A stretch of 64,000 nt of DNA from Oscillospiraceae bacterium (GTDB lineage Bacteria > Bacillota > Clostridia > UBA1381 > UBA9506), in NCBI GenBank assembly GCA_015068555.1, contig SVKI01000003.1:1-64000 (forward strand), written 5' to 3'. Made by a program: the position numbers and the translations under genes. Within the stretch, counting starts at the first letter, position 1. Each line of letters begins with the position of its first letter. The notes below the pieces were generated by a model that was not told the DNA's origin, did no database searches, and worked only from the letters and a program-made list of their open reading frames with translations. This document shows, one piece after another, positions 1 through 64,000 of this stretch.

Positions 1-124
1 AAAATGCTTGCTTGCAAGGGCATTTTTACGACGCCGTCAATTGGCATACGCAGGCTGAAAGACTGCAAGCGAGTTGTAAACTCGCAGGAGTTTTGCAAAG
101 CAAAAATCCATATATGCCAATTAT
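1..124. repeat. R1 structured repeat, copy A (5' truncated by window)
   Basis: First of four copies of a non-coding element; the others are at 4541-4711, 39574-39742 and 39743-39914. It opens with a stem AAAATGC/GCATTTT, then a left arm AATTGGCATA closed by TATGCCAATT. Between the arms lie three small hairpins: GCAG/CTGC, GCGAGTT-GTA-AACTCGC and TTTTGC-AAA-GCAAAA. A further hairpin GTTCTATA/TATAGAAC follows at 134-156, shared only with copy B. No reading frame is conserved. Copies A and B are direct repeats flanking the large dockerin gene. Confidence 0.85.
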
Positions 125-182
125 AGCACGACTGTTCTATAAAGTCAATATAGAACACGACTGATTTTTTCGACAAGACGAG

Positions 183-285
183 CGTTTTAAATTGGCCTGC
201 CAGCCATGCAACTGTTACTTACTACCCATAAATATGATTTTGGGTTCATCGGTTAACCCTTATTGAAGCACGACGTGGTTTTCGT
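183..285 (-). mobile_element. Internally deleted derivative (MITE) of the IS200-type element
   Basis: Positions 183-231 match the 3' end of the IS200 element at about 58542-58591, including the last five tnpA codons and its stop. Positions 232-285 match that element's 5' end at about 59108-59166, ending in the same hairpin plus TTTTCG. About 515 bp of interior, nearly all of tnpA, is missing. It is in the same orientation as the full element. With both ends kept it could be mobilised in trans by the full-length TnpA. It sits about 8 bp from the terminator of the dockerin gene. Confidence 0.8.
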
Positions 286-292
286 TGACACA

Positions 293-327
293 AAAAGGCA
301 GACAAAGCAAGCTTTGTCTGCCTTTTA
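293..327 (-). terminator. Terminator of dockerin gene
   Basis: Inverted repeat AAAAGGCAGACAAAGC / GCTTTGTCTGCCTTTT with a 2-nt centre, starting 15 bp past the stop codon. It has a T-run on both strands and so could act in both directions. Confidence 0.85.
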
Positions 328-342
328 TCATTTTATGGTTAA

Positions 343-3300
343 TTATTTATTCCAGGAAACGAGCACATATGCCACGTCTTTAGAATCTACAACGCCGTCA
401 CGGTTTAAGTCATATTCAACATATTCCCATGCCTTGGTTGTATCATCTGCGTTTTCAGCAAAGTGAGAAACCACAGCAGAAAGGTCATAAATGTTGATGT
501 GATTATCTGCCAGGATATCGCCTGCTAAGAAGGTTGTGGTGGTGCTGTATTCACCCTTCTCTACATCGGTTGCCTTATCCATCACGTTGTTCCAGAAGTA
601 CAGCTCCTTATCCGTAGCCATGTTCACAGCGTAACGAGCGGTTCTGTAACCCTCACCGGATACGGTTACGGTGTAGGTTCTGTTCACAGTCAATGCATCT
701 GTTACTTTCACCGTGTATGCATTGTCAGCATAGGTTGCAACATATTTAGCATCTACTTTACCAAAAATACTAAGATCGTCATTTGCAACTGCATCATTAC
801 CAAGGTAAATTGTGATGTCCTCTGCAAGGTCGCCACCGGAGATTACAACCTTCATTTCCTGATATGCAATTGCCTGATCAGCAACTGCGTTCGGGAAATC
901 AACCGTAATGGTTAAATCTCTGTCAGGAACAGCAATTGTATCCGAAATAGAATTGGTTGTTACATCAAACTTGCCCACTTTTTTACCGTCCAGCTCGCCG
1001 CCGGGAACAAACGTATCCACGATATTGTCAAACAGTTTGGTTGTGTGGACAACGTTTTGTGTACCAACTGAGTTGTCTACTGCAAACTCAAATTCGCCGT
1101 AGCCGGTGAATTTAACCTGACCGATGGTGATGGTTGCAGATGTATCGCTTGATACATTGGTTTTGCCGTTATAGTGGAATTCATAACGAACCGGGCTGTG
1201 GTCAACAGCGTTAATATCAACTTCTTTATTGGATTCTACAATTTCAAAATCCATATCGCCATTTACCTGCGTCAGTACAAAGGTCAGGTCAACAGAATTC
1301 AGGCGGTTGATAATGTCGCCATTAGCTGTCAAATTGATGTTATAAACCTTTTCGCCTTCAGCTTCTGTTGCCTTTTCAAATTCAACTGCGATAGCATCTG
1401 CCAGTGTTTCCTGCGTTTCAACAGAATAAACGCCGTCTACTAACATAAGTTTGTAGCCGTCAGGAACATTTGATGTAAGAACTTCGCCGTTTACTGCAGT
1501 TGCTGCAATGCTTATGTCAACAGGCCATTCTGTAGAACCTTGTGTAACGGTCAGATATACATCGCCGTTTAAAGTAGCACCGTCAGCAACGGTAAGTTTA
1601 CCTGTGTTTGCATTCTTGCTGGGATCCTGCATCCAGATGGATTTGTTAGCACCTGTGATGGTACCGCCGTCTACTGTCAGAATGTTCTGAGCTTCTGTGC
1701 CATTTAAGAACTGACGAACTGCACGGTATGTTGACTTGATTGTACCGCCCTTGATGATGGTTTCTGCGTATGTGCCCTTACCGTTTGTAAGGTTATCGAT
1801 TGCATACGCCATATCTGTACCGCCCAGGTGTTCGATTTCACCGCCGTTTACGATAAGCTTACCGCGCTGATTCGATATAACGGAAGAATATCCGCCCCAA
1901 CCACGGTTGTTGGTAGCTGTCAAGGTAATTTTACCTCCGCCAGCGGTATCGTTAACGGTAAATTCTTTACCGGCCTGAATGTTGAATAAACCGTAGCTGC
2001 CGGTTGCATTGTCTGTACCTGTGATTGTTTTGCCGTTTAACTCAAGTGTTACATTGTTTGCAACATTGATTGCTTTGCTTGTGGAAACATTTTCAATCAG
2101 CTTGATTGTATCGCCTGCCTGAGCTGCAGCAAAAGCACTCTGGAGTGTTGTGTATGTAACATTTCCAATTGTAGCTACGGGATATACACCGCCGAGCTCT
2201 TCCCATTTTACAGGGTTGAGGTTGTCAGGAGCGTTCATCTGTGCCACTGTCGTTGCAACAAGCTTGTCGTCAATGTGAAGCTCAACGTGCGTGGGTTGAG
2301 CGTTGACATTGGGATGTCCTGCTTCCCATGTTGTTGTCCAATATTCGTCGTTGGATTCGGGATAGTAGAAGTTCCATGTAACATAGACATCGCCGTCAAT
2401 AATTCCGTTTACATTATTAAGTTTGGTTGTAGCCATCAGGTCACTATCGGAGTAAAGCTTGAGAACATAGCTTTGCTTAGCGTTACCGCCGCCTTCGCCC
2501 CATACGCGAACGTAGCCGTCAGCTTCCCCTACAAATGCATAAGAGTTGGAACCTTTTGCGGGAACAGTAAAATCATACTGTGCGTCAATGTTACCGTTTC
2601 CTTCGATATAGTTTTTTTTCTCTGTATTAAGCGTGTTGTCTTTTGCAGTAACATTAAGTGTATCGTCTTTTGTGTAGGTACGAAGATCTACTTCGCCTGT
2701 TGCTGTATTGTTATTGAAAACAATGCTTTCAAAAGCGCTTAAATAAACGTTTGCGTTAAGCGTATTGCCTGTAACGGTTACAGACTTAACGTCCTCACCT
2801 TTCTCGTTATCGGAAATCGCTCTTCTTGTACCGGAGAGGTCAGAATTCGTAATTTTGATTTCTGTGTTAGCTAATTCTTCTGCTCCTGCACCTTCACCAA
2901 AGATGATACCATATTTTGAGGTACCCTTGATTGTAAGTTTATCAACAGTAAGGCTCTTCTTAGCTGTGATAACTCTCAGTGTGCCTGTTGCTTCTGTAAT
3001 GTCAATTACGAGGTCATTAACTGTTGCGTTTTCTTCAAATCTGAAGATAGTGTTCCAGTTATTGTCGTTGATTGTACCGGTAAACTTAATTGTATGTCCG
3101 TTACCGTTAATCGTTACAGACTCTTTAAACTGAGAATGAGAGCCGTTGGCTACATAATCACGGCAGTCCCACTTATCGCTGATAACAATGTCGGAAAGTA
3201 TCTCAATTGTGCAGCCATCAGTTGCAGCTTTAAATGCATCCACGATGTTTTCGTATTTTACGTCGCCAACCTGAGCAACACGTTTCGCAACAGAAACAAT

Positions 3301-4392
3301 CTCTCCTTCTTGAATTTCAACATCAAAATTGCTGCTGCGGGAGCTGATGGTTCCGGTAAGCTTTGTAAGGTCAGCGTCTATCTTAACATTGTTGAGACTG
3401 TCTGCATCAATTACGATATTAGCCTTTGTGATAGAACCTGCGCTAACCTTAGCGCCATTTTTTACGATAAGGGTACCTGTTCCAAGGTCAGAACCGGAGA
3501 AGTCGCCGGTAACCGCATACGTTGCATTCTCAACGATGATTGTACCGGGATTCTTTGCATTGGAGCTTGTTGCAACCGCACCGTTCACTACAGAACCGTT
3601 CTTAATGGTCATTGTGCTCTGGTTTTCAATCTGTCTGGATGTACCAACATTAACATTGGAGTTATCGATAACAACTTCGCCTCTGGATACACCAAATACC
3701 AGATGGCTTCCTGTGGTAAGTACGCTGTCTATAAGATTAAAATTAACTGTTGCAGCTGTGGACTGTGATTCAAATGCAAGCTTTCCTGCCCCAGCCCAGA
3801 TACTGTTTTTGATATTGAAAGTAAATGTGCTGCTTGCAGAGCTACTGCTGCTGCTGTAAGAACTGGGAACCTTGATGTACGCATTCGTCACATTAAAGGT
3901 TACGCCTGCACCGGTAAAGGATGCACCGGGCATAATAAGAGAAGGCGTAAGTGTTGCAACATCTTCTGTTTTCGCATTGTCGATGTCGCCTTCAATATTG
4001 AATGTGCAACCATGGCCGATAGCCAATCTGCCTGTGCCTGTAAGTTCGAGACAAGCACCTACGCCGATGTTGATTTCTGTACCGCTATAAGTAACACTAA
4101 AATTAGTAGCCTTTGTGTGATCTGCAAAAGTAATGTCACCTAAAGCGATAATTCCGCCGTTTACGGTTTTGCCGTTACCATTGAATGTAACATTTGCAGG
4201 AACGCTGATGTCGCCTTCTACGTCCGCTAAAAGAACGATTTCGTCGCCCGTAGTAGCAGCATCTAATGCAGATTGAATATCTGTGTAAGTAGTACCGTCA
4301 ACAGATGCAACTGCACCTTCTGCAAAAACTGAAAAACTCATTGTGCCCAAGATCATTATTGCACAAACCAGTAATGATAAAATTTTCTTCAT
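343..4392 (-). CDS. Large secreted beta-helix repeat protein with C-terminal dockerin
   Basis: A 1349-residue exported protein of unknown substrate. It has an N-terminal signal peptide (residues 1-24, MKK then a hydrophobic core, cleavage near VFA-EG). Three segments restart with a similar motif (V-x-x-G-x-x-Y-x-x-hydrophobic-x-x-A-x-x-A-A then N-G-K/H-T) near residues 30, 385 and 770. These are followed by polar beta-strand repeats typical of right-handed parallel beta-helices. A beta-sandwich-like region lies around 1020-1270. The last about 60 residues form a type I dockerin-like pair of calcium loops (D-x-x-A-D-N-H-I-N-I-Y-D and D-L-N-R-D-G-V-V-D-S-K-D). Dockerins bind cohesins, so attachment to a scaffold or cell-surface cohesin is inferred; no cohesin is in this window. 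The start is supported by AGAAAGGAAGT five bases upstream. It is flanked by direct R1 repeats. A Ser-rich tract (about residues 177-188) interrupts the first helix. Confidence 0.8.
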   Translation of the reverse strand: MKKILSLLVCAIMILGTMSFSVFAEGAVASVDGTTYTDIQSALDAATTGDEIVLLADVEGDISVPANVTFNGNGKTVNGGIIALGDITFADHTKATNFSVTYSGTEINIGVGACLELTGTGRLAIGHGCTFNIEGDIDNAKTEDVATLTPSLIMPGASFTGAGVTFNVTNAYIKVPSSYSSSSSSASSTFTFNIKNSIWAGAGKLAFESQSTAATVNFNLIDSVLTTGSHLVFGVSRGEVVIDNSNVNVGTSRQIENQSTMTIKNGSVVNGAVATSSNAKNPGTIIVENATYAVTGDFSGSDLGTGTLIVKNGAKVSAGSITKANIVIDADSLNNVKIDADLTKLTGTISSRSSNFDVEIQEGEIVSVAKRVAQVGDVKYENIVDAFKAATDGCTIEILSDIVISDKWDCRDYVANGSHSQFKESVTINGNGHTIKFTGTINDNNWNTIFRFEENATVNDLVIDITEATGTLRVITAKKSLTVDKLTIKGTSKYGIIFGEGAGAEELANTEIKITNSDLSGTRRAISDNEKGEDVKSVTVTGNTLNANVYLSAFESIVFNNNTATGEVDLRTYTKDDTLNVTAKDNTLNTEKKNYIEGNGNIDAQYDFTVPAKGSNSYAFVGEADGYVRVWGEGGGNAKQSYVLKLYSDSDLMATTKLNNVNGIIDGDVYVTWNFYYPESNDEYWTTTWEAGHPNVNAQPTHVELHIDDKLVATTVAQMNAPDNLNPVKWEELGGVYPVATIGNVTYTTLQSAFAAAQAGDTIKLIENVSTSKAINVANNVTLELNGKTITGTDNATGSYGLFNIQAGKEFTVNDTAGGGKITLTATNNRGWGGYSSVISNQRGKLIVNGGEIEHLGGTDMAYAIDNLTNGKGTYAETIIKGGTIKSTYRAVRQFLNGTEAQNILTVDGGTITGANKSIWMQDPSKNANTGKLTVADGATLNGDVYLTVTQGSTEWPVDISIAATAVNGEVLTSNVPDGYKLMLVDGVYSVETQETLADAIAVEFEKATEAEGEKVYNINLTANGDIINRLNSVDLTFVLTQVNGDMDFEIVESNKEVDINAVDHSPVRYEFHYNGKTNVSSDTSATITIGQVKFTGYGEFEFAVDNSVGTQNVVHTTKLFDNIVDTFVPGGELDGKKVGKFDVTTNSISDTIAVPDRDLTITVDFPNAVADQAIAYQEMKVVISGGDLAEDITIYLGNDAVANDDLSIFGKVDAKYVATYADNAYTVKVTDALTVNRTYTVTVSGEGYRTARYAVNMATDKELYFWNNVMDKATDVEKGEYSTTTTFLAGDILADNHINIYDLSAVVSHFAENADDTTKAWEYVEYDLNRDGVVDSKDVAYVLVSWNK

Positions 4393-4483
4393 CTTTTACT
4401 TCCTTTCTTAATATAAAAATGTATATGTAAACACCTCTGCAAGCAGAGATTGTAATTCTCCAAAACGATAGCTAAAGACACTT

Positions 4484-4523
4484 GTAGTATGTATACCTAC
4501 ATACTACAAAGGGGTACCCCTTT
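4484..4523. promoter_or_regulatory. Two abutting palindromes upstream of dockerin gene
   Basis: Positions 4484-4507 form an inverted repeat with arms GTAGTATGTA and TACATACTAC around TACC. It is directly followed at 4508-4523 by the perfect palindrome AAAGGGGTACCCCTTT. They lie 92-132 bp upstream of the dockerin start codon and do not precede a U-tract. Reading them as operator sites, or as a structured 5' leader, is inference. Confidence 0.5.
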
Positions 4524-4540
4524 GTCATTTACCGCATTTA

Positions 4541-4711
4541 TATAATTAGCTGACAGGAAAGATGCAATTCATTCTACCAGGAGTAAAAATGCTTGCTTGC
4601 AAGGGCATTTTTACGACGCCGTCAATTGGCATATGCAGGCTGAAAGACTGCAAGCGAGTTGTAAACTCGCAAGGAGTTTTGCAAAGCAAAAATTCGCATA
4701 TGCCAATTATA
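4541..4711. repeat. R1 structured repeat, copy B
   Basis: Complete copy. Head TATAATTAGCTGACAGG, then stem GTAAAAATGC/GCATTTTTAC, then an outer stem of 13 perfect pairs (AATTGGCATATGC at 4624-4636 with its complement at 4696-4708) enclosing three hairpin arms. It shares the downstream GTTCTATA/TATAGAAC hairpin (4720-4742) and the ATTTTTTCGAC block with copy A, so the A/B repeat covers nearly 200 bp. The stretch 4393-4860 holds no supported gene besides this repeat and the palindromes. Confidence 0.85.
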
Positions 4712-4827
4712 ACACGGCCGTTCTATAAAGTCAATATAGAACACCTCAGATTTTTTCGACCATCCCGTGTTTTATTTTGTCGAATTGGAGCTTTCCCATC
4801 GTCTGATGCGTTGATAGAGGGAACAGC

Positions 4828-4859
4828 AAAAAAGAGTCCGCATAGGCAGACTCTTTTTC
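4828..4859 (-). terminator. Terminator after small Cys-rich gene
   Basis: AAAAAGAGTC / GACTCTTTTT hairpin with a 9-nt loop and T-runs on both sides. It begins directly after the stop codon at 4861. Confidence 0.85.
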
Positions 4860-4860
4860 A

Positions 4861-5031
4861 TCATTTTCTGCAACATTCCGGCTTATCACAAGCCGATTTT
4901 TCGGGCGGTTCAAACGATTGTTTACAGGGTCTTTTCTTTTTACATGTGACTTTTTTGCACAAATCATTAAGTTCTTCTTCTGCCCGGTCAAGATTCCGGC
5001 ATAAAGCCGCTAACATTCCGCATTGCTTCAT
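4861..5031 (-). CDS. Small Cys-rich protein (56 aa), function unknown
   Basis: A 56-codon ORF starting at an ATG seven bases after AAGGAGG and ending at a TGA directly followed by a terminator. The product begins MKQCGMLAAL and ends PECCRK. It has seven cysteines and many Lys and Glu, with no signal peptide or membrane segment. The cysteines include a terminal C-x(3)-C-C cluster, which could bind metal or form disulfides. It lies 46 bp downstream of the DUF2156 gene on the same strand, so the two are probably co-transcribed. I do not recognise the family. Confidence 0.6.
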   Translation of the reverse strand: MKQCGMLAALCRNLDRAEEELNDLCKKVTCKKKRPCKQSFEPPEKSACDKPECCRK

Positions 5032-5077
5032 AGCATCCTCCTTGATACATTCTATGTACCAAGAAAAAAATTGCTAC

Positions 5078-5968
5078 TTATAGAATAAACGATTCCTTCA
5101 AAACGGCATTGTATTTTTCTAAAAGCCGTATCGGTCGATACGCCATTTTGGCTTGTCGTAAGCCCGGAATGCCCATATCCTCTTCCCTGTTTATATAGGC
5201 ACAATCTGACCACTCATGTGCACAGAATTCACTGTTAATCACATTAAAGGCTCCGCGCAGGTCTGTCGCAAACTCTAAATGAATCAGCGCTGTATCGTTT
5301 GAAACGCGCTCTCCGATGGAGAAGGCCACCAGTTTATCAGCCACGAATAAGCCGCCGCCACGCACCGGTAAGCTGTCAAAATGATGCAGTAACCGTTCTG
5401 TTGCCTGTCTTGCTCCGGCAAGTCGATTCCCCGATTCTTTTTCATCTTCCCAGTTTTTATAAAGCTGCAAGCAATCTTCCATATCGGCTTGCGTTAATGT
5501 GCGGTATTCATAGGCATAATGATTTTTAAAATAATTAAAATGATTACGTTTTTGATGCAATTTCTTTCCGCTTAATAAAATCAGGCTCTCTGTTTCATAG
5601 ATATAATCTGCTGCACTTCTGTCTTCCACAAATTCAAACTGACCCGGAAACAGTTCCTCCATCTGCCGGCACATGTCTTTGGAAAGATTACGAAAAACAG
5701 GTCTTAGCCCCTGCTCCTCAATATACGCTGCCAGATGAGAAACCGCGGACTTAGTGTCACCCCCACCCACCGGAAAAGAAACCGAAACCGGCTGACGCCC
5801 AAACTCAAAAAAAAGAGCTAAACAACCATCTGTCTCTGCATAGGTAATACCGCTTCCGTCGGCCCACATAAACATATTGGTAAAATTATAGGTGGAGTTA
5901 TTTTCATTTTGTATATAGCGGGCAAACACAGATTGCGCCTCTATTGTAATTTCTTTTCTCTCTACCAT
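5078..5968 (-). CDS. DUF2156 (phosphatidylglycerol lysyltransferase-like C-terminal domain) protein
   Basis: A 296-residue soluble protein of the DUF2156 family, a double-GNAT-like fold related to the aminoacyl-transferase domain of MprF. Diagnostic stretches are the LSGKKLHQKRNHFNYFKNHY segment near residues 130-150, the GGGLFVADKLVAFSIGER strand-turn in the second half and the C-terminal EDMGIPGLRQAKMAYRP motif. It lacks the MprF flippase membrane segments, so lipid lysinylation should not be assumed. The acceptor is unknown. It probably forms a two-gene unit with the small Cys-rich ORF downstream. Confidence 0.75.
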   Translation of the reverse strand: MVERKEITIEAQSVFARYIQNENNSTYNFTNMFMWADGSGITYAETDGCLALFFEFGRQPVSVSFPVGGGDTKSAVSHLAAYIEEQGLRPVFRNLSKDMCRQMEELFPGQFEFVEDRSAADYIYETESLILLSGKKLHQKRNHFNYFKNHYAYEYRTLTQADMEDCLQLYKNWEDEKESGNRLAGARQATERLLHHFDSLPVRGGGLFVADKLVAFSIGERVSNDTALIHLEFATDLRGAFNVINSEFCAHEWSDCAYINREEDMGIPGLRQAKMAYRPIRLLEKYNAVLKESFIL

Positions 5969-6043
5969 ACCCTTCTACGCTTCCTATTCTCACATTGTAA
6001 AAACAACTTGCTTTTTATTCTGCCTTATGATTTTTAATGATTG

Positions 6044-6646
6044 TTATTTTTTCTTACTTTCCCGTTTAATGGGGGCCACAAAACTCACAAGCTTACCAAC
6101 CGTAAAAATAATCGTGTTGCAATACATCATGGCGATGCCTTTGCCAACGGCTTTGCCGCCGATGGTCATCGCTGCCACAAGGCCGGCAAGACAAATCGAC
6201 AGGATAAATTCATAGTCGCCGCTTGAAAAAGCGTTCAGCATCACAACAATTGCCGTTGTGGCACTACCTGATACAATGCCCACAATATCACCAATCACAT
6301 CATTACAAAAGCTACCAACCTTATCGGCATTACGAATCAGGCGGATTGCCTCTTTTGCACCGCGCACCCGACGCGCAGCCAGGGAATGAAAAGGCACCTC
6401 ACTCGCCGCAGTCACCGCCACGCCGATTATATCAAAAATAACACCGATTAAAACAAAAGAAAACAGCATAAGACAAGCCACCAAAAGCGTCACATGGCTC
6501 ATCAGCCCGGCTTGAATCATCTGCATCACAGATGAAATGCAAAAGCTCCAGATGATGATGGTCACAACCCACTTATAGCTTACCTTTCTGTTTCCTACAT
6601 TATTACTTCTTATTTTAATTTTCTTTTTCTTGTCTTCCTCTTTCAT
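6044..6646 (-). CDS. oapA: OLE-associated membrane protein OapA (CNNM/DUF21-like)
   Basis: A 200-residue integral membrane protein with about four hydrophobic segments (near residues 25-45, 50-80, 120-145 and 150-175), a Lys-rich N-terminus and a basic C-terminus. The stretch after the second segment (AASEVPFHSLAARRVRGAK) resembles the intracellular turn of CNNM/CorB-type (DUF21) Mg transport proteins, and such proteins are often annotated CorB. It lies directly downstream of a long structured gene-free transcript on the same strand, as expected for OapA, which binds OLE RNA at the membrane. I chose the ATG at 6646, preceded by TAGGAG, over an upstream ATG at 6688 without a ribosome site. If the RNA call is wrong, this remains a DUF21-like membrane protein. 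Confidence 0.75.
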   Translation of the reverse strand: MKEEDKKKKIKIRSNNVGNRKVSYKWVVTIIIWSFCISSVMQMIQAGLMSHVTLLVACLMLFSFVLIGVIFDIIGVAVTAASEVPFHSLAARRVRGAKEAIRLIRNADKVGSFCNDVIGDIVGIVSGSATTAIVVMLNAFSSGDYEFILSICLAGLVAAMTIGGKAVGKGIAMMYCNTIIFTVGKLVSFVAPIKRESKKK

Positions 6647-6689
6647 GATGACTCCTACAATTTTAAACCGAAAAAAAGGTGGTGACAAG

Positions 6690-7334
6690 CCGGGTTAATT
6701 TTACGGTTTAGGTTCGGTAGGATTTCCCGCAAAGCAGCTGAAATGTCGCCAAATCAGCGGTTTCCCTTTCATGCCCCGCCTGTGAGGTCACCCTGCACAG
6801 AACCGAATCACCACTTAAGCCGTACTGCAATCCCCGGTCTGTCTCCAAAGGAACAGCCTAGAGGTTTTCCCAAACAGTCACGCTCATTCTTAGCCTCTTT
6901 TGCAGCAGAAATTTCAAGCAGCAATAATGCCGAACCCTTGGCCGAGGGTTTTGCATCTGATCCGCTATCCGCCAATGCCACTCAAGGCAGGCTACACTGC
7001 CCGCAGCACTCCTTTGCCCATAGGCAAATTCACACCGCTTGGCAGGTTTAATCCTGCTTCGTACCTCCTAACGTCCTTAACAGCAAAAGCTGCGTCCGGA
7101 GCGCCTTAAGGCACAAGAGCAGGTCTCCACGGCAAAGGGGTCGGGATCCGCATGCCATTGCAGGCCGCCCCTAAGCCTTAACTCCCAGCACCAACCCCCG
7201 ACTGGGCGTCGAAAGCAAGCACCAGAAACTTCATTGATGTGCCCTTCAACAGATTTTTAGGCCTGTCCTGGGAATGAGCAGATCTGACTAGGATACTGCA
7301 CCACCTTAATAACCTTTCGGTCTTTATTACTCTA
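6690..7334 (-). ncRNA. ole: OLE RNA (ornate large extremophilic RNA), boundaries approximate
   Basis: About 640 bp with no plausible reading frame but many stems and GC-rich conserved-looking blocks. It has its own promoter at the 5' side and a membrane-protein gene directly 3'. Known OLE RNAs are about 600 nt, occur in anaerobic Clostridia and alkaliphilic Bacilli, sit near isoprenoid genes such as ispA and xseB, and precede oapA. All four traits hold here. OLE ribonucleoprotein particles gather at the membrane and are linked to Mg2+, cold, alcohol and energy stress. I could not run the covariance model, so the identity rests on size, structure and context. The 3' end is placed between about 6690 and 6723. 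Confidence 0.8.
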
Positions 7335-7340
7335 CATCAT

Positions 7341-7368
7341 ATTGTAGCATATTTTATAAAATTCGCAA
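7341..7368 (-). promoter_or_regulatory. Promoter of OLE RNA
   Basis: On the minus strand, -35 TTGCGA (7363-7368) and -10 TACAAT (7341-7346) with a 16-bp spacer. This places the RNA start near 7334. Confidence 0.7.
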
Positions 7369-7396
7369 TATTCAAATAACGGGCAAAGACGATTTC

Positions 7397-7465
7397 CTAT
7401 TGTCTGAACGATAGCAAACCTCTGTTTACCTCTTTCGCACGCACGAAATCTCTCGTTTTCTTCAT
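7397..7465 (-). CDS. Possible 22-aa peptide overlapping DUF212 stop
   Basis: Its ATG overlaps the TGA of the DUF212 gene (ATGA), an arrangement typical of translational coupling. It encodes MKKTRDFVRAKEVNRGLLSF plus two residues, basic and soluble. It has no ribosome site of its own and no recognisable family. It ends just upstream of the OLE promoter and may be chance. Confidence 0.2.
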   Translation of the reverse strand: MKKTRDFVRAKEVNRGLLSFRQ

Positions 7466-7926
7466 ATTAGATACATCAAAAGGCCAATCACAACACCCAA
7501 CACGGCACCGGCTGTTACTTCTAAAGGTGAGTGACCGATGAGTTCCTTGAGCTGTTTGCCTGCCATCTGCGTATTGCCTGTATTGAGGCTTTCCATCAAA
7601 TCGTTTAAAATTTCTGCCTGTCTGCCGGTTTCCCGTCTCACACCTGAAGCATCGTACATAACCACAAACGAAAGTACAACACAAATCGCAAAATATGGCG
7701 AGGAAACACCACATTCATATGCAATCGCAGTGGTCAGCGCCGTGACAAAGGAAGAGTGCGAACTGGGCATTCCGCCAGACCCAATCATGCGGGAAAAATC
7801 AAACTTCTTACTCTGAATCCGTACGATAATGACCTTTAAGACCTGCGCAATGAACCAACCCAGAATTGCGGTTATCAGAGCACGGTTAGCCAGTAGTTGC
7901 ATAATCAATGACAAATCTATCACCAT
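7462..7926 (-). CDS. DUF212 / divergent PAP2 family membrane protein
   Basis: A 154-residue polytopic protein of the DUF212 family (YuiD type), distantly related to PAP2 phosphatases. The signature GSGGMPSSHSSFVTALTTA near residues 48-67 holds the SH motif shared with acid-phosphatase-type lipid phosphatases, and VMYDASGVRRETGRQAEILN follows. Hydrophobic segments are near both ends. The natural substrate is unknown; an isoprenoid or lipid phosphate is suggested only by the neighbour ispA. A ribosome site AAAGGAGA lies right at the ATG, so the GTG codon following it is an alternative start. Confidence 0.8.
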   Translation of the reverse strand: MVIDLSLIMQLLANRALITAILGWFIAQVLKVIIVRIQSKKFDFSRMIGSGGMPSSHSSFVTALTTAIAYECGVSSPYFAICVVLSFVVMYDASGVRRETGRQAEILNDLMESLNTGNTQMAGKQLKELIGHSPLEVTAGAVLGVVIGLLMYLI

Positions 7927-7949
7927 TCTCCTTTTCTATCTTTCGCGCC

Positions 7950-8828
7950 CTATCTGTCGCGATGCAACAAAAAGAGTGCAAATTCACGCAGAAATTCTGC
8001 CGCTTCACCATAGGGTGCCAGCACTTCAATGGCTTTTTGCGTATAATCTTCCAGCATTTTCTTCGATTGTTCTAAGCCGTAAAGCGTTACAAAGGTCGTT
8101 TTTTCATTCAAGTTGTCGCTTCCCACAGGCTTGCCCAACACATCTGTCGTGCTCTCTACATCTAAAATATCATCTTTAATCTGGAAGGCAACGCCCACAT
8201 AGCGCGCAAAGTTTTCCATATTCAAAATATCTTCACGCGTAGCACCGCTGATAATGGCGCCCATTTTAGCCGCTGCGATAATGAGTGCGCCTGTTTTGTG
8301 AACATGCATAGCCATCAGCGTCACCGCATCAACAGCCTTGCCTTCACTTTCTAAATCAATCACCTGACCGCCAATCATACCCTCTGTTCCCGAACAGGAA
8401 AAGAGCACCTTCATGGCCTCTAAGGTCTGCGCCGGCGATACTTGGCTGTTTTGAAGAACTGTTTCAGCCGCACCGTTAAGAAGTGCATCGCCCGCTAAAA
8501 CGGCCAATCCCTCACCAAACACCACATGATTAGTCGGTTTGCCGCGGCGCAAATCATCATCATCCATACAGGGTAAATCGTCATGAATCAAGGAATATGT
8601 ATGAATCATCTCCAAAGCGCAGGCAAAAGGTAAAACCTCCTCGCCACCGCCAAACAGTTCAGCCGCTGCCAGACAAAGAACAGGTCTGATTCGTTTTCCA
8701 CCTGAAAACAGACTATACTCCATGGCATTATAAATGGATGCCTGGTGGTTCTCCTGTTTAACAAAATACTTTTGCAGGGACTGGTTGACCAAATTGATTT
8801 TCGCTTCAAATGCTGTTAAAAAATCCAT
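7950..8828 (-). CDS. ispA: Farnesyl/geranyl diphosphate synthase
   Basis: A 292-residue trans-prenyl diphosphate synthase that condenses isopentenyl diphosphate with allylic diphosphates in isoprenoid synthesis. The first Asp-rich motif is DDLPCMDDDD near residue 83, followed by LRRGKPTNH. The second is KDDILD near residue 220. GGKRIRP near residue 43 holds the substrate-binding Lys and Arg. The start follows AGGAGGT by six bases. It follows xseB on the same strand; the xseB-ispA order is typical of Firmicutes. Product chain length cannot be fixed from motifs with certainty. Confidence 0.9.
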   Translation of the reverse strand: MDFLTAFEAKINLVNQSLQKYFVKQENHQASIYNAMEYSLFSGGKRIRPVLCLAAAELFGGGEEVLPFACALEMIHTYSLIHDDLPCMDDDDLRRGKPTNHVVFGEGLAVLAGDALLNGAAETVLQNSQVSPAQTLEAMKVLFSCSGTEGMIGGQVIDLESEGKAVDAVTLMAMHVHKTGALIIAAAKMGAIISGATREDILNMENFARYVGVAFQIKDDILDVESTTDVLGKPVGSDNLNEKTTFVTLYGLEQSKKMLEDYTQKAIEVLAPYGEAAEFLREFALFLLHRDR

Positions 8829-8909
8829 TTTCTACCTCCTGACACTTTTAGTCGTGTACCGCATCGGTGCACGGCATATTCTTGTAAGCAAGACAAAAGC
8901 TAACGCAAA

Positions 8910-9128
8910 TTAAAATTCTTCTTCCGTTATTTCTCCGTCATCATGTATCTGCACCTTTGTCACCTTTTGTTCTGCCTGATCTAAAATTTTCTGACAGTCA
9001 CGCGTCAGCTTGACGCCTTTTTCATACAGCTCCAAAGCACGCGCAAGTTCCGGACTTCCATTTTCTAACTCTTCGACCACAGATTCAAGTTCTGCCATAG
9101 TTTTTTCAAATGTCTTTTTCTCCGCCAT
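8910..9128 (-). CDS. xseB: Exodeoxyribonuclease VII small subunit
   Basis: A 72-residue acidic helical protein with the family pattern FEKTMAELESVVEELENGSP and LELYEKGVKLTRDC. XseB forms a complex with XseA that degrades single-stranded DNA. The usual upstream partner xseA (and nusB) is absent; the preceding gene is trmL, 16 bp away. XseA must be encoded elsewhere for the enzyme to work. Confidence 0.9.
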   Translation of the reverse strand: MAEKKTFEKTMAELESVVEELENGSPELARALELYEKGVKLTRDCQKILDQAEQKVTKVQIHDDGEITEEEF

Positions 9129-9144
9129 ACTCTATCTCCTTTTG

Positions 9145-9636
9145 TCAGTCAGCATATTGCGTCAGGTGACCGCAGGTTTCCATATCCATATAGTTCAGTT
9201 GCCGCAGGGCTTCATAAAGCACAATGGCCGCTGAATTAGAAAGATTAAGAGACCGGATATCAGAAAGCATGGGAATCCGGATGGCCTGCTCATAGTGCTT
9301 ATGTAACAAATCCTCCGGCAAACCCTTGGTTTCCTTTCCAAAGAACAGGTAATCCCCATCCTTAAAGGCCACATCTGAATGCCTTTTTTGGGCCTTGGTG
9401 GAACAGAAATAGTAAGTTCCGGGGCACTTTTTAAAAAAGTCGTCCAGATTTTCATAATAGCGAATGTCTAACTCATGCCAATAGTCAAGACCCGCTCTTT
9501 TTAGCTTTTTATCATCAATTGTAAAACCCATGGGCTTTATAATGTGCAGCACTGTTCCCGTCGCGCGGCAGGTACGGGCGATGTTACCCGTATTTTGCGG
9601 AATTTCCGGTTCTACCAACACAATGTTCATCGACAT
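9145..9636 (-). CDS. trmL: tRNA (cytidine/uridine-34-2'-O)-methyltransferase TrmL
   Basis: A 163-residue SPOUT-fold enzyme that methylates the ribose of the wobble base in tRNA-Leu. Family motifs seen: VEPEIPQNTGNIARTC at the N-terminus, FGKETKGLP near residue 107, and the knot segment IRIPMLSDIRSLNLSNSAAI with VLYEALRQL. The length fits TrmL and is shorter than TrmH-type enzymes. It begins 4 bp after the aminotransferase stop. The second ATG (two codons on) is an alternative start. Confidence 0.9.
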   Translation of the reverse strand: MSMNIVLVEPEIPQNTGNIARTCRATGTVLHIIKPMGFTIDDKKLKRAGLDYWHELDIRYYENLDDFFKKCPGTYYFCSTKAQKRHSDVAFKDGDYLFFGKETKGLPEDLLHKHYEQAIRIPMLSDIRSLNLSNSAAIVLYEALRQLNYMDMETCGHLTQYAD

Positions 9637-9640
9637 GCCT

Positions 9641-10810
9641 CTATTCTTCCTTTCCGTTTACGAAACGATCAATTCTTTCTAATGCCTCGTTGATATTTGC
9701 AATACTGTAGGCATACGAACATCGAATAAATCCTTCACCGCTATCTCCGAAGGCTGTACCCGGAACCACCGCAATTTGCTCTTTGCGAAGCAGTTTTTCT
9801 GCAAATTCATCAGAAGAAAGACCCAACGATTCAACCGAAGGAAATACGTAAAATGCGCCCTCCGGTTCAAAGCAGGAAAGGCCTATTTTACGGAACCCAT
9901 CTACAATAACCTTCCGCCTGAAGTTATATTCCTCTCGCATTCTGGCAATGTCTTCATCCCCATTTTTCACTGCTTCAATCGCCGCATATTGGCTGGCCGT
10001 GGGGGAACACATAATGGCATACTGATGAATTTTAAGCATCTGCTCCATAATTTCTTTTGGTGCAGCCGCCCAGCCGAGTCTCCATCCGGTCATAGCATAG
10101 CTTTTCGAAAAACCGTTGACCACAATCGTGCGTTCACGCATGCCCGGCAATGAGGCAATCGAGACATGCTCTCTGCCATAGGTAAGCTCGCCATAGATCT
10201 CATCTGAAAGTACAAATACATTGCTCTCACGCAGAATTTTAGCTATCTCCTCTAATTCCTCACGCGTCATTATACCGCCTGTAGGATTGTTAGGATAAGG
10301 CAAAACAAGCAATTTTGTTTTAGGTGTAATGGCCGCCTTTAAGGCGCTAGGCGTCAGCTTAAAGCGGTCTTCATTTTTTGTCACAATAGGAACAGGCACG
10401 CCGCCTGCTAAAACGGCGCAGGGCTTGTAGCACACAAAGCTCGGCTCCGGCACAAGCACCTCATCGCCCGGATTCACTAAGGCTCTAATACAAAGGTCAA
10501 TGGCTTCACTGCCGCCAACCGTAATCAAGATTTCCTTCATTGGGTCATAGCTGACTGAAATTTTGCGTTCCATGTATAAGCTGAGTTCACGGCGCAGCTC
10601 CGGCAACCCAGCATTAGAGGTATAATAGGTTCTGCCTTTTTCCAGCGAATAAATTGCCTCATCCCTGATATGCCAAGGTGTTACAAAGTCGGGTTCACCG
10701 ACACCTAACGAAATCGCATCCTTCATTTCGCTGACAATATCGAAAAACTTACGGATGCCGGAAGGCTTTATAGATTTTGCCTTTTCAGATAAAAACAATT
10801 CATAATTCAT
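9641..10810 (-). CDS. Class I/II PLP-dependent aminotransferase (PatA-like)
   Basis: A 389-residue aspartate-aminotransferase-fold enzyme. It has the N-terminal SLGVGEPDF motif, PYPNNPTGG, the SDEIYGELTYG Asp/Tyr pair that binds PLP, and the Schiff-base lysine in NGFSKSYAMTGWRLGW near residue 235. The C-terminal Arg of GFIRCSYAYS binds the substrate carboxylate. Substrate is uncertain: this subfamily includes aromatic and branched-chain aminotransferases. Its start overlaps the Lrp-type regulator by 4 bp, so it is probably controlled by that regulator in response to an amino acid. Confidence 0.88.
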   Translation of the reverse strand: MNYELFLSEKAKSIKPSGIRKFFDIVSEMKDAISLGVGEPDFVTPWHIRDEAIYSLEKGRTYYTSNAGLPELRRELSLYMERKISVSYDPMKEILITVGGSEAIDLCIRALVNPGDEVLVPEPSFVCYKPCAVLAGGVPVPIVTKNEDRFKLTPSALKAAITPKTKLLVLPYPNNPTGGIMTREELEEIAKILRESNVFVLSDEIYGELTYGREHVSIASLPGMRERTIVVNGFSKSYAMTGWRLGWAAAPKEIMEQMLKIHQYAIMCSPTASQYAAIEAVKNGDEDIARMREEYNFRRKVIVDGFRKIGLSCFEPEGAFYVFPSVESLGLSSDEFAEKLLRKEQIAVVPGTAFGDSGEGFIRCSYAYSIANINEALERIDRFVNGKEE

Positions 10811-11286
10811 AGTGAAATCACCTCACGCGTATCTTTCTGCTGTTCGGTGATAATCACCCCGTCAACCTTGTATTTTTTCAGCACAAAATGGGTAGCCGTG
10901 CTGACAACCTGGTCCATGGGAGCCAGCTTTTCAGCCACAAAAAGTGCCACTTCCTTCATAGTTTTACCCTCGATGATAAGAGCCAGATCAAATCCGCCTG
11001 ACATTAAGTAAACAGAGGACACCTCTTCATATTGATATATGCGCTTTGCTACCTCATCAAAGCCTTCGCCTCTTTGCGGTGTGATGCGGAGCTCAATAAT
11101 GGCACTCACCGGCTCGAACTCGGTTTTTTCCCAGTTAATAATGGTTTTATAACCCACAATAATGTGCTTTTTTTCATATTCTTTAATGTCATTTGCCACG
11201 CTTTGCGGGTCTTTATCCAGCATAACAGCTAACTGTTCAGCCGTTAAGGTTGCATCTTTTTCTAAAAGTTCTAACATTTTTTTCAT
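10807..11286 (-). CDS. Lrp/AsnC-family transcription regulator
   Basis: A 159-residue protein with an N-terminal winged helix (LTAEQLAVMLDKDPQSVAND near residues 14-33) and a C-terminal RAM ligand-binding domain (VSAIIELRITPQ through THFVLKKYKVDGV). I placed the start at 11286, where GGAGGC lies eight bases upstream; the frame extends 40 codons further without a ribosome site. It is transcribed first in the Lrp-aminotransferase-trmL-xseB-ispA series and is probably autoregulatory. The helix-turn-helix is somewhat divergent from classic Lrp. Confidence 0.85.
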   Translation of the reverse strand: MKKMLELLEKDATLTAEQLAVMLDKDPQSVANDIKEYEKKHIIVGYKTIINWEKTEFEPVSAIIELRITPQRGEGFDEVAKRIYQYEEVSSVYLMSGGFDLALIIEGKTMKEVALFVAEKLAPMDQVVSTATHFVLKKYKVDGVIITEQQKDTREVISL

Positions 11287-11454
11287 ATTGTTTGCCTCCA
11301 AAATTTTATTTTTATGATTCGGTTTTCTCCCGTCTCGCTCGAGGCAAACCACCTGCTTTCGGTCTATGTGCATCACAAAGAAAACCCTGTCTTTTATACA
11401 GCGCATTCACCATAGTATATTCACATAAAGGATAGCAAAGTTTTTGTTTTAAAC

Positions 11455-12072
11455 TCATTCCGTCTCCCCTTCGTCGTCTAACACACAACCTTCTACATAC
11501 TCCCAGAAGTTTTCGACACTTTCGTTGTCTTTAACTGAAAAGGGAATTAAAATATCTCCATCTCGAAGGTCGAGGGTTTCTGCAATCATTTCTAAATTTT
11601 CTTCTAATTGCTTCTTGCTCAACTTATCACTTTTTGTGGCAAACACCACAGAGTAGGCGCAGCATTCTTTAATCCATTCCTGCATGGCCACATCCTCGGC
11701 GCTGGGCTTATGCCGCGAATCGACAAGCTGCACCACCTGGCACAGTTGCGGCCGGCTGGTTAGATAACCATCAATCATTGCGCCCCAGGATTCCACTTCT
11801 TTTTTGGAGCGTGCCGCATATCCGTAGCCCGGCAGATCCACCAGCATCAGCTGATTATCTACATTATAAAAATTAATCGTCACCGTTTTGCCGGGCGTGC
11901 CGCTGACACGCGCCAGACTTTTTCGATTGAGTACCTTGTTAATCATAGACGATTTTCCTACATTACTTCTGCCAGCCAGTGCAATCTCCGGCATCGCGGT
12001 GTTGGGATACTGCGTTTTTTTCACAGCAGATATCATTAGGTTTACATTGTGTTTATTTAATTTGGTCGACAT
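11455..12072 (-). CDS. engB: Ribosome biogenesis GTPase EngB/YsxC
   Basis: A 205-residue TrmE-Era-EngA-EngB-type GTPase needed for 50S subunit assembly. G1 is GRSNVGKSS near residue 34, G2 SGTPGKT, G3 DLPGYGYA, G4 TKSD near residue 144. The size is usual. Its start overlaps the end of pfkB by 20 bp, so it is the last gene of lon-pfkB-engB; lon-engB adjacency is common in Firmicutes. Confidence 0.93.
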   Translation of the reverse strand: MSTKLNKHNVNLMISAVKKTQYPNTAMPEIALAGRSNVGKSSMINKVLNRKSLARVSGTPGKTVTINFYNVDNQLMLVDLPGYGYAARSKKEVESWGAMIDGYLTSRPQLCQVVQLVDSRHKPSAEDVAMQEWIKECCAYSVVFATKSDKLSKKQLEENLEMIAETLDLRDGDILIPFSVKDNESVENFWEYVEGCVLDDEGETE

Positions 12073-13000
12073 ATCTAAGCGTCACCTCTCGGCTTTTTTC
12101 TATCACTGTCTCCTTATCGCATAAGTCTGTCCCCTCGCAGGAGGCCGTCACGCTGCCGGCTGCTGTTGCAAGGGCTGCCATTTGGGAAAGCGGTTGTGCC
12201 TCTGCAATACCGCAGGCAATAAGCGCCACCATGGAATCGCCGGCGCCTACGGTGCTTTTCACCTCTACCTTAGGGCATGACGTGAAGATTGTCGCATTTT
12301 CTTGCATAAAGCAGGCACCTTTTTTTCCAAAAGAAGCCACCGCCAAAGAAACACCTGCCTTTTTAAGGCGGCTCATCGCTTCCAGTATCTCTGCTTCTCT
12401 TTTAAGCGTTTTTCCCGCAAATTTCGAAAGTTCCTCTTCATTTGGCTTCACCGCATATACCCCGGCCTTTAGGCCATGCAAAAAAGGGTCACCCTCGGCA
12501 TCTAAAACGACTGGTACGCCCTTTTGGGCCGCAAGGTAAGCACAGGTTGCATAAAAATCCTGAGGTGCACATTTCGGCAAGCTGCCGGTTAAAACAACAA
12601 CACAAGCGTCATCAAGCCGAGCAGCATAGCGTTCTAATAACAAACTGCAGCTTTCTTTCGAAACGGAAAAGCCCGCTTCGTTTAACTCTGTCGTAACGCC
12701 CCTTTGGCGATCGTAAATTTTTATATTAGAGCGAACCCGACCTGAAACCGGTAACAGCTCCCTATCTATGCCCGCCTGTAGAAGCGCCTCTTCATAAGGC
12801 TTTTTATCGGCCTCCGGGCAAAAACCCAATACTGTAACGTCTTCATAAAAGCGGCGCGCCACAAGGGCTACATTCATCCCTTTGCCTGCGGCATGCTGAT
12901 TTTTTTTAAGCACTCTGTTTGTAGCACCGGGCAAAAAGCTATCCACCTCAAGCGTTATGTCAAAGGCCGGATTCATCATCATGACAAGTATCGTTTTCAT
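12053..13000 (-). CDS. PfkB-family sugar kinase (1-phosphofructokinase-like)
   Basis: A 315-residue ribokinase-fold kinase. The N-terminal PfkB pattern is [14 protein letters not shown] with GKGMNVA near residue 39. The C-terminal signature [11 protein letters not shown] near residue 247 supplies the catalytic Asp and the anion hole. The sequence is nearest to fructose-1-phosphate, tagatose-6-phosphate and 6-phosphofructokinase 2-type kinases; the sugar cannot be settled. It overlaps lon by 4 bp and engB by 20 bp. A sugar kinase inserted between lon and engB is unusual, and no PTS or sugar genes are nearby. Confidence 0.85.
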
Positions 13001-15342
13001 ACTTCTTTATTTCCCACCAAAGCATGTTGCAACACCTCGTCCATTGTGCGGACGGGAATGATGCGCACATGTTCTTTTACAACGGCTTCCAGCTCCTCTA
13101 CATCTTTTTGATTCTCCCACGGAATCAATACAGTTTTTACACCGGCTCTATAGGCGGCCAGTGTTTTTTCCTTCAGGCCGCCAATGGGAAGCACGCGGCC
13201 GCGAAGCGTAATTTCACCGGTCATGGCAACCTCACGGTTAACGGCTCTGCCCGATAAAGCTGACACCAGGGCAGTTGCCATGGTGATGCCGGCAGAAGGT
13301 CCGTCCTTGGGTGTTGCGCCCTCGGGCACATGAATGTGTATATCCAGTTTTTCGTAAAAATCAGGTGCTATACAAAGAGTCTCTGCGTTTGCACGCACAT
13401 AGCTCATCGCCGCCTTGGCCGACTCCTTCATCACATCGCCCAGTTGGCCCGTTAATTCCATTTTACCCGAGCCGGGCATCGTGTTCACTTCAACAGAAAG
13501 CGTGTCACCGCCTACCTGCGTCCAGGCAAGGCCCACCACAACACCAACTTCGTTTTGCTTGCCCACGGTTTCATAAGAAAACAGCTTTTTGCCTAAATAT
13601 TGCGTGAGATTTTTTTCAGTTACCTTCACGATTTCCGCTCCGTCACGCGCTATGGCAAGGTCTGCCTTGCGGCAAACATCAGCAATCTTTCTCTCTAAAC
13701 CGCGCACGCCGGATTCACGCGTATAAAACGCAATCATATCGCGCAAGGCCGCTGCTGAAAGTTTAAAATTCTTGGTTGTGAGTCCGTGCTTTTCCCTTTG
13801 TTTGGGCAACAAATGGCGCATGGCTATCTGCATTTTTTCTTCTGCCGTATAGCCCGTCAGTTCAATAATCTCCATACGGTCTAAAAGTGGCTTGGGCACA
13901 GTATCCAATGTATTTGCCGTTGCAACAAACAACACCTGTGAAAGGTCATATTCCAGTTCTAAAAAGTGGTCGCGAAAACGGCTGTTTTGCTCACTGTCTA
14001 ACACTTCTAAAAGAGCCGCCGACGGGTCACCTTTATAATCAGCGCCCATTTTATCAATTTCATCAAAGAGCATCAAGGGATTCTGGCTGCCTGCCTGCTT
14101 CATACCCTGTATGATACGACCCGGCATAGAGCCAATATAGGTTTTTCTGTGGCCGCGAATATCAGCCTCATCACGGATACCGCCCAGCGAAATACGCACA
14201 TAGTTTCTGCCTAAGCTTTCGGCTATGCTGCGAGCTATCGAAGTTTTACCCACACCGGGCGGGCCAACCAGGCAAAGAATCGGGCCGGCCATGGTGCCGG
14301 TAATTTTCTTGACAGCCAGGTATTCCAAAATTCTTTCTTTCACTTTAGCAAGACCAAAATGGTCACGTTCTAAAATTTTCTCAGCGCGGGAAAGGTCCAG
14401 ATTTTCCTCCGTCGACTTCGTCCATGGTAAATCACATACCCAACTCAGATAGGTGCGGATGACACCTGCTTCAGGATTACCGAACTGCATTTTCTGCAAA
14501 CGGTTCATTTCCTTTTCGCATTTTTCCATTACCTCATCAGGCACCGAAAGACTTTGTAACTTGTCCCGATACTCCTTCAGTTCTAAGCCGATGCCGTCTT
14601 TATCACCCAGTTCTTCCTGAATCACCTTCATCTGTTCGCGTAGGAAATATTCCTTTTGGTTGTCATCCATCTGCTGTTTAACCTTTTGACTGATGGCATT
14701 ATCCAAATTTAAAATTTCTGTTTCACTGCACAAAATCAGAATCAGCTTCTCCATTCGCTTCGGCAGGTCTACAATGGACAAAAGCGCCTGCTTATCCGCA
14801 AGACGAAGCTGCAGGTTAGATGCAACGGTATCCGTCAGTTCCTCGTGGCTTTTAATATCTTCCAAAGAGGCAATCACTTCGGGATTGATTTTGTGATTGC
14901 CCGTACTGTAGCGCTGAAATTCTGCAATCACCCGTCTGCGCAAGGCTTCCAGCCGTGCGTTATCTGCTTCTTCATCATAGCAATATTTCAGTTCTTCTAC
15001 GGTGACCGATATAAATGGCTTGATGGCCGTATATTCTACCACTTGCGCCCGATACATACCTTCAACCAACACACGCACCATGCCATTGGGCATTTTAACA
15101 ATCTGCTTCACGCGGCAAACTGTGCCGATGCGGTCTACCTCGGCAGGTGTCGGGTCTTCCGTTGCCATATCATGCTGCATGGCTAAAAAGGCCAACTGAT
15201 TCTCCTTCATGGCCTGTTCCAATGCTTTAATTGACTTTTCGCGCACCATGTCAAAATGCATGAGCGTTTTAGGGAAAACCACCAGGCCGCGCGTTACAAT
15301 CATAGGCAGCGTGATGGCTCTGTTTATCGTTACTTGGTTCAT
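12997..15342 (-). CDS. lon: ATP-dependent protease Lon
   Basis: A 781-residue cytosolic AAA+ serine protease that removes damaged and regulatory proteins. Order: N-terminal substrate-binding LON domain (about 1-200), coiled coil, AAA+ module with Walker A GPPGVGKT near residue 360 and Walker [10 protein letters not shown], then the protease domain with Ser in DGPSAGITM near 682 and Lys in [10 protein letters not shown] near 723. The start at 15342 follows GGAGGTAACT; the frame runs on 23 codons upstream without support. A consensus-like promoter lies at 15431-15459. No CIRCE-type operator was seen. Confidence 0.95.
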
Positions 15343-15430
15343 AGTTACCTCCGGTTTGCTTCGCCAAAAACAAGTTTTGTGCAACGAAGCGAAGCATACG
15401 CAAAGAATCATATAATACTATAATTATTAT

Positions 15431-15459
15431 ATTATATCAAAAAAGTGTAAAAAATTCAA
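15431..15459 (-). promoter_or_regulatory. lon promoter
   Basis: Minus strand TTGAAT (15454-15459), 17-bp spacer, TATAAT (15431-15436), about 90 bp upstream of the lon start. Confidence 0.75.
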
Positions 15460-15507
15460 TTCTTTTTATCATTCCCTGCTTTTCGTCACACAGGCTTTGT
15501 AGTTTCC

Positions 15508-16791
15508 TCAGGCTTGCTCTAATGCCTGCTCAATATCTGCAATGATATCATCGGCATGTTCAATGCCCACACTCATACGAATTAAATCAGCACCAATGCC
15601 TGCATCAATCAGTTGTTGCTCGGTGAGCTGTCTGTGCGTGGTGCTGGCCGGATGCAAAACGCAGGTTCTTGCATCGGCAACGTGAACAACGATGGCGGCC
15701 ATCTTTAAGCTGTCCATAAAGCGAACGGCCGCTTCGCGTCCGCCGGCTACACCAAAGGAAATAACGCCGCAAACACCGTCAGGCAGGTATTTTTGAGCGA
15801 GTTCATACTGGCTGTTGCCCTTCAGCATGGGATAATTCACCCAGGATACCTTCTCGTGCTTCTCCAGATATTCAGCCACTTTTTGCGCATTTTCGCAATG
15901 GCGTGCCATTCTTAAATGCAGGGTTTCAAGGCCTAAGTTCAAAAGATACGCCGACATGGGACTGGGCGCCGCACCCACATCACGAAGCAGTTGCACGCGC
16001 AGCTTGGTAATATAGGCTGCCTTGCCGAAATCACGGGTGTACACCACGCCGTGATAGGAATCGTCGGGCTCTGTCAGTTCGCTGTACTTACCACTTTTTT
16101 CCCAGTCAAAGTTGCCGCTGTCAATGACAACGCCACCGACCACCTGCGCATGTCCATCCATGTATTTGGTGGTAGAATGTGTCACAATGTCTGCACCAAA
16201 TTTAAAGGGATTGCACAAAATCGGCGTGGGGAAGGTGTTATCCACAATCAAGGGTACATCGTGCTTATGGGCGATTGTTGCGTAGCGTTCTATATCTAAA
16301 ATGTCAAGCGCGGGGTTGGCAACTGTTTCACCAAACACGGCGCGGGTGTTTGCATCAAACAACTTTTCGATTTCCTCATCTGTTGCACCGGGCGTTACAA
16401 AACGCACTTCAATGCCCATTTTACGCATGGTTACGGCAAACAGATTCACCGTTCCGCCATAAATGGAGGAAATACTGATAAAATTATCGCCGCTTTTGGC
16501 AATATTTAAAAGTGCAAACAGATTTGCAGTCTGACCTGAAGCGAGGCAAACGGCACCTACACCGCCTTCTAAATCAGCAATTTTGCTCTCCACGGCTTCC
16601 ACTGTGGGGTTAGAAATGCGGGTGTACATATGGCCGGCCGCTTTTAAATCAAACAAATCACCCAAATGTTCTGACGAATCGTATTTGTACGTGGTGCTCT
16701 GATAAATCGGCAATACGCGGGGTTCGCCGTTTTTGGGCTGATAACCGCCCTGAATGCAAATGGTTTCCTTATTGTATGTTTTCATGGTCAT
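15508..16791 (-). CDS. metY: O-acetylhomoserine sulfhydrylase (Cys/Met metabolism PLP enzyme)
   Basis: A 427-residue PLP enzyme making homocysteine (or methionine precursors) from O-acetylhomoserine and sulfide or a thiol. It has QSTTYKY, YTRISNPTVEAVESKIADLE (PLP phosphate contacts), the DNTFPTP stretch, the Schiff-base Lys in THSTTKYMDGH near residue 208 and VHVADARTCVLHPASTTHRQ near the C-terminus. The long insertion of about 40 residues after this lysine separates MetY from the shorter cystathionine-type enzymes. It overlaps the end of the YhaN-like gene by 23 bp, yet shares no obvious function with it. An ATG two codons on is an alternative start. Confidence 0.9.
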   Translation of the reverse strand: MTMKTYNKETICIQGGYQPKNGEPRVLPIYQSTTYKYDSSEHLGDLFDLKAAGHMYTRISNPTVEAVESKIADLEGGVGAVCLASGQTANLFALLNIAKSGDNFISISSIYGGTVNLFAVTMRKMGIEVRFVTPGATDEEIEKLFDANTRAVFGETVANPALDILDIERYATIAHKHDVPLIVDNTFPTPILCNPFKFGADIVTHSTTKYMDGHAQVVGGVVIDSGNFDWEKSGKYSELTEPDDSYHGVVYTRDFGKAAYITKLRVQLLRDVGAAPSPMSAYLLNLGLETLHLRMARHCENAQKVAEYLEKHEKVSWVNYPMLKGNSQYELAQKYLPDGVCGVISFGVAGGREAAVRFMDSLKMAAIVVHVADARTCVLHPASTTHRQLTEQQLIDAGIGADLIRMSVGIEHADDIIADIEQALEQA

Positions 16792-18946
16792 CCAATCCTT
16801 TCTCTGTCATCTTTCTCGACTGATAGCTTTTTAAATATATTGTCTGTTCTGCCTGCCGGGATGCGCGCGGCTTATGGCAGGAAAAATATAACACTTGTCC
16901 TTCTGCTTCTTCTGCAAGTATAGCAAACGCTTTTTCCCGGCGTTCTTCATCAAACTGTATAAAGGCATCATCCAAAATCAAAAGCGGAATTTTGCCAAAC
17001 AGCGTTTGCAACACCGCAAGCCGGAGCGCAAAATAAATCAAATCATAGGTGCCACCGCTCACATGAGAAGATTCTACGAAGCTCGAATCCATTTTTTCCT
17101 TCATGGTCATTGTATATGTATCCGAAACCTTTGTTTGCGTGTATCGGTCACCTGTCAAAAGGCTGATATAGCGGCTCAGCTGCTCATTAAGCTTAGGTGT
17201 AAACTCATTTTGCAAGGTTTCCTGACAGGAGGTAAGCAAGCGATAGGCAAGCTGTACGGCCTGATGAGAAAACTGCATCTCTTCATAGCTTTCCCGCGCT
17301 CTGATCAGTTCCTCGTCTATCGTAGCAACGCTGCGGCTGTTGCCGAATCCGTTTTCGTATTGCGCCTGCAAACGCGCCAACTGCCTTTCATTCTCCAAGG
17401 CTTTTGTTTGCAGGTTCTCTATCTGCTTTTGCACGGTTTCTGCATCTATGCCGGGATCCGGCACCGGCTCTTCCGCGGCCGGTGCTTCGCCTTCGCAACA
17501 CAGGCGTAGCTCATTTACCGTTTCCTTTTGCTTCTCTATCTCTTTTGCAAGATGCTCTATCTCGCTGGCTAAAACTGTTCCATCTTTAATCTTTTGCGAA
17601 AGTTCATCCGCTGAAGAGGCACCGGCCGCATCTAAAAGGGCCTTCATATCGTTGCGAAGAGTTTGCTGTCTCTCGAAAACACCGCTTTTAATGCGTTCTT
17701 CTAACAGGACTTGTTTTTCCCGATAACGACGTTCTGCTTCCTCTCGCATTTTCTGTCTCTCGCTCTTTTTTCTCATACCTTTACCAAATAAAAACAACAA
17801 CACAAACGCAACCGGCGATATTATGAGAAAAAGTTTTGACCAAAGGAGACTCAGAACTATGCCGCCACACAACAGAAATATACCGGCTATCAGCCACGCA
17901 TATGCACCGCTGTTTTTTTGAACGCTTAGCGCGTCAACCTCTTGCTCTAAGGCATAAACCTCGTTTTTCAGCTGTTCACAGGCCTTCTCTTCTGCCTGCG
18001 CGGCTTGTATGGCCGCTTCCTTTTGTGCCAGCTCCATCACCGCCGATATGCCCGATTGCACGGCCGGTTGCAAGGCTTCTGCTTCAGCTTTTTTTTCTGC
18101 CAGTACCTGTTCCATAGAAAGCTGTGTCTGCACTTCTTTTTCGAGCCGTTCGGCAGCTTCCTGCTTTTGCTTTCTGACTGCTTCCCTTTGTACATATTGT
18201 GCGTATAAAGCGGCGACTTCTTTTTTTGATGATAGTTCCTCAATGTGCTGTTTATCCCGCTCTAAATCGGCCGTCAAAGTTTTAATTTGTAAAAGCAAAT
18301 CTTTAAAAGAATTATGCAGTTTTTTAGCTTCTTCAAGTTCAGCACATAGTGCATCTATCTCTGCTGCTTTTTGCGTAAGCGCACCGCCGCGACCGGTTTT
18401 TGATACCAGGCCGAAGGCTGCGCCTTCCAGTTCCGATAAGGCCGTTTGCAAAAAGATATCTTCCTCGCCGGTTTGCTCTAAATTGGACAGACGGGATAAA
18501 ATCTCATCCTCATTGCTTTTGGTAAAGCCTGCCCCCATCTGGCTGATGTACAGGGTTTTACGAAAGCCCTCTGCACCAACACCCAAAAAGTGTTCGCCGA
18601 TGCTTCCGACGGGTAGGGGTAGTTCCTGCCAGGTGGCCGCATCATATAAATGGCACTTATCGCCTTTTGCCGTTTTGCCAAAGGCGCGCTTAAGCAAATA
18701 TCCCTTTCCGTCTGCGGTAAAGTGCATGCTACCACCCATCGCCCGACCGCTCCAGGGCATATAGCGCTTTCTTTCATCAGATGCGCCTTTCCCCTGCAGA
18801 CCATACAACATCGCCGAAATAAAGGCACAAATCGTACTTTTTCCGGTTTCATTTTCACCGTACAGGTAACACAAGCCGTCTGTCAACAAAAGCTCGTAAT
18901 CCACCAGGCCGCCAAAGGCATCAATTTCCAGCTTTTGTATCCTCAC
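16769..18946 (-). CDS. YhaN-like AAA ATPase (Rad50/SbcC-type with membrane segment)
   Basis: A 725-residue SMC/Rad50-like ATPase. The N-terminal half-site has Walker A GENETGKST near residue 31. Long coiled coils (about 180-340 and 385-590) flank two close hydrophobic helices near residues 348-390. The C-terminal half-site has the signature HVSGGTYDLIYFALRLA near 630 and Walker B LLILDDAF. A transmembrane hairpin inside the coiled coil is typical of YhaN and not of SbcC. It overlaps the YhaO-like nuclease by 4 bp, as in the Bacillus yhaO-yhaN pair. A DNA-end processing complex near the membrane is inferred. Confidence 0.85.
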   Translation of the reverse strand: MRIQKLEIDAFGGLVDYELLLTDGLCYLYGENETGKSTICAFISAMLYGLQGKGASDERKRYMPWSGRAMGGSMHFTADGKGYLLKRAFGKTAKGDKCHLYDAATWQELPLPVGSIGEHFLGVGAEGFRKTLYISQMGAGFTKSNEDEILSRLSNLEQTGEEDIFLQTALSELEGAAFGLVSKTGRGGALTQKAAEIDALCAELEEAKKLHNSFKDLLLQIKTLTADLERDKQHIEELSSKKEVAALYAQYVQREAVRKQKQEAAERLEKEVQTQLSMEQVLAEKKAEAEALQPAVQSGISAVMELAQKEAAIQAAQAEEKACEQLKNEVYALEQEVDALSVQKNSGAYAWLIAGIFLLCGGIVLSLLWSKLFLIISPVAFVLLFLFGKGMRKKSERQKMREEAERRYREKQVLLEERIKSGVFERQQTLRNDMKALLDAAGASSADELSQKIKDGTVLASEIEHLAKEIEKQKETVNELRLCCEGEAPAAEEPVPDPGIDAETVQKQIENLQTKALENERQLARLQAQYENGFGNSRSVATIDEELIRARESYEEMQFSHQAVQLAYRLLTSCQETLQNEFTPKLNEQLSRYISLLTGDRYTQTKVSDTYTMTMKEKMDSSFVESSHVSGGTYDLIYFALRLAVLQTLFGKIPLLILDDAFIQFDEERREKAFAILAEEAEGQVLYFSCHKPRASRQAEQTIYLKSYQSRKMTEKGLDDHENIQ

Positions 18947-20007
18947 GATAGCTTCACCTTCTCTCCCGACAAGGCCATAAGCCCCAGTTCTAATGCCTTC
19001 CGGCAGAGCGCCTCATCGTGCAATGCCTGTTCTTCCATTATTTTTTGCACAAACATGCCACGCACGCCCGGTTCCGCTAACAAGGCCGCAATATCCAAAG
19101 GTCTTTTCGTTTTGTCGTAAATTTTAGCAAAAAAGCACGGCGCAAGACCCGCTTTAATCACATCACAGTGAGGAACTGCTTCCGTTTCACCGGTTAGCAC
19201 AAATTTATATAAATCTTTTTCTTCTGTTATTTTATCGCACAGCATCGCTGTTATTTCCTCGTTCGTTGTAAGGCCTGTCACATCCACCTCATGCACCTGG
19301 TGTTCTCTGCGACACAGGGGTACAAAGCTTGCCTTAGCGCCTTCTCTTGTGACCACGGCCTCTACCACACCTTTACTGCCCCATTCATCAAAGCCACGTC
19401 CTTCCGGGCAGCCCGGGTACACGCACAGTGTTTTTTGAATCATTTCCCGGCTATAGCTATGCACATGACCTAGTGCCAGATAGGAAATACCGGATTCTGC
19501 CACCTGTTCCCGTGATATAGGGTTATAATCATGGCCACCTACATTCCCATGCATCACACAGATAAACGGCCGTTCCTGTGACCCTGCCGACGGAAGCGGT
19601 AAGGCTTCTTCCTGCTGTGCACCGGCAAACGAGATGCCGCAAATCTCACAATCTGCGACAGAAAAACGCGTGGGTTCTGTGCCAAAAACATGCACATTGG
19701 CCGGAAGCGGTGCCAATCGGTAATAAGACGCTTCTGTCAGCGGGTCATGATTGCCTGCTGCAATAAAGACAGGAATTTCGCCCAAAGAAGCAAAGCCCTT
19801 CACGAGTGTACGCACCGTCTCCGGCTCTAAAGATTCCTGGTCAAACAAATCACCGGCAATAATGAGTGCATCTGTTTGTTTGGCTCGTTCAATAATGGCC
19901 AAAAAGGTGCTTCTCAGCTCTGCCTGTCTGATTTCGGCACTGCGACTGTCGGCAAGTCCCGAAAAGGGCGTATCTAAATGTAAATCTGCACAATGTATAA
20001 ACCGCAC
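18943..20007 (-). CDS. YhaO/SbcD-like DNA repair metallophosphoesterase
   Basis: A 354-residue Mre11/SbcD-type nuclease subunit. Metal-binding motifs in order: HCADLHLDTPF (D-x-H), AGDLFDQ (G-D), AAGNHDPL (G-N-H-D) and HGNVGGHDY / LGHVHSY. It starts with a GTG at 20007, preceded by GGGAGGAG. The C-terminal half probably caps the nuclease and contacts the ATPase encoded next. It is the first gene of the yhaO-yhaN-metY unit. Confidence 0.88.
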   Translation of the reverse strand: MRFIHCADLHLDTPFSGLADSRSAEIRQAELRSTFLAIIERAKQTDALIIAGDLFDQESLEPETVRTLVKGFASLGEIPVFIAAGNHDPLTEASYYRLAPLPANVHVFGTEPTRFSVADCEICGISFAGAQQEEALPLPSAGSQERPFICVMHGNVGGHDYNPISREQVAESGISYLALGHVHSYSREMIQKTLCVYPGCPEGRGFDEWGSKGVVEAVVTREGAKASFVPLCRREHQVHEVDVTGLTTNEEITAMLCDKITEEKDLYKFVLTGETEAVPHCDVIKAGLAPCFFAKIYDKTKRPLDIAALLAEPGVRGMFVQKIMEEQALHDEALCRKALELGLMALSGEKVKLS

Positions 20008-20058
20008 TGCCTTTCTCTCCTCCCGGATTTTTCACAATCGATAGTATAAACCCAGTAT

Positions 20059-20087
20059 AGTATATCATATTTTTCCTCAGAGCACAA
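20059..20087 (-). promoter_or_regulatory. Promoter of yhaO-yhaN-metY unit
   Basis: Minus strand TTGTGC (20082-20087), 17-bp spacer, TATACT (20059-20064). The intergenic region 20008-20263 also carries the divergent start region of the asp23-type gene, where a TATACT lies about 60 bp upstream of its ATG. Confidence 0.6.
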
Positions 20088-20263
20088 ATATTTTCTTAAT
20101 TAAATTAACAAATTGTTTTCTTTTGGGGCCTGACAAATTGGTTAGATATAAAATATTTCCATTTTATACAAAATAACTATAGTAATTTGCAAAAAAGTAT
20201 GGTATACTATAAGATACAATGCAAGAAAATTGACATGACTCTAACTATCAAGGAGGGTATCAT

Positions 20264-20617
20264 ATGGCTATTAAAACAGAAAACGAGCGTGGCGCCATTG
20301 TTATGAGCAACACTGTAATCGCACACATTGCCGGCACGGTTGCAACCGGTTGCTACGGTGTAGTTGGCATGGCCTATAAAAATGCAAGCGACGGCATTGC
20401 CAGTCTTTTAAAATGGGACACCATTACAAAAGGCATTAAAGTCTCCACAGAAGAAGATAAAATCAGCATTGATTTGCATATTATTGTAGAATACGGAGTG
20501 AATATCAAAGTCATCTCTGACAGCATCATCAGTAGCGTTCGCTACAGCGTGGAGGACATGACCGGGTTCCGTGTGGGTCGTGTAACTGTTAACGTGGAAG
20601 GAATCCGCGTGGATTAA
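20264..20617 (+). CDS. Asp23/Gls24 family envelope stress response protein
   Basis: A 117-residue cytosolic protein of the Asp23/Gls24 family (YloU type). Seen: VIAHIAGTVATGCYGVVGMA at the N-terminus and the IDLHIIVEYGVNIKVI strand, with the C-terminal VNVEGIRV typical of the family. Asp23 proteins form membrane-associated filaments and affect cell-wall stress. It precedes the DAK2 kinase gene by six bases, the standard Firmicutes yloU-yloV order. A strong AAGGAGGG ribosome site precedes the ATG. Confidence 0.9.
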   Translation: MAIKTENERGAIVMSNTVIAHIAGTVATGCYGVVGMAYKNASDGIASLLKWDTITKGIKVSTEEDKISIDLHIIVEYGVNIKVISDSIISSVRYSVEDMTGFRVGRVTVNVEGIRVD

Positions 20618-20632
20618 TCGGAGGTGTACAAT

Positions 20633-22258
20633 TTGAATTATACAATTGATGCAGCGGGGTTAAGCCTTGCCTTTACTTCTGCAGCTAACAAGCTTGTCAA
20701 TAACAAAAATATATTAAACGATTTAAATGTATTCCCTGTGCCGGATGGAGATACCGGTTCTAATATGTCGATGACTGTTTCTGCAGCCGCCGCAGAGCTT
20801 GCCGGCCGCGATTTTGAAACCGTTGGCGAGGTTATGAATCTGATTGCTTCTGCTTCTTTGCGTGGCGCGCGCGGTAACTCGGGTGTTATTCTCTCCCAGT
20901 TGTTCCGTGGCATGGCCAAGCGCTTAAAAGAATGTAAGCTGGCTGATTGTAAGGATATAGCCGAAGCCTTTACAGAGGGCGTAGCCACTGCTTATCGCGC
21001 TGTTATGAAGCCGGTAGAAGGCACCATGCTTTCCGTTTCGCGTGACGGCGCACAGCATGGTATGGAGGTTGTTGAAACAACCGACAATCTTGCCGCCTTA
21101 TTAAAGCAGGTGATTGCGGCTGCGCAGACCAGCCTGGATAAAACACCGGAAATTCTGCCTGCATTAAAGGCGGCCGGGGTGGTTGACTCTGGCGGTCAGG
21201 GTATCTTATACCTACTGGAAGGCGCTCTTTATTACCTTGAAAACGGCACCGTAGTTGAGCTGAAAAACGGTGAAGTTATGCCGGCTCCTAAGGCATCGGG
21301 TGCCAAGGTGGCAGATGCCGACATTAAATTTGCTTACTGCACGGAGTTTATCATTGAAAAGAACAACCCCAAAGCCTCCAGCAAGCTGTTCGCCGATAAC
21401 ATTCAAAAAAAGGGTGACTCGATGGTGGTAGTGGATGATGAAACCATTATCAAGGTGCATATCCACACCAACAACCCCGGCTATGTGATTGAAGAGGCTT
21501 TAAAACTGGGCGCCCTGATTAATATTAAAATTGATAACATGAAATATCAGCATAATGAGCTTTCCGCAGAGCCGAAGGCCGAAAGCCCTGCCGAGCCGCC
21601 GGCTCCCTTTGGTTTTGCCGCCGTTGTGGCAGGTGAAGGTCTTGAAGCTTTATTTACCGATATGGGTGTGACAGGTCTTATCAAAGGCGGCCAGACCATG
21701 AACCCCAGCACGGAAGATATTTTAGAGGCCGTGAACCAAATCAACGCCGAAGCCGTATACATTCTGCCGAATAACAAAAACATCATTATGGCAGCCGAAC
21801 AGGTTGTTGACCTGACGGATAAACAGGTGTATGTAATTCCTACCCGCTCTGTGCCGGAAGGTATTTCGGCTCTTCTGGCCTTTGACGAAACTGCCGAAGG
21901 CGCCCAAAATGTTGAAACTATGAAAGAAGCGGCTGAAGCCGTTAAGACCGGTAATGTGACCTACGCCGTGCGTGAATTTAAATTTGGCGAAGAGACCATG
22001 CCGGAGGGTAAAATTATAGGCTTAACAGGCAAAAACATTGTGGCCGCCGGTGATGAACCTGCTGCTGTGGTAAAAAAACTTTTAGATACCATGGTAGATG
22101 ATGAGAGCAGCATCATTAACATTTTCTACGGCGAAGATGTAACAGACGAAGAGGCGGAAGCCATTCGTGAGTTTGTGGAAGAAACCTATAGTGATTGCGA
22201 CATTTTGGTTCATAACGGCAAACAACCTCTGTATTATTACATTGTCTCTGTAGAATAA
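20633..22258 (+). CDS. fakA: Fatty acid kinase subunit FakA (DAK2 domain, YloV)
   Basis: A 541-residue protein with an N-terminal Dha kinase L-like (DAK2) domain holding the ATP/Mg motif NVFPVPDGDTGSNMSMT near residue 34 and RGARGNSGVILSQ. A middle linker domain and a C-terminal FakA domain (GLTGKNIVAAGD, then IINIFYGEDVTDEEA) follow. With an acyl-binding FakB it phosphorylates exogenous fatty acids; no FakB is in the window. I place the start at the TTG 20633, seven bases after GGAGGT. The in-frame GTG at 20624 overlaps that ribosome site and cannot use it. Confidence 0.9.
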   Translation: MNYTIDAAGLSLAFTSAANKLVNNKNILNDLNVFPVPDGDTGSNMSMTVSAAAAELAGRDFETVGEVMNLIASASLRGARGNSGVILSQLFRGMAKRLKECKLADCKDIAEAFTEGVATAYRAVMKPVEGTMLSVSRDGAQHGMEVVETTDNLAALLKQVIAAAQTSLDKTPEILPALKAAGVVDSGGQGILYLLEGALYYLENGTVVELKNGEVMPAPKASGAKVADADIKFAYCTEFIIEKNNPKASSKLFADNIQKKGDSMVVVDDETIIKVHIHTNNPGYVIEEALKLGALINIKIDNMKYQHNELSAEPKAESPAEPPAPFGFAAVVAGEGLEALFTDMGVTGLIKGGQTMNPSTEDILEAVNQINAEAVYILPNNKNIIMAAEQVVDLTDKQVYVIPTRSVPEGISALLAFDETAEGAQNVETMKEAAEAVKTGNVTYAVREFKFGEETMPEGKIIGLTGKNIVAAGDEPAAVVKKLLDTMVDDESSIINIFYGEDVTDEEAEAIREFVEETYSDCDILVHNGKQPLYYYIVSVE

Positions 22259-22277
22259 GGCAAGGAAGGTGTGTGCC

Positions 22278-24335
22278 ATGGCAACAAATGGCATGCTTGC
22301 AAGCATCCGGCAGCTCCCTGGCGTTGGCGAAAAACGGGCTGCTGTCTTTTCCCGGTTGCACATTGCTACCTTAGGGGATTTGCTTTCACACTATCCCCGT
22401 ACATACGAAAACAGAAAAACCTGCAAGAGGATTATAGACTTGCAACACGAAGAAACGACCTGCATTAAAGCGGTCGTTTTTTCGGCTGTCAAAACTTCTG
22501 TCATCAGAAAAAACATGCGTGTTCATACGGCTCGTGTTTCTGACGGAACCGGTTTTTTAGACCTAGTTTGGTTTAATAACCGTTTTATCGAGCAAAAGCT
22601 AAAAAAAGGGGAAACCTATATTTTTTACGGCAAGGTGCGTCTTTCCCCCAAACGCCAGATGCAAACCCCTTTGTTTGAAGTGCCCGGGGCACAAAAGCAA
22701 ACCGGTCGCATCTTCCCCATCTATCCTTTAACCGAGGGATTAAGTGATGGTTTTTTTGCCTCTTGTACGGAGCAGGCCCTATCCCTTTTACAAGGGCAAA
22801 TAACCGATACCCTGCCACAGAAGGTGAGAGAAGCCTACGGCCTTTGCGATTTGGAAACCGCCTTACAAAACATCCACTTCCCCACAGACCGCACCGGCTA
22901 TGAATCCGCTCGCCGCCGGCTGGCTTTTGAAGAGCTCTTTTTGTTTCAGTCAGCTCTTTTAACATTGAAAAAAAACGGCAAGAGAGCCTCGACCGCCAGC
23001 ATGTCCGCCTCTCCTCTGCCCTTTATTCAGTCTCTTCCCTATGCGCTCACAAACGCACAGGAACGGGTCATTCGCGAAATCACGGCTGACCTTTACAGCT
23101 CTACCGTAATGAATCGACTTGTCTGCGGCGATGTAGGCTCCGGCAAAACGGCCGTTGCCGCCGCCGCTATATACACGGCTGTCAAAAGCGGTTTTCAGGC
23201 TGCTTTCATGGCACCCACAGAAATTTTAGCCACCCAGCATTATAAGAGTTTGTCAGTTTTTTATGCAAATCACGGCATCAAAATTGAGCTGCTTTTAGGC
23301 TCCATGTCTGCCTCTGCGCGTGCCGCAGCAGTGGAGCGTTTAGCTTCCGGTGAATCGCATGTAGCTGTCGGAACCCATGCACTTTTCAGCGAAAAGGTTA
23401 CATTTCACTCTTTGGGTCTTGCCATCACGGATGAACAGCATCGCTTTGGCGTCAACCAGCGCCACCTGCTTTCGCAGAAAGGCGAAAATCCCCATGTTTT
23501 GGTTATGAGTGCAACGCCTATCCCGCGTACTTTGGCGCTGATCGTATACGGCGATTTAGATGTTTCGCTGATTGATGAACTGCCACCCGGCCGGCAGAAA
23601 ATAGACACCTTTGCCGTTACAGAACAATATCGGAAAAGGATTTATACCTTTATTCAAAAAGAACTGGATGCCGGCCGGCAGGCCTACATCGTTTGCCCGC
23701 TGATTGAGGAAAATGAGGCATTGGAACTACAGGCCGCAACCGACTATGCAAAAAAATTGCAGGAATCAGTTTTCCCCGGATATAGTATCGGTTTGTTGCA
23801 TGGTAAAATGAAAAATGCTGAAAAAGACGCCGTTATGGCACAGTTTAAAAATGGTGAACTGCAACTTTTAGTTGCCACCACCGTGATTGAAGTTGGCGTG
23901 GATGTTCCTAACGCCACCATTATGCTGATAGAAAATGCCGAACGCTTCGGCTTGTCACAGCTGCACCAGTTGCGTGGCAGAATTGGCCGTGGCGAGCATA
24001 AATCCTATTGTATTTTAATCAACCAAAGCAAGCATGAGGCCGCAAAAGAACGACTTTTAGTGATGCAGGAGCAAAGCGACGGCTTCAAAATTGCCGAAGA
24101 GGATTTAAAACAACGTGGTCCCGGTGAATTTTTCGGAACCCGTCAGCACGGCCTGCCCGACTTTAAAATCGTCAACATCTATTCCGACATGCCTCTTTTG
24201 CAGGAAACCACCCGCGCGGCGCAAGATTTTGTCGAAGAGAGACTGACCTGTACCCGAGAGGAAAAACAAGCCCTGTACGAAAAAATGAATGCCTTGTTTA
24301 ACAATCGTGTTACATTTAACAAAAATTTTTATTAA
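22278..24335 (+). CDS. recG: ATP-dependent DNA helicase RecG
   Basis: A 685-residue superfamily 2 helicase that reverses stalled replication forks and remodels Holliday junctions. Wedge/OB domain at the N-terminus (LLSHYPRTYENRK), Walker A CGDVGSGKTA near residue 285, motif II DEQHRFGV near 385 (DEQH is the RecG form), motif III SATPIPRTLAL, motif VI QLRGRIGRGEHKS near 570, and the C-terminal ERL-type hook. The ATG at 22278 follows AAGGAAGG by seven bases; a GTG nine bases earlier overlaps the ribosome site. It closes the asp23-fakA-recG unit. Confidence 0.95.
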   Translation: MATNGMLASIRQLPGVGEKRAAVFSRLHIATLGDLLSHYPRTYENRKTCKRIIDLQHEETTCIKAVVFSAVKTSVIRKNMRVHTARVSDGTGFLDLVWFNNRFIEQKLKKGETYIFYGKVRLSPKRQMQTPLFEVPGAQKQTGRIFPIYPLTEGLSDGFFASCTEQALSLLQGQITDTLPQKVREAYGLCDLETALQNIHFPTDRTGYESARRRLAFEELFLFQSALLTLKKNGKRASTASMSASPLPFIQSLPYALTNAQERVIREITADLYSSTVMNRLVCGDVGSGKTAVAAAAIYTAVKSGFQAAFMAPTEILATQHYKSLSVFYANHGIKIELLLGSMSASARAAAVERLASGESHVAVGTHALFSEKVTFHSLGLAITDEQHRFGVNQRHLLSQKGENPHVLVMSATPIPRTLALIVYGDLDVSLIDELPPGRQKIDTFAVTEQYRKRIYTFIQKELDAGRQAYIVCPLIEENEALELQAATDYAKKLQESVFPGYSIGLLHGKMKNAEKDAVMAQFKNGELQLLVATTVIEVGVDVPNATIMLIENAERFGLSQLHQLRGRIGRGEHKSYCILINQSKHEAAKERLLVMQEQSDGFKIAEEDLKQRGPGEFFGTRQHGLPDFKIVNIYSDMPLLQETTRAAQDFVEERLTCTREEKQALYEKMNALFNNRVTFNKNFY

Positions 24336-24340
24336 AAATC

Positions 24341-24368
24341 TTGACAATTAAATTATTTTATGTAAAAT
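24341..24368 (+). promoter_or_regulatory. rsmD promoter
   Basis: TTGACA (24341-24346), 16-bp spacer, TAAAAT (24363-24368), just after the recG stop. Confidence 0.75.
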
Positions 24369-24420
24369 ATATATGTATAATAATATGTCTTTGTATGTAT
24401 AGGCATAGTTAGGTGGTTAC

Positions 24421-24957
24421 ATGAGAGTCATTGCAGGTTCCGCTCGGGGCACTAAGCTGTTTTGTCCCGAGGGCCTTTCCATAAGACCCACGCACGACCG
24501 GGTAAAAGAGGCTGTTTTCAGCATGTTGGGTGACCGTGTCATCGGTTGCTCTGCCCTCGATTTATTTGCCGGCACCGGCGCTTTAGGTATTGAAGCGCTC
24601 AGTCGTGGCGCCGAGCAGGTTACCTTTGTTGATGCGTCGCCTCGCTCACTTGCTGTAGCGGCTCAGAATGTTGAAAAAACCCACATGGGCGAGCGTTCCT
24701 GCTTGGTACAGTCTGATTATGCAGTGTTTTTAAACCAAACGGAAGAAAGCTACGATTTGATTTTTCTTGACCCACCATATGCAGAAGGGTTTATCCCCAA
24801 CATCTTAAATAGTATTGCCCGGCGTAATCTCCTAACTGATGGCGGCGTTATTTATTGCGAGTTTGACGGTGATGTGCCCGCCATGCCGGAAAACACCTTT
24901 CACACCATTCGCGAAAAGCGATATGGCAGAGCACACATTATGTTGCTCACTTTGTAA
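24421..24957 (+). CDS. rsmD: 16S rRNA (guanine-966-N2)-methyltransferase RsmD
   Basis: A 178-residue Rossmann-fold methyltransferase acting on G966 of 16S rRNA. Motifs: MRVIAGSARG at the start, PTHDRVKEAVFSML, the SAM loop DLFAGTGALGIEALSRGA near residue 47 and the catalytic LDPPY near residue 119. The length is usual. In Firmicutes rsmD is commonly followed by coaD; here a small ORF and a coiled-coil protein follow and coaD is not present. Confidence 0.93.
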   Translation: MRVIAGSARGTKLFCPEGLSIRPTHDRVKEAVFSMLGDRVIGCSALDLFAGTGALGIEALSRGAEQVTFVDASPRSLAVAAQNVEKTHMGERSCLVQSDYAVFLNQTEESYDLIFLDPPYAEGFIPNILNSIARRNLLTDGGVIYCEFDGDVPAMPENTFHTIREKRYGRAHIMLLTL

Positions 24958-25001
24958 ACAGGGTTTATAAGTGGATGCGTAATTCCACTTTAAATTATAA
25001 A

Positions 25002-25103
25002 ATGAAATCCCGGCGCACATATATAGCATTCATTTTTCTTGTACTCTTGCTGGCCGGGGTTTGCAAGAATCTTCCTAAACTAAAGATTGAAAAGGGGCGG
25101 TAA
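25002..25103 (+). CDS. Possible 33-aa single-pass membrane peptide
   Basis: An ATG-TAA ORF filling the gap between rsmD and the coiled-coil gene, ending two bases before the next ATG. The product has a positive N-terminus (MKSRR), one hydrophobic helix (AFIFLVLLLAGV, residues 9-20) and a basic tail, the usual inside-positive shape of a small membrane protein. No good ribosome site precedes it, so expression is doubtful. Confidence 0.35.
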   Translation: MKSRRTYIAFIFLVLLLAGVCKNLPKLKIEKGR

Positions 25104-25105
25104 TC

Positions 25106-25546
25106 ATGGAAATTCTGGAAATTATCGAGGCGTTAGAGGATAAAATAGAGCATAGCTTTACAATTCCTTTCGTTGGTCGCGGCATCATCGATAAAGACAC
25201 GCTTTTAGACCTGCTGCAAGAAGCTCGCATCAAGTACCCTGAAGAAATGAAGCAGGCAAAATGGGTGAAAGATGAACGTCAGCGCATCATTGCTGATGCA
25301 CAAAAAGAAGCTGCAGCCATCATCAAAAACACAGAAGAAAAAATTAAGGCAATGGTTAACGAGCATGAAATTACCAAACAGGCGTACGAAAATGCCAACC
25401 AGGTAATTGAAAGCGCACAGGACAATGCCCGCGAAATCAGAATCGGTGCAGCCCAATATGCGGATAATGTTCTGCGTACCATTGAAGAGCAGTTAATCGG
25501 CACCGTTGAAACTCTGCGCGAAAATCGCAAAGACTTAAAACGCTGA
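25106..25546 (+). CDS. Coiled-coil protein, ATPase-like / DivIVA-like, unknown role
   Basis: A 146-residue soluble protein. The N-terminal about 55 residues (MEILEIIEALEDKIE, then VGRGIIDKDTLLDLLQEAR) match a domain often seen in clostridial proteins encoded next to rsmD/coaD. The rest is one long coiled coil rich in Ala, Glu, Lys and Gln (about residues 55-140). Such proteins are usually annotated as ATPase or V-type ATPase subunit H-like because of the coiled coil alone; no nucleotide-binding motif is present. A role as a scaffold is only a guess. Confidence 0.65.
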   Translation: MEILEIIEALEDKIEHSFTIPFVGRGIIDKDTLLDLLQEARIKYPEEMKQAKWVKDERQRIIADAQKEAAAIIKNTEEKIKAMVNEHEITKQAYENANQVIESAQDNAREIRIGAAQYADNVLRTIEEQLIGTVETLRENRKDLKR

Positions 25547-25578
25547 TTGTAACAAATTCGTGTTGTTTTAATGTACAT

Positions 25579-25611
25579 AAAAAAGCCATGGCCTTTTGCC
25601 ATGGCTTTTTT
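25579..25611 (+). terminator. Terminator of rsmD unit
   Basis: AAAAAAGCCATGG / CCATGGCTTTTTT with a 7-nt loop, 33 bp past the coiled-coil gene stop. Confidence 0.9.
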
Positions 25612-25722
25612 GTCAGGCAGCAGAATTCATCCCCTGCCGTAACTACGCCTTCTTTTTGTAAGAAGGTTGCATGTATTTTGTGAGGTCAGTAACAGTATAC
25701 CCGGCTTTTGCGATCATTATAC

Positions 25723-25767
25723 AAAACCCTCTGCAATTTTTCGTATGAAATTGCAGAGGGTTTTTTT
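25723..25767. terminator. Bidirectional terminator between converging units
   Basis: CCCTCTGCAATTT / AAATTGCAGAGGG hairpin with TTTTTTT on the plus side and a shorter TTTTG on the minus side, next to the stop of the minus-strand DUF5050 gene. Positions 25612-25722 between this and the previous terminator hold nothing recognisable. Confidence 0.8.
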
Positions 25768-25777
25768 GACTGAACTT

Positions 25778-27592
25778 TTACTCTGTCGGCAGAACAGCTT
25801 CTTCTTCGGGAAGTGTTACCTCTGTTACGGGCACAATCACCTCATAACCGCTTTTATCAGTTGTTGTTTTCATAAACTGGCCGGTTATGTCAACATACAG
25901 GGTATAACCGTCTATCATATTAAACAGCTGACAACCCTCCACAACAGGAATGTCTTCCTCGGCCGTCTTTTTGCGCAGTGTGCTGTTGGTTTCATGGAAA
26001 GCCAGGTAGTACATGTCATCGCCTTCAAATCCAAATCGCAATGCCATAGAATCGTTCATAACCGTTCCCTGATGAGCACCGTCTGTCAGGCTTGCTTTTT
26101 CAATCGAAAGTTTGGGCTGACCGTTTTCTTCATTTGTTGTGCCGTCGATGTAGTACAGCGAATCACCATTAAAGCCAAAGGAATAAATAGGACCGCTGAC
26201 TAACTTTTTCGTGGTTTTTCCATCTCTTTCCAAAACATAAAGGGAACTGTCCATCTGGTCAATATAGTAAATTTTTCCTTTATAGCAACAGAATTGCGTG
26301 ATATCAAAATCAGAAACTAACGTCGGTTTTTTAGCGCCTATCTTCTGGCGGTATAAGCGGAACTGGTACATCGCATTAACATTGCCTGTCTGCGCAATTT
26401 GTTCCTGCAGTTCCGGCGTCATGTCGCTTCTGGTTTCCTGTAGTGTAAAGTACAGTTCATTACCGACTAAAGCCATGCAAACAAGACCACTGTCTGTGGT
26501 TTCAAAAACTGTCTCGGTTGTGGCCCCATCTACGCTGGTTCTGCGAATAGCCTGACCTGTGCTTGCGTCAATGTAATACAACCAGCCTTGAGAAACATTC
26601 AGATATACGCCGGCGCCTTCGCCTATTCCGGTTCTTTCGCCGGTTTCTTTATTTTCTTTATATATATTGTACATAGAGTCAATATAATATAAATTTTCTG
26701 CATCTGCAGTCATAACGCCAAGCTGCATTGTGTTGGCAGCCGTGTTACCGCAAACCGCTTCAGATACACTTGCCAGTTTCTCCTCATTCCCCGCCATAGC
26801 ATAATAACCATATGCTTTATAAGCATCGTTATTCTTGGCTGCGCTGTTACCCAGTAAAACAGAAACACCATTAAAAATCAGCTTTCCGATAAAGAATAAA
26901 AGGATAAGAGCTACAACTATACAAGCTGAAATCAGTGCTGTTTTTTTCGCTTTCTTAATCTTTTCAGCCTTGATGCGCGCTTCTTCTGCAAGTCTTGCTG
27001 CTTCTTCCTCCTGGCGGATTCTTTCCTGCTCTTCTAAGGTGCGCGTCAGTGCGTCACGAGAAGAGAACTCTGCCAAAACCGCTGATTTTTCACGACCGCA
27101 ACGAATACAGGAATCCATCACGTGCAAATTGGGTCTGCCGCAAACGCAAAGCCAATAGCCTGCCTCATCCTTAGCATAACAGCAGGCATCCTCACCGGCC
27201 GCGGTAATCAGGCGCATTTGCTCGTCATAATCTGGTTCCGTAATTTTAATTTCCACAATGTTGCTGCCCTTTATGTACGGCTCACCTTCTGCAAATTCAA
27301 CTTCGTTAAATTCAACTACAAAGTGCTTCGCTTCGGGATATTCGGCTAAAGAAATGGCCTTATTACCTGCAAAAAATTCTTTTGGTTGCGCGTCAAGCTC
27401 TGTAATTTTCACAGGAAGCTGGCCCATTTCGCCGCCATACGAATCATATACATGTACGACCATGGAAACAGTCTGAATGACCTGGTCGCTTAAATTAAAC
27501 AACTTAAACAGTGCATACGGCTCACCTGTTTGCGAACTGGTTTTAACGGTGACGCCTCTGCTCTCAACGGGACAAGTTAAATCGATTTGCAT
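25778..27592 (-). CDS. Zinc-ribbon, single-pass membrane protein with C-terminal DUF5050-like beta-propeller
   Basis: A 604-residue protein. Residues 1-130 form a beta-rich domain resembling those that describe resting-force or FxLYD-type segments. A zinc ribbon follows (CVCGRPNLHVMDSCIRCGRE, four Cys near residues 150-168), then a charged coiled coil (about 180-220) and one membrane helix (ALISACIVVALILLFFIGKLI near 225). The C-terminal extracellular part has repeated Y-Y-I-D blades (LYYIDSMYN, WLYYIDASTG, IYYIDQMDSS, SLYYIDGTTN) of DUF5050/propeller type. I set the start at 27592, where TAGGAG lies nine bases upstream. Function unknown; sensing by an outside propeller is inference. Confidence 0.7.
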   Translation of the reverse strand: MQIDLTCPVESRGVTVKTSSQTGEPYALFKLFNLSDQVIQTVSMVVHVYDSYGGEMGQLPVKITELDAQPKEFFAGNKAISLAEYPEAKHFVVEFNEVEFAEGEPYIKGSNIVEIKITEPDYDEQMRLITAAGEDACCYAKDEAGYWLCVCGRPNLHVMDSCIRCGREKSAVLAEFSSRDALTRTLEEQERIRQEEEAARLAEEARIKAEKIKKAKKTALISACIVVALILLFFIGKLIFNGVSVLLGNSAAKNNDAYKAYGYYAMAGNEEKLASVSEAVCGNTAANTMQLGVMTADAENLYYIDSMYNIYKENKETGERTGIGEGAGVYLNVSQGWLYYIDASTGQAIRRTSVDGATTETVFETTDSGLVCMALVGNELYFTLQETRSDMTPELQEQIAQTGNVNAMYQFRLYRQKIGAKKPTLVSDFDITQFCCYKGKIYYIDQMDSSLYVLERDGKTTKKLVSGPIYSFGFNGDSLYYIDGTTNEENGQPKLSIEKASLTDGAHQGTVMNDSMALRFGFEGDDMYYLAFHETNSTLRKKTAEEDIPVVEGCQLFNMIDGYTLYVDITGQFMKTTTDKSGYEVIVPVTEVTLPEEEAVLPTE

Positions 27593-27729
27593 ACTATAAT
27601 CTCCTATCTGCCACTCCGGCAAAACTATATTCCTGCCGCAAAGCAGGTCCATTCACCCATCTACGCGGTGATTCATACCTATTCTAACATAAAAAAAGTA
27701 AAATTACAACTTTTTTCTTCATAAAACTA

Positions 27730-27758
27730 TTGACAAGTTCCTTTTTGCAAGATATAAT
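27730..27758 (+). promoter_or_regulatory. rpmH operon promoter
   Basis: Near-perfect vegetative promoter TTGACA (27730-27735), 17-bp spacer, TATAAT (27753-27758). Confidence 0.9.
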
Positions 27759-27802
27759 AGTAAGGAATATGAAAAGTGGTATGCATTTAGGAGGTGGAGC
27801 AC

Positions 27803-27937
27803 TTGCTTAGAACATATCAACCCAATAAGAGAAAACGTAAAAAAGATCATGGTTTTAGAAACAGAATGAGTACACGTTCCGGCAGAAAGGTATTGGCCAG
27901 AAGAAGACTAAAAGGCAGAAAGGTTCTGTCTGCATAG
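27803..27937 (+). CDS. rpmH: 50S ribosomal protein L34
   Basis: A 44-residue, extremely basic protein (starts [14 protein letters not shown], ends GRKVLSA) identical in pattern to bacterial L34, including the [19 protein letters not shown] core. It begins with TTG at 27803, seven bases after GGAGGTGG. It is the first gene of the rpmH-rnpA-yidD-yidC-khpB unit. Confidence 0.97.
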
Positions 27938-28007
27938 TTATGAAAATCGGTCGCTGAGAGCTTTCGCTTTTAGCGACTTTATTTCATACTTCAGGCTTAT
28001 ACCGCGC

Positions 28008-28394
28008 ATGAAACAAACCATCAGTTTAAATCGAAATGAGCAGTTTTTGCAGGTTTACAAAAAAGGAAAAAGAACATACCACAAAAATTTTACCCTGCAT
28101 TTCCTGCCGAACCACATGGAAACAAATCGTTTGGGCATCAAGGCCGGCAAAAAGCTGGCAAAGGCCGTTAAGCGCAACCGTGTGCGACGGCTTATAAAAG
28201 AAAGCTATCGTTTACTTGAACCAAACATCGCAATCGGGTATGACCTGATTATCGTTGCAAAAGAAGGTTGCCTTTTAGCCGATTCTCTGAGTGAAACCAA
28301 GGTTGCCCTGTATCATCTGTTAAAGCATGCCCGCCTGCTTATAAAGCAAGACGGGGCATCACAGGAAGGCCCTGCGCGGGAGGAATCGCAATGA
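28008..28394 (+). CDS. rnpA: Ribonuclease P protein component
   Basis: A 128-residue basic protein that helps RNase P RNA process pre-tRNA 5' ends. The signature is [20 protein letters not shown] near residues 50-69 (RNR motif). The N-terminal Phe-Val-less [18 protein letters not shown] segment binds the leader. It follows rpmH by 70 bp and overlaps yidD by 4 bp. Confidence 0.95.
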
Positions 28395-28600
28395 AACGCC
28401 TGCTGATTTTTTTTATACGGCTCTATCAGCGCTATGTTTCACCGCTCAAAAAACCGAGTTGTAGATTTTATCCAACCTGTTCACAATACGCCATTGAGGC
28501 CATCAGTAAAAAGGGGGCTCTCCATGGTTCTTTTCTTGCGTTTAGGCGCATTTTGAAATGTCATCCCTTCCATAAGGGAGGCTATGACCCTGTCGAATAA
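28391..28600 (+). CDS. yidD: Membrane protein insertion efficiency factor YidD
   Basis: A 69-residue YidD-family protein with an amphipathic N-terminus ([18 protein letters not shown]) and the signature [15 protein letters not shown] and GGYDPV. It assists YidC-dependent membrane insertion at the inner face. It is coupled to rnpA by an ATGA-type overlap. Confidence 0.95.
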
Positions 28601-28638
28601 CTCGATTGTGTCCATTGTCATTAAAGGAGGCAAAGGAT

Positions 28639-29535
28639 TTGCGAATTTTTGATATTATCAATATTCCTTTAGGATATCTATTCCGCTATATCTATTTGTT
28701 ATTAAGTAATTACGGTTGGACATTGGTTGTCTTTACCATCATTACAAAAGCCATTTTGTTGCCTCTGACCATCAAGCAACAAAAATCAATGATGCAAATG
28801 CAGCGCATTCAACCGCGCATGCAGGAATTGCAGAAAAAATATCAGTATGACAAAGAAAAGCTCAATCAGGAAACCATGAAGCTATATCAGGAAAACAACA
28901 TAAATCCCATGGGCGGTTGTTTACCACTTCTCATTCAGTTTCCCCTTTTAATTGCGCTGTACAATATCATTCGTAGTCCGCTTTCTTATGTGGTGCAGTT
29001 GGGCAAACACGGCCTGCCCTCCATAAGTGAAGTGCACACGTTTTTAACATCCCTGGGTTCAACGGTTCAGCTTCATGATGAAATCGGTATCGCAGCTGAA
29101 ATGTCAAAGCATGCTGAAGCATTAGCAGCACACTTCCCCAATGTCGACATTATGCAAATTGACTTTTCATTCTTCGGTTTGAATCTGTCACAGATTCCGA
29201 ACATCAATGTTCTGTCTCCGTTATTGCTCATTCCTGTTTTAGCGGGTTTGACCACCTATTTACAGACCTTTATAACCAACAAATTAAACGGTCAGTCTAA
29301 AAACACTGCAAACGATGCAGGGAGCAGCATGAAAATGATGACCTATTTCTTCCCGTTGATGACGGTTTTCTTCTCCGTATCACTGCCGGCAGGTTTAGGT
29401 TTTTACTGGATTATTTCCAACATCATTCAAATTGTACAACAATATATCATGACAAAATACTTCCCGCCCCAGCCGATTGCTGAAGCTGCACCTAAGCACT
29501 TCAGAGAACGCGAGGCAGAGAGGAGAAAAAAATGA
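28639..29535 (+). CDS. yidC: Membrane insertase YidC/Oxa1
   Basis: A 298-residue Oxa1-superfamily insertase of the short Gram-positive type, lacking the large periplasmic domain. Five hydrophobic segments; the conserved cytosolic hairpin MMQMQRIQPRMQELQKKYQ with LNQETMKLYQENNINPMGGC follows the first. The final helices are FFPLMTVFFSVSLPAGLGFYW. I place the start at the TTG 28639 (eight bases after AAAGGAGG); the frame extends upstream by 11 codons without support. No lipobox Cys is visible near the N-terminus. Confidence 0.93.
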   Translation: MRIFDIINIPLGYLFRYIYLLLSNYGWTLVVFTIITKAILLPLTIKQQKSMMQMQRIQPRMQELQKKYQYDKEKLNQETMKLYQENNINPMGGCLPLLIQFPLLIALYNIIRSPLSYVVQLGKHGLPSISEVHTFLTSLGSTVQLHDEIGIAAEMSKHAEALAAHFPNVDIMQIDFSFFGLNLSQIPNINVLSPLLLIPVLAGLTTYLQTFITNKLNGQSKNTANDAGSSMKMMTYFFPLMTVFFSVSLPAGLGFYWIISNIIQIVQQYIMTKYFPPQPIAEAAPKHFREREAERRKK

Positions 29536-30158
29536 GTAAAACCATTAAAAAGTCAGCAAAAACTGTTCAGGAAGCCGTTGCTTTGGCGCTGGCTGAACTG
29601 CGCGTCAGCAAAGACGATGTAACTGTAAATGTAATCGAAGAAGGTTCAAAGGGAATCTTTGGTATCGGCGCTAAAGATGCCGTTGTTGAGGTTACTTCCA
29701 ATGTAACACCGGAAGCCCGTGCGATTGATTTCTTAACCGATGTATTTGCCTGCATGGGTATGAAGATTGAAATCGACATCACCCGTGAGGATAAAATGAT
29801 GATGGTAAATCTCTCCGGTGACAATATGGGTATTATCATCGGCAAGCACGGTGATACCTTAGATGCTTTAGAGCACTTGGTAAGCCTGGCTGTTAACCGT
29901 GGTGACGGCGAATATGTCAAGGTTATCTTAGATACCGAAAATTACCGTGAAAAGCGTCGCGCAACTTTAGTTCGTTTAGCAGAAAACTTAGCTTCTTCCA
30001 TTTCCGAGCAAAAGAAGAAAATTACATTAGAGCCTATGAGCTCCAACGAACGCAGAATTATCCACTCTACCCTGCAGAGCAATCCTAACGTAGATACCTA
30101 CAGTATCGGCGAAGAACCCTACCGTAAAATAGTCATTGCATTAAAGAAAAAACAGTAA
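29532..30158 (+). CDS. khpB: RNA-binding protein KhpB (Jag/EloR)
   Basis: A 208-residue protein with an N-terminal Jag domain (residues 1-50, KGIFGIGAKDAVVEV), a KH domain with GxxG-like IIGKHGDTLDALEHL near residue 98, and a C-terminal R3H domain (EPMSSNERRIIHSTLQ near 165-180). Partners with KhpA in binding RNA and affects cell elongation and division in several Firmicutes. Overlaps yidC by 4 bp. mnmE/mnmG, which usually follow, are missing. Confidence 0.93.
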   Translation: MSKTIKKSAKTVQEAVALALAELRVSKDDVTVNVIEEGSKGIFGIGAKDAVVEVTSNVTPEARAIDFLTDVFACMGMKIEIDITREDKMMMVNLSGDNMGIIIGKHGDTLDALEHLVSLAVNRGDGEYVKVILDTENYREKRRATLVRLAENLASSISEQKKKITLEPMSSNERRIIHSTLQSNPNVDTYSIGEEPYRKIVIALKKKQ

Positions 30159-30199
30159 AAGAAATTGCACGTAACTGCATATTGCCCGCGAGGGTTTAG

Positions 30200-30236
30200 A
30201 GCTGTAAAAAATCCGATCGGGTTTTTTACAGCTTTT
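30200..30236 (+). terminator. Terminator of rpmH operon
   Basis: AGCTGTAAAAAA / TTTTTTACAGCT hairpin with a 10-nt loop and a T-rich tail, 40 bp past khpB. Confidence 0.8.
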
Positions 30237-30262
30237 ATTTATCCCAAAAAGGTGGTGATAAC

Positions 30263-31540
30263 ATGGCAAAACCCCTGGCAGACAGAATCCGTCCGCAACA
30301 ACTGACGGATTGCGTCGGGCAAAAACACCTGTTAGAACCCGGTCAGGTTCTGCATCGGCTGATCAGCTCCGGCAACATCCCCAATATGATCTTTTATGGC
30401 CCGTCTGGAACCGGAAAAACAACGGTCGCCAACATTGCGGCGCGCTTATCGGGCAAAACTTTATATAAGCTCAACGCCACAAACGCTTCTGTGCAGGATA
30501 TCAAAGCCATAACCGCCGGATTAGGCGATATGGAAGCGCAAGACGGTGTGCTTTTATATTTAGATGAGATTCAAAATTTTAACAAAAAACAGCAACAGTC
30601 CCTGCTGGAGTTTATCGAAAACGGTTCTGTCACATTGATTGCAAGCACGACCGAAAATCCCTATTTTTATATTTACAATGCCATTTTATCACGCTCAACG
30701 GTATTTGAATTTAAACCTGTCGAAGAGCGTGATATTGAGCAGGCACTTACTCGCGCCCTTTCCATTCTCTCTGAAGAAACCGGCATTTCCATTTCCGCTG
30801 ACGAGATGGCTCTTTCGCATATTGCTGCCTGTTCAGCAGGCGATGTTCGAAAATCTTTGAATTCTTTAGAATTGTGTGCACAGTCTGCACCGCTCAGTAA
30901 AGACGGCACGCAGCACATAACATTGGAACTTGCCGAGCAATGCACGCAAAAAAAAGCATTCCGCCACGACAAAGACGGCGACAGTCATTACGATGTTATC
31001 AGTGCCCTGCAAAAATCCATCCGTGGCAGCGACCCGGATGCCGCCGTTCATTATCTGGCCCGCTTGCTTTCAGGCGGTGATTTATTAATCGCCTGCCGCC
31101 GCATTATGGCTACAGCTGCAGAAGATATCGGCCTTGCCTATCCCCAGGCCATCACAATTGTGAAGTCTTGCGTTGATTGCGCGTTGCAACTGGGTTTGCC
31201 TGAAGCACGACTGCCACTGACCGAAGCCGTTTTAGTACTTGCAACCGCGCCAAAATCCAATTCTGTTTTAACCGCAATTGATGCCGCCATGGTTGATATC
31301 GCCCATTCAGATACAGGCGATGTGCCGGCACATTTGAAGGATGCACACTATGGTGGTGCCAAAAAATTGGGGCGCGGACTCACCTACCAGTATCCGCATG
31401 ATTTCCCTAATCATTATGTAAACCAGCAATATCTGCCCGATACAATTAAACACAAAGTGTATTACATACCAGGTGATAATAAAAACGAGCAGGCCGCTCG
31501 AGGATATTGGGAAACTATTAAGAAAAGAGAAACAAAATGA
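30263..31540 (+). CDS. rarA: Replication-associated recombination protein A
   Basis: A 425-residue AAA+ ATPase (MgsA/WRNIP1 family) acting at blocked replication forks. Walker A GPSGTGKTT near residue 48, Walker B LYLDEIQNFNKKQQQ near 96, sensor STTENPYF, arginine-finger region SRSTVFEFK. The C-terminal clamp-loader-like tetramerisation domain ends with LKDAHYGGAKKLGRGLTYQYPHD-type sequence. A ribosome site AAAGGTGGTGA precedes the ATG. It overlaps the next gene by 4 bp. Confidence 0.95.
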   Translation: MAKPLADRIRPQQLTDCVGQKHLLEPGQVLHRLISSGNIPNMIFYGPSGTGKTTVANIAARLSGKTLYKLNATNASVQDIKAITAGLGDMEAQDGVLLYLDEIQNFNKKQQQSLLEFIENGSVTLIASTTENPYFYIYNAILSRSTVFEFKPVEERDIEQALTRALSILSEETGISISADEMALSHIAACSAGDVRKSLNSLELCAQSAPLSKDGTQHITLELAEQCTQKKAFRHDKDGDSHYDVISALQKSIRGSDPDAAVHYLARLLSGGDLLIACRRIMATAAEDIGLAYPQAITIVKSCVDCALQLGLPEARLPLTEAVLVLATAPKSNSVLTAIDAAMVDIAHSDTGDVPAHLKDAHYGGAKKLGRGLTYQYPHDFPNHYVNQQYLPDTIKHKVYYIPGDNKNEQAARGYWETIKKRETK

Positions 31541-32283
31541 ACGAAAGCTATGGAGGCTTCGCCTCCTTGTATGACAACCTGACCTTTGATGTCGACTATA
31601 AAAAAACCGCTGATTTTATTGAATGGCTGTTCAAAAAGAATCAACTGTCGCCGCAGCTTGTTTTAGATTTAGCCTGCGGGACCGGCACCCTCACCCTCGA
31701 GCTTGCAAGGCGGGGCTACGATATGCTGGGCGCTGACAGTTCTGCAGAAATGCTCTCTGTTGCAAGAGAAAAGGAAGGCGCCGAAAAGATTCTTTACCTC
31801 CACCAACCTATGGAAGAGTTTGAGCTCTATGGAACGGTGGATGCCATCGTCTCTGTTTTAGACAGCATCAATTACTTAACGGCACCCGATGCTTTAGAAA
31901 AAACATTCTGCCTATGCGCAAATTATTTAAATCCGGGCGGCTTGTTTATCTTCGATGTCAACTCAGAATATAAATTTAACACAATATTGGGGCAAGAAAC
32001 CTACACCTATGAAACAGATGATGTTTTTTATATATGGGAAAATGACTTTGACCCCAAAACGAAGCTCTGCAATTTATATCTGACCTTTTTCTGTGAGCAG
32101 AAAAACGGCTTATATCAGCGACTTGGCGAAGTGCACACGCAGCGCTTCTACGCACATGTCGAATTAAAGAATACGTTAGAAAAATATGGCTTTGAGTTGC
32201 TTAACTGCTATGACGATTATACAGATAAAGCGCCTGATAGCACTACACAACGCATTGTATATGAAGCAAAAAAAATCCGATAA
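31537..32283 (+). CDS. Class I SAM-dependent methyltransferase
   Basis: A 248-residue Rossmann methyltransferase. The SAM loop is VLDLACGTGTLTLELARRG near residue 43, followed by the acidic GADSSAEML and an LNPGGLFIFDVNS strand near 135. It starts MNESYGGFASLYDNLTFDVDY, a form common in clostridial methyltransferases next to thiI or rarA. Substrate unknown. Coupled to rarA by ATGA overlap. Confidence 0.85.
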   Translation: MNESYGGFASLYDNLTFDVDYKKTADFIEWLFKKNQLSPQLVLDLACGTGTLTLELARRGYDMLGADSSAEMLSVAREKEGAEKILYLHQPMEEFELYGTVDAIVSVLDSINYLTAPDALEKTFCLCANYLNPGGLFIFDVNSEYKFNTILGQETYTYETDDVFYIWENDFDPKTKLCNLYLTFFCEQKNGLYQRLGEVHTQRFYAHVELKNTLEKYGFELLNCYDDYTDKAPDSTTQRIVYEAKKIR

Positions 32284-32294
32284 TGGAGGAACTT

Positions 32295-33461
32295 ATGTTA
32301 CAACAGTTAGTTTTGATTAAATATGGTGAAATTATCTTAAAAGGGTTAAATCGCCCGATTTTTGAGGAAGCCTTGGTGAAGAATATAAAAGCCGCCCTGC
32401 CCGATTCCTTTAAAGGCAGTATTCACCGCGCACAGGCCACGATTTACGTGGAACCTGATGACCCAGAAATCATCGATGAAATTATTGACCGCCTGACAAA
32501 GGTATTCGGTATCACGTCTTTAACCCGTGCCTTTGTTTTGCCCAAAGACATTGAGGCGATGAAAAAAGGTGCCGCCGAAGCCTTGGCACCGGTTCTTTCC
32601 GGCATCCGTCGTTTTAAGGCAGAAGCAAAACGAGCCGATAAAAAGTTTCCGCTCACTTCCCCGGAGATTGCAAGAGAGGTTGGCGGTTATCTTCATGATT
32701 GTTTCTCTAATTTAACCGTTGATGTTGTAAACCCCGAAGAAGTGGTTATGATAGAAGTACGCGAACAGAATGCCTATGTATACTGTGGCCGCGTAAAAGG
32801 CGCCGGCGGTATGCCGCTGGGCTCAAATTCTAAGGCCACTCTCCTGCTTTCCGGCGGTATTGACAGCCCCGTAGCCGGTTATATGACCGCCAAACGTGGC
32901 GTGAGACTGAACGCTGTTCACTTCTTCTCTTATCCGTATACAGGCGAACGTGCCCGCGATAAGGTGCTCTCTCTTGCCAAAATCCTGTCTGCTTACAATC
33001 CGCGTTTTGACGTGCATATCGTACCCTTTACCGAAGCACAGCTTGCCATCAAAAAGAATTGCCCTGAAGAACAGCTGACCATCATCATGCGACGTCTGAT
33101 GATGCGCATGGCTGAGCAAGTGGCCCGCAAAACAGGTGCCCGCGCCCTTGTCACCGGTGAAAGCATCGGTCAGGTAGCAAGCCAGACGGTTGAAGCTCTG
33201 GCCGTTACAGATGCCGTTGCCGGCATGCCCGTTTTCCGCCCGGTAATTGGTATGGACAAGGAAGAAATTGTGACCATAGCACGGCAAATCGGCACCTTTG
33301 AAACCTCTATCCTACCTTACGAGGATTGTTGCACAATCTTCACACCCAAGCACCCGAACACAAAACCGAGGTTGGATAAAATTGAACTGTCTGAAAGAAA
33401 CCTAGATATTGATAAATTAGTGGAAGATGCCGTAAACGGCATAGAAATCGTTAGATTATAA
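32295..33461 (+). CDS. thiI: tRNA 4-thiouridine synthase ThiI
   Basis: A 388-residue enzyme that adenylates U8 of tRNA for 4-thiouridine formation. N-terminal ferredoxin-like and THUMP domains (about 1-165), then the PP-loop ATPase with LLSGGIDSPVAGYM near residue 180 and ALVTGESIGQVASQT near 290. The rhodanese domain found in enterobacterial ThiI is absent, as in many Firmicutes. A cysteine desulfurase partner is not adjacent. Start at 32295 after GGAGGAACTT; the ATG 12 bases earlier overlaps the previous stop. Confidence 0.93.
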   Translation: MLQQLVLIKYGEIILKGLNRPIFEEALVKNIKAALPDSFKGSIHRAQATIYVEPDDPEIIDEIIDRLTKVFGITSLTRAFVLPKDIEAMKKGAAEALAPVLSGIRRFKAEAKRADKKFPLTSPEIAREVGGYLHDCFSNLTVDVVNPEEVVMIEVREQNAYVYCGRVKGAGGMPLGSNSKATLLLSGGIDSPVAGYMTAKRGVRLNAVHFFSYPYTGERARDKVLSLAKILSAYNPRFDVHIVPFTEAQLAIKKNCPEEQLTIIMRRLMMRMAEQVARKTGARALVTGESIGQVASQTVEALAVTDAVAGMPVFRPVIGMDKEEIVTIARQIGTFETSILPYEDCCTIFTPKHPNTKPRLDKIELSERNLDIDKLVEDAVNGIEIVRL

Positions 33462-33472
33462 AGGAGTAAGTT

Positions 33473-33973
33473 ATGGCAGATACGCTGGTTAGTTTTTTCC
33501 AAAACATGAACATCTCCGATGAAGTTATTGTCTTTTTGGTTTCCATGATTCCGGTAATCGAGCTGCGCGGCGCCGTTCCGTTGGGTGTTATCATGGACAT
33601 GAATCCATGGATATTATTTTCACTAGCCGTCTTAGGCAATATGCTGCCGGTTCCGTTTATTATCCTTTTAGCGCGCCCGATTGTGAACTTTTTTCTCCAC
33701 ACAAAGCTATTCCGTCCGCTCGGCGAATGGATGAAAAATAAGGTTGAAAAAAATTCTGAAAAGGTTCTGCGCTATGAGGTTTGGGGATTGTTCCTGTTTG
33801 TTGCGATTCCCCTCCCCGGTACAGGTGCATGGACGGGATCACTCATTGCTGCCCTTTTAGACCTTCGTTTAAAGAAGGCACTGCCGACCATCCTGCTCGG
33901 CGTCATCGTTGCCGGCCTGATTATGATTTTCGGCAGCAGTATTGTAAAATTTGCAGTTGGTATGTTTGTGTAA
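33473..33973 (+). CDS. Putative small multi-drug export protein
   Basis: A 166-residue hydrophobic protein of the Sm_multidrug_ex family, with about four membrane helices. The family motif near residue 22 is VSMIPVIELRGAVPLG; VAIPLPGTGAWTGSLIAALL near 105-125 follows. The transport role is a family name and not proven. It lies 11 bp after thiI and ends the rarA unit. AAAGGAG precedes the ATG. Confidence 0.85.
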   Translation: MADTLVSFFQNMNISDEVIVFLVSMIPVIELRGAVPLGVIMDMNPWILFSLAVLGNMLPVPFIILLARPIVNFFLHTKLFRPLGEWMKNKVEKNSEKVLRYEVWGLFLFVAIPLPGTGAWTGSLIAALLDLRLKKALPTILLGVIVAGLIMIFGSSIVKFAVGMFV

Positions 33974-33974
33974 A

Positions 33975-34235
33975 GAAAAAAAGCTTCGCCTTATGAGGTG
34001 TACTCTTAAGGACAGTAATAAAGCCTTCCCTGTGTAAGGGAAGGTGGCAAAACCGCAGGTTTTGACGGAAGGGTTGTTAACCACAATCCCTCAGTCAAAT
34101 CAAAGATTTGACAGCTCCCTCGCGTGCCCCGAAGGGGTATTACACAAGGGAGCCTAAAAAACCCCTTGATTTCAGTGAAATCAAGGGGTTTTATGTCCTT
34201 AGAAACACATGGCATACGGCGGAGCGTTTTTTCTT
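33975..34235. terminator. Terminator hairpin split by an R2 element
   Basis: GCTTCGCC at 33983-33990, preceded by AAAAAAA, pairs with GGCGGAGC at 34218-34225, followed by TTTTTT. Together they would form a bidirectional terminator for the converging genes. The R2 element occupies the loop. Within R2 a second strong hairpin AACCCCTTGATTTC / GAAATCAAGGGGTT (about 34160-34191) also ends in TTTT. Confidence 0.6.
34000..34208. repeat. R2 hairpin-string repeat, copy 1
   Basis: A 209-bp element. Its ends carry an imperfect inverted repeat (CTTAAGGACA at 34005 and TGTCCTTAG at 34194). Inside are small hairpins: CCTTCCCT/AGGGAAGG, AAAACC-GCA-GGTTTT, CAAATC-AAA-GATTTG, CCCC-GAA-GGGG and an outer GCTCCCT/AGGGAGC. 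A second copy is at 52241-52412. No ORF. Confidence 0.85.
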
Positions 34236-34894
34236 TACAACATCGGTTTTCCGTTACTTCCTAAAATAGCCACTCTGTGAATATCATAATCCAAAACCGT
34301 AAAGTCTTCTATGTATTGGCTCATCGCGGTAAGCACCAAGTCCGGTTTTAAGTTAGCCGACGGTCCGGCAGAGAGCACCATATATAAAATCACACCGTCA
34401 TCGGTTACGCCTTCTAACTTAAGTTCTGCAATATCCGGCAGAATATCCGTTTCCTCTGTTTTGCGCTTGGTTGTTTTTTCAACAATCACGCTCTCACGTT
34501 CACAAAATTCCTTAACACCCTCTGATGACAGCGGTGAGCAAGAAACCGTCACGCGATACGCCGCATAGCAAATGTCGGCAAGCTTTTTCATCGTGACGAT
34601 TCGTTCGCCCATACTGTTAAAGTGCAGACCTATAGGCATATTGCGATTAAGAGCTTCAAAATCGGCCTTTGTAAGCTGTCTGTCTGTCTCGACATCCATG
34701 TACTCACATTCGCTGGTAACGCCCACAGAAAGCGGTAACCCGATGGCAAGCTTTGCATGCGGGTTAAATCCTTCGGAATAGGTAAGCGGCACTCCTGCAC
34801 GCTTAAACACGCGCGAAAATAGACGAATCAAATCCAAATGCGAAACATATTTTGCCTCGCCGTATTTGGAATAACAAAATCTGTATTTAACCAC
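34235..34894 (-). CDS. DUF2344 / TIGR03936 radical-SAM-linked protein
   Basis: A 219-residue protein whose start YRFCYSKYGEAKYVSHLDL and EGFNPHAKLAIGLPLSVG are diagnostic of the DUF2344 family. The family is nearly always encoded with, or fused to, the TIGR03960 radical SAM protein. It has been linked by context to ribosome or RNA maturation (often next to RNase G and L21), but no reaction is established. I start it at GTG 34894, eight bases after GGAGG; a GTG nine bases further upstream overlaps the ribosome site. It overlaps the radical SAM gene. Confidence 0.88.
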   Translation of the reverse strand: MVKYRFCYSKYGEAKYVSHLDLIRLFSRVFKRAGVPLTYSEGFNPHAKLAIGLPLSVGVTSECEYMDVETDRQLTKADFEALNRNMPIGLHFNSMGERIVTMKKLADICYAAYRVTVSCSPLSSEGVKEFCERESVIVEKTTKRKTEETDILPDIAELKLEGVTDDGVILYMVLSAGPSANLKPDLVLTAMSQYIEDFTVLDYDIHRVAILGSNGKPML

Positions 34895-36719
34895 AAATGC
34901 CACCTCCCCAGCTTTGGGTTACACCACATCCGCCACATGATTCGCGACAGTTTTTGGTCAACTCGCCACGCTTGGCACGTTCATTTTCTCTTTGCAAAAA
35001 CTCCCTCGTTACGCCGGGATCAATAACTTCCCAAGGCAGCTTTTCTTCATAGCTTCTTTCCCGCTTATTATAAAAATCGGGGTCAATGCCCTCCTGACGG
35101 AAAGCCTCCATCCACAAATCATAATCAAAGCATTCATGCCACGCATCAAAGCGTGCACCCAGCTTTTGCGCACGAATGAGAACACGGCTTAAGCGCCTGT
35201 CACCACGGGCAAAAACGCCTTCTAACACGCTGAGTTTTGCCTCATGCCAGTTATACGAAATAGCGCGGTCATGAATCTGGTCTTTAATCCAATGCTGCTT
35301 ATCGCGTAGGGTTTCAATATCATCCTGGGGCGCCCACTGGAACGGGGTAAACGGCTTAGGTACAAAGGAAGAAGCAGAAACCGTCACACGCAGGCCCTTA
35401 TTCCGCAGATGCTTGGGCGTAGCCCGATAGGCCTCTACGACCTTGTGTGCAAGATGCGCAATTTGCTCTACATCATCTTTCGTTTCCGTCGGCAAACCAA
35501 TCATAAAGTAAAGCTTCACGCCGCCGTAACCGCCGGCAAAGGCCATGGAAACCGAGCGTAGCAAATCCTCCTCCGTCACGCCCTTATTGATCACATCACG
35601 CAGACGCTGGGAACCGGCCTCCGGCGCAAAGGTTAAACCGCTTTTTCTGACCTTTTGCACCTTCTGCATTAATTCCATAGAGAAACTGTCAATACGCAAA
35701 GACGGCAGGCTTAAATTAATTTTTTTGCTGACCGTCAAATCTAAAAGTCCCTCGGTTAATTCTTTTAAACCTGTATAATCACTGGTTGATAAACTGGACA
35801 TAGAGATTTCTTCATAGCCGGTGTTATCAATCAGTTTTTGTGCTAACTCCAAAAGCCGCTCCGGACTTCTTTCTCGCACCGGGCGATAAATGATACCCGC
35901 CTGGCAGAAACGACAGCCGCGGATACAGCCGCGGAATAATTCTAATGTGATACGGTCGTGTATCGTCTCCATATAGGGAACGATGATATTATCGGGATAA
36001 AACACCGCATCCATATCCTGAATAATTCTTTTTTTCACGCGTACCGGCACACCTTCGCGATTGGGCTCCATTTTGTCAATCGTACCGTCTTCTTTGTAGG
36101 TAACCGTATAAAATTGCGGCACATAAACGCCCTCAATTTTTGCAATCTCTTCTAAAAAGCCGACCTTTGTGTTTCCTGTTCCCTTCCAGGCACGATACGC
36201 ATCCATCACTTCAAGCATAACCTCTTCACCTTCGCCAATCATAAAAAAGTCAACGATATCGGCAAGGGGCTCCGGATTAAACGCACAGGGACCGCCGGCG
36301 CAAATAAACGGCATATCCTCACTTCTCTCCTCGCGGAGGGCGGGAATAGCAGATAAATCCAACATATTGATAATGTTGGAGTAACTCATTTCATATTGCA
36401 GGGTAAAGCCTACAAAATCAAATTCTTTGATATCACTTTTCGTTTCCATAGAAAAAAGCGGGATATTGGCTTCACGCATTTTTTCTTCCATGTCAATCCA
36501 CGGTGCAAACACACGCTCGCAATAAATATCCGGCTGATTATTTAAAAGATGGTATAAAATTTTAATACCCAGATGCGACATCCCCACTTCATACACATCG
36601 GGAAAACAAAAGGCAAAGCGAATGTTAATGCCCGCCAAATCTTTATGTACGCTGTTATATTCTGTACCAATATACCGCGCCGGTTTTTGCACTTCTTTCA
36701 AAATTTTATCTAAATTCAT
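34887..36719 (-). CDS. TIGR03960 B12-binding/radical SAM protein
   Basis: A 610-residue radical SAM enzyme. N-terminal cobalamin-binding-like region (about 20-160, YEVGMSHLGIKILYHLLN and FICAGGPCAFNPEPLAD), then the iron-sulfur motif GCIRGCRFCQAG (C-x3-C-x2-C) near residue 265, and the SLPSLRIDSF and TFAPEAGSQRLRDVINKG strands. It ends in a Cys/Gly-rich tail (CRESCGGCGVTQSWGGG), a possible second metal site. The substrate is unknown. Probably works with the DUF2344 protein encoded next. Confidence 0.9.
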   Translation of the reverse strand: MNLDKILKEVQKPARYIGTEYNSVHKDLAGINIRFAFCFPDVYEVGMSHLGIKILYHLLNNQPDIYCERVFAPWIDMEEKMREANIPLFSMETKSDIKEFDFVGFTLQYEMSYSNIINMLDLSAIPALREERSEDMPFICAGGPCAFNPEPLADIVDFFMIGEGEEVMLEVMDAYRAWKGTGNTKVGFLEEIAKIEGVYVPQFYTVTYKEDGTIDKMEPNREGVPVRVKKRIIQDMDAVFYPDNIIVPYMETIHDRITLELFRGCIRGCRFCQAGIIYRPVRERSPERLLELAQKLIDNTGYEEISMSSLSTSDYTGLKELTEGLLDLTVSKKINLSLPSLRIDSFSMELMQKVQKVRKSGLTFAPEAGSQRLRDVINKGVTEEDLLRSVSMAFAGGYGGVKLYFMIGLPTETKDDVEQIAHLAHKVVEAYRATPKHLRNKGLRVTVSASSFVPKPFTPFQWAPQDDIETLRDKQHWIKDQIHDRAISYNWHEAKLSVLEGVFARGDRRLSRVLIRAQKLGARFDAWHECFDYDLWMEAFRQEGIDPDFYNKRERSYEEKLPWEVIDPGVTREFLQRENERAKRGELTKNCRESCGGCGVTQSWGGGICG

Positions 36720-36756
36720 AATTTTGTTCCCTTCTCATTGCTCGCAGGTTCACGGT

Positions 36757-37515
36757 TTATTTTCCCAAAACGGTGTTCAGATAATCCAAAGAGAAAAAGT
36801 CGTGGTCGATATATTCCGATAACAGTGCTGCCACATGACCCTCCAGTTCTTCTAAAACAGTAGGCGAAACTCTGAAGGCAAAAGCCTTTTTATCATCATG
36901 GTTAAACACGTAATGCATAGCTTCTAAGCAGCTGGCAGAAATCGGTTTTGCATCTTCAAGCTGCCCGGCACAATTTGCACAAACCAGGCCGCCCGATTCA
37001 GGAGAAAGATAGTATCCGGCCTCCCCGCCGCAACTCATGCACTCTGTAAGGCATGGCATAAGTCCCAGAAAGACAAGCAACTTAAGTTCAAAAACACATT
37101 TCACCAGGCGCAAATCTCCGCCCCATCTGGCAAATAGATAAAAGGTATTTAAAAACAGAGACAGAAGCCTTTCTGTGTCTGCATCCTGCTCTTCCTGAAC
37201 GGTATAGCCCGTTAAATCCGCAACATATGTAGCAAACGCCAATCGCTCAATGTTGGTTGTTAGGCTGTAAAAACTCTCAATCAGTTCACAGCTGTTCATC
37301 TTATACATGTCACGACCGGGATATAAAACGAATTCGCTGTACGCAAAAAGAGCGGTCCCCGCGGCCAGTTTGTTTCTGAAACCGCGTGCACCACGCGCGG
37401 ATACCTTAATAACGCCGAAATCCTTTGTAAAAAGGGTGAGAATCAGGTCATTGTCCTTGACCTGTGTTCGTCTGATTACCACACCCGTCGTTTTGATTAG
37501 TTCCATATTCACCAC
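36757..37515 (-). CDS. recO: DNA repair protein RecO
   Basis: A 252-residue recombination mediator that loads RecA with RecR and anneals single strands. N-terminal OB fold (TTGVVIRRTQVKDNDLILTL), helical middle, and a four-Cys zinc site (CMSCGG then CANC near residues 153-180). The start is a GTG at 37515 after AAGGA; the ATG three codons on is an alternative. It follows era, the usual Firmicutes order. Confidence 0.93.
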   Translation of the reverse strand: MVNMELIKTTGVVIRRTQVKDNDLILTLFTKDFGVIKVSARGARGFRNKLAAGTALFAYSEFVLYPGRDMYKMNSCELIESFYSLTTNIERLAFATYVADLTGYTVQEEQDADTERLLSLFLNTFYLFARWGGDLRLVKCVFELKLLVFLGLMPCLTECMSCGGEAGYYLSPESGGLVCANCAGQLEDAKPISASCLEAMHYVFNHDDKKAFAFRVSPTVLEELEGHVAALLSEYIDHDFFSLDYLNTVLGK

Positions 37516-37615
37516 AATTTTCCTTCAAATTTGAACATTCTTTATATAATAAATAATCATCAATTGTACCGGTTTTGCAAAACAGTTCCCAACTCAATTT
37601 CTCCAGCATGGGCAT

Positions 37616-37662
37616 GGCCTCCATTTGTTAAACTGCTATTAGTTTAACTGTAGGCCTTTTTA
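37616..37662 (+). terminator. Plus-oriented hairpin with T-run between era and recO
   Basis: GGCCT and AGGCC outer pairs enclose GTTAAACT / AGTTTAAC, and a TTTTT follows on the plus strand only. Both neighbouring genes are on the minus strand, so this would end an antisense transcript or be a relic. The rest of 37516-37699 holds nothing recognisable. Confidence 0.4.
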
Positions 37663-37699
37663 ATATACCATGAAAAAATTCTCAAAACAGGAATATTTT

Positions 37700-38590
37700 T
37701 TATTCGCCTGTATAACCAAAATTGCGCAGGGCGCCTTCTTTGTTGCGCCAGTCATCTTTCACCTTGACCCATAATTTTAAAAGCACTTTTTTGCCTAGCA
37801 TTTCTTCAATGTCGGCACGGGCAAGCGTGCCTGCCTCTTTTAAAACAGAGCCTTTTTTACCGATAACAATGCCTTTGTGACTTTGCTTTTCACAGTAAAT
37901 ATTCACCTCTATGTCCACAATTGCAGGTTTTTCCTTCATGGAAAAAACTTCAATGGCAATGCCATGAGGCACCTCTTGCTCTAAAAGATACAAGAGCTTT
38001 TCGCGCACAAGCTCAGCCACAATCTGCCGCTCCGGCTGGTCGGTTACAGAATCCTCCGGAAAGTACATGGGGCCTTCTACAAGATAGCTTGATAGTTCAG
38101 AAAGCAACGCCTCCACACCATCATTCTGCTTAGCAGAAATCAGGTACACTGAAGCAAATGTATAGGCCTGCTGATAGACGGAAATGACAGGCAGAAGCAT
38201 TTCCTTTTTTACCGTATCAATTTTGTTTATGACCAAGATAACCGGTATCCCTGTCTGCTTTAAGTCTTCCAGGATTTTAAGTTCTGTTTTTCCGGGTTCT
38301 GCCTTTGGCTCGACTAAAAATAAAACTGCATCTGCGTCACGCATGGCACTACCGGCTGACTTCATCATCGTTTCACCCAGTTTGGTGAACGGACGGTGGA
38401 TGCCCGGTGTGTCCACAAACACCATTTGCATATCATCCCGGGTTAAAACACCTAAAATATTGTTCCGCGTTGTTTGCGGTTTATCTGAAATAATAGCAAT
38501 TTTTTGCCCGATCATACGGTTTAATAAGGTCGATTTGCCTACGTTGGGGCGTCCGACAATACTGATAAATCCTGATTTGAACGTTTCCAT
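37700..38590 (-). CDS. era: GTPase Era
   Basis: A 296-residue GTPase that binds the 3' end of 16S rRNA in 30S maturation. G1 GRPNVGKST near residue 13, G2 QTTRNNI, G3 DTPGIHRP near 60, G4 NKID near 122, and the C-terminal KH domain with GIVIGKKGSVLKEAG near 240. It starts one base after the stop of the glycosyltransferase gene, so they are co-transcribed. Confidence 0.96.
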   Translation of the reverse strand: METFKSGFISIVGRPNVGKSTLLNRMIGQKIAIISDKPQTTRNNILGVLTRDDMQMVFVDTPGIHRPFTKLGETMMKSAGSAMRDADAVLFLVEPKAEPGKTELKILEDLKQTGIPVILVINKIDTVKKEMLLPVISVYQQAYTFASVYLISAKQNDGVEALLSELSSYLVEGPMYFPEDSVTDQPERQIVAELVREKLLYLLEQEVPHGIAIEVFSMKEKPAIVDIEVNIYCEKQSHKGIVIGKKGSVLKEAGTLARADIEEMLGKKVLLKLWVKVKDDWRNKEGALRNFGYTGE

Positions 38591-38591
38591 T

Positions 38592-39332
38592 TCATCGTCC
38601 CCCTTTTACACGTTTGCCCTTAAATAAAACGGTTAAACCGAATTTTGGCAGCGCCAGCATTCTGATAAAGCGAGAGGGCTGTTTCATAAGCCGATAGAAC
38701 CACTCAAGGCCAGCCTTCTGATATTTAAGTGGTGCGCGCTCTACGGTTCCGGCCCAGACATCTAAGCTTCCGCCAACACCTAAAACAAGTCCTGCAGAAA
38801 GCTCATCCTTATGCTGGGCAATCCATTTTTCCTGTTTGGGTGCACCCAGGCAAACGAATAGTATATCCGGCTTTTTTTCCTGTATATCGGCAATGATGCG
38901 CTTTTCTTTTTCCGCATCAAAATAGCCATCCTGCGTGCCGCAAACCCGAAGTGTGGGATACTGCTCTTCAAGCTTTTGCACGGCAAGCTCTGCAACGCCC
39001 GGTTTTCCGCCGAAAAAGTATACGCTATATCCTTCTTCTGCAGCTTTTTCAAGCAAACGGCAAGACAGGTCAAAGCCTGCGACGCGTTCCGGCAGGGGTG
39101 CCTTTAAGATTCTGGAAGCATATACAACGCCAATTCCATCCGCGATGATTAAATCTGCCGTATTCAAGATGCTACAGAATTCAGCATCCTGATACGCAAC
39201 CATGATGATTTCTGAATTGGGCGTAAAAACCGTGCCAACCCCTTCCTGCTTAATGCAGGAAATGGCTCGCTCCAGGGCTTCATCCATGGTTACATGGTCT
39301 ACCATAACACCTAATATATCAATCTTTTTCAA
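38592..39332 (-). CDS. WecG/TagA/CpsF family glycosyltransferase
   Basis: A 246-residue GT26-family enzyme, which in wall teichoic acid or capsule synthesis moves N-acetylmannosamine(uronate) to a lipid-linked sugar. Motifs: TPNSEIIMVA, ADLIIADGIGVV (catalytic Asp region), YFFGGKPGVAE, VCLGAPKQEKWI and the C-terminal GLEWFYRL-x-x-QPSRF membrane-contact region. I start it at TTG 39332, six bases after GGAGGT. TTGACA at 39386-39391 with a weak -10 about 55 bp upstream may be its promoter. No other teichoic-acid gene is in the window. Confidence 0.88.
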   Translation of the reverse strand: MKKIDILGVMVDHVTMDEALERAISCIKQEGVGTVFTPNSEIIMVAYQDAEFCSILNTADLIIADGIGVVYASRILKAPLPERVAGFDLSCRLLEKAAEEGYSVYFFGGKPGVAELAVQKLEEQYPTLRVCGTQDGYFDAEKEKRIIADIQEKKPDILFVCLGAPKQEKWIAQHKDELSAGLVLGVGGSLDVWAGTVERAPLKYQKAGLEWFYRLMKQPSRFIRMLALPKFGLTVLFKGKRVKGGR

Positions 39333-39391
39333 AGCTGCACCTCCGCAGTAATATTCTTCAACCATATCTTCTTAATATATGATTTTGTCAA

Positions 39392-39522
39392 GTTAGGGAC
39401 AAAAAATTTATTAGTTTATCGGCATCTTTTATCGGCACTTTTAAAAAGTGCCGATAAACTCAATCCATAAAATGTAATCCCGAAAGGCTTCCCCTTGAGG
39501 GGAAGCCTTTTTTGTCCCTAAC
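39392..39522. mobile_element. 131-bp MITE-like element with 15-bp perfect terminal inverted repeats
   Basis: Ends GTTAGGGACAAAAAA (39392-39406) and its exact complement (39508-39522). Inside are a palindrome TTTATCGGCACTTTT / AAAAGTGCCGATAAA (about 39445-39475) and a hairpin AGGCTTCCCC-TTGA-GGGGAAGCCT abutting the right end. There is no ORF and no clear target duplication, and no second copy was found in this window. The TTGACA proposed for the glycosyltransferase overlaps its left edge. Confidence 0.6.
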
Positions 39523-39573
39523 ATATCAAACTTTACAATCAGTGAACAATTCAGATACCAAGCTTTTAGGCGA

Positions 39574-39742
39574 TATAATTAGGTGACAGGAAAAATACAC
39601 TCCAATTCTACCAGGAGTAAAAATGCTTGCTTGCAAGGGCATTTTTACGACGCCGTCAATTGGCATACGCAGGCTGAAAGACTGCAGAAAGCCGTCAGGC
39701 TTTTAAGAATTTTATAAAATAAAATTCTGCATATGCCGATTA
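39574..39742. repeat. R1 structured repeat, copy C (tandem unit 1)
   Basis: 169-bp unit directly followed by copy D, differing from it at only a few bases. It has the same head, first stem and outer arms as copies A/B, but two inner hairpins have other sequences: AAAGCC-GTCA-GGCTTT and AGAATTTTA / TAAAATTCT. Confidence 0.85.
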
Positions 39743-39914
39743 TATAATTAGGTGACAGGAAAAATGCACTCCAATTCTACCAGGAGTAAAAATGCTTGCT
39801 TGCAAGGGCATTTTTACGACGCCGTCAATTGGCATACGCAGGCTGAAAGACTGCAGAAAGCCGTCAGGCTTTTAAGAATTTTATAAAATAAAATTCTGCA
39901 TATGCCAATTATAT
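39743..39914. repeat. R1 structured repeat, copy D (tandem unit 2)
   Basis: Outer arms AATTGGCATACGCAG (39827-39841) and CTGCATATGCCAATT (39896-39910) pair over 15 positions with one C/A mismatch, which would be a G-U pair in a minus-strand RNA. Positions 39333-40088 hold no gene, only this tandem pair, the 131-bp element and a terminator. Confidence 0.85.
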
Positions 39915-40021
39915 CATACATAAAAAATAAAATCAATTATGATGTTGTAAAAAAGTAGATATTGAGATAATTCTTATATACATCATAATGTACTATATTC
40001 AGGTTTATTCTTATTAGGCAG

Positions 40022-40059
40022 AAAAGCTGCGGTTGAAATCTTTCAACCGCAGCTTTTTA
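40022..40059 (-). terminator. Terminator of dehydrogenase operon
   Basis: AAAAGCTGCGGTTGAAA / TTTCAACCGCAGCTTTT with a 3-nt loop and T-runs on both strands, 30 bp past the SDR stop. Confidence 0.9.
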
Positions 40060-40088
40060 AGTATTAACTTACTTCTAATAATCAGATA

Positions 40089-40895
40089 CTAAATGGAGGT
40101 ATACCCACCATCTACAGGGATACTAAGACCTGTAAGATACGCAGATGCATCCGAAGCAAGAAGAAGTATTAAACCTTTAACGTCATCGCCGTTAGCAAGG
40201 CGTCCAAGTTGAGTGTGTTTTGAATACTCCTCTGCAAATACGGGGTTGGTACGGTCAGATTGCAGACCTCCCGGGCATACTGCATTGATGCGGACACCGT
40301 ACTGGCCATAGTAGCTTGCCGCGTGGCGTACCCAGGCAGAAAGCCCCGATTTATCAACAGAATATGAATGTCCATACGCACCGGGTAGCATTTGCGGGTT
40401 GCCGTCATAGTTGTGCTTTTCAACAGCGATAAGCCCCATCATTGAACCGAACACAACAATTGAACCGCTTTTTTGCTTTGCCATTTGCTCGCCAACAAGC
40501 TGCAGAATATAAAGCGAGCCTGCAGAATTAACACGAACATTTTGTTCAAGATGTATGGGGTCTTCATCCCAACCGGTACCCGTACCGCCGGCAGGGATAA
40601 TACGACTGCAATGAACAAACGCATCAATTCTTCCCGCATCTTCAATTACCGTTTTAACAAGATTCTCTATACTCGAAATATTATCAAGATCAAAGGCAAT
40701 AGCTTTTGCATTTACACCCTTTGTCTGGCGAAGTTCTTCAATAAAGGGTTGTGCAGATTCAATCGTGTGGCTTGCAAGGTAGATGTTAGCACCAGCGTCT
40801 GCCAGGGCAAGAGTGGCACCAAGGCCATACATGGCACGTCCTCCTGTAATAAGGACATTTTTTCCCTTCATAGATAACAAATCAAATGTATTCAT
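40089..40895 (-). CDS. SDR family oxidoreductase (catalytically complete)
   Basis: A 268-residue short-chain dehydrogenase. The nucleotide loop is GGRAMYGLG near residue 18 (T-G-x3-G-x-G variant), FDLDN binds adenine, the catalytic Ser lies in VVFGSMMG and the Tyr/Lys pair in SYSVDKSGL near residue 192. The C-terminus LASDASAYLTGLSIPVDGGY is typical of sugar or polyol SDRs. It is the third gene of a unit with the Gfo/Idh/MocA dehydrogenase and a degenerate paralogue. The substrate is probably a sugar, sugar acid or cyclitol, from context only. Confidence 0.85.
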   Translation of the reverse strand: MNTFDLLSMKGKNVLITGGRAMYGLGATLALADAGANIYLASHTIESAQPFIEELRQTKGVNAKAIAFDLDNISSIENLVKTVIEDAGRIDAFVHCSRIIPAGGTGTGWDEDPIHLEQNVRVNSAGSLYILQLVGEQMAKQKSGSIVVFGSMMGLIAVEKHNYDGNPQMLPGAYGHSYSVDKSGLSAWVRHAASYYGQYGVRINAVCPGGLQSDRTNPVFAEEYSKHTQLGRLANGDDVKGLILLLASDASAYLTGLSIPVDGGYTSI

Positions 40896-40905
40896 CTAAG
40901 CCACC

Positions 40906-41670
40906 TCATTTCGCAATATATCCGCCATCTACCGGCATTGTAATACCGGTGATGAACGCAGATGCATCGGATGCTAAAAATATAATTGCAGATGCAATGT
41001 CGTCTGCGTTTGCAAGACGTTTCACCTGATTATGACGTGTGAATGCTGTTTTAAATTCCTCGCAACAGCTTCCGTCAAGAGGAGCAAATGCCACAGCATT
41101 GCAACGACAACCATTTTCTGCTAGATAGTTTGAGGCTTGGCCGGCATAGTTAACAACGCCGCCATATATAAAGCCTTTAACAAAAGAAAAATCATTGTCT
41201 TTTTCATCGGGACAGTTTTTATAGTTAACAGGATCGTATCCTACAAGCGCACCATAATCAGCAACTAAAATTACGCTGCCGTGTCCCTGCTCTGCAAGGA
41301 TACGCCCAAGACTCTGTACGGTGAGCATAAGACCCAGCTCAGTTTTTGAAAGCTGTTCATATATTTCCGTATAAGATTGTTTCCAACCTTTAACCGGTGT
41401 GTAGAGACCATTTTCAATAACTATATCAAGTGTGCCCATCTTAGCGCGCACTTCACGTTCAAGATTTGCTGCCGATTCACTCGAACCATGTGTATATGTA
41501 AAGCTACCTGCAATATCAACACCAAGGTCAACTACCGTCTCGCCTGCCACCCAAATTTCAGCACCTGCACTCTTAAGTCCTTGTGCAATTTCGCGACTGT
41601 ATGGGTTTTCAGGACAAATGATAAGCGCTTTCTTTCCTTCAAGGGAAAAGCGTTCAAGAGTTTTGTTCAT
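40906..41670 (-). CDS. Degenerate SDR-fold protein (probable pseudoenzyme)
   Basis: A 254-residue SDR-fold protein, paralogous to the neighbouring 268-residue SDR (shared end LASDASAFITGITMPVDGGY). It lacks the Gly-rich cofactor loop, which reads IICPENPYSREIA. The catalytic Ser position reads VADYG, and the Tyr/Lys pair is reduced to Tyr (FIYGGVVNYAG, Lys replaced by Val). It keeps the fold and the C-terminal dimer region, so a structural or regulatory partner of the active SDR is likely. Start at ATG 41670 after GAGGTG; it begins 15 bp after the Gfo/Idh stop. Confidence 0.75.
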   Translation of the reverse strand: MNKTLERFSLEGKKALIICPENPYSREIAQGLKSAGAEIWVAGETVVDLGVDIAGSFTYTHGSSESAANLEREVRAKMGTLDIVIENGLYTPVKGWKQSYTEIYEQLSKTELGLMLTVQSLGRILAEQGHGSVILVADYGALVGYDPVNYKNCPDEKDNDFSFVKGFIYGGVVNYAGQASNYLAENGCRCNAVAFAPLDGSCCEEFKTAFTRHNQVKRLANADDIASAIIFLASDASAFITGITMPVDGGYIAK

Positions 41671-41685
41671 GCTCAACACCTCACG

Positions 41686-42657
41686 TTATCTTTCTTTAAT
41701 TTCGTTGAGATATACACGGCGGCCACCTTCATCACGGCTTTTCAGACCTGCGATAAGAATTTTTGCCATTTCAATAGTATCAGAGAAGGGATGTTCTTCT
41801 TCACCTGTGCGCAGATAATGAACAAATACATCAAGCTGTTTTTTGAATGCATAGTATGAGTCACTATCGCTCAGTACACGGCTTCCGTATTGCGCCATAA
41901 TTGTCAATCCATTAGATGCAAATCCATATCCCATAGGAATACTTACATCGCAACCATTTTTGTGGCGAAGATGTACCATTGCACGGTCATGGTCTCCAAG
42001 GTTTTCAACCCATTCAAAACCTTGACCAAGAAGAGGATGCATAGCTTCAATTGCATGCATACCATAGGTTTCCCAATATTTAGCCATAGGACTTACAATG
42101 TAACGGATGTTACCTAGTTCATAGTGATTCTTGTAAAAAGGTTCATATGATTTTACATAACGCATAGATGATGAAGACTGTATATGCGCTCCGTTATCAT
42201 ACCATTTTACAATTGTGCGGAGGTCTTCTTCATTGTCGGCAAGGGGCTTATCGATAAAGATTGGAAGTCCTGCTTCAATAAACGGACGGCAACGCTCGAC
42301 ATGTTCCGAACCAATATCTGTTGCACAAATAATAGCATCAACCTCGCCAATCATTTCCTCAGGATTTGTAACAACATTGGGGATAAAGGATGCACGAGCA
42401 CAGTTTTCTGCCATTGCTCTGTCTTCATATCCTGTAAAACAAACGTGCGTAACCTTAACACCGGGGATACCGAATGTTTCTTTTGGCTGCTTTGCAAGAT
42501 ACTGCGGAATGGTCGGATATAGTTCATTTGTCCATTTGCACATTTCATCATGATCGTAGCAATTAATCATGGCACTCCATGAGAATGGATGTGCATTACC
42601 CTCTGTCATACCGAGGATACCAATACGAATAGGTTTGTCAGCAAGTGGGAAATTCAT
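41686..42657 (-). CDS. Gfo/Idh/MocA family oxidoreductase
   Basis: A 323-residue dehydrogenase. The Rossmann start is IRIGILGMTEGNAHPF near residue 10 (divergent from G-x-G-x-x-G), then DAIICATDIGSEHVE and the family Lys-Pro motif PIFIDKPLADN near residue 135. The C-terminal domain carries a His-x3-Glu (GMHAIEAMHPLLGQG) at the active-site position. First gene of the three-gene dehydrogenase unit. The substrate is unknown. GAAAGAGG precedes the ATG. Confidence 0.85.
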   Translation of the reverse strand: MNFPLADKPIRIGILGMTEGNAHPFSWSAMINCYDHDEMCKWTNELYPTIPQYLAKQPKETFGIPGVKVTHVCFTGYEDRAMAENCARASFIPNVVTNPEEMIGEVDAIICATDIGSEHVERCRPFIEAGLPIFIDKPLADNEEDLRTIVKWYDNGAHIQSSSSMRYVKSYEPFYKNHYELGNIRYIVSPMAKYWETYGMHAIEAMHPLLGQGFEWVENLGDHDRAMVHLRHKNGCDVSIPMGYGFASNGLTIMAQYGSRVLSDSDSYYAFKKQLDVFVHYLRTGEEEHPFSDTIEMAKILIAGLKSRDEGGRRVYLNEIKER

Positions 42658-42869
42658 AGTTTTACCTCTTTCTTTTTTTAATTTGTAAATAAAATGGTTT
42701 TTACTTTTAAACTTTATAAGCTAATTGGCTTACCATTTTACTTGGCAATGCCATAATTTACGCCCGGTTGCACTGTTCTTATAGTTATTTGAAGAAGTTC
42801 TTTCGTTTACTTCTTCCATATTCCATTATTAGCTCCTCATACAAAGTCTGTTTGATTAAAAATATTATA

Positions 42870-42956
42870 CCATAAATTTACCGTTTAAAATTAATTCAAG
42901 GAAATTTATGGTGCAATGAACGCAACCTATTAAATTTTGTTCGGTATGCGTTCATT
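42870..42956. promoter_or_regulatory. Two inverted-repeat operator candidates upstream of dehydrogenase operon
   Basis: CCATAAATTT (42870-42879) repeats inverted as AAATTTATGG (42902-42911). AATGAACGCA (42915-42924) repeats inverted as TGCGTTCATT (42947-42956). The first pair overlaps a minus-strand TATAAT-like -10 (about 42865-42870), so repressor or activator binding there would affect the operon. No matching -35 is seen. Confidence 0.5.
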
Positions 42957-42994
42957 CTAAAATTCGTGCACGATTTAGATGCCACTTATTTTTT

Positions 42995-43192
42995 GTCGAT
43001 ATGCAAACTAAAGTTTGCTCGATATTTTTACTTCGTAAAATCGATATGTTTTCCCTTCGGTCAAACTCGATATGATATAAATCTCGTCGCACAAGCGACA
43101 TATCGAGCCGTCAGGCATATCGAGTGCAACAGCACATATCGAAAATCGAGGAACGAGATTTATATCGACGATTTCAAGCAAAGCTTGAAATC
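42995..43192. repeat. 198-bp palindromic array of small hairpins spaced by TCGATAT/ATATCGA
   Basis: Eight spacer words: four TCGATAT in the left half (42996, 43018, 43041, 43068) and four ATATCGA in the right half (about 43100-43161). The whole is therefore a nested palindrome. Between them sit separate hairpins: GCAAACT/AGTTTGC, TTTTAC-TTC-GTAAAA, GTCGC-ACAA-GCGAC, GCC-GTCA-GGC, GTGC-AACA-GCAC, and a terminal GATTTCAAGC-AAA-GCTTGAAATC. An inner pair ATATAAATCTCG / CGAGATTTATAT strengthens the middle. No ORF. Confidence 0.8.
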
Positions 43193-43324
43193 ATTATACC
43201 ATAAATGCACTTAAAATGCAATAGAAACTTCAATAATACTCTGTGTACATTTCCCAAAAAACCAAGAAAAATATGACATTTTTCACAAAAGGTCCAATTT
43301 ATTTGTATTTTTTGTGAAAATAAC

Positions 43325-43353
43325 TTGATTTATTTGGATTTTTGTTGTATAAT
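43325..43353 (+). promoter_or_regulatory. Promoter of XRE regulator
   Basis: TTGATT (43325-43330), 17-bp spacer, TATAAT (43348-43353). TTTATTTGTATTTTTTGTG upstream is repeated nearly exactly as TTTATTTGGATTTTTGTTG across the promoter, which could be an autoregulatory site. Confidence 0.7.
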
Positions 43354-43392
43354 CTAATTAAAGAACAAGATATTAAGGAGGAAGTGAAAAAA

Positions 43393-43788
43393 ATGTACAA
43401 AAACTACAATCAAAATTTCTGTTTAAAACTAAAAATGCTTCGTTTGGAGGCAGGTATGTCACAGGAAGAACTGGCACTTCGATTAGGTATCTCACGCAGT
43501 TGCCTTGCTAACTACGAAATCGGCAAACGCCAACCGGATAAGCAAATGATTGCCCATATTGCCGATGTTTTTCATGTCATGTCAGATTATTTAATCGACC
43601 ATAAGCCCTTTCAGAATTTGAAAATGTGCGAAAGCGAAATTCAGGAAACGAAGAGGTTAAAAGAAATGCTCCCGAAAAAGGGTGAAGAGCTAAACATTTC
43701 CGATTTAAGTCTTGAGCATAAAATTGGTATGATAGAATTTTATAACTATCTTTTATATCGCCAAAAGCAGGAAAAGAGAAATAACTAA
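43393..43788 (+). CDS. XRE-family helix-turn-helix regulator
   Basis: A 131-residue regulator with an N-terminal Cro/C1-type helix-turn-helix (KLKMLRLEAGMSQEELALRL, then SCLANYEIGKRQPD, residues 9-50) and an acidic or basic helical C-terminus of unknown role. The start ATG lies 11 bases after GGAGG; an in-frame GTG nearer to it is too close. It is transcribed away from the dehydrogenase unit, across the hairpin array, and might regulate either. Confidence 0.85.
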   Translation: MYKNYNQNFCLKLKMLRLEAGMSQEELALRLGISRSCLANYEIGKRQPDKQMIAHIADVFHVMSDYLIDHKPFQNLKMCESEIQETKRLKEMLPKKGEELNISDLSLEHKIGMIEFYNYLLYRQKQEKRNN

Positions 43789-43792
43789 ACAG

Positions 43793-43838
43793 AAAGGGGC
43801 TGAAAAGCAACTCTAAGTTGTTTTACGACCCCTTTCAT
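43793..43838. terminator. Terminator between XRE and fucU
   Basis: AAAGGGG / CCCCTTT outer pairs with an inner AAAAGCAAC / GTTGTTTT stem, between converging genes. Confidence 0.65.
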
Positions 43839-43873
43839 TCTTAATATTTTATAAAACTTCCATCTGTCCGGTT

Positions 43874-44311
43874 CTATTTAACAACGCCCTTTTGCAGTAT
43901 AATGTTTGCATAGATAGCCGTTTCTCCGGATGCTACGATAGCATAGGCCTTTTTTGCTTTTTCATAAAACGCAAAGCGCTCAACCTCAACAAAAGCCTCT
44001 GCTCCTCTTTTGTCATACCTGGCCACAATCTTTTTATATTCATCCCAAATCGGCGTTTCTGCATTATCTCCCGGCATCACCTGCATGAGAGAAACCGGCT
44101 TATCCACATACTCGTCAAGGGGAAACAGTTGCAAAATGGCATCTAATAGTTCCGGCACGCCATGGCCATCAGCGCGAATAACAATAGCATCTTTTCCCAT
44201 TGTCTCGGCCGGAAAATTACCGTCACCGATTACGATTGTGTCACTGTGTCCCATTTCACACAAAACCTTTAAAAGTTCCGGCGAAAGAATGGGGGAAATT
44301 CCTTTTAACAT
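43874..44311 (-). CDS. fucU: RbsD/FucU-family sugar mutarotase
   Basis: A 145-residue decameric pyranase/mutarotase of the RbsD/FucU fold that interconverts sugar anomers. Motifs: MLKGISPILSPELLKVL, the His/Asp segment MGHSDTIVIGDGNFPAE near residue 20, and the C-terminal TAIYANIILQKGVV (Tyr-Ala-Asn, active site). This pattern favours FucU (L-fucose) over RbsD. No fucose pathway gene is nearby. It lies 39 bp after the response regulator. Confidence 0.88.
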   Translation of the reverse strand: MLKGISPILSPELLKVLCEMGHSDTIVIGDGNFPAETMGKDAIVIRADGHGVPELLDAILQLFPLDEYVDKPVSLMQVMPGDNAETPIWDEYKKIVARYDKRGAEAFVEVERFAFYEKAKKAYAIVASGETAIYANIILQKGVVK

Positions 44312-44350
44312 ATCTCATTCTCCTTTTTTAAGTGGTCATTGCCACATTTT

Positions 44351-45052
44351 TTACTTCGTTATACGCACCATCCTGTACCCTACGCCTGTGTGCGTACAAA
44401 TGCAGGCCTCCTCACTGCCTGCTTGCCTGATCTTTTTCCTGACGGATGCCACAAATGTCCGCAAGGTCATCATTGTATGATCAAAACTGTTACCCCAAAT
44501 TTCACGCGTAATGTCTGTGGCGGTCAACACCTTTCCCACATGTTGGGAAAGCATGCAAATAAGCCTGTATTCAATGGGTGTGAAATGCAATTCCTTACAT
44601 CTTACATACACGCACCCGGCTCCGTAGTCAATTGTCAAATCTCCGTTTTCAAAAACAGAAGCATGCATCACCTGTGGCTGTTTGTGCACCACACGCCGTT
44701 CCATAACGCGCATCCTGGCAAGCAGTTCTTCAACAGAAAAGGGTTTTATCAGATAATCATCTGCTCCTGTATCCAGCGCCATTACTTTGTCATGGTCGTC
44801 CTTTCTGTCGCTAATTACAATGATAGGCACATTAGAAAAGCTTCTTATTGTACGAATAACCTCCGTTCCGTCAATATCAGCAAATGAAAGCTCTGTCAGT
44901 ACAATCGAGGGCGTGTTAGACCGGGCTAAAATGGTGGCGCTTTCGCCACTATTGGTTGTTATGCATTTATAATCGTGAGCTTTCAGCGTAATTTGCAACA
45001 GATTGCGCATACGTTCGTCACCGTCTGCCACTAAAGCCAGCTTACTGTCCAT
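44351..45052 (-). CDS. OmpR/KdpE-like response regulator with atypical receiver
   Basis: A 233-residue protein: receiver domain (1-115) and winged-helix DNA-binding domain (about 130-233, CKELHFTPIEYRLICMLSQH and TLRTFVASVRKKI). The phospho-acceptor Asp is replaced by Glu54 (VLTELSFADIDG). One acidic-pocket Asp is Gly11 (VADGDERM). Lys103 of LIKPF is kept. Glu at that site can mimic phosphorylation, so activity independent of a kinase is likely. No histidine kinase is near. I start at ATG 45052, eight bases after AAGGTGG. It lies 44 bp after ilvN and may share its transcript. Confidence 0.8.
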   Translation of the reverse strand: MDSKLALVADGDERMRNLLQITLKAHDYKCITTNSGESATILARSNTPSIVLTELSFADIDGTEVIRTIRSFSNVPIIVISDRKDDHDKVMALDTGADDYLIKPFSVEELLARMRVMERRVVHKQPQVMHASVFENGDLTIDYGAGCVYVRCKELHFTPIEYRLICMLSQHVGKVLTATDITREIWGNSFDHTMMTLRTFVASVRKKIRQAGSEEACICTHTGVGYRMVRITK

Positions 45053-45096
45053 ACCATATGCCACCTTCTTCTATATGTTTCTGCTGACAAAACCTT

Positions 45097-45594
45097 TTAT
45101 ATTTCTGAAATGGTTTTACTGCCCCGCTCTAGTGATACAACCCCGGTTCTGCAAAGTTCTAAAATCGTATATTCCCGCATGAGCGCAATGAAGGCATCAA
45201 TGCGACGGCTGTCACCTGTGATGCGCATGATAATAGATTCATGGGTATAATCCACAGTTTCCGCCTTATAGGCGTCGGCCGCTGTGCGGATGTCCTCCCG
45301 GGTCGCAGGGTCATTTTTCACCTTAATAAGCATCACTTCACAGCTCACCGATTCATCCACATCAAGCTCTTTTACCTTGCAAACCACCGGTAATTTATAT
45401 AGCTGATTCACAATCTGATTATGCAGCTCCGGCTCGCCGTTATAGGTAACGGTGATGCGCGAATAGGCATCTGATTCTGTTTCGCTAACCGTTAGAGAAT
45501 TGATGTTAAACTGGCGACGACGGAACATGCTCGTCACCCTGTTTAAAACACCAAACTGGTTTTTTACTAAAACCGCAATCGTATATTTAGACAT
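45097..45594 (-). CDS. ilvN: Acetolactate synthase small (regulatory) subunit
   Basis: A 165-residue regulatory subunit giving valine feedback control. N-terminal ACT domain (YTIAVLVKNQFGVLNRVTSMF and NINSLTV) and C-terminal ALS_ss_C domain (RMITGDSRRIDAFIALM-like segment, then TGVVSLERG). Overlaps ilvB by 8 bp. Confidence 0.94.
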   Translation of the reverse strand: MSKYTIAVLVKNQFGVLNRVTSMFRRRQFNINSLTVSETESDAYSRITVTYNGEPELHNQIVNQLYKLPVVCKVKELDVDESVSCEVMLIKVKNDPATREDIRTAADAYKAETVDYTHESIIMRITGDSRRIDAFIALMREYTILELCRTGVVSLERGSKTISEI

Positions 45595-47257
45595 CTAACT
45601 CACCTGCTCCCGTAATCAAGTCATCCATTGAACCGCCCGGTGGCAACATAGGAAACACTAATTCATTTTTATCTACAAGACAGTCAATCAGAAAAGGACC
45701 GCTCGAGGAAAAGGCCTTATCAAAGGCCATTTGAAGTTCCTGCAGATTCTGAACACGCATGCCTTCTGCGCCCAAGGCGCGGGCAAACGCCACATAATCA
45801 ATCGTTCTGTTTAATTCCGTATTTGAATAATGCTTATCAAAAAACAGGGTTTGCCATTGGCGCACCATGCCTAAAACACCGTTATTCATCATCAGTATCA
45901 CAACTGGTACACGGTTTGAAACCGCTGTAGCAAGCTCTTGCATGCACATACTAAAGCTACCGTCTCCGGTTACCAACACCGCTCGGGTACTCGTTCCCAT
46001 TTGTGCACCGATAGCGGCACCAATACCAAAGCCCATGGTGCCTAAACCGCCACTTGTGATAAAGCGTCTGGTTTTTTCAAACTGAACATATTGAGCCGTC
46101 CACATCTGATGCTGGCCAACATCGGTCACAACAGGGGTGTCGGGCTTTAGATAAGTACCCAGCATGGTTAAAATGTTGCAAGGCGTCATTCCTGGGCGCA
46201 TATCTGCTTGCTGATTTTGTTTTTCGAGATTGCGCTTGATTTTTTTCCACCATTCGGGGCAGGATTTTTTCTCCAGCTTATCAAGCAATGCCTGCACCAC
46301 CATTTTTACATCACCCTTTAATGCGTAGGTGGGGCGAACCGTTTTAGAAAATTCTGCACTGTCCACATCCACATGGATGATGCTTGTACGCGTCGCAAAT
46401 TTACCAACATTGCCTGTTACACGGTCATTAAAACGAACCCCCAGTGCAATAATACAGTCAGCGTGTTGCATGGAGACAGAGGAAGCATAATGCCCGTGCA
46501 TACCCTGCATGCCCAGAAAACGCGAATGAGAACCGGGCACGCCTGAAATGCCCATCAAAGAACAACCTATGGGTGCATCAATCCGCTCAGCCAATTCTAA
46601 AATTTCTTTTTCAGCACCGGCCGCTATTGCACCGCCGCCATAGTAAATAAACGGCCTTTTAGACTCTTTGATGCAATCAACGGCCGCACTTACATCCTTG
46701 CAAACGAGCTTTTCGGCAGGCACCACAGGCTCCTTTGGTTCATAGTCACACATGGCCACCTGAATATCCTTTGGCACATCAATCAGCACAGGTCCGGGAC
46801 GACCTGACTGCGCAATACAGAAAGCCTCCCGGATGGTGTCAGCAAGACTTTCCACAGAACCCACAATGTAATTATGCTTTGTGATCGGCAAGGTAATACC
46901 TGTTATATCAATTTCCTGAAAACTGTCCGTACCGAGCTGGTCACTCGGTACATTACCACAGATTGCAACCATCGGCACCGAGTCAAGATAAGCCGTTGCA
47001 ATACCGGTAACTAAATTGGTTGCACCCGGGCCGGAGGTTGCCATCACAACTCCTACCCTGCCGGTGGCTCTTGCATAGCCATCTGCCGCATGGGCTGCAC
47101 CCTGTTCATGCATGGTAAGCACATGGTTGATTTCATCACGATACTTGTAAAGAGAATCATAAACATCCAGAATCTGCCCACCGGGATAGCCAAACACCGT
47201 ATCTATATTTTGTTCTATCAAGGTTCTGACAATAATGTCTGCTCCTTTTAACTTCAT
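45587..47257 (-). CDS. ilvB: Acetolactate synthase large (catalytic) subunit
   Basis: A 556-residue thiamine-diphosphate enzyme that joins pyruvates (or pyruvate and 2-oxobutyrate) at the start of valine, leucine and isoleucine synthesis. N-terminal FGYPGGQILDVYD with the catalytic Glu near MHEQGAAHAADGYAR (residue 50), FAD-binding middle domain, and the ThDP/Mg site GDGSFSMCMQEL near 440 followed by LMMNNGVLGMVRQWQ. A 184-nt structured leader precedes it. ilvC, ilvD and leu genes are not in the window. Confidence 0.95.
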   Translation of the reverse strand: MKLKGADIIVRTLIEQNIDTVFGYPGGQILDVYDSLYKYRDEINHVLTMHEQGAAHAADGYARATGRVGVVMATSGPGATNLVTGIATAYLDSVPMVAICGNVPSDQLGTDSFQEIDITGITLPITKHNYIVGSVESLADTIREAFCIAQSGRPGPVLIDVPKDIQVAMCDYEPKEPVVPAEKLVCKDVSAAVDCIKESKRPFIYYGGGAIAAGAEKEILELAERIDAPIGCSLMGISGVPGSHSRFLGMQGMHGHYASSVSMQHADCIIALGVRFNDRVTGNVGKFATRTSIIHVDVDSAEFSKTVRPTYALKGDVKMVVQALLDKLEKKSCPEWWKKIKRNLEKQNQQADMRPGMTPCNILTMLGTYLKPDTPVVTDVGQHQMWTAQYVQFEKTRRFITSGGLGTMGFGIGAAIGAQMGTSTRAVLVTGDGSFSMCMQELATAVSNRVPVVILMMNNGVLGMVRQWQTLFFDKHYSNTELNRTIDYVAFARALGAEGMRVQNLQELQMAFDKAFSSSGPFLIDCLVDKNELVFPMLPPGGSMDDLITGAGELDV

Positions 47258-47441
47258 GTTGTTTATCCCCTTATATATTTATCATCAATTAGCCCAGTTC
47301 CCTACAGCAGGCCGCTTGGCAATCGCCCGTCTGTGCCGGCATACGATTTGCCCTTCGATATCCTTTTTCTGACACTTCACGTATAGCCTGCTTGACGGTC
47401 CTTAACTTTTATTTCAAGTCAAAGCGATATGAAAGTATTCA
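47258..47441 (-). promoter_or_regulatory. Structured 5' leader of ilvB
   Basis: A minus-strand -10 TACAAT at 47448-47453 puts the start near 47441. The leader can form nested stems GCAGGC/GCCTGC, ATACG/CGTAT and GGCAAATCG/CGATTGCC. It has no T-box motif and no BCAA-rich leader peptide, and I do not recognise a riboswitch class. Ribosome site AAGGGG precedes ilvB. Confidence 0.45.
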
Positions 47442-47523
47442 TATAAAATTGTACTATATTTAATATAAATATTTTATAAAGATTTTGTCTTTAATATGAA
47501 GATTTTATAAAGAATTATGCTTT

Positions 47524-47563
47524 AAAAAAAGTTGCATACAGGGCTTCCCATATGCAACTTTTT
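47524..47563 (-). terminator. Terminator of Na/Pi cotransporter gene
   Basis: AAAAGTTGCATA / TATGCAACTTTTT hairpin directly after the stop at 47566, with T-runs in both directions. Confidence 0.85.
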
Positions 47564-47565
47564 AA

Positions 47566-49320
47566 TTATTCAACGTAATACTTTTGCTTATACGAAGCAT
47601 ACATGCTGCTGAATTCTTCACCATCTTCTTTGACGTGGCTTAAATATTCATGTGCTCCAAAGGAATCATGCGCGAGTTCTATCACGCACACCGCGATGTT
47701 GGAGCAATGGTCAGATATTCTTTCGTAATTCGTCAACAGGTCAGACAGGATAAAACCCAGCTCCATCGTACAATCGCCCTGGCGCAATCTGGAAATATGG
47801 CCATTTTTAATCACACGTTTCAAGCGGTCAATAACCTGCTCAAGCGGCTCAACACTTTTAGCAGCTTCCAAATCGTTATGCGCCAATGCCTGTATGGAAA
47901 GAGATAGGATTTCGCTGACCGCTTCTGTGATAACACGAAGGTCCGCCGTCGCTTTTTCAGAGAAGGTAATCTTTTTATCGTAAATTTCTTTGGCCGCTTC
48001 TGCAATGTTTAAGGCATGGTCAGAAATTCGTTCAATGTCACCAATGCAATGCAAAAGCTCTGTAACTTCTTTACTGTCTTTAGACGACATTTGATTAGCC
48101 GCAATTTTAACTAAATAAGAGCTTGTTTTATCCTCATATTTATCAATGCTCGCTTCTAATTCTTCCACTTCTTTAAACTGCGCATGGTTAAAGTCTTCCA
48201 TCAAGGCCGTAGATTTTTTAAAGGTATCCATCGCAATGTTTGCCATATCATACACGAGTTCTTTACATTTTTCAACCGCAAATCCCGGCATGTTCAGGAA
48301 GCGTTCGTCCAAGGTCGCAAATACATCGCGTTCCTGCTCATCCTTTTTACCGTTAATTGTTTTAATGGCCAATTTTTCAAACAAGGAACTGAACGGAATT
48401 AAAATGATGGTCGACAGGATATTAAATAAGGTATGCACAACGGCTATATCAAAGGCACTTGCACGCATCGTCATAAAGCCAAAATCCAGGAAGTAATGCA
48501 GCAAATAGAACAAGCCGGCAATAACGATAACACCAATCATTTTAATATATAAGCAGGTAAGTGCCACGCGTTTTGAATCCGTGTTACCGCTGATGGATGA
48601 AATAATCGGCGTAATGGTTGTACCTATATTCTGCCCCAAAATAACGGGAAGTGCCGTAGAAAATGGAATCACACAAGAAAGAGACAATGCCTGCAACACG
48701 CCGACAGAAGCCGAAGAAGACTGGATAATGGCCGTAAAAATCGTACCGGCCAAAATGCCTGCTACAGGATTTGAGAACATAGTCAGCAATTTAATAAACG
48801 TCTCATTATCGCGCAAACCTTCTACCGATGCACTCATGGTTTCCATACCAAACATTAAAACGGCAAATCCGATTAAAATAGTTGCCGTATTTCTTTTTTT
48901 ATCATCTTTAGCCATCATGCACATAACCACGCCGATGGCCGCCAAAATGGGTGTAAATGATTCCGGCTTAAACAGCTTAATTAAGGTGGCTGTGCCTTTG
49001 ATATCTGCTGTACTCAAAAGCCAGGCCGTCACCGTCGTACCGATGTTGGCACCCATGATAATGCTGATAGTTTGGCTTAATTTCATGATACCGGAATTCA
49101 CAAAGCCTACCAACATAACCGTGGTGGCCGATGAAGACTGGATAATCGCCGTTACAACCAAACCAAGCAGAAAGCCCTTCCATCTGGCTGATGTCAGGCT
49201 TGCCAGGATGGATTCAAGCTTGCCGCCGGCTAACTTTTTCAGGCTGTCTCCCATTAAATCCATGCCGTAAAGAAACAGCGCCAAGCCACCTATCAGGCTT
49301 AGAATAGTAAAAATGTCCAT
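47566..49320 (-). CDS. Na+/phosphate cotransporter (NptA/YjbB type) with PhoU-like domain
   Basis: A 584-residue membrane protein. Two inverted Na_Pi_cotrans repeats with the QSSSA signature (IIQSSSATTVMLVGFVNSG near residue 60 and IIQSSSASVGVLQALS near 205), the GANIGTT and GQNIGTT re-entrant motifs, and about eight helices. Residues 350-560 form a cytosolic PhoU-like helical domain (ISDHALNIAE and ISDHCSNIA). Sodium-driven phosphate transport is the family role. It is 33 bp after the TIM-barrel gene. Confidence 0.92.
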   Translation of the reverse strand: MDIFTILSLIGGLALFLYGMDLMGDSLKKLAGGKLESILASLTSARWKGFLLGLVVTAIIQSSSATTVMLVGFVNSGIMKLSQTISIIMGANIGTTVTAWLLSTADIKGTATLIKLFKPESFTPILAAIGVVMCMMAKDDKKRNTATILIGFAVLMFGMETMSASVEGLRDNETFIKLLTMFSNPVAGILAGTIFTAIIQSSSASVGVLQALSLSCVIPFSTALPVILGQNIGTTITPIISSISGNTDSKRVALTCLYIKMIGVIVIAGLFYLLHYFLDFGFMTMRASAFDIAVVHTLFNILSTIILIPFSSLFEKLAIKTINGKKDEQERDVFATLDERFLNMPGFAVEKCKELVYDMANIAMDTFKKSTALMEDFNHAQFKEVEELEASIDKYEDKTSSYLVKIAANQMSSKDSKEVTELLHCIGDIERISDHALNIAEAAKEIYDKKITFSEKATADLRVITEAVSEILSLSIQALAHNDLEAAKSVEPLEQVIDRLKRVIKNGHISRLRQGDCTMELGFILSDLLTNYERISDHCSNIAVCVIELAHDSFGAHEYLSHVKEDGEEFSSMYASYKQKYYVE

Positions 49321-49352
49321 ACAATATCTCCCTTTCTTCTGTTCATCAGGAA

Positions 49353-50180
49353 TTATAGCCAGGAATCAATCAAAGATAATGCTTTATTAACCAAGGGAGA
49401 ATGATCTCCCTGTGCCGTATATTCAATGCCATAATAGCCATTATATCCGCTTGTTTTTAAAAGATCAATCACTTCTTTAATGGGCACGATACCTTCTCCT
49501 ATGGGAACCTCATTCATATAGGTTCCCTGCAGAGTTTTCAAGCCGCCGCCAGGGTTTGTCTCTGTCAGCGTAATATCTTTAATATGCGCATGCACAAAAC
49601 GACCGGCAAAGGCTTTAACAAAGTCCGTGATCGTATCACCCGCCTGGTAAATATTTGCCACATCTGCCACCACGCCAACATCTCTGTTCACGGCGTTTAG
49701 CATTCTTTCATAACCTTTGATGCCGTTAAATAAATAACCCTGCTCTTCGTAAATCGTTCTCAGGCCGATGGAAGCCGCATAATCGTAAATATTTCTGACT
49801 GCCTCAATACCATAATCAAAAAAAGCTTCTTTATACGGCAAAACCTTGTTCGGGTCAGAAAACTCGCAGGCAATGGTGTGATGCAGATACGGCGAACCCA
49901 AAACTTTTGCCATATCGGCATATTTTTTTAGTTTCTCCAACTTTTCTTTTCTATCTTCGCCTACAAGGTTAATATATACCGAAAAGCAAGAAAAAATAAT
50001 ATTTTTACTGTCAGCATATTCTCTGATTTCTTTAGCAAGCTCCACACTTGGCGGATCAAAATCCAAAATCGAAAAACCTTCCAGACTGGAAACACCGTAT
50101 TCCACCGCGGCATCTACCATCTCGCGATATGTTTTAATGGTTGAAAAAGGCGGAGCATAGAAGCTGATTTTTTCATTCAT
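49353..50180 (-). CDS. Sugar phosphate isomerase/epimerase-like TIM-barrel protein
   Basis: A 275-residue xylose-isomerase-like TIM barrel (AP endonuclease 2 superfamily). Metal-ligand-type segments in order: HHTIACEFSD, RTIYEEQGYLF (Glu), VADVANIYQAGD (Asp), VHAHIKDI (His) and GIEYTAQGDHS (Glu). Typical of inositol, tagatose or other ketose epimerases; substrate not determinable. Start at ATG 50180 after AAGGAG. A minus-strand promoter TTGTTG-N17-TATAAA overlaps the small inverted repeat TGTTG/CAACA near 50260. Positions 50280-50560 hold nothing recognisable. Confidence 0.85.
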   Translation of the reverse strand: MNEKISFYAPPFSTIKTYREMVDAAVEYGVSSLEGFSILDFDPPSVELAKEIREYADSKNIIFSCFSVYINLVGEDRKEKLEKLKKYADMAKVLGSPYLHHTIACEFSDPNKVLPYKEAFFDYGIEAVRNIYDYAASIGLRTIYEEQGYLFNGIKGYERMLNAVNRDVGVVADVANIYQAGDTITDFVKAFAGRFVHAHIKDITLTETNPGGGLKTLQGTYMNEVPIGEGIVPIKEVIDLLKTSGYNGYYGIEYTAQGDHSPLVNKALSLIDSWL

Positions 50181-50564
50181 AATGGTCTTCTCCTTTTTTG
50201 TCAAGAGGCTTAAAAACTCCTACAACATTTAAGATGCTAAAATTGCTTTATAGTATATTATGTTGAATACAACAAAATCGTCTAACAAAGGACAAAGGTG
50301 CACAGCAACTTACCCATCACAATATACCTCTCTATGCCCATTATATCATAGCCGCAGAAAATGTCAACCGCTCTTATCAGCTGTTTTCTTTTTTTATTTT
50401 CCGAATACTGTTGTACACCTTTTACATAAAAAGCCTTGTATCACGCCCTATACGGTATGTTTTCGTGCATGCAGAAAGCCTTTGTATTTCAGTATAGCAT
50501 ATATAAGAAGGAATTACAAGAACATACCATATAAAAAAACAAATCATTTTTTATATTTGTGCAC

Positions 50565-50593
50565 TTGACAAAGCGAAAACACAATGGTATAAT
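50565..50593 (+). promoter_or_regulatory. Promoter of T-box/trpB transcript
   Basis: TTGACA (50565-50570), 17-bp spacer, TATAAT (50588-50593). Confidence 0.9.
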
Positions 50594-50599
50594 GATGTT

Positions 50600-50870
50600 A
50601 ATTTCATACCCAAAACCGTTGAGACAGAAAAAAGGCAGAACCGGTCTTTTAGAGCGAGTGGATTACGGTGTGAGTTCCACAAAGGCTCTCTGCGTAATAT
50701 GGACTGTTGAGGGCAGTGTTAAATGCACTGACGTCAGGCTCGCGTCAGCAGCCGGGAGTATGTTGGTACTCCGCCAAGAGCACGGCTTACGCCATGAAGC
50801 AAGGTGGCACCGCGGATAAGATATTATTCGTCCTTGACAGGTAACAAATTCTGTCAGGGGCTTTTTTATT
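50600..50870 (+). promoter_or_regulatory. T-box leader, tRNA-Trp type
   Basis: The T-box sequence AAGGTGGCACCGCGG is at 50801-50815, and a terminator stem CCTTGACAG/CTGTCAGGGG with TTTTTT is at 50832-50867. Upstream, the Stem I region ends in TAATATGGACTG, where TGG (followed by A) reads as a tryptophan specifier codon. Uncharged tRNA-Trp binding would favour the antiterminator and trpB expression. The specifier is read by eye from the expected loop position and fits the downstream gene. Confidence 0.9.
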
Positions 50871-50903
50871 GCTCCTGCTTAGGGTGACAGGGGAGGAAGG
50901 GCC

Positions 50904-50990
50904 ATGATTACGCTGGCAAAACGATGGCGACTTTTACACAAAGAAAATAAACAGATTGAATATATAGGAGGCTATCACGATGCAATATAA
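50904..50990 (+). CDS. Possible 28-aa leader peptide overlapping trpB start
   Basis: ATG preceded by GGGGAGGAAGG. It encodes [20 protein letters not shown] plus eight residues and stops 8 bp inside trpB in another frame. It contains a single Trp codon. Translation through it would run over the trpB ribosome site (ATAGGAGGC), so it could couple or compete. It may be chance. Confidence 0.35.
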
Positions 50991-52200
50991 TAACATTGAT
51001 TTTGAAACCTATTTTAAACACTATCCTGATGAAAAGGGTTATTTTGGCAAATATGGCGGATGCTATATCCCCGATGAATTAAAAAAAGCCATGGCAGAAA
51101 TCACCGAAGCCTACTACTCCATTTGCCAATCCAGAAAGTTCATTGCAGAGTTGCGCCGCATCCGCAAGGAATTCCAAGGCAGACCCACCCCTGTTACACA
51201 CCTGGAGAGACTGTCTGATTATTTAGGCGGTAAAGTGCAGCTGTACGCTAAGCGTGAAGACTTAAACCATTCCGGTGCACACAAGCTCAACCACTGCATG
51301 GGCGAAGCGCTGCTTGCAAAATACATGGGTAAGAAAAAGGTTATCGCCGAGACAGGTGCCGGCCAACACGGTGTAGCTTTGGCTACCGCTGCTGCTTACT
51401 TTGGCCTGGAATGTGACATTTACATGGGCTCGGTTGATATTAAAAAGCAAGCGCCCAATGTAGCCCGAATGAAGATTTTGGGTGCTAACGTTGTAGAAGT
51501 AACACATGGCCTTGCCACCTTAAAAGAAGCTGTAGATGCTGCCTTTGAGGCCTATGCAAGGGAATATAAAGATTGCATCTATTGCATCGGCTCCGTGTTA
51601 GGCCCCCACCCCTTCCCCATGATGGTGCGTGATTTCCAGAGTGTTGTAGGTATTGAGGCAAGAGAACAGTTTGTCGAAATGACGGGGCACCTGCCTGATG
51701 CCATTGTGGCCTGCGTTGGCGGCGGAAGCAATGCTGCCGGTCTCTTTGCCGGCTTCTTAAATGACCCTGTTGACATTTACGGCATTGAGCCTTTAGGCAA
51801 AGGACCGAAGCTTGGCGACCATGCTGCCAGCTTAAAATATGGCACTGAAGGCATCATGCACGGCTTTAACAGCATTATGCTGAAGGATGAAAACGGCGAA
51901 CCCGCGCCGGTTTACTCTGTTGCCAGCGGTCTTGACTATCCATCTTCCGGCCCGGAACATGCATTTTTGCAGGAAATCGGTCGCGTAACCTACGATGTGA
52001 TTGATGACGAAGAAACCATCGATGCTTTTTACAAGCTCTCCCGCATGGAAGGCATCATTCCCGCCATTGAAAGCTCTCACGCCGTTGCCTACGGCATGAA
52101 GCTGGCGCAAAGAATGGATAAGGGCTCTGTTTTAATCAACCTATCCGGCAGAGGCGATAAGGATATGGATTATATCATCGAAAATTACGGTATTCGTTAA
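50980..52200 (+). CDS. trpB: Tryptophan synthase beta chain (orphan)
   Basis: A 406-residue PLP enzyme that makes Trp from indole and serine. PLP Lys in [13 protein letters not shown] near residue 97, ETGAGQHG phosphate and active-site Glu segment near 118, [12 protein letters not shown] near 243, and the C-terminal [11 protein letters not shown]. It is of the standard TrpB1 type. trpA and all other trp genes are missing around it, so indole salvage is a likely role. Controlled by the T-box upstream. Confidence 0.95.
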
Positions 52201-52218
52201 ATATGAATCAGGCAATAT

Positions 52219-52438
52219 AAAAAGAGTCGCAAAATGCTTCGTGTTCTTAAGGACAGTAATAAAGCCTTCCCTGTGCAAGGGAAGGTGGCAAAACCGTAGG
52301 TTTTGACGGAAGGGTTGTTAATCACAATCCCTCAGTCAAATCAAAGATTTGACAGCTCCCTCGCGTGCCCCGAAGGGGTATTACACAAGGGGTTTTATGT
52401 CCTTAGAAACACTTGGCATATTTGCGACTCTTTTTTTT
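52219..52438. terminator. Terminator hairpin split by R2 copy 2
   Basis: AAAAAGAGTCGCAAAATGC (52219-52237) pairs with GCATATTTGCGACTCTTTTT (52416-52435). The inserted R2 element lies in the loop. It serves trpB on the plus strand and the phosphohexomutase relic on the minus strand. Confidence 0.75.
52241..52412. repeat. R2 hairpin-string repeat, copy 2
   Basis: Terminal inverted repeats GTGTTCTTAAGGACA (52241-52255) and TGTCCTTAGAAACAC (52398-52412). The inside matches copy 1 closely but has lost about 36 bp between two AAGGG words, removing its last hairpin. One hairpin loop differs (GTA for GCA) while the stem is unchanged. Confidence 0.85.
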
Positions 52439-52640
52439 ATAATCCTAAAGGCTGAACCCAGATATCCGTCATACGTTTTGCCTCTTCCATGGTTTCCATT
52501 TCACAGAACACATGAATCAACGGCTCTGTACCCGAAAAACGGGCGATAATCCAACCGCCGTTTGCAAAATACACCTTATGGCCGTCTTCATAGCTCACTT
52601 TTTCAATTTCCAGGCCAAAATCGGGCAGTTCTTTTTTATG
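52437..52640 (-). pseudogene. C-terminal relic of a phosphoglucomutase/phosphomannomutase
   Basis: About 65 residues match domain IV of phosphohexomutases: LPDFGLEIEKVSYEDG, then GGWIIARFSGTEPLIHVFCE (the phosphate-binding R-F-S-G-T-E-P motif) and EEAKRMTDIWV. The catalytic Ser and metal-binding domains are absent; the frame upstream runs into unrelated sequence before the divergent AraC gene. A full enzyme has about 500-580 residues, so this is a truncated remnant. Confidence 0.75.
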
Positions 52641-52731
52641 GTTTGTCTTTATAAAAAACTTAAATCTTTTTATAATTTTCTTTACATTTACCATATTTTT
52701 TTTTATAATAAAGTGAGAGGGAGGGAGAACC

Positions 52732-53895
52732 ATGCTGATTAACCTCACCGACAAAACATTAGGTGATTTGGGATGTTTGTGCCGCGGAAGCATTACGGAC
52801 GCTTCGGCTCTTTTAAGCATACCTTTAATTAAAAGCCGAAGACTTTCGCAAACCAGTTTCCGCATTTTATATAAACACGATTCTCAAAAAACCGCGTTGG
52901 AAAGAACCGACGGAACCGCCATCTTATTCTGTGGTAAAAGTCCTGAACAATTACAAACTTTTTTACTGGATAAAACCGTGATTTTAAATCCCGGCATCTA
53001 TTATTATGTCCTGCCCCTGTTAGGCGAAACCGAGCTTTCTGTCTGCGCCCCTTCAGGTACACAAACCTATCCGGTTACGCAAAAAGAACGACTCGTCAGC
53101 ATCCTGCCGCTGATTGAACCAACCGAAATATTCACTCTGCTTCACCATGAAAAAGAGCGTGGTTTTTCCATGCGTGGCGAAACCCACGATTTCTGGGAAC
53201 TCACGTTCGTGGAACGGGGCGAATTGCACAATTTGGTAGACGGCGAGGATTTCACTCAACGCCAAGGTGAGATTATGCTGTTTTTACCTAACCAACATCA
53301 CAGGCAATACGCCGAGCCGGATATGCGCGTTTTTTACATGACCGTCAGCTTTTCCATGTCATTTTCTGACCCTTCTTTCTTCCACGGCAAAGTTTTTAAG
53401 GCTGACCACGAAACGCGCACCCTCTTTCGAAACATGTTAGAAGAGCGGGACAGCAGTCGCATTTTTGCCGAGGATCTGATTCTCTGCCATTTGAAGGAAA
53501 TAATCATTCGCCTGTTGCGCTCGGGCCAGGTTGAGCAAATCGTCACTCGTGCACAAACTGAATCCAGACCCATGCTTGAGAACAGCATTGTTCTCAAAGC
53601 GGAAGATTATGTCAAAAAACATCTGCACAAACGGCTGACTGTTTCTGAGATCGCCGATGCCCTGCCTGTTTCAGAAACCTACTTATCCGCTCTTTTTAAA
53701 AAGTGCACCGGCGAATCGTTAAATCACTACATAAATCGGCAAAAACTGATGCTGGCAAAAGAATATATCCGTTCCGGCAGTTATACATTTACCGAAATTG
53801 CACAGATACTTGGCTACAGCAATGTACATTATTTTTCCCGTAGTTTCAAACAGCATTTTGGCATAACGCCGTCGGAATATGCAAATATAACATAA
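52732..53895 (+). CDS. AraC-family transcription regulator
   Basis: A 387-residue regulator. A middle cupin-like sensor (DFWELTFVERGELHNLVDGE and FLPNQHHRQYAE, about 165-205) and two C-terminal AraC helix-turn-helix motifs (LTVSEIADALPVSETYLSALF and YTFTEIAQILGYSNVHYFSR, about 300-370). The N-terminal 140 residues do not match a family I know. Its start is preceded by GAGGGAGGGAG. The adjacent CBM9-like gene 14 bp on suggests carbohydrate-linked control. Target unknown. Confidence 0.88.
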   Translation: MLINLTDKTLGDLGCLCRGSITDASALLSIPLIKSRRLSQTSFRILYKHDSQKTALERTDGTAILFCGKSPEQLQTFLLDKTVILNPGIYYYVLPLLGETELSVCAPSGTQTYPVTQKERLVSILPLIEPTEIFTLLHHEKERGFSMRGETHDFWELTFVERGELHNLVDGEDFTQRQGEIMLFLPNQHHRQYAEPDMRVFYMTVSFSMSFSDPSFFHGKVFKADHETRTLFRNMLEERDSSRIFAEDLILCHLKEIIIRLLRSGQVEQIVTRAQTESRPMLENSIVLKAEDYVKKHLHKRLTVSEIADALPVSETYLSALFKKCTGESLNHYINRQKLMLAKEYIRSGSYTFTEIAQILGYSNVHYFSRSFKQHFGITPSEYANIT

Positions 53896-53909
53896 ATAGG
53901 AGAAGCCTT

Positions 53910-54527
53910 ATGAAAACCTACATCATTAAAAAAATTGACGGCCCCATCACGGAAGAAAGCTTTAACCAGGCTAATATTGCCAAGGTTAATTTCGGACCCT
54001 TTAAAGGCACTGAAAGCCCATTTGACACTGAGCTTCAATTACTCTATAATGACGAAGCCATCTATGTTCATTTTAAAACCGATGAACGTCCTCTCTTAGC
54101 GCGCAGAACAGACCGCGACAGCGATGTGTGCGAGGATAGTTGCATGGAAATCTTTTTCTCACCCGACGAAACAGACACTCATTATTTTAATTTTGAAATC
54201 AATCCTTTGGGTACGCTCTATCTGCATTATAACAACGACCGCTATGATACCCATGCCGTTGATGTACCCACGGAATTGTTCGAAATTAAAAGCGTGATTA
54301 CGAGCAAAAACTGGGAGCTTTACTATAAAATTCCTTTTAGCTTTATCTTAACCCATTTTGAAAAAATAACCGAAAATTGCAGAGCCAATTTTTACAAATG
54401 CGGCGAGCATACCGAAATTGAACACTATGCCTGCTGGAACGAAATCTATCTTGAAAAGCCTGATTTCCACTGCTCGCAGTTTTTCGGAAAGCTCACGTTT
54501 GAAAAGGGAATTTCCGTTAGCCGATAA
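53910..54527 (+). CDS. Cytosolic CBM9-like carbohydrate-binding protein
   Basis: A 205-residue protein of the carbohydrate-binding family 9-like fold (Ig-like sandwich). Motifs: LQLLYNDEAIYVHFKTDE, CEDSCMEIFFSPDETDTHYF with NFEINPLGTL, then the C-terminal HYACWNEI and FHCSQFFGKLTFE. There is no signal peptide or catalytic domain, so it is a stand-alone cytosolic binder. GGAG precedes the ATG; it is probably co-transcribed with the AraC gene. Confidence 0.8.
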   Translation: MKTYIIKKIDGPITEESFNQANIAKVNFGPFKGTESPFDTELQLLYNDEAIYVHFKTDERPLLARRTDRDSDVCEDSCMEIFFSPDETDTHYFNFEINPLGTLYLHYNNDRYDTHAVDVPTELFEIKSVITSKNWELYYKIPFSFILTHFEKITENCRANFYKCGEHTEIEHYACWNEIYLEKPDFHCSQFFGKLTFEKGISVSR

Positions 54528-54616
54528 GGTTTTTAGCAAGCTAACCAACTTTTTAGCAACATAGATTTTCATGTCCCTTTGTAAACTATCCATATCTTGA
54601 AATATGGAGGTTTACC

Positions 54617-55837
54617 ATGAAAAAATTTCTCAGCGTAGCTCTTTTTGTTGTGTATATCTGTTCGGGTGCTGTTGTTTCGGCAGCTCGTGATAATACGACA
54701 TTAATTGCCAACGATTTCAGAAAAAGCACACCGCTCAACACGGTTTTAACTTTATCGGCCGGCGATTTTGTGGAAAGCGTGAACCCACCAAAGGGCAGTT
54801 CTCTCACTTCCATAACGCTGACGCAGGTTCCCAACGCAAAAAGCGGAACCTTGCAGCTTGCCGGTAAAACTGTGCAAAAGAACGACACCATACAAACTTC
54901 TGCGTTAAATAATTTGCGCTTTGTTCCGGCTAAAAACTATAAAGGGGAAGCCATTTTCACATGGAATGCACAGTATGGAAATGCCTCCTCTCCGTATCCG
55001 GCGGCGGTCGTTATCACGATAGGCGAAGGGGCAGCGCCGGCTTCCGAGCCGCCTGCAGCAGAAGACACCGCACAGCCGTCAGAAGCACCTGTGCCCACCG
55101 AAGCACCTTCCGAAGCGCCGACAGAGACGTCCGCACCTACGGAAGCACCCACCCCTACGGAAGCACCCACCCCTACGGAAGCGCCAAATCCTACCGAAAC
55201 ACCTGCTCCAACACCCACGCAAAAGCCTTTGCAATATGAAGATATGTTGCGGCATTGGGGCGCTTATTCTGCCGGCATGTTAGGTGCAGAAGGCATCATT
55301 GTTGGCGAAGAGATTGGCGGCCACTTTTATTTTTATCCTGATAAGCAACTAACACGAATCGATTTCATCATTTTGACCAACAGCATTTTCGGCATTAAAA
55401 CAAAAGACAGCACAGCCGATAGCCCCTTTGCAGATGCCGGTGTTCCCGATTATATGTTGCGTCAGGCCATTGCCGCCTATGAGGCTGGCTTAATCAGCGG
55501 CAGTCCACAAGGCGGGAAGTTGTACCTGCATCCCTTTGAAGCCCTCACACGAGCTGAGGCCGCCAAAATTTTAGATAATGGTCTTAAGCTTCAGTATCCC
55601 GCCAGAAATGCACTGGATTTTAGCGATGCAGGTGACATTCCCGGATGGGCCGCACAAGCCATCACAAATCTTGAATCTTATGGCATCATTCGCGGCTATG
55701 AAGATAACACCTTTCGTCCTGCTGCTCCGGTAAACAAGGCGCAGGCCGGCGAAATGTTGTATCAGACTTATAAATACAGGGATAAAGCACGCAAAACCAA
55801 AACTGTTTTCCACGAAATCTTTTACGGTAAAGTATAA
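54617..55837 (+). CDS. S-layer homology (SLH) domain protein
   Basis: A 406-residue exported protein. Signal peptide (residues 1-22), an Ig/cadherin-like beta domain (about 30-135), a Pro/Thr/Glu/Ala linker of near-repeats (about 145-205) and three SLH domains (about 208-400; HWGAYSAGMLGAEGI, YMLRQAIAAYEAGLISG, WAAQAITNLESYGIIRGYEDNTF). SLH domains bind pyruvylated secondary wall polymer, so the protein is probably wall-anchored with the beta domain outward. GGAGG lies eight bases before the ATG. Confidence 0.9.
   Translation: MKKFLSVALFVVYICSGAVVSAARDNTTLIANDFRKSTPLNTVLTLSAGDFVESVNPPKGSSLTSITLTQVPNAKSGTLQLAGKTVQKNDTIQTSALNNLRFVPAKNYKGEAIFTWNAQYGNASSPYPAAVVITIGEGAAPASEPPAAEDTAQPSEAPVPTEAPSEAPTETSAPTEAPTPTEAPTPTEAPNPTETPAPTPTQKPLQYEDMLRHWGAYSAGMLGAEGIIVGEEIGGHFYFYPDKQLTRIDFIILTNSIFGIKTKDSTADSPFADAGVPDYMLRQAIAAYEAGLISGSPQGGKLYLHPFEALTRAEAAKILDNGLKLQYPARNALDFSDAGDIPGWAAQAITNLESYGIIRGYEDNTFRPAAPVNKAQAGEMLYQTYKYRDKARKTKTVFHEIFYGKV
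55111..55201 (+). repeat. Tandem repeat encoding Pro/Thr linker
   Basis: About five copies of an 18-bp unit close to GCACCCACCCCTACGGAA, coding for A-P-T-P-T-E. Copies are nearly identical in DNA, so copy number may vary by slippage. Confidence 0.75.
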
Positions 55838-55855
55838 TAAACAAACAGAAAGCAT

Positions 55856-55890
55856 CACGAAACGGCAGTGGAATTCATTGCCGTTTCGTG
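55856..55890. terminator. Hairpin after SLH gene, no U-tract
   Basis: CACGAAACGGCA / TGCCGTTTCGTG with an 11-nt loop, 18 bp past the stop. There is no T-run, so it may be a processing or weak termination site. Confidence 0.5.
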
Positions 55891-55932
55891 ATACCTTGCA
55901 AATACACCCAATCAACTGGTGGAGGAATGACC

Positions 55933-56670
55933 ATGCAAAGAAAAACGACACTCATAACTGGTGCCTCGCGCGGCATTGGTGCCGCTTGCGCAATGCGGTT
56001 TGCCAAAGACCAATATGATGTTATCGTGCATTATAATAAACACGAAGAAGAGGCTTTGGCGCTTTGCCGGCAGATACAAACAAATGGCGGACAGGCTTTT
56101 ACCATGCAGGCAGACCTTGCAAAGCCGCAAGAGGTCAAGAATCTGGCAGAACGTGTTCTGTCTCAGCACGGTGGCGTAGATGTTTTAATCAACAACGCCG
56201 GCACAGCCCTTTATAAAATGCTATGTGACACAACCGAAGATGACTTAGAGCGTATTTTTAATATCAACATTCTTTCCATGATGACGCTGACACAAGCTCT
56301 GCTACCACCCATGATACATAAAAAAGAGGGGCATATTATTAACCTGTCCTCCATTTGGGGTCTTACAGGCGCCTCCTGCGAGGTAGCATACTCCACTACC
56401 AAGGCTGCTGTGATTGGTTTTACAAAATCTCTTGCCAAAGAATTGGGCCCTTCGGGCATACTGGTAAACTGCGTGGCACCCGGCGTGATTGATACGGATA
56501 TGAATCAACAGCTTGACGAGGAAACACGCGCCGTCTTGTGTGAGGAAACACCGCTCGGAAGATTAGGCACCGCTCAGGAAGTGGCCGAAACCGTCTTTTT
56601 CTTATCCTCACAAAACAACACCTTTATGACCGGACAGGTGGTCAGCCCGAACGGCGGCATTCTTTGCTGA
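55933..56670 (+). CDS. SDR family oxidoreductase, 3-oxoacyl-ACP reductase (FabG)-like
   Basis: A 245-residue classical SDR. TGASRGIGAA near residue 10, NNAG, the catalytic Ser in NLSSIWG, Tyr/Lys in YSTTKAAVIGF near 153, and PGVIDTDMN. It is complete and FabG-like, but no fatty-acid synthesis genes are near, so a different keto substrate is possible. Start ATG 55933 after GGAGG; an ATG two codons upstream is too close to the ribosome site. Confidence 0.88.
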   Translation: MQRKTTLITGASRGIGAACAMRFAKDQYDVIVHYNKHEEEALALCRQIQTNGGQAFTMQADLAKPQEVKNLAERVLSQHGGVDVLINNAGTALYKMLCDTTEDDLERIFNINILSMMTLTQALLPPMIHKKEGHIINLSSIWGLTGASCEVAYSTTKAAVIGFTKSLAKELGPSGILVNCVAPGVIDTDMNQQLDEETRAVLCEETPLGRLGTAQEVAETVFFLSSQNNTFMTGQVVSPNGGILC

Positions 56671-56672
56671 TT

Positions 56673-56720
56673 AAAAGCGCTATGCCGAGCATCCCGATGG
56701 ATGCTCGGCATAGCGCTTTT
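56673..56720. terminator. Strong bidirectional terminator
   Basis: A 22-bp perfect stem beginning AAAAGCGCTATGCCGAGC, 4-nt loop CGAT, and T-runs on both strands, between converging genes. Confidence 0.95.
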
Positions 56721-57151
56721 TATGAACTGAAATCTTCTGTTAACTCTAACAGCTCCTGCTTGCTTTTTACAAAAATTCCTTCACAAAACATGCGATAATC
56801 CTCAGGACGCAAATCCTTTACCGCTATGGGCAGCTTATAGCTGAATCGTTTTTCGCCATCTGCTTCCACTGTAAAAACGCAAATATCCCCTGCTTGCTCT
56901 GCTACAAAATATTCTGTCTGCGGCGGTTGTGTTGGCAGTGGCACAAGCGTTGTCACGGCGGCGGGCACATCTTCAATTATTTCTTCTTGTAAAGGATACG
57001 ATTCCTGCTCTATACTCTGTATGATTTCTGTTTGCCGGGCAGTTTGCATTTTGATGACGCCGAAGCCAATCCCCAAACCAACCGCAAAAGCTCCCAGAAA
57101 AAGCAACGAATATAAAAACCATCTACTTTTTTTCCTTTGCACACGATACAT
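56720..57151 (-). CDS. BofC-like membrane-anchored protein
   Basis: A 143-residue protein: short basic N-terminus, one membrane helix (WFLYSLLFLGAFAVGLGIGFG, residues 11-31), a Pro/Thr spacer, and a C-terminal domain YFVAEQAGDICVFTVEADGE to LLELTEDFSS. This C-terminal pattern (beta strands, then D-Y-R-M-F-C-E-G-I and E-D-F-S-S) resembles the BofC C-terminal domain, which in spore formers acts outside the membrane in sporulation signalling. It lies 76 bp after dacF. The function in this species is inferred. Confidence 0.65.
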   Translation of the reverse strand: MYRVQRKKSRWFLYSLLFLGAFAVGLGIGFGVIKMQTARQTEIIQSIEQESYPLQEEIIEDVPAAVTTLVPLPTQPPQTEYFVAEQAGDICVFTVEADGEKRFSYKLPIAVKDLRPEDYRMFCEGIFVKSKQELLELTEDFSS

Positions 57152-57227
57152 GCGGTCTTCTTCCTTTCACGCAAAAAGGTCTTTTCTAACAATGTGCCCC
57201 ATTGCCGCATGTTTTATGCCAAAATAT

Positions 57228-58373
57228 TTATTTTCTGCCGAAAAACAGCTGTGTAACAAGCTTTTGATACATACCCCAAACGCCCTGCCTTTCAACGGTT
57301 TCCAGCGCGATAAGTTCTGTTTCTCCGATCACTTCTCCATCGGCTTTAAATATGACCTTGCCAAGAACATCACCCTGACGGACCGGCGCCGGAACTGTCT
57401 CCGGCACTTCCATTTGTTTTTCTATCTGGTTCAATTTGGCTTTGCTTACCAAAAGGTGAAAATCTTCCCCTATGCCAATTTGCACGGTATCCGAGCAGCC
57501 TTTAAGCACGGCCGGCGGCGTCAGTTCCGCCTGCGTCAGGAGGCTGTCTGCCACGGCATAATTGGCAAACCCATAGTCCAGCAATTTGGTGGCATCCGAG
57601 AATCTGTCTTTCGAGGTTTCAGAGGCAAGCACAACAGCAATCAGATTCATGCCGTTTCGCACTGCTGAAGCGCTGAGGCAATATTTAGCCACGCTGGTAG
57701 ACCCTGTTTTAAGTCCGTTTGCACCCTCGTAAAATCGAATTAGCTTATTCGTGTTGACCAGTCCAAAAGCGCCCTCACGCAAGCTGTCCATCCAGATTCC
57801 CGTAAATTCTAATACCAGCGGATGCCGCACAAGCTCACGGCTCATTAAGGCAATGTCATGTGCGCTGGTGAGATGCGCCGGGTCGTCAAGGCCGTTGCAG
57901 TTGACAAAGTTCGTATCATGCATCCCCAAAGCAGCAGCCCGTTCGTTCATCATTTTCACAAATCCCTCATGACTGCCCGCTATGTGTTCTGCCAAAGCGA
58001 CTGCTGCATCGTTGCCGGAAGCGACTGCCACTGCCTTTAGCATATCGCGCACGCTCATTTCCTCTCCCGGTTCTAAATACACCTGAGAGCCGCCCATAGA
58101 GGCCGCAAATTCAGAGCAACGCACCATTTCATCCTGAGAGATTCGTCCCTCATCAATCGCCTCTACCACGAGTAGCATCGTCATAATTTTGGTGACAGAA
58201 GCCGGCGGTCTTTGATCGTGGCAATTTTTTTCATACAGTATCTGACCGGTGCCTGCCTCTATTAAAATAACCGAGGGCGCCGTTAAACTGAGTTCCCCGC
58301 CCTCCTCCGCCCAAACGGGCATGGCTGAACAGATAAAACACAACACCAGGCATAAAGAAAGCAAACGCTTCAT
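57228..58373 (-). CDS. dacF: D-alanyl-D-alanine carboxypeptidase (DacF/DacB type PBP)
   Basis: A 381-residue exported class-C-like penicillin-binding protein that trims the peptidoglycan stem peptide. Signal peptide (1-22), S-x-x-K in PASVTKIMT near residue 58, S-x-N in ASGNDAA near 118, K-T-G in NGLKTGSTS near 222, and a C-terminal PBP5-associated domain. The ending includes an amphipathic helix that likely binds the membrane. It is paired with the BofC-like gene, suggesting a sporulation or cell-wall role. Confidence 0.92.
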   Translation of the reverse strand: MKRLLSLCLVLCFICSAMPVWAEEGGELSLTAPSVILIEAGTGQILYEKNCHDQRPPASVTKIMTMLLVVEAIDEGRISQDEMVRCSEFAASMGGSQVYLEPGEEMSVRDMLKAVAVASGNDAAVALAEHIAGSHEGFVKMMNERAAALGMHDTNFVNCNGLDDPAHLTSAHDIALMSRELVRHPLVLEFTGIWMDSLREGAFGLVNTNKLIRFYEGANGLKTGSTSVAKYCLSASAVRNGMNLIAVVLASETSKDRFSDATKLLDYGFANYAVADSLLTQAELTPPAVLKGCSDTVQIGIGEDFHLLVSKAKLNQIEKQMEVPETVPAPVRQGDVLGKVIFKADGEVIGETELIALETVERQGVWGMYQKLVTQLFFGRK

Positions 58374-58473
58374 GTGCTATTCCTCCTGTTTTTTTATCAC
58401 ACTACCTATCCTATGCCTTTTTTCTCCCGTTATGCCTGCTTTATACCGTCAGGTTGCTTTTTATAATAAATAT

Positions 58474-58497
58474 CCCCCCGTATAACGGGGGGTTTTT
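58474..58497 (+). terminator. Plus-oriented hairpin CCCCCCG/CGGGGGG with T-run
   Basis: CCCCCCG-TATAA-CGGGGGG followed by TTTTT on the plus strand only. It stands between dacF and the IS200 element, both minus strand, so the transcript it would end is unclear. The rest of 58374-58524 shows nothing else. Confidence 0.5.
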
Positions 58498-58524
58498 CAT
58501 TTTCGGGCATAGCCCTAATACTAC

Positions 58525-59166
58525 TGGCGACGCACAAGTGCGTTTTATATTGGCCTGCCAGCCATGCAACTATTACTTACTACCCATAAATGGGTCCCGC
58601 GGGTCGAACATACTTAGTTGATCACTTTCCTTATCTCTTTTTAGTTGTTCTTCTATATATTTCTTTATCGCTTTTGTGTTCTTCCCCGCGGTATCAACGT
58701 AGTATCCCTTACACCAAAACTCGCGGTTTCGGTAGGCAAACTTCATGTTCCCCCACTTTTGAAATATGAGTAATGCACTTTTCCCTTTCAAGTAACCCAT
58801 AAAACCCGAAACGCTCATTTTGGGAGGGATACTAACAAGCATATGAATATGGTCTGGACATACTTCTCCCTCTATGATTTCTACCCCTTTCCATTGGCAT
58901 AATTGGCGTAATATTTCCCTTATTTCAAGACGTTTATTTTCAAAAAATACTTTACGTCTGTATTTTGGTGCAAACACTATATGGTACTTGCAATCCCATT
59001 TGGTATGTGCTAAACTATTTGTGTCTATGGCTTCTTTTTTCATAGATAAATCCTCCAATGTGTTTTTTAGTTTCGACTGGCAGGTCGAGCTCATTATAAC
59101 ACATTGGAGGATTTTCTGTTCATCGGTTAACCTTTATTGAACCACGCGACTATCGCGTGGTTTTCG
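58525..59166 (-). mobile_element. IS200-type insertion sequence (IS200/IS605 superfamily)
   Basis: About 640 bp with one gene, tnpA, and no tnpB. Subterminal hairpins lie at both ends: ACGCAC-AA-GTGCGT (about 58530-58543) on the tnpA 3' side and ACCACGCG-ACTAT-CGCGTGGT (59141-59161) on the 5' side. There are no terminal inverted repeats or target duplication, as expected for single-strand transposition. It abuts the ABC-exporter terminator. A deletion derivative is at 183-285. Confidence 0.85.
58573..59043 (-). CDS. tnpA: IS200-family Y1/HUH transposase TnpA
   Basis: A 156-residue HUH transposase. The His-hydrophobic-His motif is PDHIHMLV (His65, His67) and the nucleophile is Tyr129 in AIKKYIEEQ, with Gln133 four residues on. 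Length and motifs fit IS200 TnpA, and the gene appears intact. The start ATG at 59043 follows GGAGGATTTATCT. The ribosome site is inside a 15-bp inverted repeat (59048-59062 with 59100-59114) that would hide it in the mRNA. Confidence 0.93.
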   Translation of the reverse strand: MKKEAIDTNSLAHTKWDCKYHIVFAPKYRRKVFFENKRLEIREILRQLCQWKGVEIIEGEVCPDHIHMLVSIPPKMSVSGFMGYLKGKSALLIFQKWGNMKFAYRNREFWCKGYYVDTAGKNTKAIKKYIEEQLKRDKESDQLSMFDPRDPFMGSK

Positions 59167-59172
59167 ATATAC

Positions 59173-59209
59173 AAAAATAGGCTGTAGCATTTTGCTACAG
59201 CCTATTTTT
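59173..59209 (-). terminator. Terminator of ABC exporter operon
   Basis: AAAAATAGGCTGTAGC / GCTACAGCCTATTTTT with a 5-nt loop, right after the stop at 59213. Confidence 0.9.
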
Positions 59210-59212
59210 GCC

Positions 59213-61093
59213 TTATGAAAGCTCAAACATCCCCGTATAGAGCTGATAATATTTTCCTTTTTCCGAAAGCAGACTTTCGTGATCGCCCCGCTCAATTATT
59301 TCACCATTTTCCAGTACCATAATCGCATTAGAATTACGAACGGTTGAAAGCCTGTGTGCAATCACAAACACGGTACGACCTGCCATTAAGGTATCCATGC
59401 CTTTTTCTATCTGCGCCTCTGTCCTGGTATCAATCGAGCTGGTGGCTTCATCTAAGATAAGCACAGGCGGATCTGCAACCGCCGCTCTTGCAATCGATAA
59501 AAGCTGTCTTTGTCCTTGACTTAGGTTACCGCCGTCTGCGGTCAGCACCGTGTCATATCCCTGTGGCAGATGCATAATGAAGGAATGGGCATTGGCAAGA
59601 CGCGCAGACGCCTCTACCTCTTCATCCGCCGCATCTAATCTGCCGTAGCGAATGTTGTCTCGCACTGTGCCTGTAAACAAATGCGCATCCTGCAGCACCA
59701 TGGAAAGGGAACGGCGTAAATCCGGCTTTTTGATTTCCGTAATGGGAATACCGTCATAGGTAATCTTGCCTTCCGGCACATCATAAAATCGATTTATCAG
59801 GTTGGTTATCGTCGTTTTACCGGCACCCGTAGAACCAACAAATGCAATCTTTTGGCCGGGCTTTGCATATAAATTAATATTTTTTAACACTGTTTTATTG
59901 GGCTCATACCCGAAGGTCACATCGTCAAAACGAACATCACCGCGCACCTCAATATAAGTTGCGTTTCCATCTTCATGCGGCTTCTTCCAGGCCCAGATGC
60001 CAGTGCGTTCTTTTGACTCTGTCAGGCTTCCGTCAGCCTTTTTTTGTGCATACACTAAGGTCACCGTTCCGTTATCCTGCTCGGGTTCTTCATCAATTAC
60101 CGCAAAAATACGCTCTGCACCTGCCATAGCCGTTAAAATGCTGTTAAACTGCTGCGATATCTGCGTAATCGGCTGAGAGAAAGAGCGGGTATATTGTAAA
60201 AATGAAGCAACCGTACCCAGATCGGCCGCACCAAAAATCACAAGCATACCGCCGGCTGCTGCCGTCAATGCGTAGTGCAGATACCCCAGATTACCCATGA
60301 TGGGCATTAAGATATTAGCAAAAGAATGGGCATTGGTGGCCGCCCGGCACAGTTGCTCATTCAGTACATCAAAATCCTGTTTGATGGTCTCCTCACGCGA
60401 GAACACCTTAACAACCTTCTGCCCTTCTATCATTTCCTCAATATAGCCATTGATTTCGCCTAAGGCTTTAGCCTGATTTTTAAAGTAAAATCCGCTTTTG
60501 GCACCAACCTTTTTTACAACAAACAGCATAATAACCAGCATAAAAAGCACCAGCACGGTAAGTAGCGGGCTGAGTACAACCATCATAATGAAAACACCGG
60601 CTACACTGATGAAGGAAGAAATGAACTGCGGAATGCCGTGTCCCATCATCTCACGCATTGAATCCGTATCATTGGTGAAACGGCTCATGAGCTCACCATG
60701 GGTATGGGTATCGAAAAACTTAATCGGAAGTTTTTGCATCGCCGAAAACAGGTCTGTTCTCACATTTTTCAACGTTTTCGTAGAAACTGACAACATAATG
60801 CGTTGATAGAGATAAGTCGATGCAGCACCAAAGAGGTAAATCACGCCCATGATGCACAGCATACGAATCAAGCCGCTGTAATCAACATGCTTTTGACCAA
60901 TTAAAGGGACAATATAATCATTGATAACAGGCTTTAAAAAGTAATTGCCCACCACATTGGCCAAAGAACTGATGATAATGCATAAAACAACGCCTGCCAG
61001 TTGCCATTTATAGGCACCCATATAGCGCAGAATGCGAAATAATGTTTTTTTAGCGTCTTTCGGTCTTTTTACCGGCCCTGGTCTTCTTGCCAT
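59213..61093 (-). CDS. ABC exporter half-transporter, catalytic subunit
   Basis: A 626-residue type IV ABC half-transporter: six membrane helices (about 30-330), then an NBD with canonical Walker A GSTGAGKTT near 425, LSQGQRQLLSIARA signature and Walker B ILDEATSSID with the catalytic Glu. A 40-residue Lys/Glu-rich insertion sits before the NBD (about 345-385). It overlaps the partner gene by one base (TAATG). Heterodimer with the 573-residue subunit is inferred. Likely exports lipids, peptides or drugs. Confidence 0.92.
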   Translation of the reverse strand: MARRPGPVKRPKDAKKTLFRILRYMGAYKWQLAGVVLCIIISSLANVVGNYFLKPVINDYIVPLIGQKHVDYSGLIRMLCIMGVIYLFGAASTYLYQRIMLSVSTKTLKNVRTDLFSAMQKLPIKFFDTHTHGELMSRFTNDTDSMREMMGHGIPQFISSFISVAGVFIMMVVLSPLLTVLVLFMLVIMLFVVKKVGAKSGFYFKNQAKALGEINGYIEEMIEGQKVVKVFSREETIKQDFDVLNEQLCRAATNAHSFANILMPIMGNLGYLHYALTAAAGGMLVIFGAADLGTVASFLQYTRSFSQPITQISQQFNSILTAMAGAERIFAVIDEEPEQDNGTVTLVYAQKKADGSLTESKERTGIWAWKKPHEDGNATYIEVRGDVRFDDVTFGYEPNKTVLKNINLYAKPGQKIAFVGSTGAGKTTITNLINRFYDVPEGKITYDGIPITEIKKPDLRRSLSMVLQDAHLFTGTVRDNIRYGRLDAADEEVEASARLANAHSFIMHLPQGYDTVLTADGGNLSQGQRQLLSIARAAVADPPVLILDEATSSIDTRTEAQIEKGMDTLMAGRTVFVIAHRLSTVRNSNAIMVLENGEIIERGDHESLLSEKGKYYQLYTGMFELS

Positions 61094-62814
61094 TATTCCG
61101 CCCCCCTTTGCTGCGATTCATATACCTCTCGGTACACCGCATTGCTTGCGAGTAGCTCGTCATGTGTGCCGATAGCATCAATCCGACCATCTTCCATCAC
61201 CACGATTTTATCCGCATCGCAAACGGAGGATATGCGTTGTGCGATGATAATGGTGGTGGTGCCGGCCAGTTCCTCACGCAGAACTTTTCTGATTTTGGCA
61301 TCCGTTGTTGTGTCAACGGCACTGGTACTATCATCTAAAATAATAATCTGCGGTTTTTTAAGTAGGGCGCGGGCAATACACAGCCTTTGTTTCTGACCGC
61401 CTGATACATTCACACCGCCCTGACCCAAATAGGTTTGATAACCCTCAGGAAAGCTCATGATAAAATCGTGTGCTTGCGCTGCACGGCAAGCCTTATATAC
61501 CTCTTCCTCTGTTGCATCAGGGTCTCCCCATTTTAAATTCTCCATGATGGTGCCCGAAAACAACACGTTTTTCTGCAATACCATTGAAACGGCGCGCCGT
61601 AATTCTTCAAGCCTATAGTCTCTGACATCGCGTCCGCCCACCAATACCTTGCCGGACTGCACATCATACAGGCGAGGAATCAGCTGAACCAAGCTGGTTT
61701 TAGATGAACCCGTACCACCGATAATGCCAACCGTCTCTCCCGGCTCAATGGATAAATTGATATCGCGTAACACCAGATTATTAGGGTCCTTGTGATAGGA
61801 GAACGAAACATCGCAAAACTCCACCGAAGCCCCTTCCACCTGTACGGTTGATTCGACATCAGGAATATCGAGTGTTTCATCCAGCACTTCGTTGATGCGG
61901 GCAATGGATGCACGGGTCATAACCAAATTGATAAAAATCATGGAAAGCATCATTAAAGACATTAAAATCTGCGTTACATAGCTGATAAAGCTCATCAGTT
62001 CGCCGGTTCCCATTGTTTGGCTGATAACCATATTGCCGCCAAACCAGAGCACCGAAATAATACAGACGTAAATCACAAGCTGCATAATCGGCATGTTGCA
62101 GATGACAATTTTTTCCGCCTTAAGTTGTGCTGCACGTAGGGCTTCGGCATCATCAGCAAATTTGCCATTTTCATAATCCTCACGAACAAACGCCTTAACC
62201 ACGCGCATGGCAATTAAATTCTCCTGCACCGAGCCGTTCATTCTGTCATAGCAGGTGAGCATTCTTTTAAAGCGCGGAAAGGCCATACACATAATCACAA
62301 TGAGTGCCGTTGCCAAAACCGGAATAGCTACCAAAAAAATAACGACCAGGCGCGGATTCACGCGGGACGCCATAATGGTTGCACTCACCAGCATAAACGG
62401 CGAACGAACAAAAACTCGAATCAGCATCATAAAAGTCATTTGCACGCTTGTTACGTCCGTCGTCAGTCTCGTTATGAGCGAGGCCGTGTTAAAACGGTCT
62501 ACATTAGCAAAAGAAAATTCCTGAATTTTATAAAACACGGCCCGACGAATTCCCTTACCAAAGCCCATGGCTCCTTTTGAGGCAAACATGCCGGAAAGGG
62601 CACCAAATAAGAGGGATAAAACAGCCATTAAAACCATCATGCCGCCCGTTTGCAAAATATACGGAATGTCCCGATTTGCCACTCCAACATCAATAATTTT
62701 AGACATATAAAACGGAATCCTTATCTCTAAAAGCACTTCCAAAATAACAGTTATCGGTGCTAATATCGCATAGATTCCATAGCCCTTTAAAAAGGGCGCA
62801 TATCGTTTAATCAA
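61093..62814 (-). CDS. ABC exporter half-transporter, degenerate-site subunit
   Basis: A 573-residue half-transporter with six helices and an NBD. Walker A reads GGTGSSKTS (Ser in place of the Gly before Lys), and Walker B reads IIILDDSTSAVD, with Asp in place of catalytic Glu. The signature VSGGQKQRLCIARA is intact. Such changes mark the non-hydrolysing site of heterodimeric exporters such as TM287/288. Begins with TTG, six bases after GGAGGGA. Confidence 0.9.
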   Translation of the reverse strand: MIKRYAPFLKGYGIYAILAPITVILEVLLEIRIPFYMSKIIDVGVANRDIPYILQTGGMMVLMAVLSLLFGALSGMFASKGAMGFGKGIRRAVFYKIQEFSFANVDRFNTASLITRLTTDVTSVQMTFMMLIRVFVRSPFMLVSATIMASRVNPRLVVIFLVAIPVLATALIVIMCMAFPRFKRMLTCYDRMNGSVQENLIAMRVVKAFVREDYENGKFADDAEALRAAQLKAEKIVICNMPIMQLVIYVCIISVLWFGGNMVISQTMGTGELMSFISYVTQILMSLMMLSMIFINLVMTRASIARINEVLDETLDIPDVESTVQVEGASVEFCDVSFSYHKDPNNLVLRDINLSIEPGETVGIIGGTGSSKTSLVQLIPRLYDVQSGKVLVGGRDVRDYRLEELRRAVSMVLQKNVLFSGTIMENLKWGDPDATEEEVYKACRAAQAHDFIMSFPEGYQTYLGQGGVNVSGGQKQRLCIARALLKKPQIIILDDSTSAVDTTTDAKIRKVLREELAGTTTIIIAQRISSVCDADKIVVMEDGRIDAIGTHDELLASNAVYREVYESQQRGAE

Positions 62815-62859
62815 ATGTCTCCCTCCGTTCTGTTGCTTAACACAGAGATGAATAAACCA

Positions 62860-63516
62860 CTACTCTTCCATCATCGTTTCTAACACCTTAATCTGATAGT
62901 TATACTTCTCCTGCTTCTTTTCGCTTTCATGTATCTGCATAGCATCCTTTGGCCGCAGGGTCATAAATAAGCCATCAGGCAGTTCCTCTGCATAGGAGCG
63001 GAACGGTGCAAGAGATGTAAGCGGAATTTTTATCATATCTGACGCCTCATGACCATGGGTCTCGGAAAGTTCGCCATAGGCGCCGATAAGTTCCTCCTCT
63101 AATAAATATTGATAGGCTTCTTCGTCAACAATTTGCAAGGCTGACTGCGCCGTTGACAAAATCGCCATCAACTTCATTTGTTGCGCCTGGAAATATTCCG
63201 GATCCTGTTGCTGTGCCTCCGGGTCTAAATGGACAAAATCCAAAGAAACCAAAACCTCGCCGTCGCCGTCATAATCAATCGGCATCCGGCTCATATCATC
63301 CATAATCTGCCGTGTTACTTCATGGTCAACATACGCCTTTGACGCAAGTAAAATGCATAAGTCATTTTTCGGGGCAAACACTGTCGATTTTAAAATGGAA
63401 ATAATCGCGATAAGTAACGCCAAACCCACAATTGTGGGAATTTTATAATAATCCAAAAAATATTGCCAACGCTGTCCTTTGGGCACCTCACTCAGCTTAT
63501 ATACATGGTCTGCCAT
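62860..63516 (-). CDS. Single-pass membrane protein preceding ABC exporter, function unknown
   Basis: A 218-residue protein with a short cytosolic start (MADHVYKLSEVPKGQRWQYF), one membrane helix (IPTIVGLALLIAIISILKS, residues 26-44) and an acidic extracellular domain of about 170 residues ending in a charged helix. I do not recognise the outer domain. Start at 63516, six bases after AGGAGG; the frame extends 21 codons upstream without support. It lies 45 bp before the exporter genes and may be an accessory or cargo-binding partner. Confidence 0.7.
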   Translation of the reverse strand: MADHVYKLSEVPKGQRWQYFLDYYKIPTIVGLALLIAIISILKSTVFAPKNDLCILLASKAYVDHEVTRQIMDDMSRMPIDYDGDGEVLVSLDFVHLDPEAQQQDPEYFQAQQMKLMAILSTAQSALQIVDEEAYQYLLEEELIGAYGELSETHGHEASDMIKIPLTSLAPFRSYAEELPDGLFMTLRPKDAMQIHESEKKQEKYNYQIKVLETMMEE

Positions 63517-63702
63517 ATGTTTCCTCCTGCTTGATAAATCCATACATATTATTATAAAAGAAATCCAAAGAATTGTCAAAGAAAAACAGCCTTTGTTTAC
63601 AAAACTGTCATTTTTACACAGATATGCGCGATGCCTGCCAAACCATGCACAAAATTATTCTTTCTGTAACAAACAAATTTAATAAAATATCGAAAAAAGT
63701 AC

Positions 63703-63730
63703 TTGACAAATGAAAAATCTGTGCTATAAT
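63703..63730 (+). promoter_or_regulatory. tRNA-Thr promoter
   Basis: TTGACA (63703-63708), 16-bp spacer, TATAAT (63725-63730), 19 bp before the tRNA. Confidence 0.9.
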
Positions 63731-63749
63731 AACAGGGTATGGTATGGAT

Positions 63750-63825
<76 letters not shown>

Positions 63826-63829
63826 ACAA

Positions 63830-63861
63830 AGAAAGCACTTGCATTAAGCGAGTGCTTTCTT
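63830..63861 (+). terminator. Terminator of tRNA-Thr
   Basis: GAAAGCACT / AGTGCTTTC hairpin with TTC-rich tail, 5 nt past the CCA. Confidence 0.75.
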
Positions 63862-63902
63862 CATTATTATGCAAGTTTAACTGGCCACAAGGAGGCTGCA
63901 TC

Positions 63903-64000
63903 ATGGATAAACTCTCCATTTTATTTGTTGTCATCGCCGGTATTTCCTGGGGTTCTTCCGGCGTGTTTTCTAATCAGCTGAAGTTACTGGGCTTTAGCGC
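63903..64000 (+). CDS. EamA/DMT-superfamily transporter, 5' part only
   Basis: ATG eight bases after AAGGAGG opens a frame to the window end. The 32 visible residues (start MDKLSILFVVIAGISWGSSG) match the first helix of EamA-type drug/metabolite transporters, including the WGSSGVF pattern. Substrate unknown. The gene is cut by the window edge. Confidence 0.75.
   Translation, partial: MDKLSILFVVIAGISWGSSGVFSNQLKLLGFS

Follow-up and report, generated by a model that had tools for sequence, protein, structure and literature searches.

In Bacillota, 2,822 OLE RNAs have been reported, including representatives from anaerobes and from gut clades represented solely by metagenomes (Fernando and Breaker, PMC11332333). 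The RNA shows strict co-occurrence with OapA, for which DxxxD is a specific motif, and anticorrelates with MpfA (Fernando and Breaker, PMC11332333). It has been suggested that MpfA proteins represent the OLE device in an all-protein form, and an unpublished cross-rescue has been mentioned (Lyon and Breaker, PMC12265935). In Halalkalibacterium halodurans, the ole gene cluster is reported to be transcribed as a single polycistronic unit (PMC12265935), and OapC binds at the published k-turn in J4a/5 of OLE (PMC9723947). OLE variants 1 and 2 (TANB77, RF39) have short or missing P7–P9, and OapB and OapC are for the most part absent from their hosts (PMC11332333). As OLE is already published from anaerobes and metagenome-only gut clades (PMC11332333), the absence of extremophile marks, which the initial annotation had pointed out, is not a surprise.

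The window, i.e., the 64,000-nucleotide stretch of DNA analyzed here, harbors on its minus strand, in 5′ to 3′ order, xseB, ispA, a DUF212 gene, a gene-free stretch, a gene for a 200-aa membrane protein, and a gene of the LPG_synthase_C family (Table 1). The gene-free stretch had been proposed to encode a structured transcript, namely, OLE RNA. The Rfam OLE model RF01071 matched it end to end with cmscan (model 1–616 of 616), scoring 494.2 bits where the cut-off is 50 (E = 5.5e-142), and at this E-value a chance match is excluded. OLE was the sole Rfam family above cut-off at 7320–6663, the other Rfam match in the window being one tRNA, and a single OLE copy was found in the host genome (1.33 Mb assembled, 74% complete). 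The RNA is 658 nt long and contains no sense-strand reading frame of at least 60 aa; frames above this size cross it on the antisense strand only, reaching 102 aa. That the RNA and the 200-aa protein constitute an OLE RNA/OapA locus is practically certain. The locus itself is an ordinary one and not new, adding another full-length OLE to the thousands published; its value lies in the relatives of the host, which make it moderately interesting.

Table 1. Features of the OLE locus and its neighborhood in the window.
Feature	Position	Strand	Basis and remarks
LPG_synthase_C family gene, 3′ of oapA	5078..5968	(-)	PF09924, E = 3.8e-50; conserved in the family
oapA, 200-aa four-helix membrane protein, predicted CNNM-like fold	6044..6646	(-)	ATG start; homologues adjoin OLE in nearly all relatives
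Shine-Dalgarno AGGAG of oapA	6652..6656	(-)	Read from the sequence
OLE RNA (RF01071), full length, 658 nt	6663..7320	(-)	cmscan; covariation in 26 sequences
RNA 3′ end, CACCACC then seven T, terminator-like	6671..6684	(-)	Read from the sequence
3′ domain hairpins corresponding to P12.2–P13, putative OapB-binding region	6731..6801	(-)	Correspondence inferred; site from PMC12265935
Putative OapC-bound kink-turn, 3′ strand, GGGAGTTAAGG	7176..7186	(-)	13/14 family OLE sequences; the G011 contig stops before the site
Putative OapC-bound kink-turn, 5′ strand, TC-AAT-GAAG	7229..7237	(-)	Arrangement common to 14/14 family OLE sequences; pair assignment inferred
RNA 5′ end, GGTGGTG	7299..7305	(-)	Read from the sequence; complementary to CACCACC, 6684–6678
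Predicted promoter, TTGCGA-16-TACAAT with TATG extension (extended -10)	7341..7368	(-)	Pattern scan and conservation; expected start ~7334
DUF212 (divergent PAP2) gene	7462..7926	(-)	PF02681, E = 3.5e-51; neighbor outside the OLE system
ispA	7950..8828	(-)	PF00348, E = 1.2e-58; conserved neighbor, adjoins OLE in most loci
xseB	8910..9128	(-)	PF02609, E = 2e-19; conserved neighbor

When the Rfam structure was placed on the window sequence, 141 of its 156 pairs were standard. The structure was also overlaid on 26 homologous sequences, drawn from the host family and from other Clostridia; these had been aligned by sequence alone, and the alignment was therefore not fitted to the structure. The fraction of paired cells was 89.8%, as against 39–47% when the 3′ partners were slid by 1–3 columns, and double-sided changes were observed in 107 of the 156 pairs. 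None of 500 shuffled controls attained any of the five measures used. In the 3′ domain hairpins (helices 15–17), 84–93% of the cells were paired and 23 of 25 pairs carried double-sided changes. The kink-turn elements TCnnTGAAG and GTTAAGG were retained across the host family wherever the sequence was uncut. The terminator-like element at the 3′ end was not called by the pattern scan because its stem is long-range. One family member, G011, appeared to carry a degenerate OLE, which was rejected as the pieces represent a single RNA divided over two contig ends.

The 200-aa protein had been taken for OapA with a DUF21-like fold, and both assignments were borne out. The oapA gene lies directly 3′ of OLE, and the sequence FCNDVIGD, which contains the DxxxD motif, was invariant in 39/39 aligned OapA sequences. 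A longer frame of 214 aa starting at 6688, inside the RNA, is superfluous. Homologues collected from 80 genomes nearly all had OLE just 5′ of them. The Pfam CNNM model gave a weak match to 28 of the 39 sequences (0.026 for the window protein, 1e-6 at best), and no other domain was detected. The AlphaFold model of the window protein (pLDDT 85.3) was compared with the PDB using Foldseek, and the top six matches were CNNM/CorB/CorC chains (best E = 7e-4, TM-scores ~0.5); a sequence search against PDB sequences returned no match, the fold relation having come from the structure comparison. OapA is thus predicted to be a four-helix protein of the CNNM-type transporter fold; it has no CBS or CorC domains and carries the DxxxD motif. 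In the host family, sampled with 20 genomes of which 14 have OLE and 6 do not, OapA was present in 12/14 OLE-bearing and 0/6 OLE-less genomes, and the remaining two have OLE at a contig end. In G015, OLE (L179 8049–8690) and oapA (L200 6498–7133) are both intact but on different contigs; a glycosyltransferase gene follows OLE, and oapA keeps its usual downstream neighbor. This arrangement reflects either a rearrangement between ole and oapA or a misassembly, and if real, it means that the pair can be unlinked.

The search of the host genome for OapC revealed an orthologue between rpoC and rpsL (L093 1486–1725). Its best PDB match was YbxF (E = 1.7e-12), with a score under the NCBIfam cut-offs. 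Judged by sequence and gene order, this protein is OapC (YbxF), an L7Ae-type k-turn protein, and not its paralogue YlxQ. In five OLE-bearing relatives, G002, G003, G004, G006, and G007 (L124, L125, L135, L136, and L138; G007 is 96% complete), only YlxQ and no YbxF/OapC was found, and the k-turn elements of OLE were kept despite this. OapB, a KOW-type protein of 11 kDa, is known here from relatives, the own 74%-complete assembly being without the ribosomal-protein operon that carries the map–infA site. By gene order, it could be placed at the map–infA site in five sampled genomes from the host genus and in several from the family, and its only PDB match was OLE-associated protein B (E = 6.8e-11); the Pfam KOW model picked up uL24 and NusG and missed OapB.

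The promoter pattern ahead of the RNA scored 9/12, a weak match taken alone. However, the element T(A/G)TGnTAnn(A/T)T was found upstream of OLE, within at most 95 bases of the conserved core, at 13/14 family loci. In 2000 dinucleotide-preserving shuffles, it occurred at 0.41 loci on average and at 4 at the most. The 14 loci come from relatives and are not independent; the sequence flanking the element differs among them. The conserved extended -10 element supports the earlier proposal that the RNA probably has its own promoter, and the lineage provides comparative support for a separate promoter ahead of OLE RNA. The difference from H. halodurans would be a modest one, because it is relative to a cluster that was reported as polycistronic.

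The initial annotation had also put forward the DUF212 protein as an added functional neighbor of OLE, which did not hold. In the OLE-less relatives G005, G010, G016, and G018, the gene order is ispA, DUF212, aroE, and the LPG_synthase_C family gene; neither ole nor oapA is present, and DUF212 and aroE are 24 to ~90 bases apart where measured. Conversely, ispA lies immediately 5′ of OLE in the OLE-bearing G003, G004, and G012, and a DUF212 profile search of these three genomes gave no match. DUF212 also adjoins ispA in other Clostridia. As some relatives retain DUF212 in the absence of OLE and others have OLE but no DUF212 match, it was rejected as an OLE partner and is regarded as a positional neighbor. 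The position of the LPG_synthase_C family gene is unchanged in relatives with or without OLE. In the window, aroE is absent between oapA and this gene (5968–6044), and several relatives have aroE after oapA. The possibility of an aroE pseudogene in the OLE-less G016 and G018 was rejected, as aroE is intact there.

The locus resembles the OLE–OapA system of H. halodurans in its full-length RNA, with oapA directly 3′ and xseB–ispA 5′, in the OapC orthologue in the genome and the OapB orthologue in close relatives, and in the conserved k-turn and P12.2–P13 elements. It differs in the DUF212 gene between ispA and the RNA, in the conserved extended -10 promoter directly before the RNA, and in its variable stems, which are longer (the RNA has 658 nt, the model 616 positions). 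Similar to OLE variants 1 and 2, it belongs to an uncultured gut-type host with a small genome; unlike them, its RNA fills the entire model, with OapC in the genome and OapB in the genus. Classification of the window RNA as variant 1 or 2 was rejected owing to its full-length model match and its 658 nt. OapA has the CNNM-type membrane fold in common with MpfA/CorB/CorC and alternates with such proteins between close relatives, but it has no CBS or CorC_HlyC domain, contains the DxxxD motif, and is encoded beside the RNA.

For this alternation, MpfA-type proteins, which are metal-transporter homologues, were marked by the CorC_HlyC domain (PF03471). In the family sample, the domain was present in 6/6 OLE-less as against 1/14 OLE-bearing genomes (Fisher p = 1.8e-4), and proteins of one orthologous CNNM-CBS-CorC type in 6/6 as against 0/14. 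The sole family genome with both OLE and CorC_HlyC, G008 (L181, L188), carries a subtype only ~30% identical to the protein of the OLE-less relatives. The MpfA-type proteins of the five OLE-less genomes with a long sequence showed 65–85% mutual identity; the G009 protein is split over two frames, with 54–73% identity between its C-terminal piece and the others. The locus was viewed directly without OLE in G005, G010, G016, and G018. In G009 and G014, the absence of OLE rests on assemblies that are 67% and 87% complete, in which the locus is unseen and incompleteness is possible. In the concatenated protein tree, the three species of the host genus without OLE grouped together in a clade that lies within the OLE-bearing ones (bootstrap support 98–100%), and G005 represented a second, separate OLE-less case. 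In G014, G016, and G018 (L192–L194), the MpfA-type gene lies at a common site beside a gene of 463 aa, which may be glyS.

The sampling of the order comprised 95 genomes from 27 genera: 42 had OLE only, 44 CorC_HlyC only, 6 both, and 3 neither. The raw Fisher p of 8e-17 ignores relatedness and overstates independence; swaps between OLE and CorC_HlyC were also observed inside the genera g1, g4, and g17. A single MpfA subtype that excludes OLE was rejected order-wide, as OLE-bearing genomes seldom carry the other subtypes either; CorC_HlyC proteins of other subtypes occurred in roughly 26/47 genomes without OLE as against 3/48 with it. As far as can be judged against the OLE papers, the swap within a genus at an otherwise unchanged locus is a sharper form of the published anticorrelation. 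It is conceivable, at somewhat less than even chances, that in one genus of uncultured gut Clostridia OLE–OapA was replaced outright by one orthologous CNNM-CBS-CorC protein with the locus otherwise unchanged. If so, the CNNM-CBS-CorC type would do with protein alone what the OLE ribonucleoprotein does, and OLE RNA would correspond in function to the CBS and CorC domains. A genus whose members have either OLE–OapA or a defined MpfA-type protein offers a clean comparative case for OLE function, and the swap among relatives names an MpfA-type gene suited to cross-rescue.

It is very likely that the OLE RNA gene of the window is complete and conserved, that an extended -10 promoter of its own precedes it, and that oapA follows it; a role in Mg2+ homeostasis is proposed for the RNA and OapA together. 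By analogy with the work on H. halodurans, the folded RNA would form a ribonucleoprotein bound to the membrane. In it, OapA may bind near P2 and P4a, OapB may bind P12.2–P13, and P5/P6 may be remodeled by OapC to give a kink turn. The RNA would represent the cytoplasmic regulatory part, and OapA the membrane part, of a device for divalent-cation (Mg2+) homeostasis and stress. CNNM-CBS-CorC (MpfA-type) proteins would have a function that overlaps with this one, protein domains taking the part of the RNA, and genomes would therefore keep one or the other. Such an MpfA-like role for OLE–OapA appears slightly favored in our analysis.

The identity of the RNA leaves little room for other readings. 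Antisense frames of up to 102 aa do cross the region, but a protein-coding stretch or another structured RNA class is refuted by the observations that OLE alone reaches the Rfam cut-off there and that the changes follow the base pairs, and its probability is negligible. A decaying, non-functional copy is hardly more credible: it would suit a small genome (1.33 Mb assembled, 74% complete), and reduced OLE variants have been published from gut clades, yet the 494-bit match is full length and not that of a shortened variant, compensatory changes extend across the family, OapA is intact, the promoter is conserved, and OapC is retained.

The more serious alternative concerns function. A true OLE/OapA locus may have another primary role, e.g., as a stress hub, a ribozyme, or a link to translation or the cell wall, with the exclusion of MpfA being due to lineage history; this is a real but lesser prospect, to which we give roughly one chance in three. 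The published OLE phenotypes (cold, ethanol, carbon source) extend beyond Mg2+, bS21, which binds P6, and further partners are known, and the six genomes of the order holding both OLE and a CorC_HlyC protein speak for lineage history and against an MpfA-like role. On the other hand, the exclusion occurs inside the genera g1, g4, and g17 and not just between deep clades, OapA has the CNNM fold in common with the excluded proteins, and the six excluded proteins of the host family are of one orthologous type. The Mg2+-related, MpfA-like role is retained as the preferred reading.

Elsewhere in the window, the minus strand at 343–4392 encodes a secreted-looking protein of 1349 aa whose C-terminus resembles a dockerin (PF00404, E = 0.00089, under the curated cut-off), which would suit a fiber-degrading gut lifestyle.
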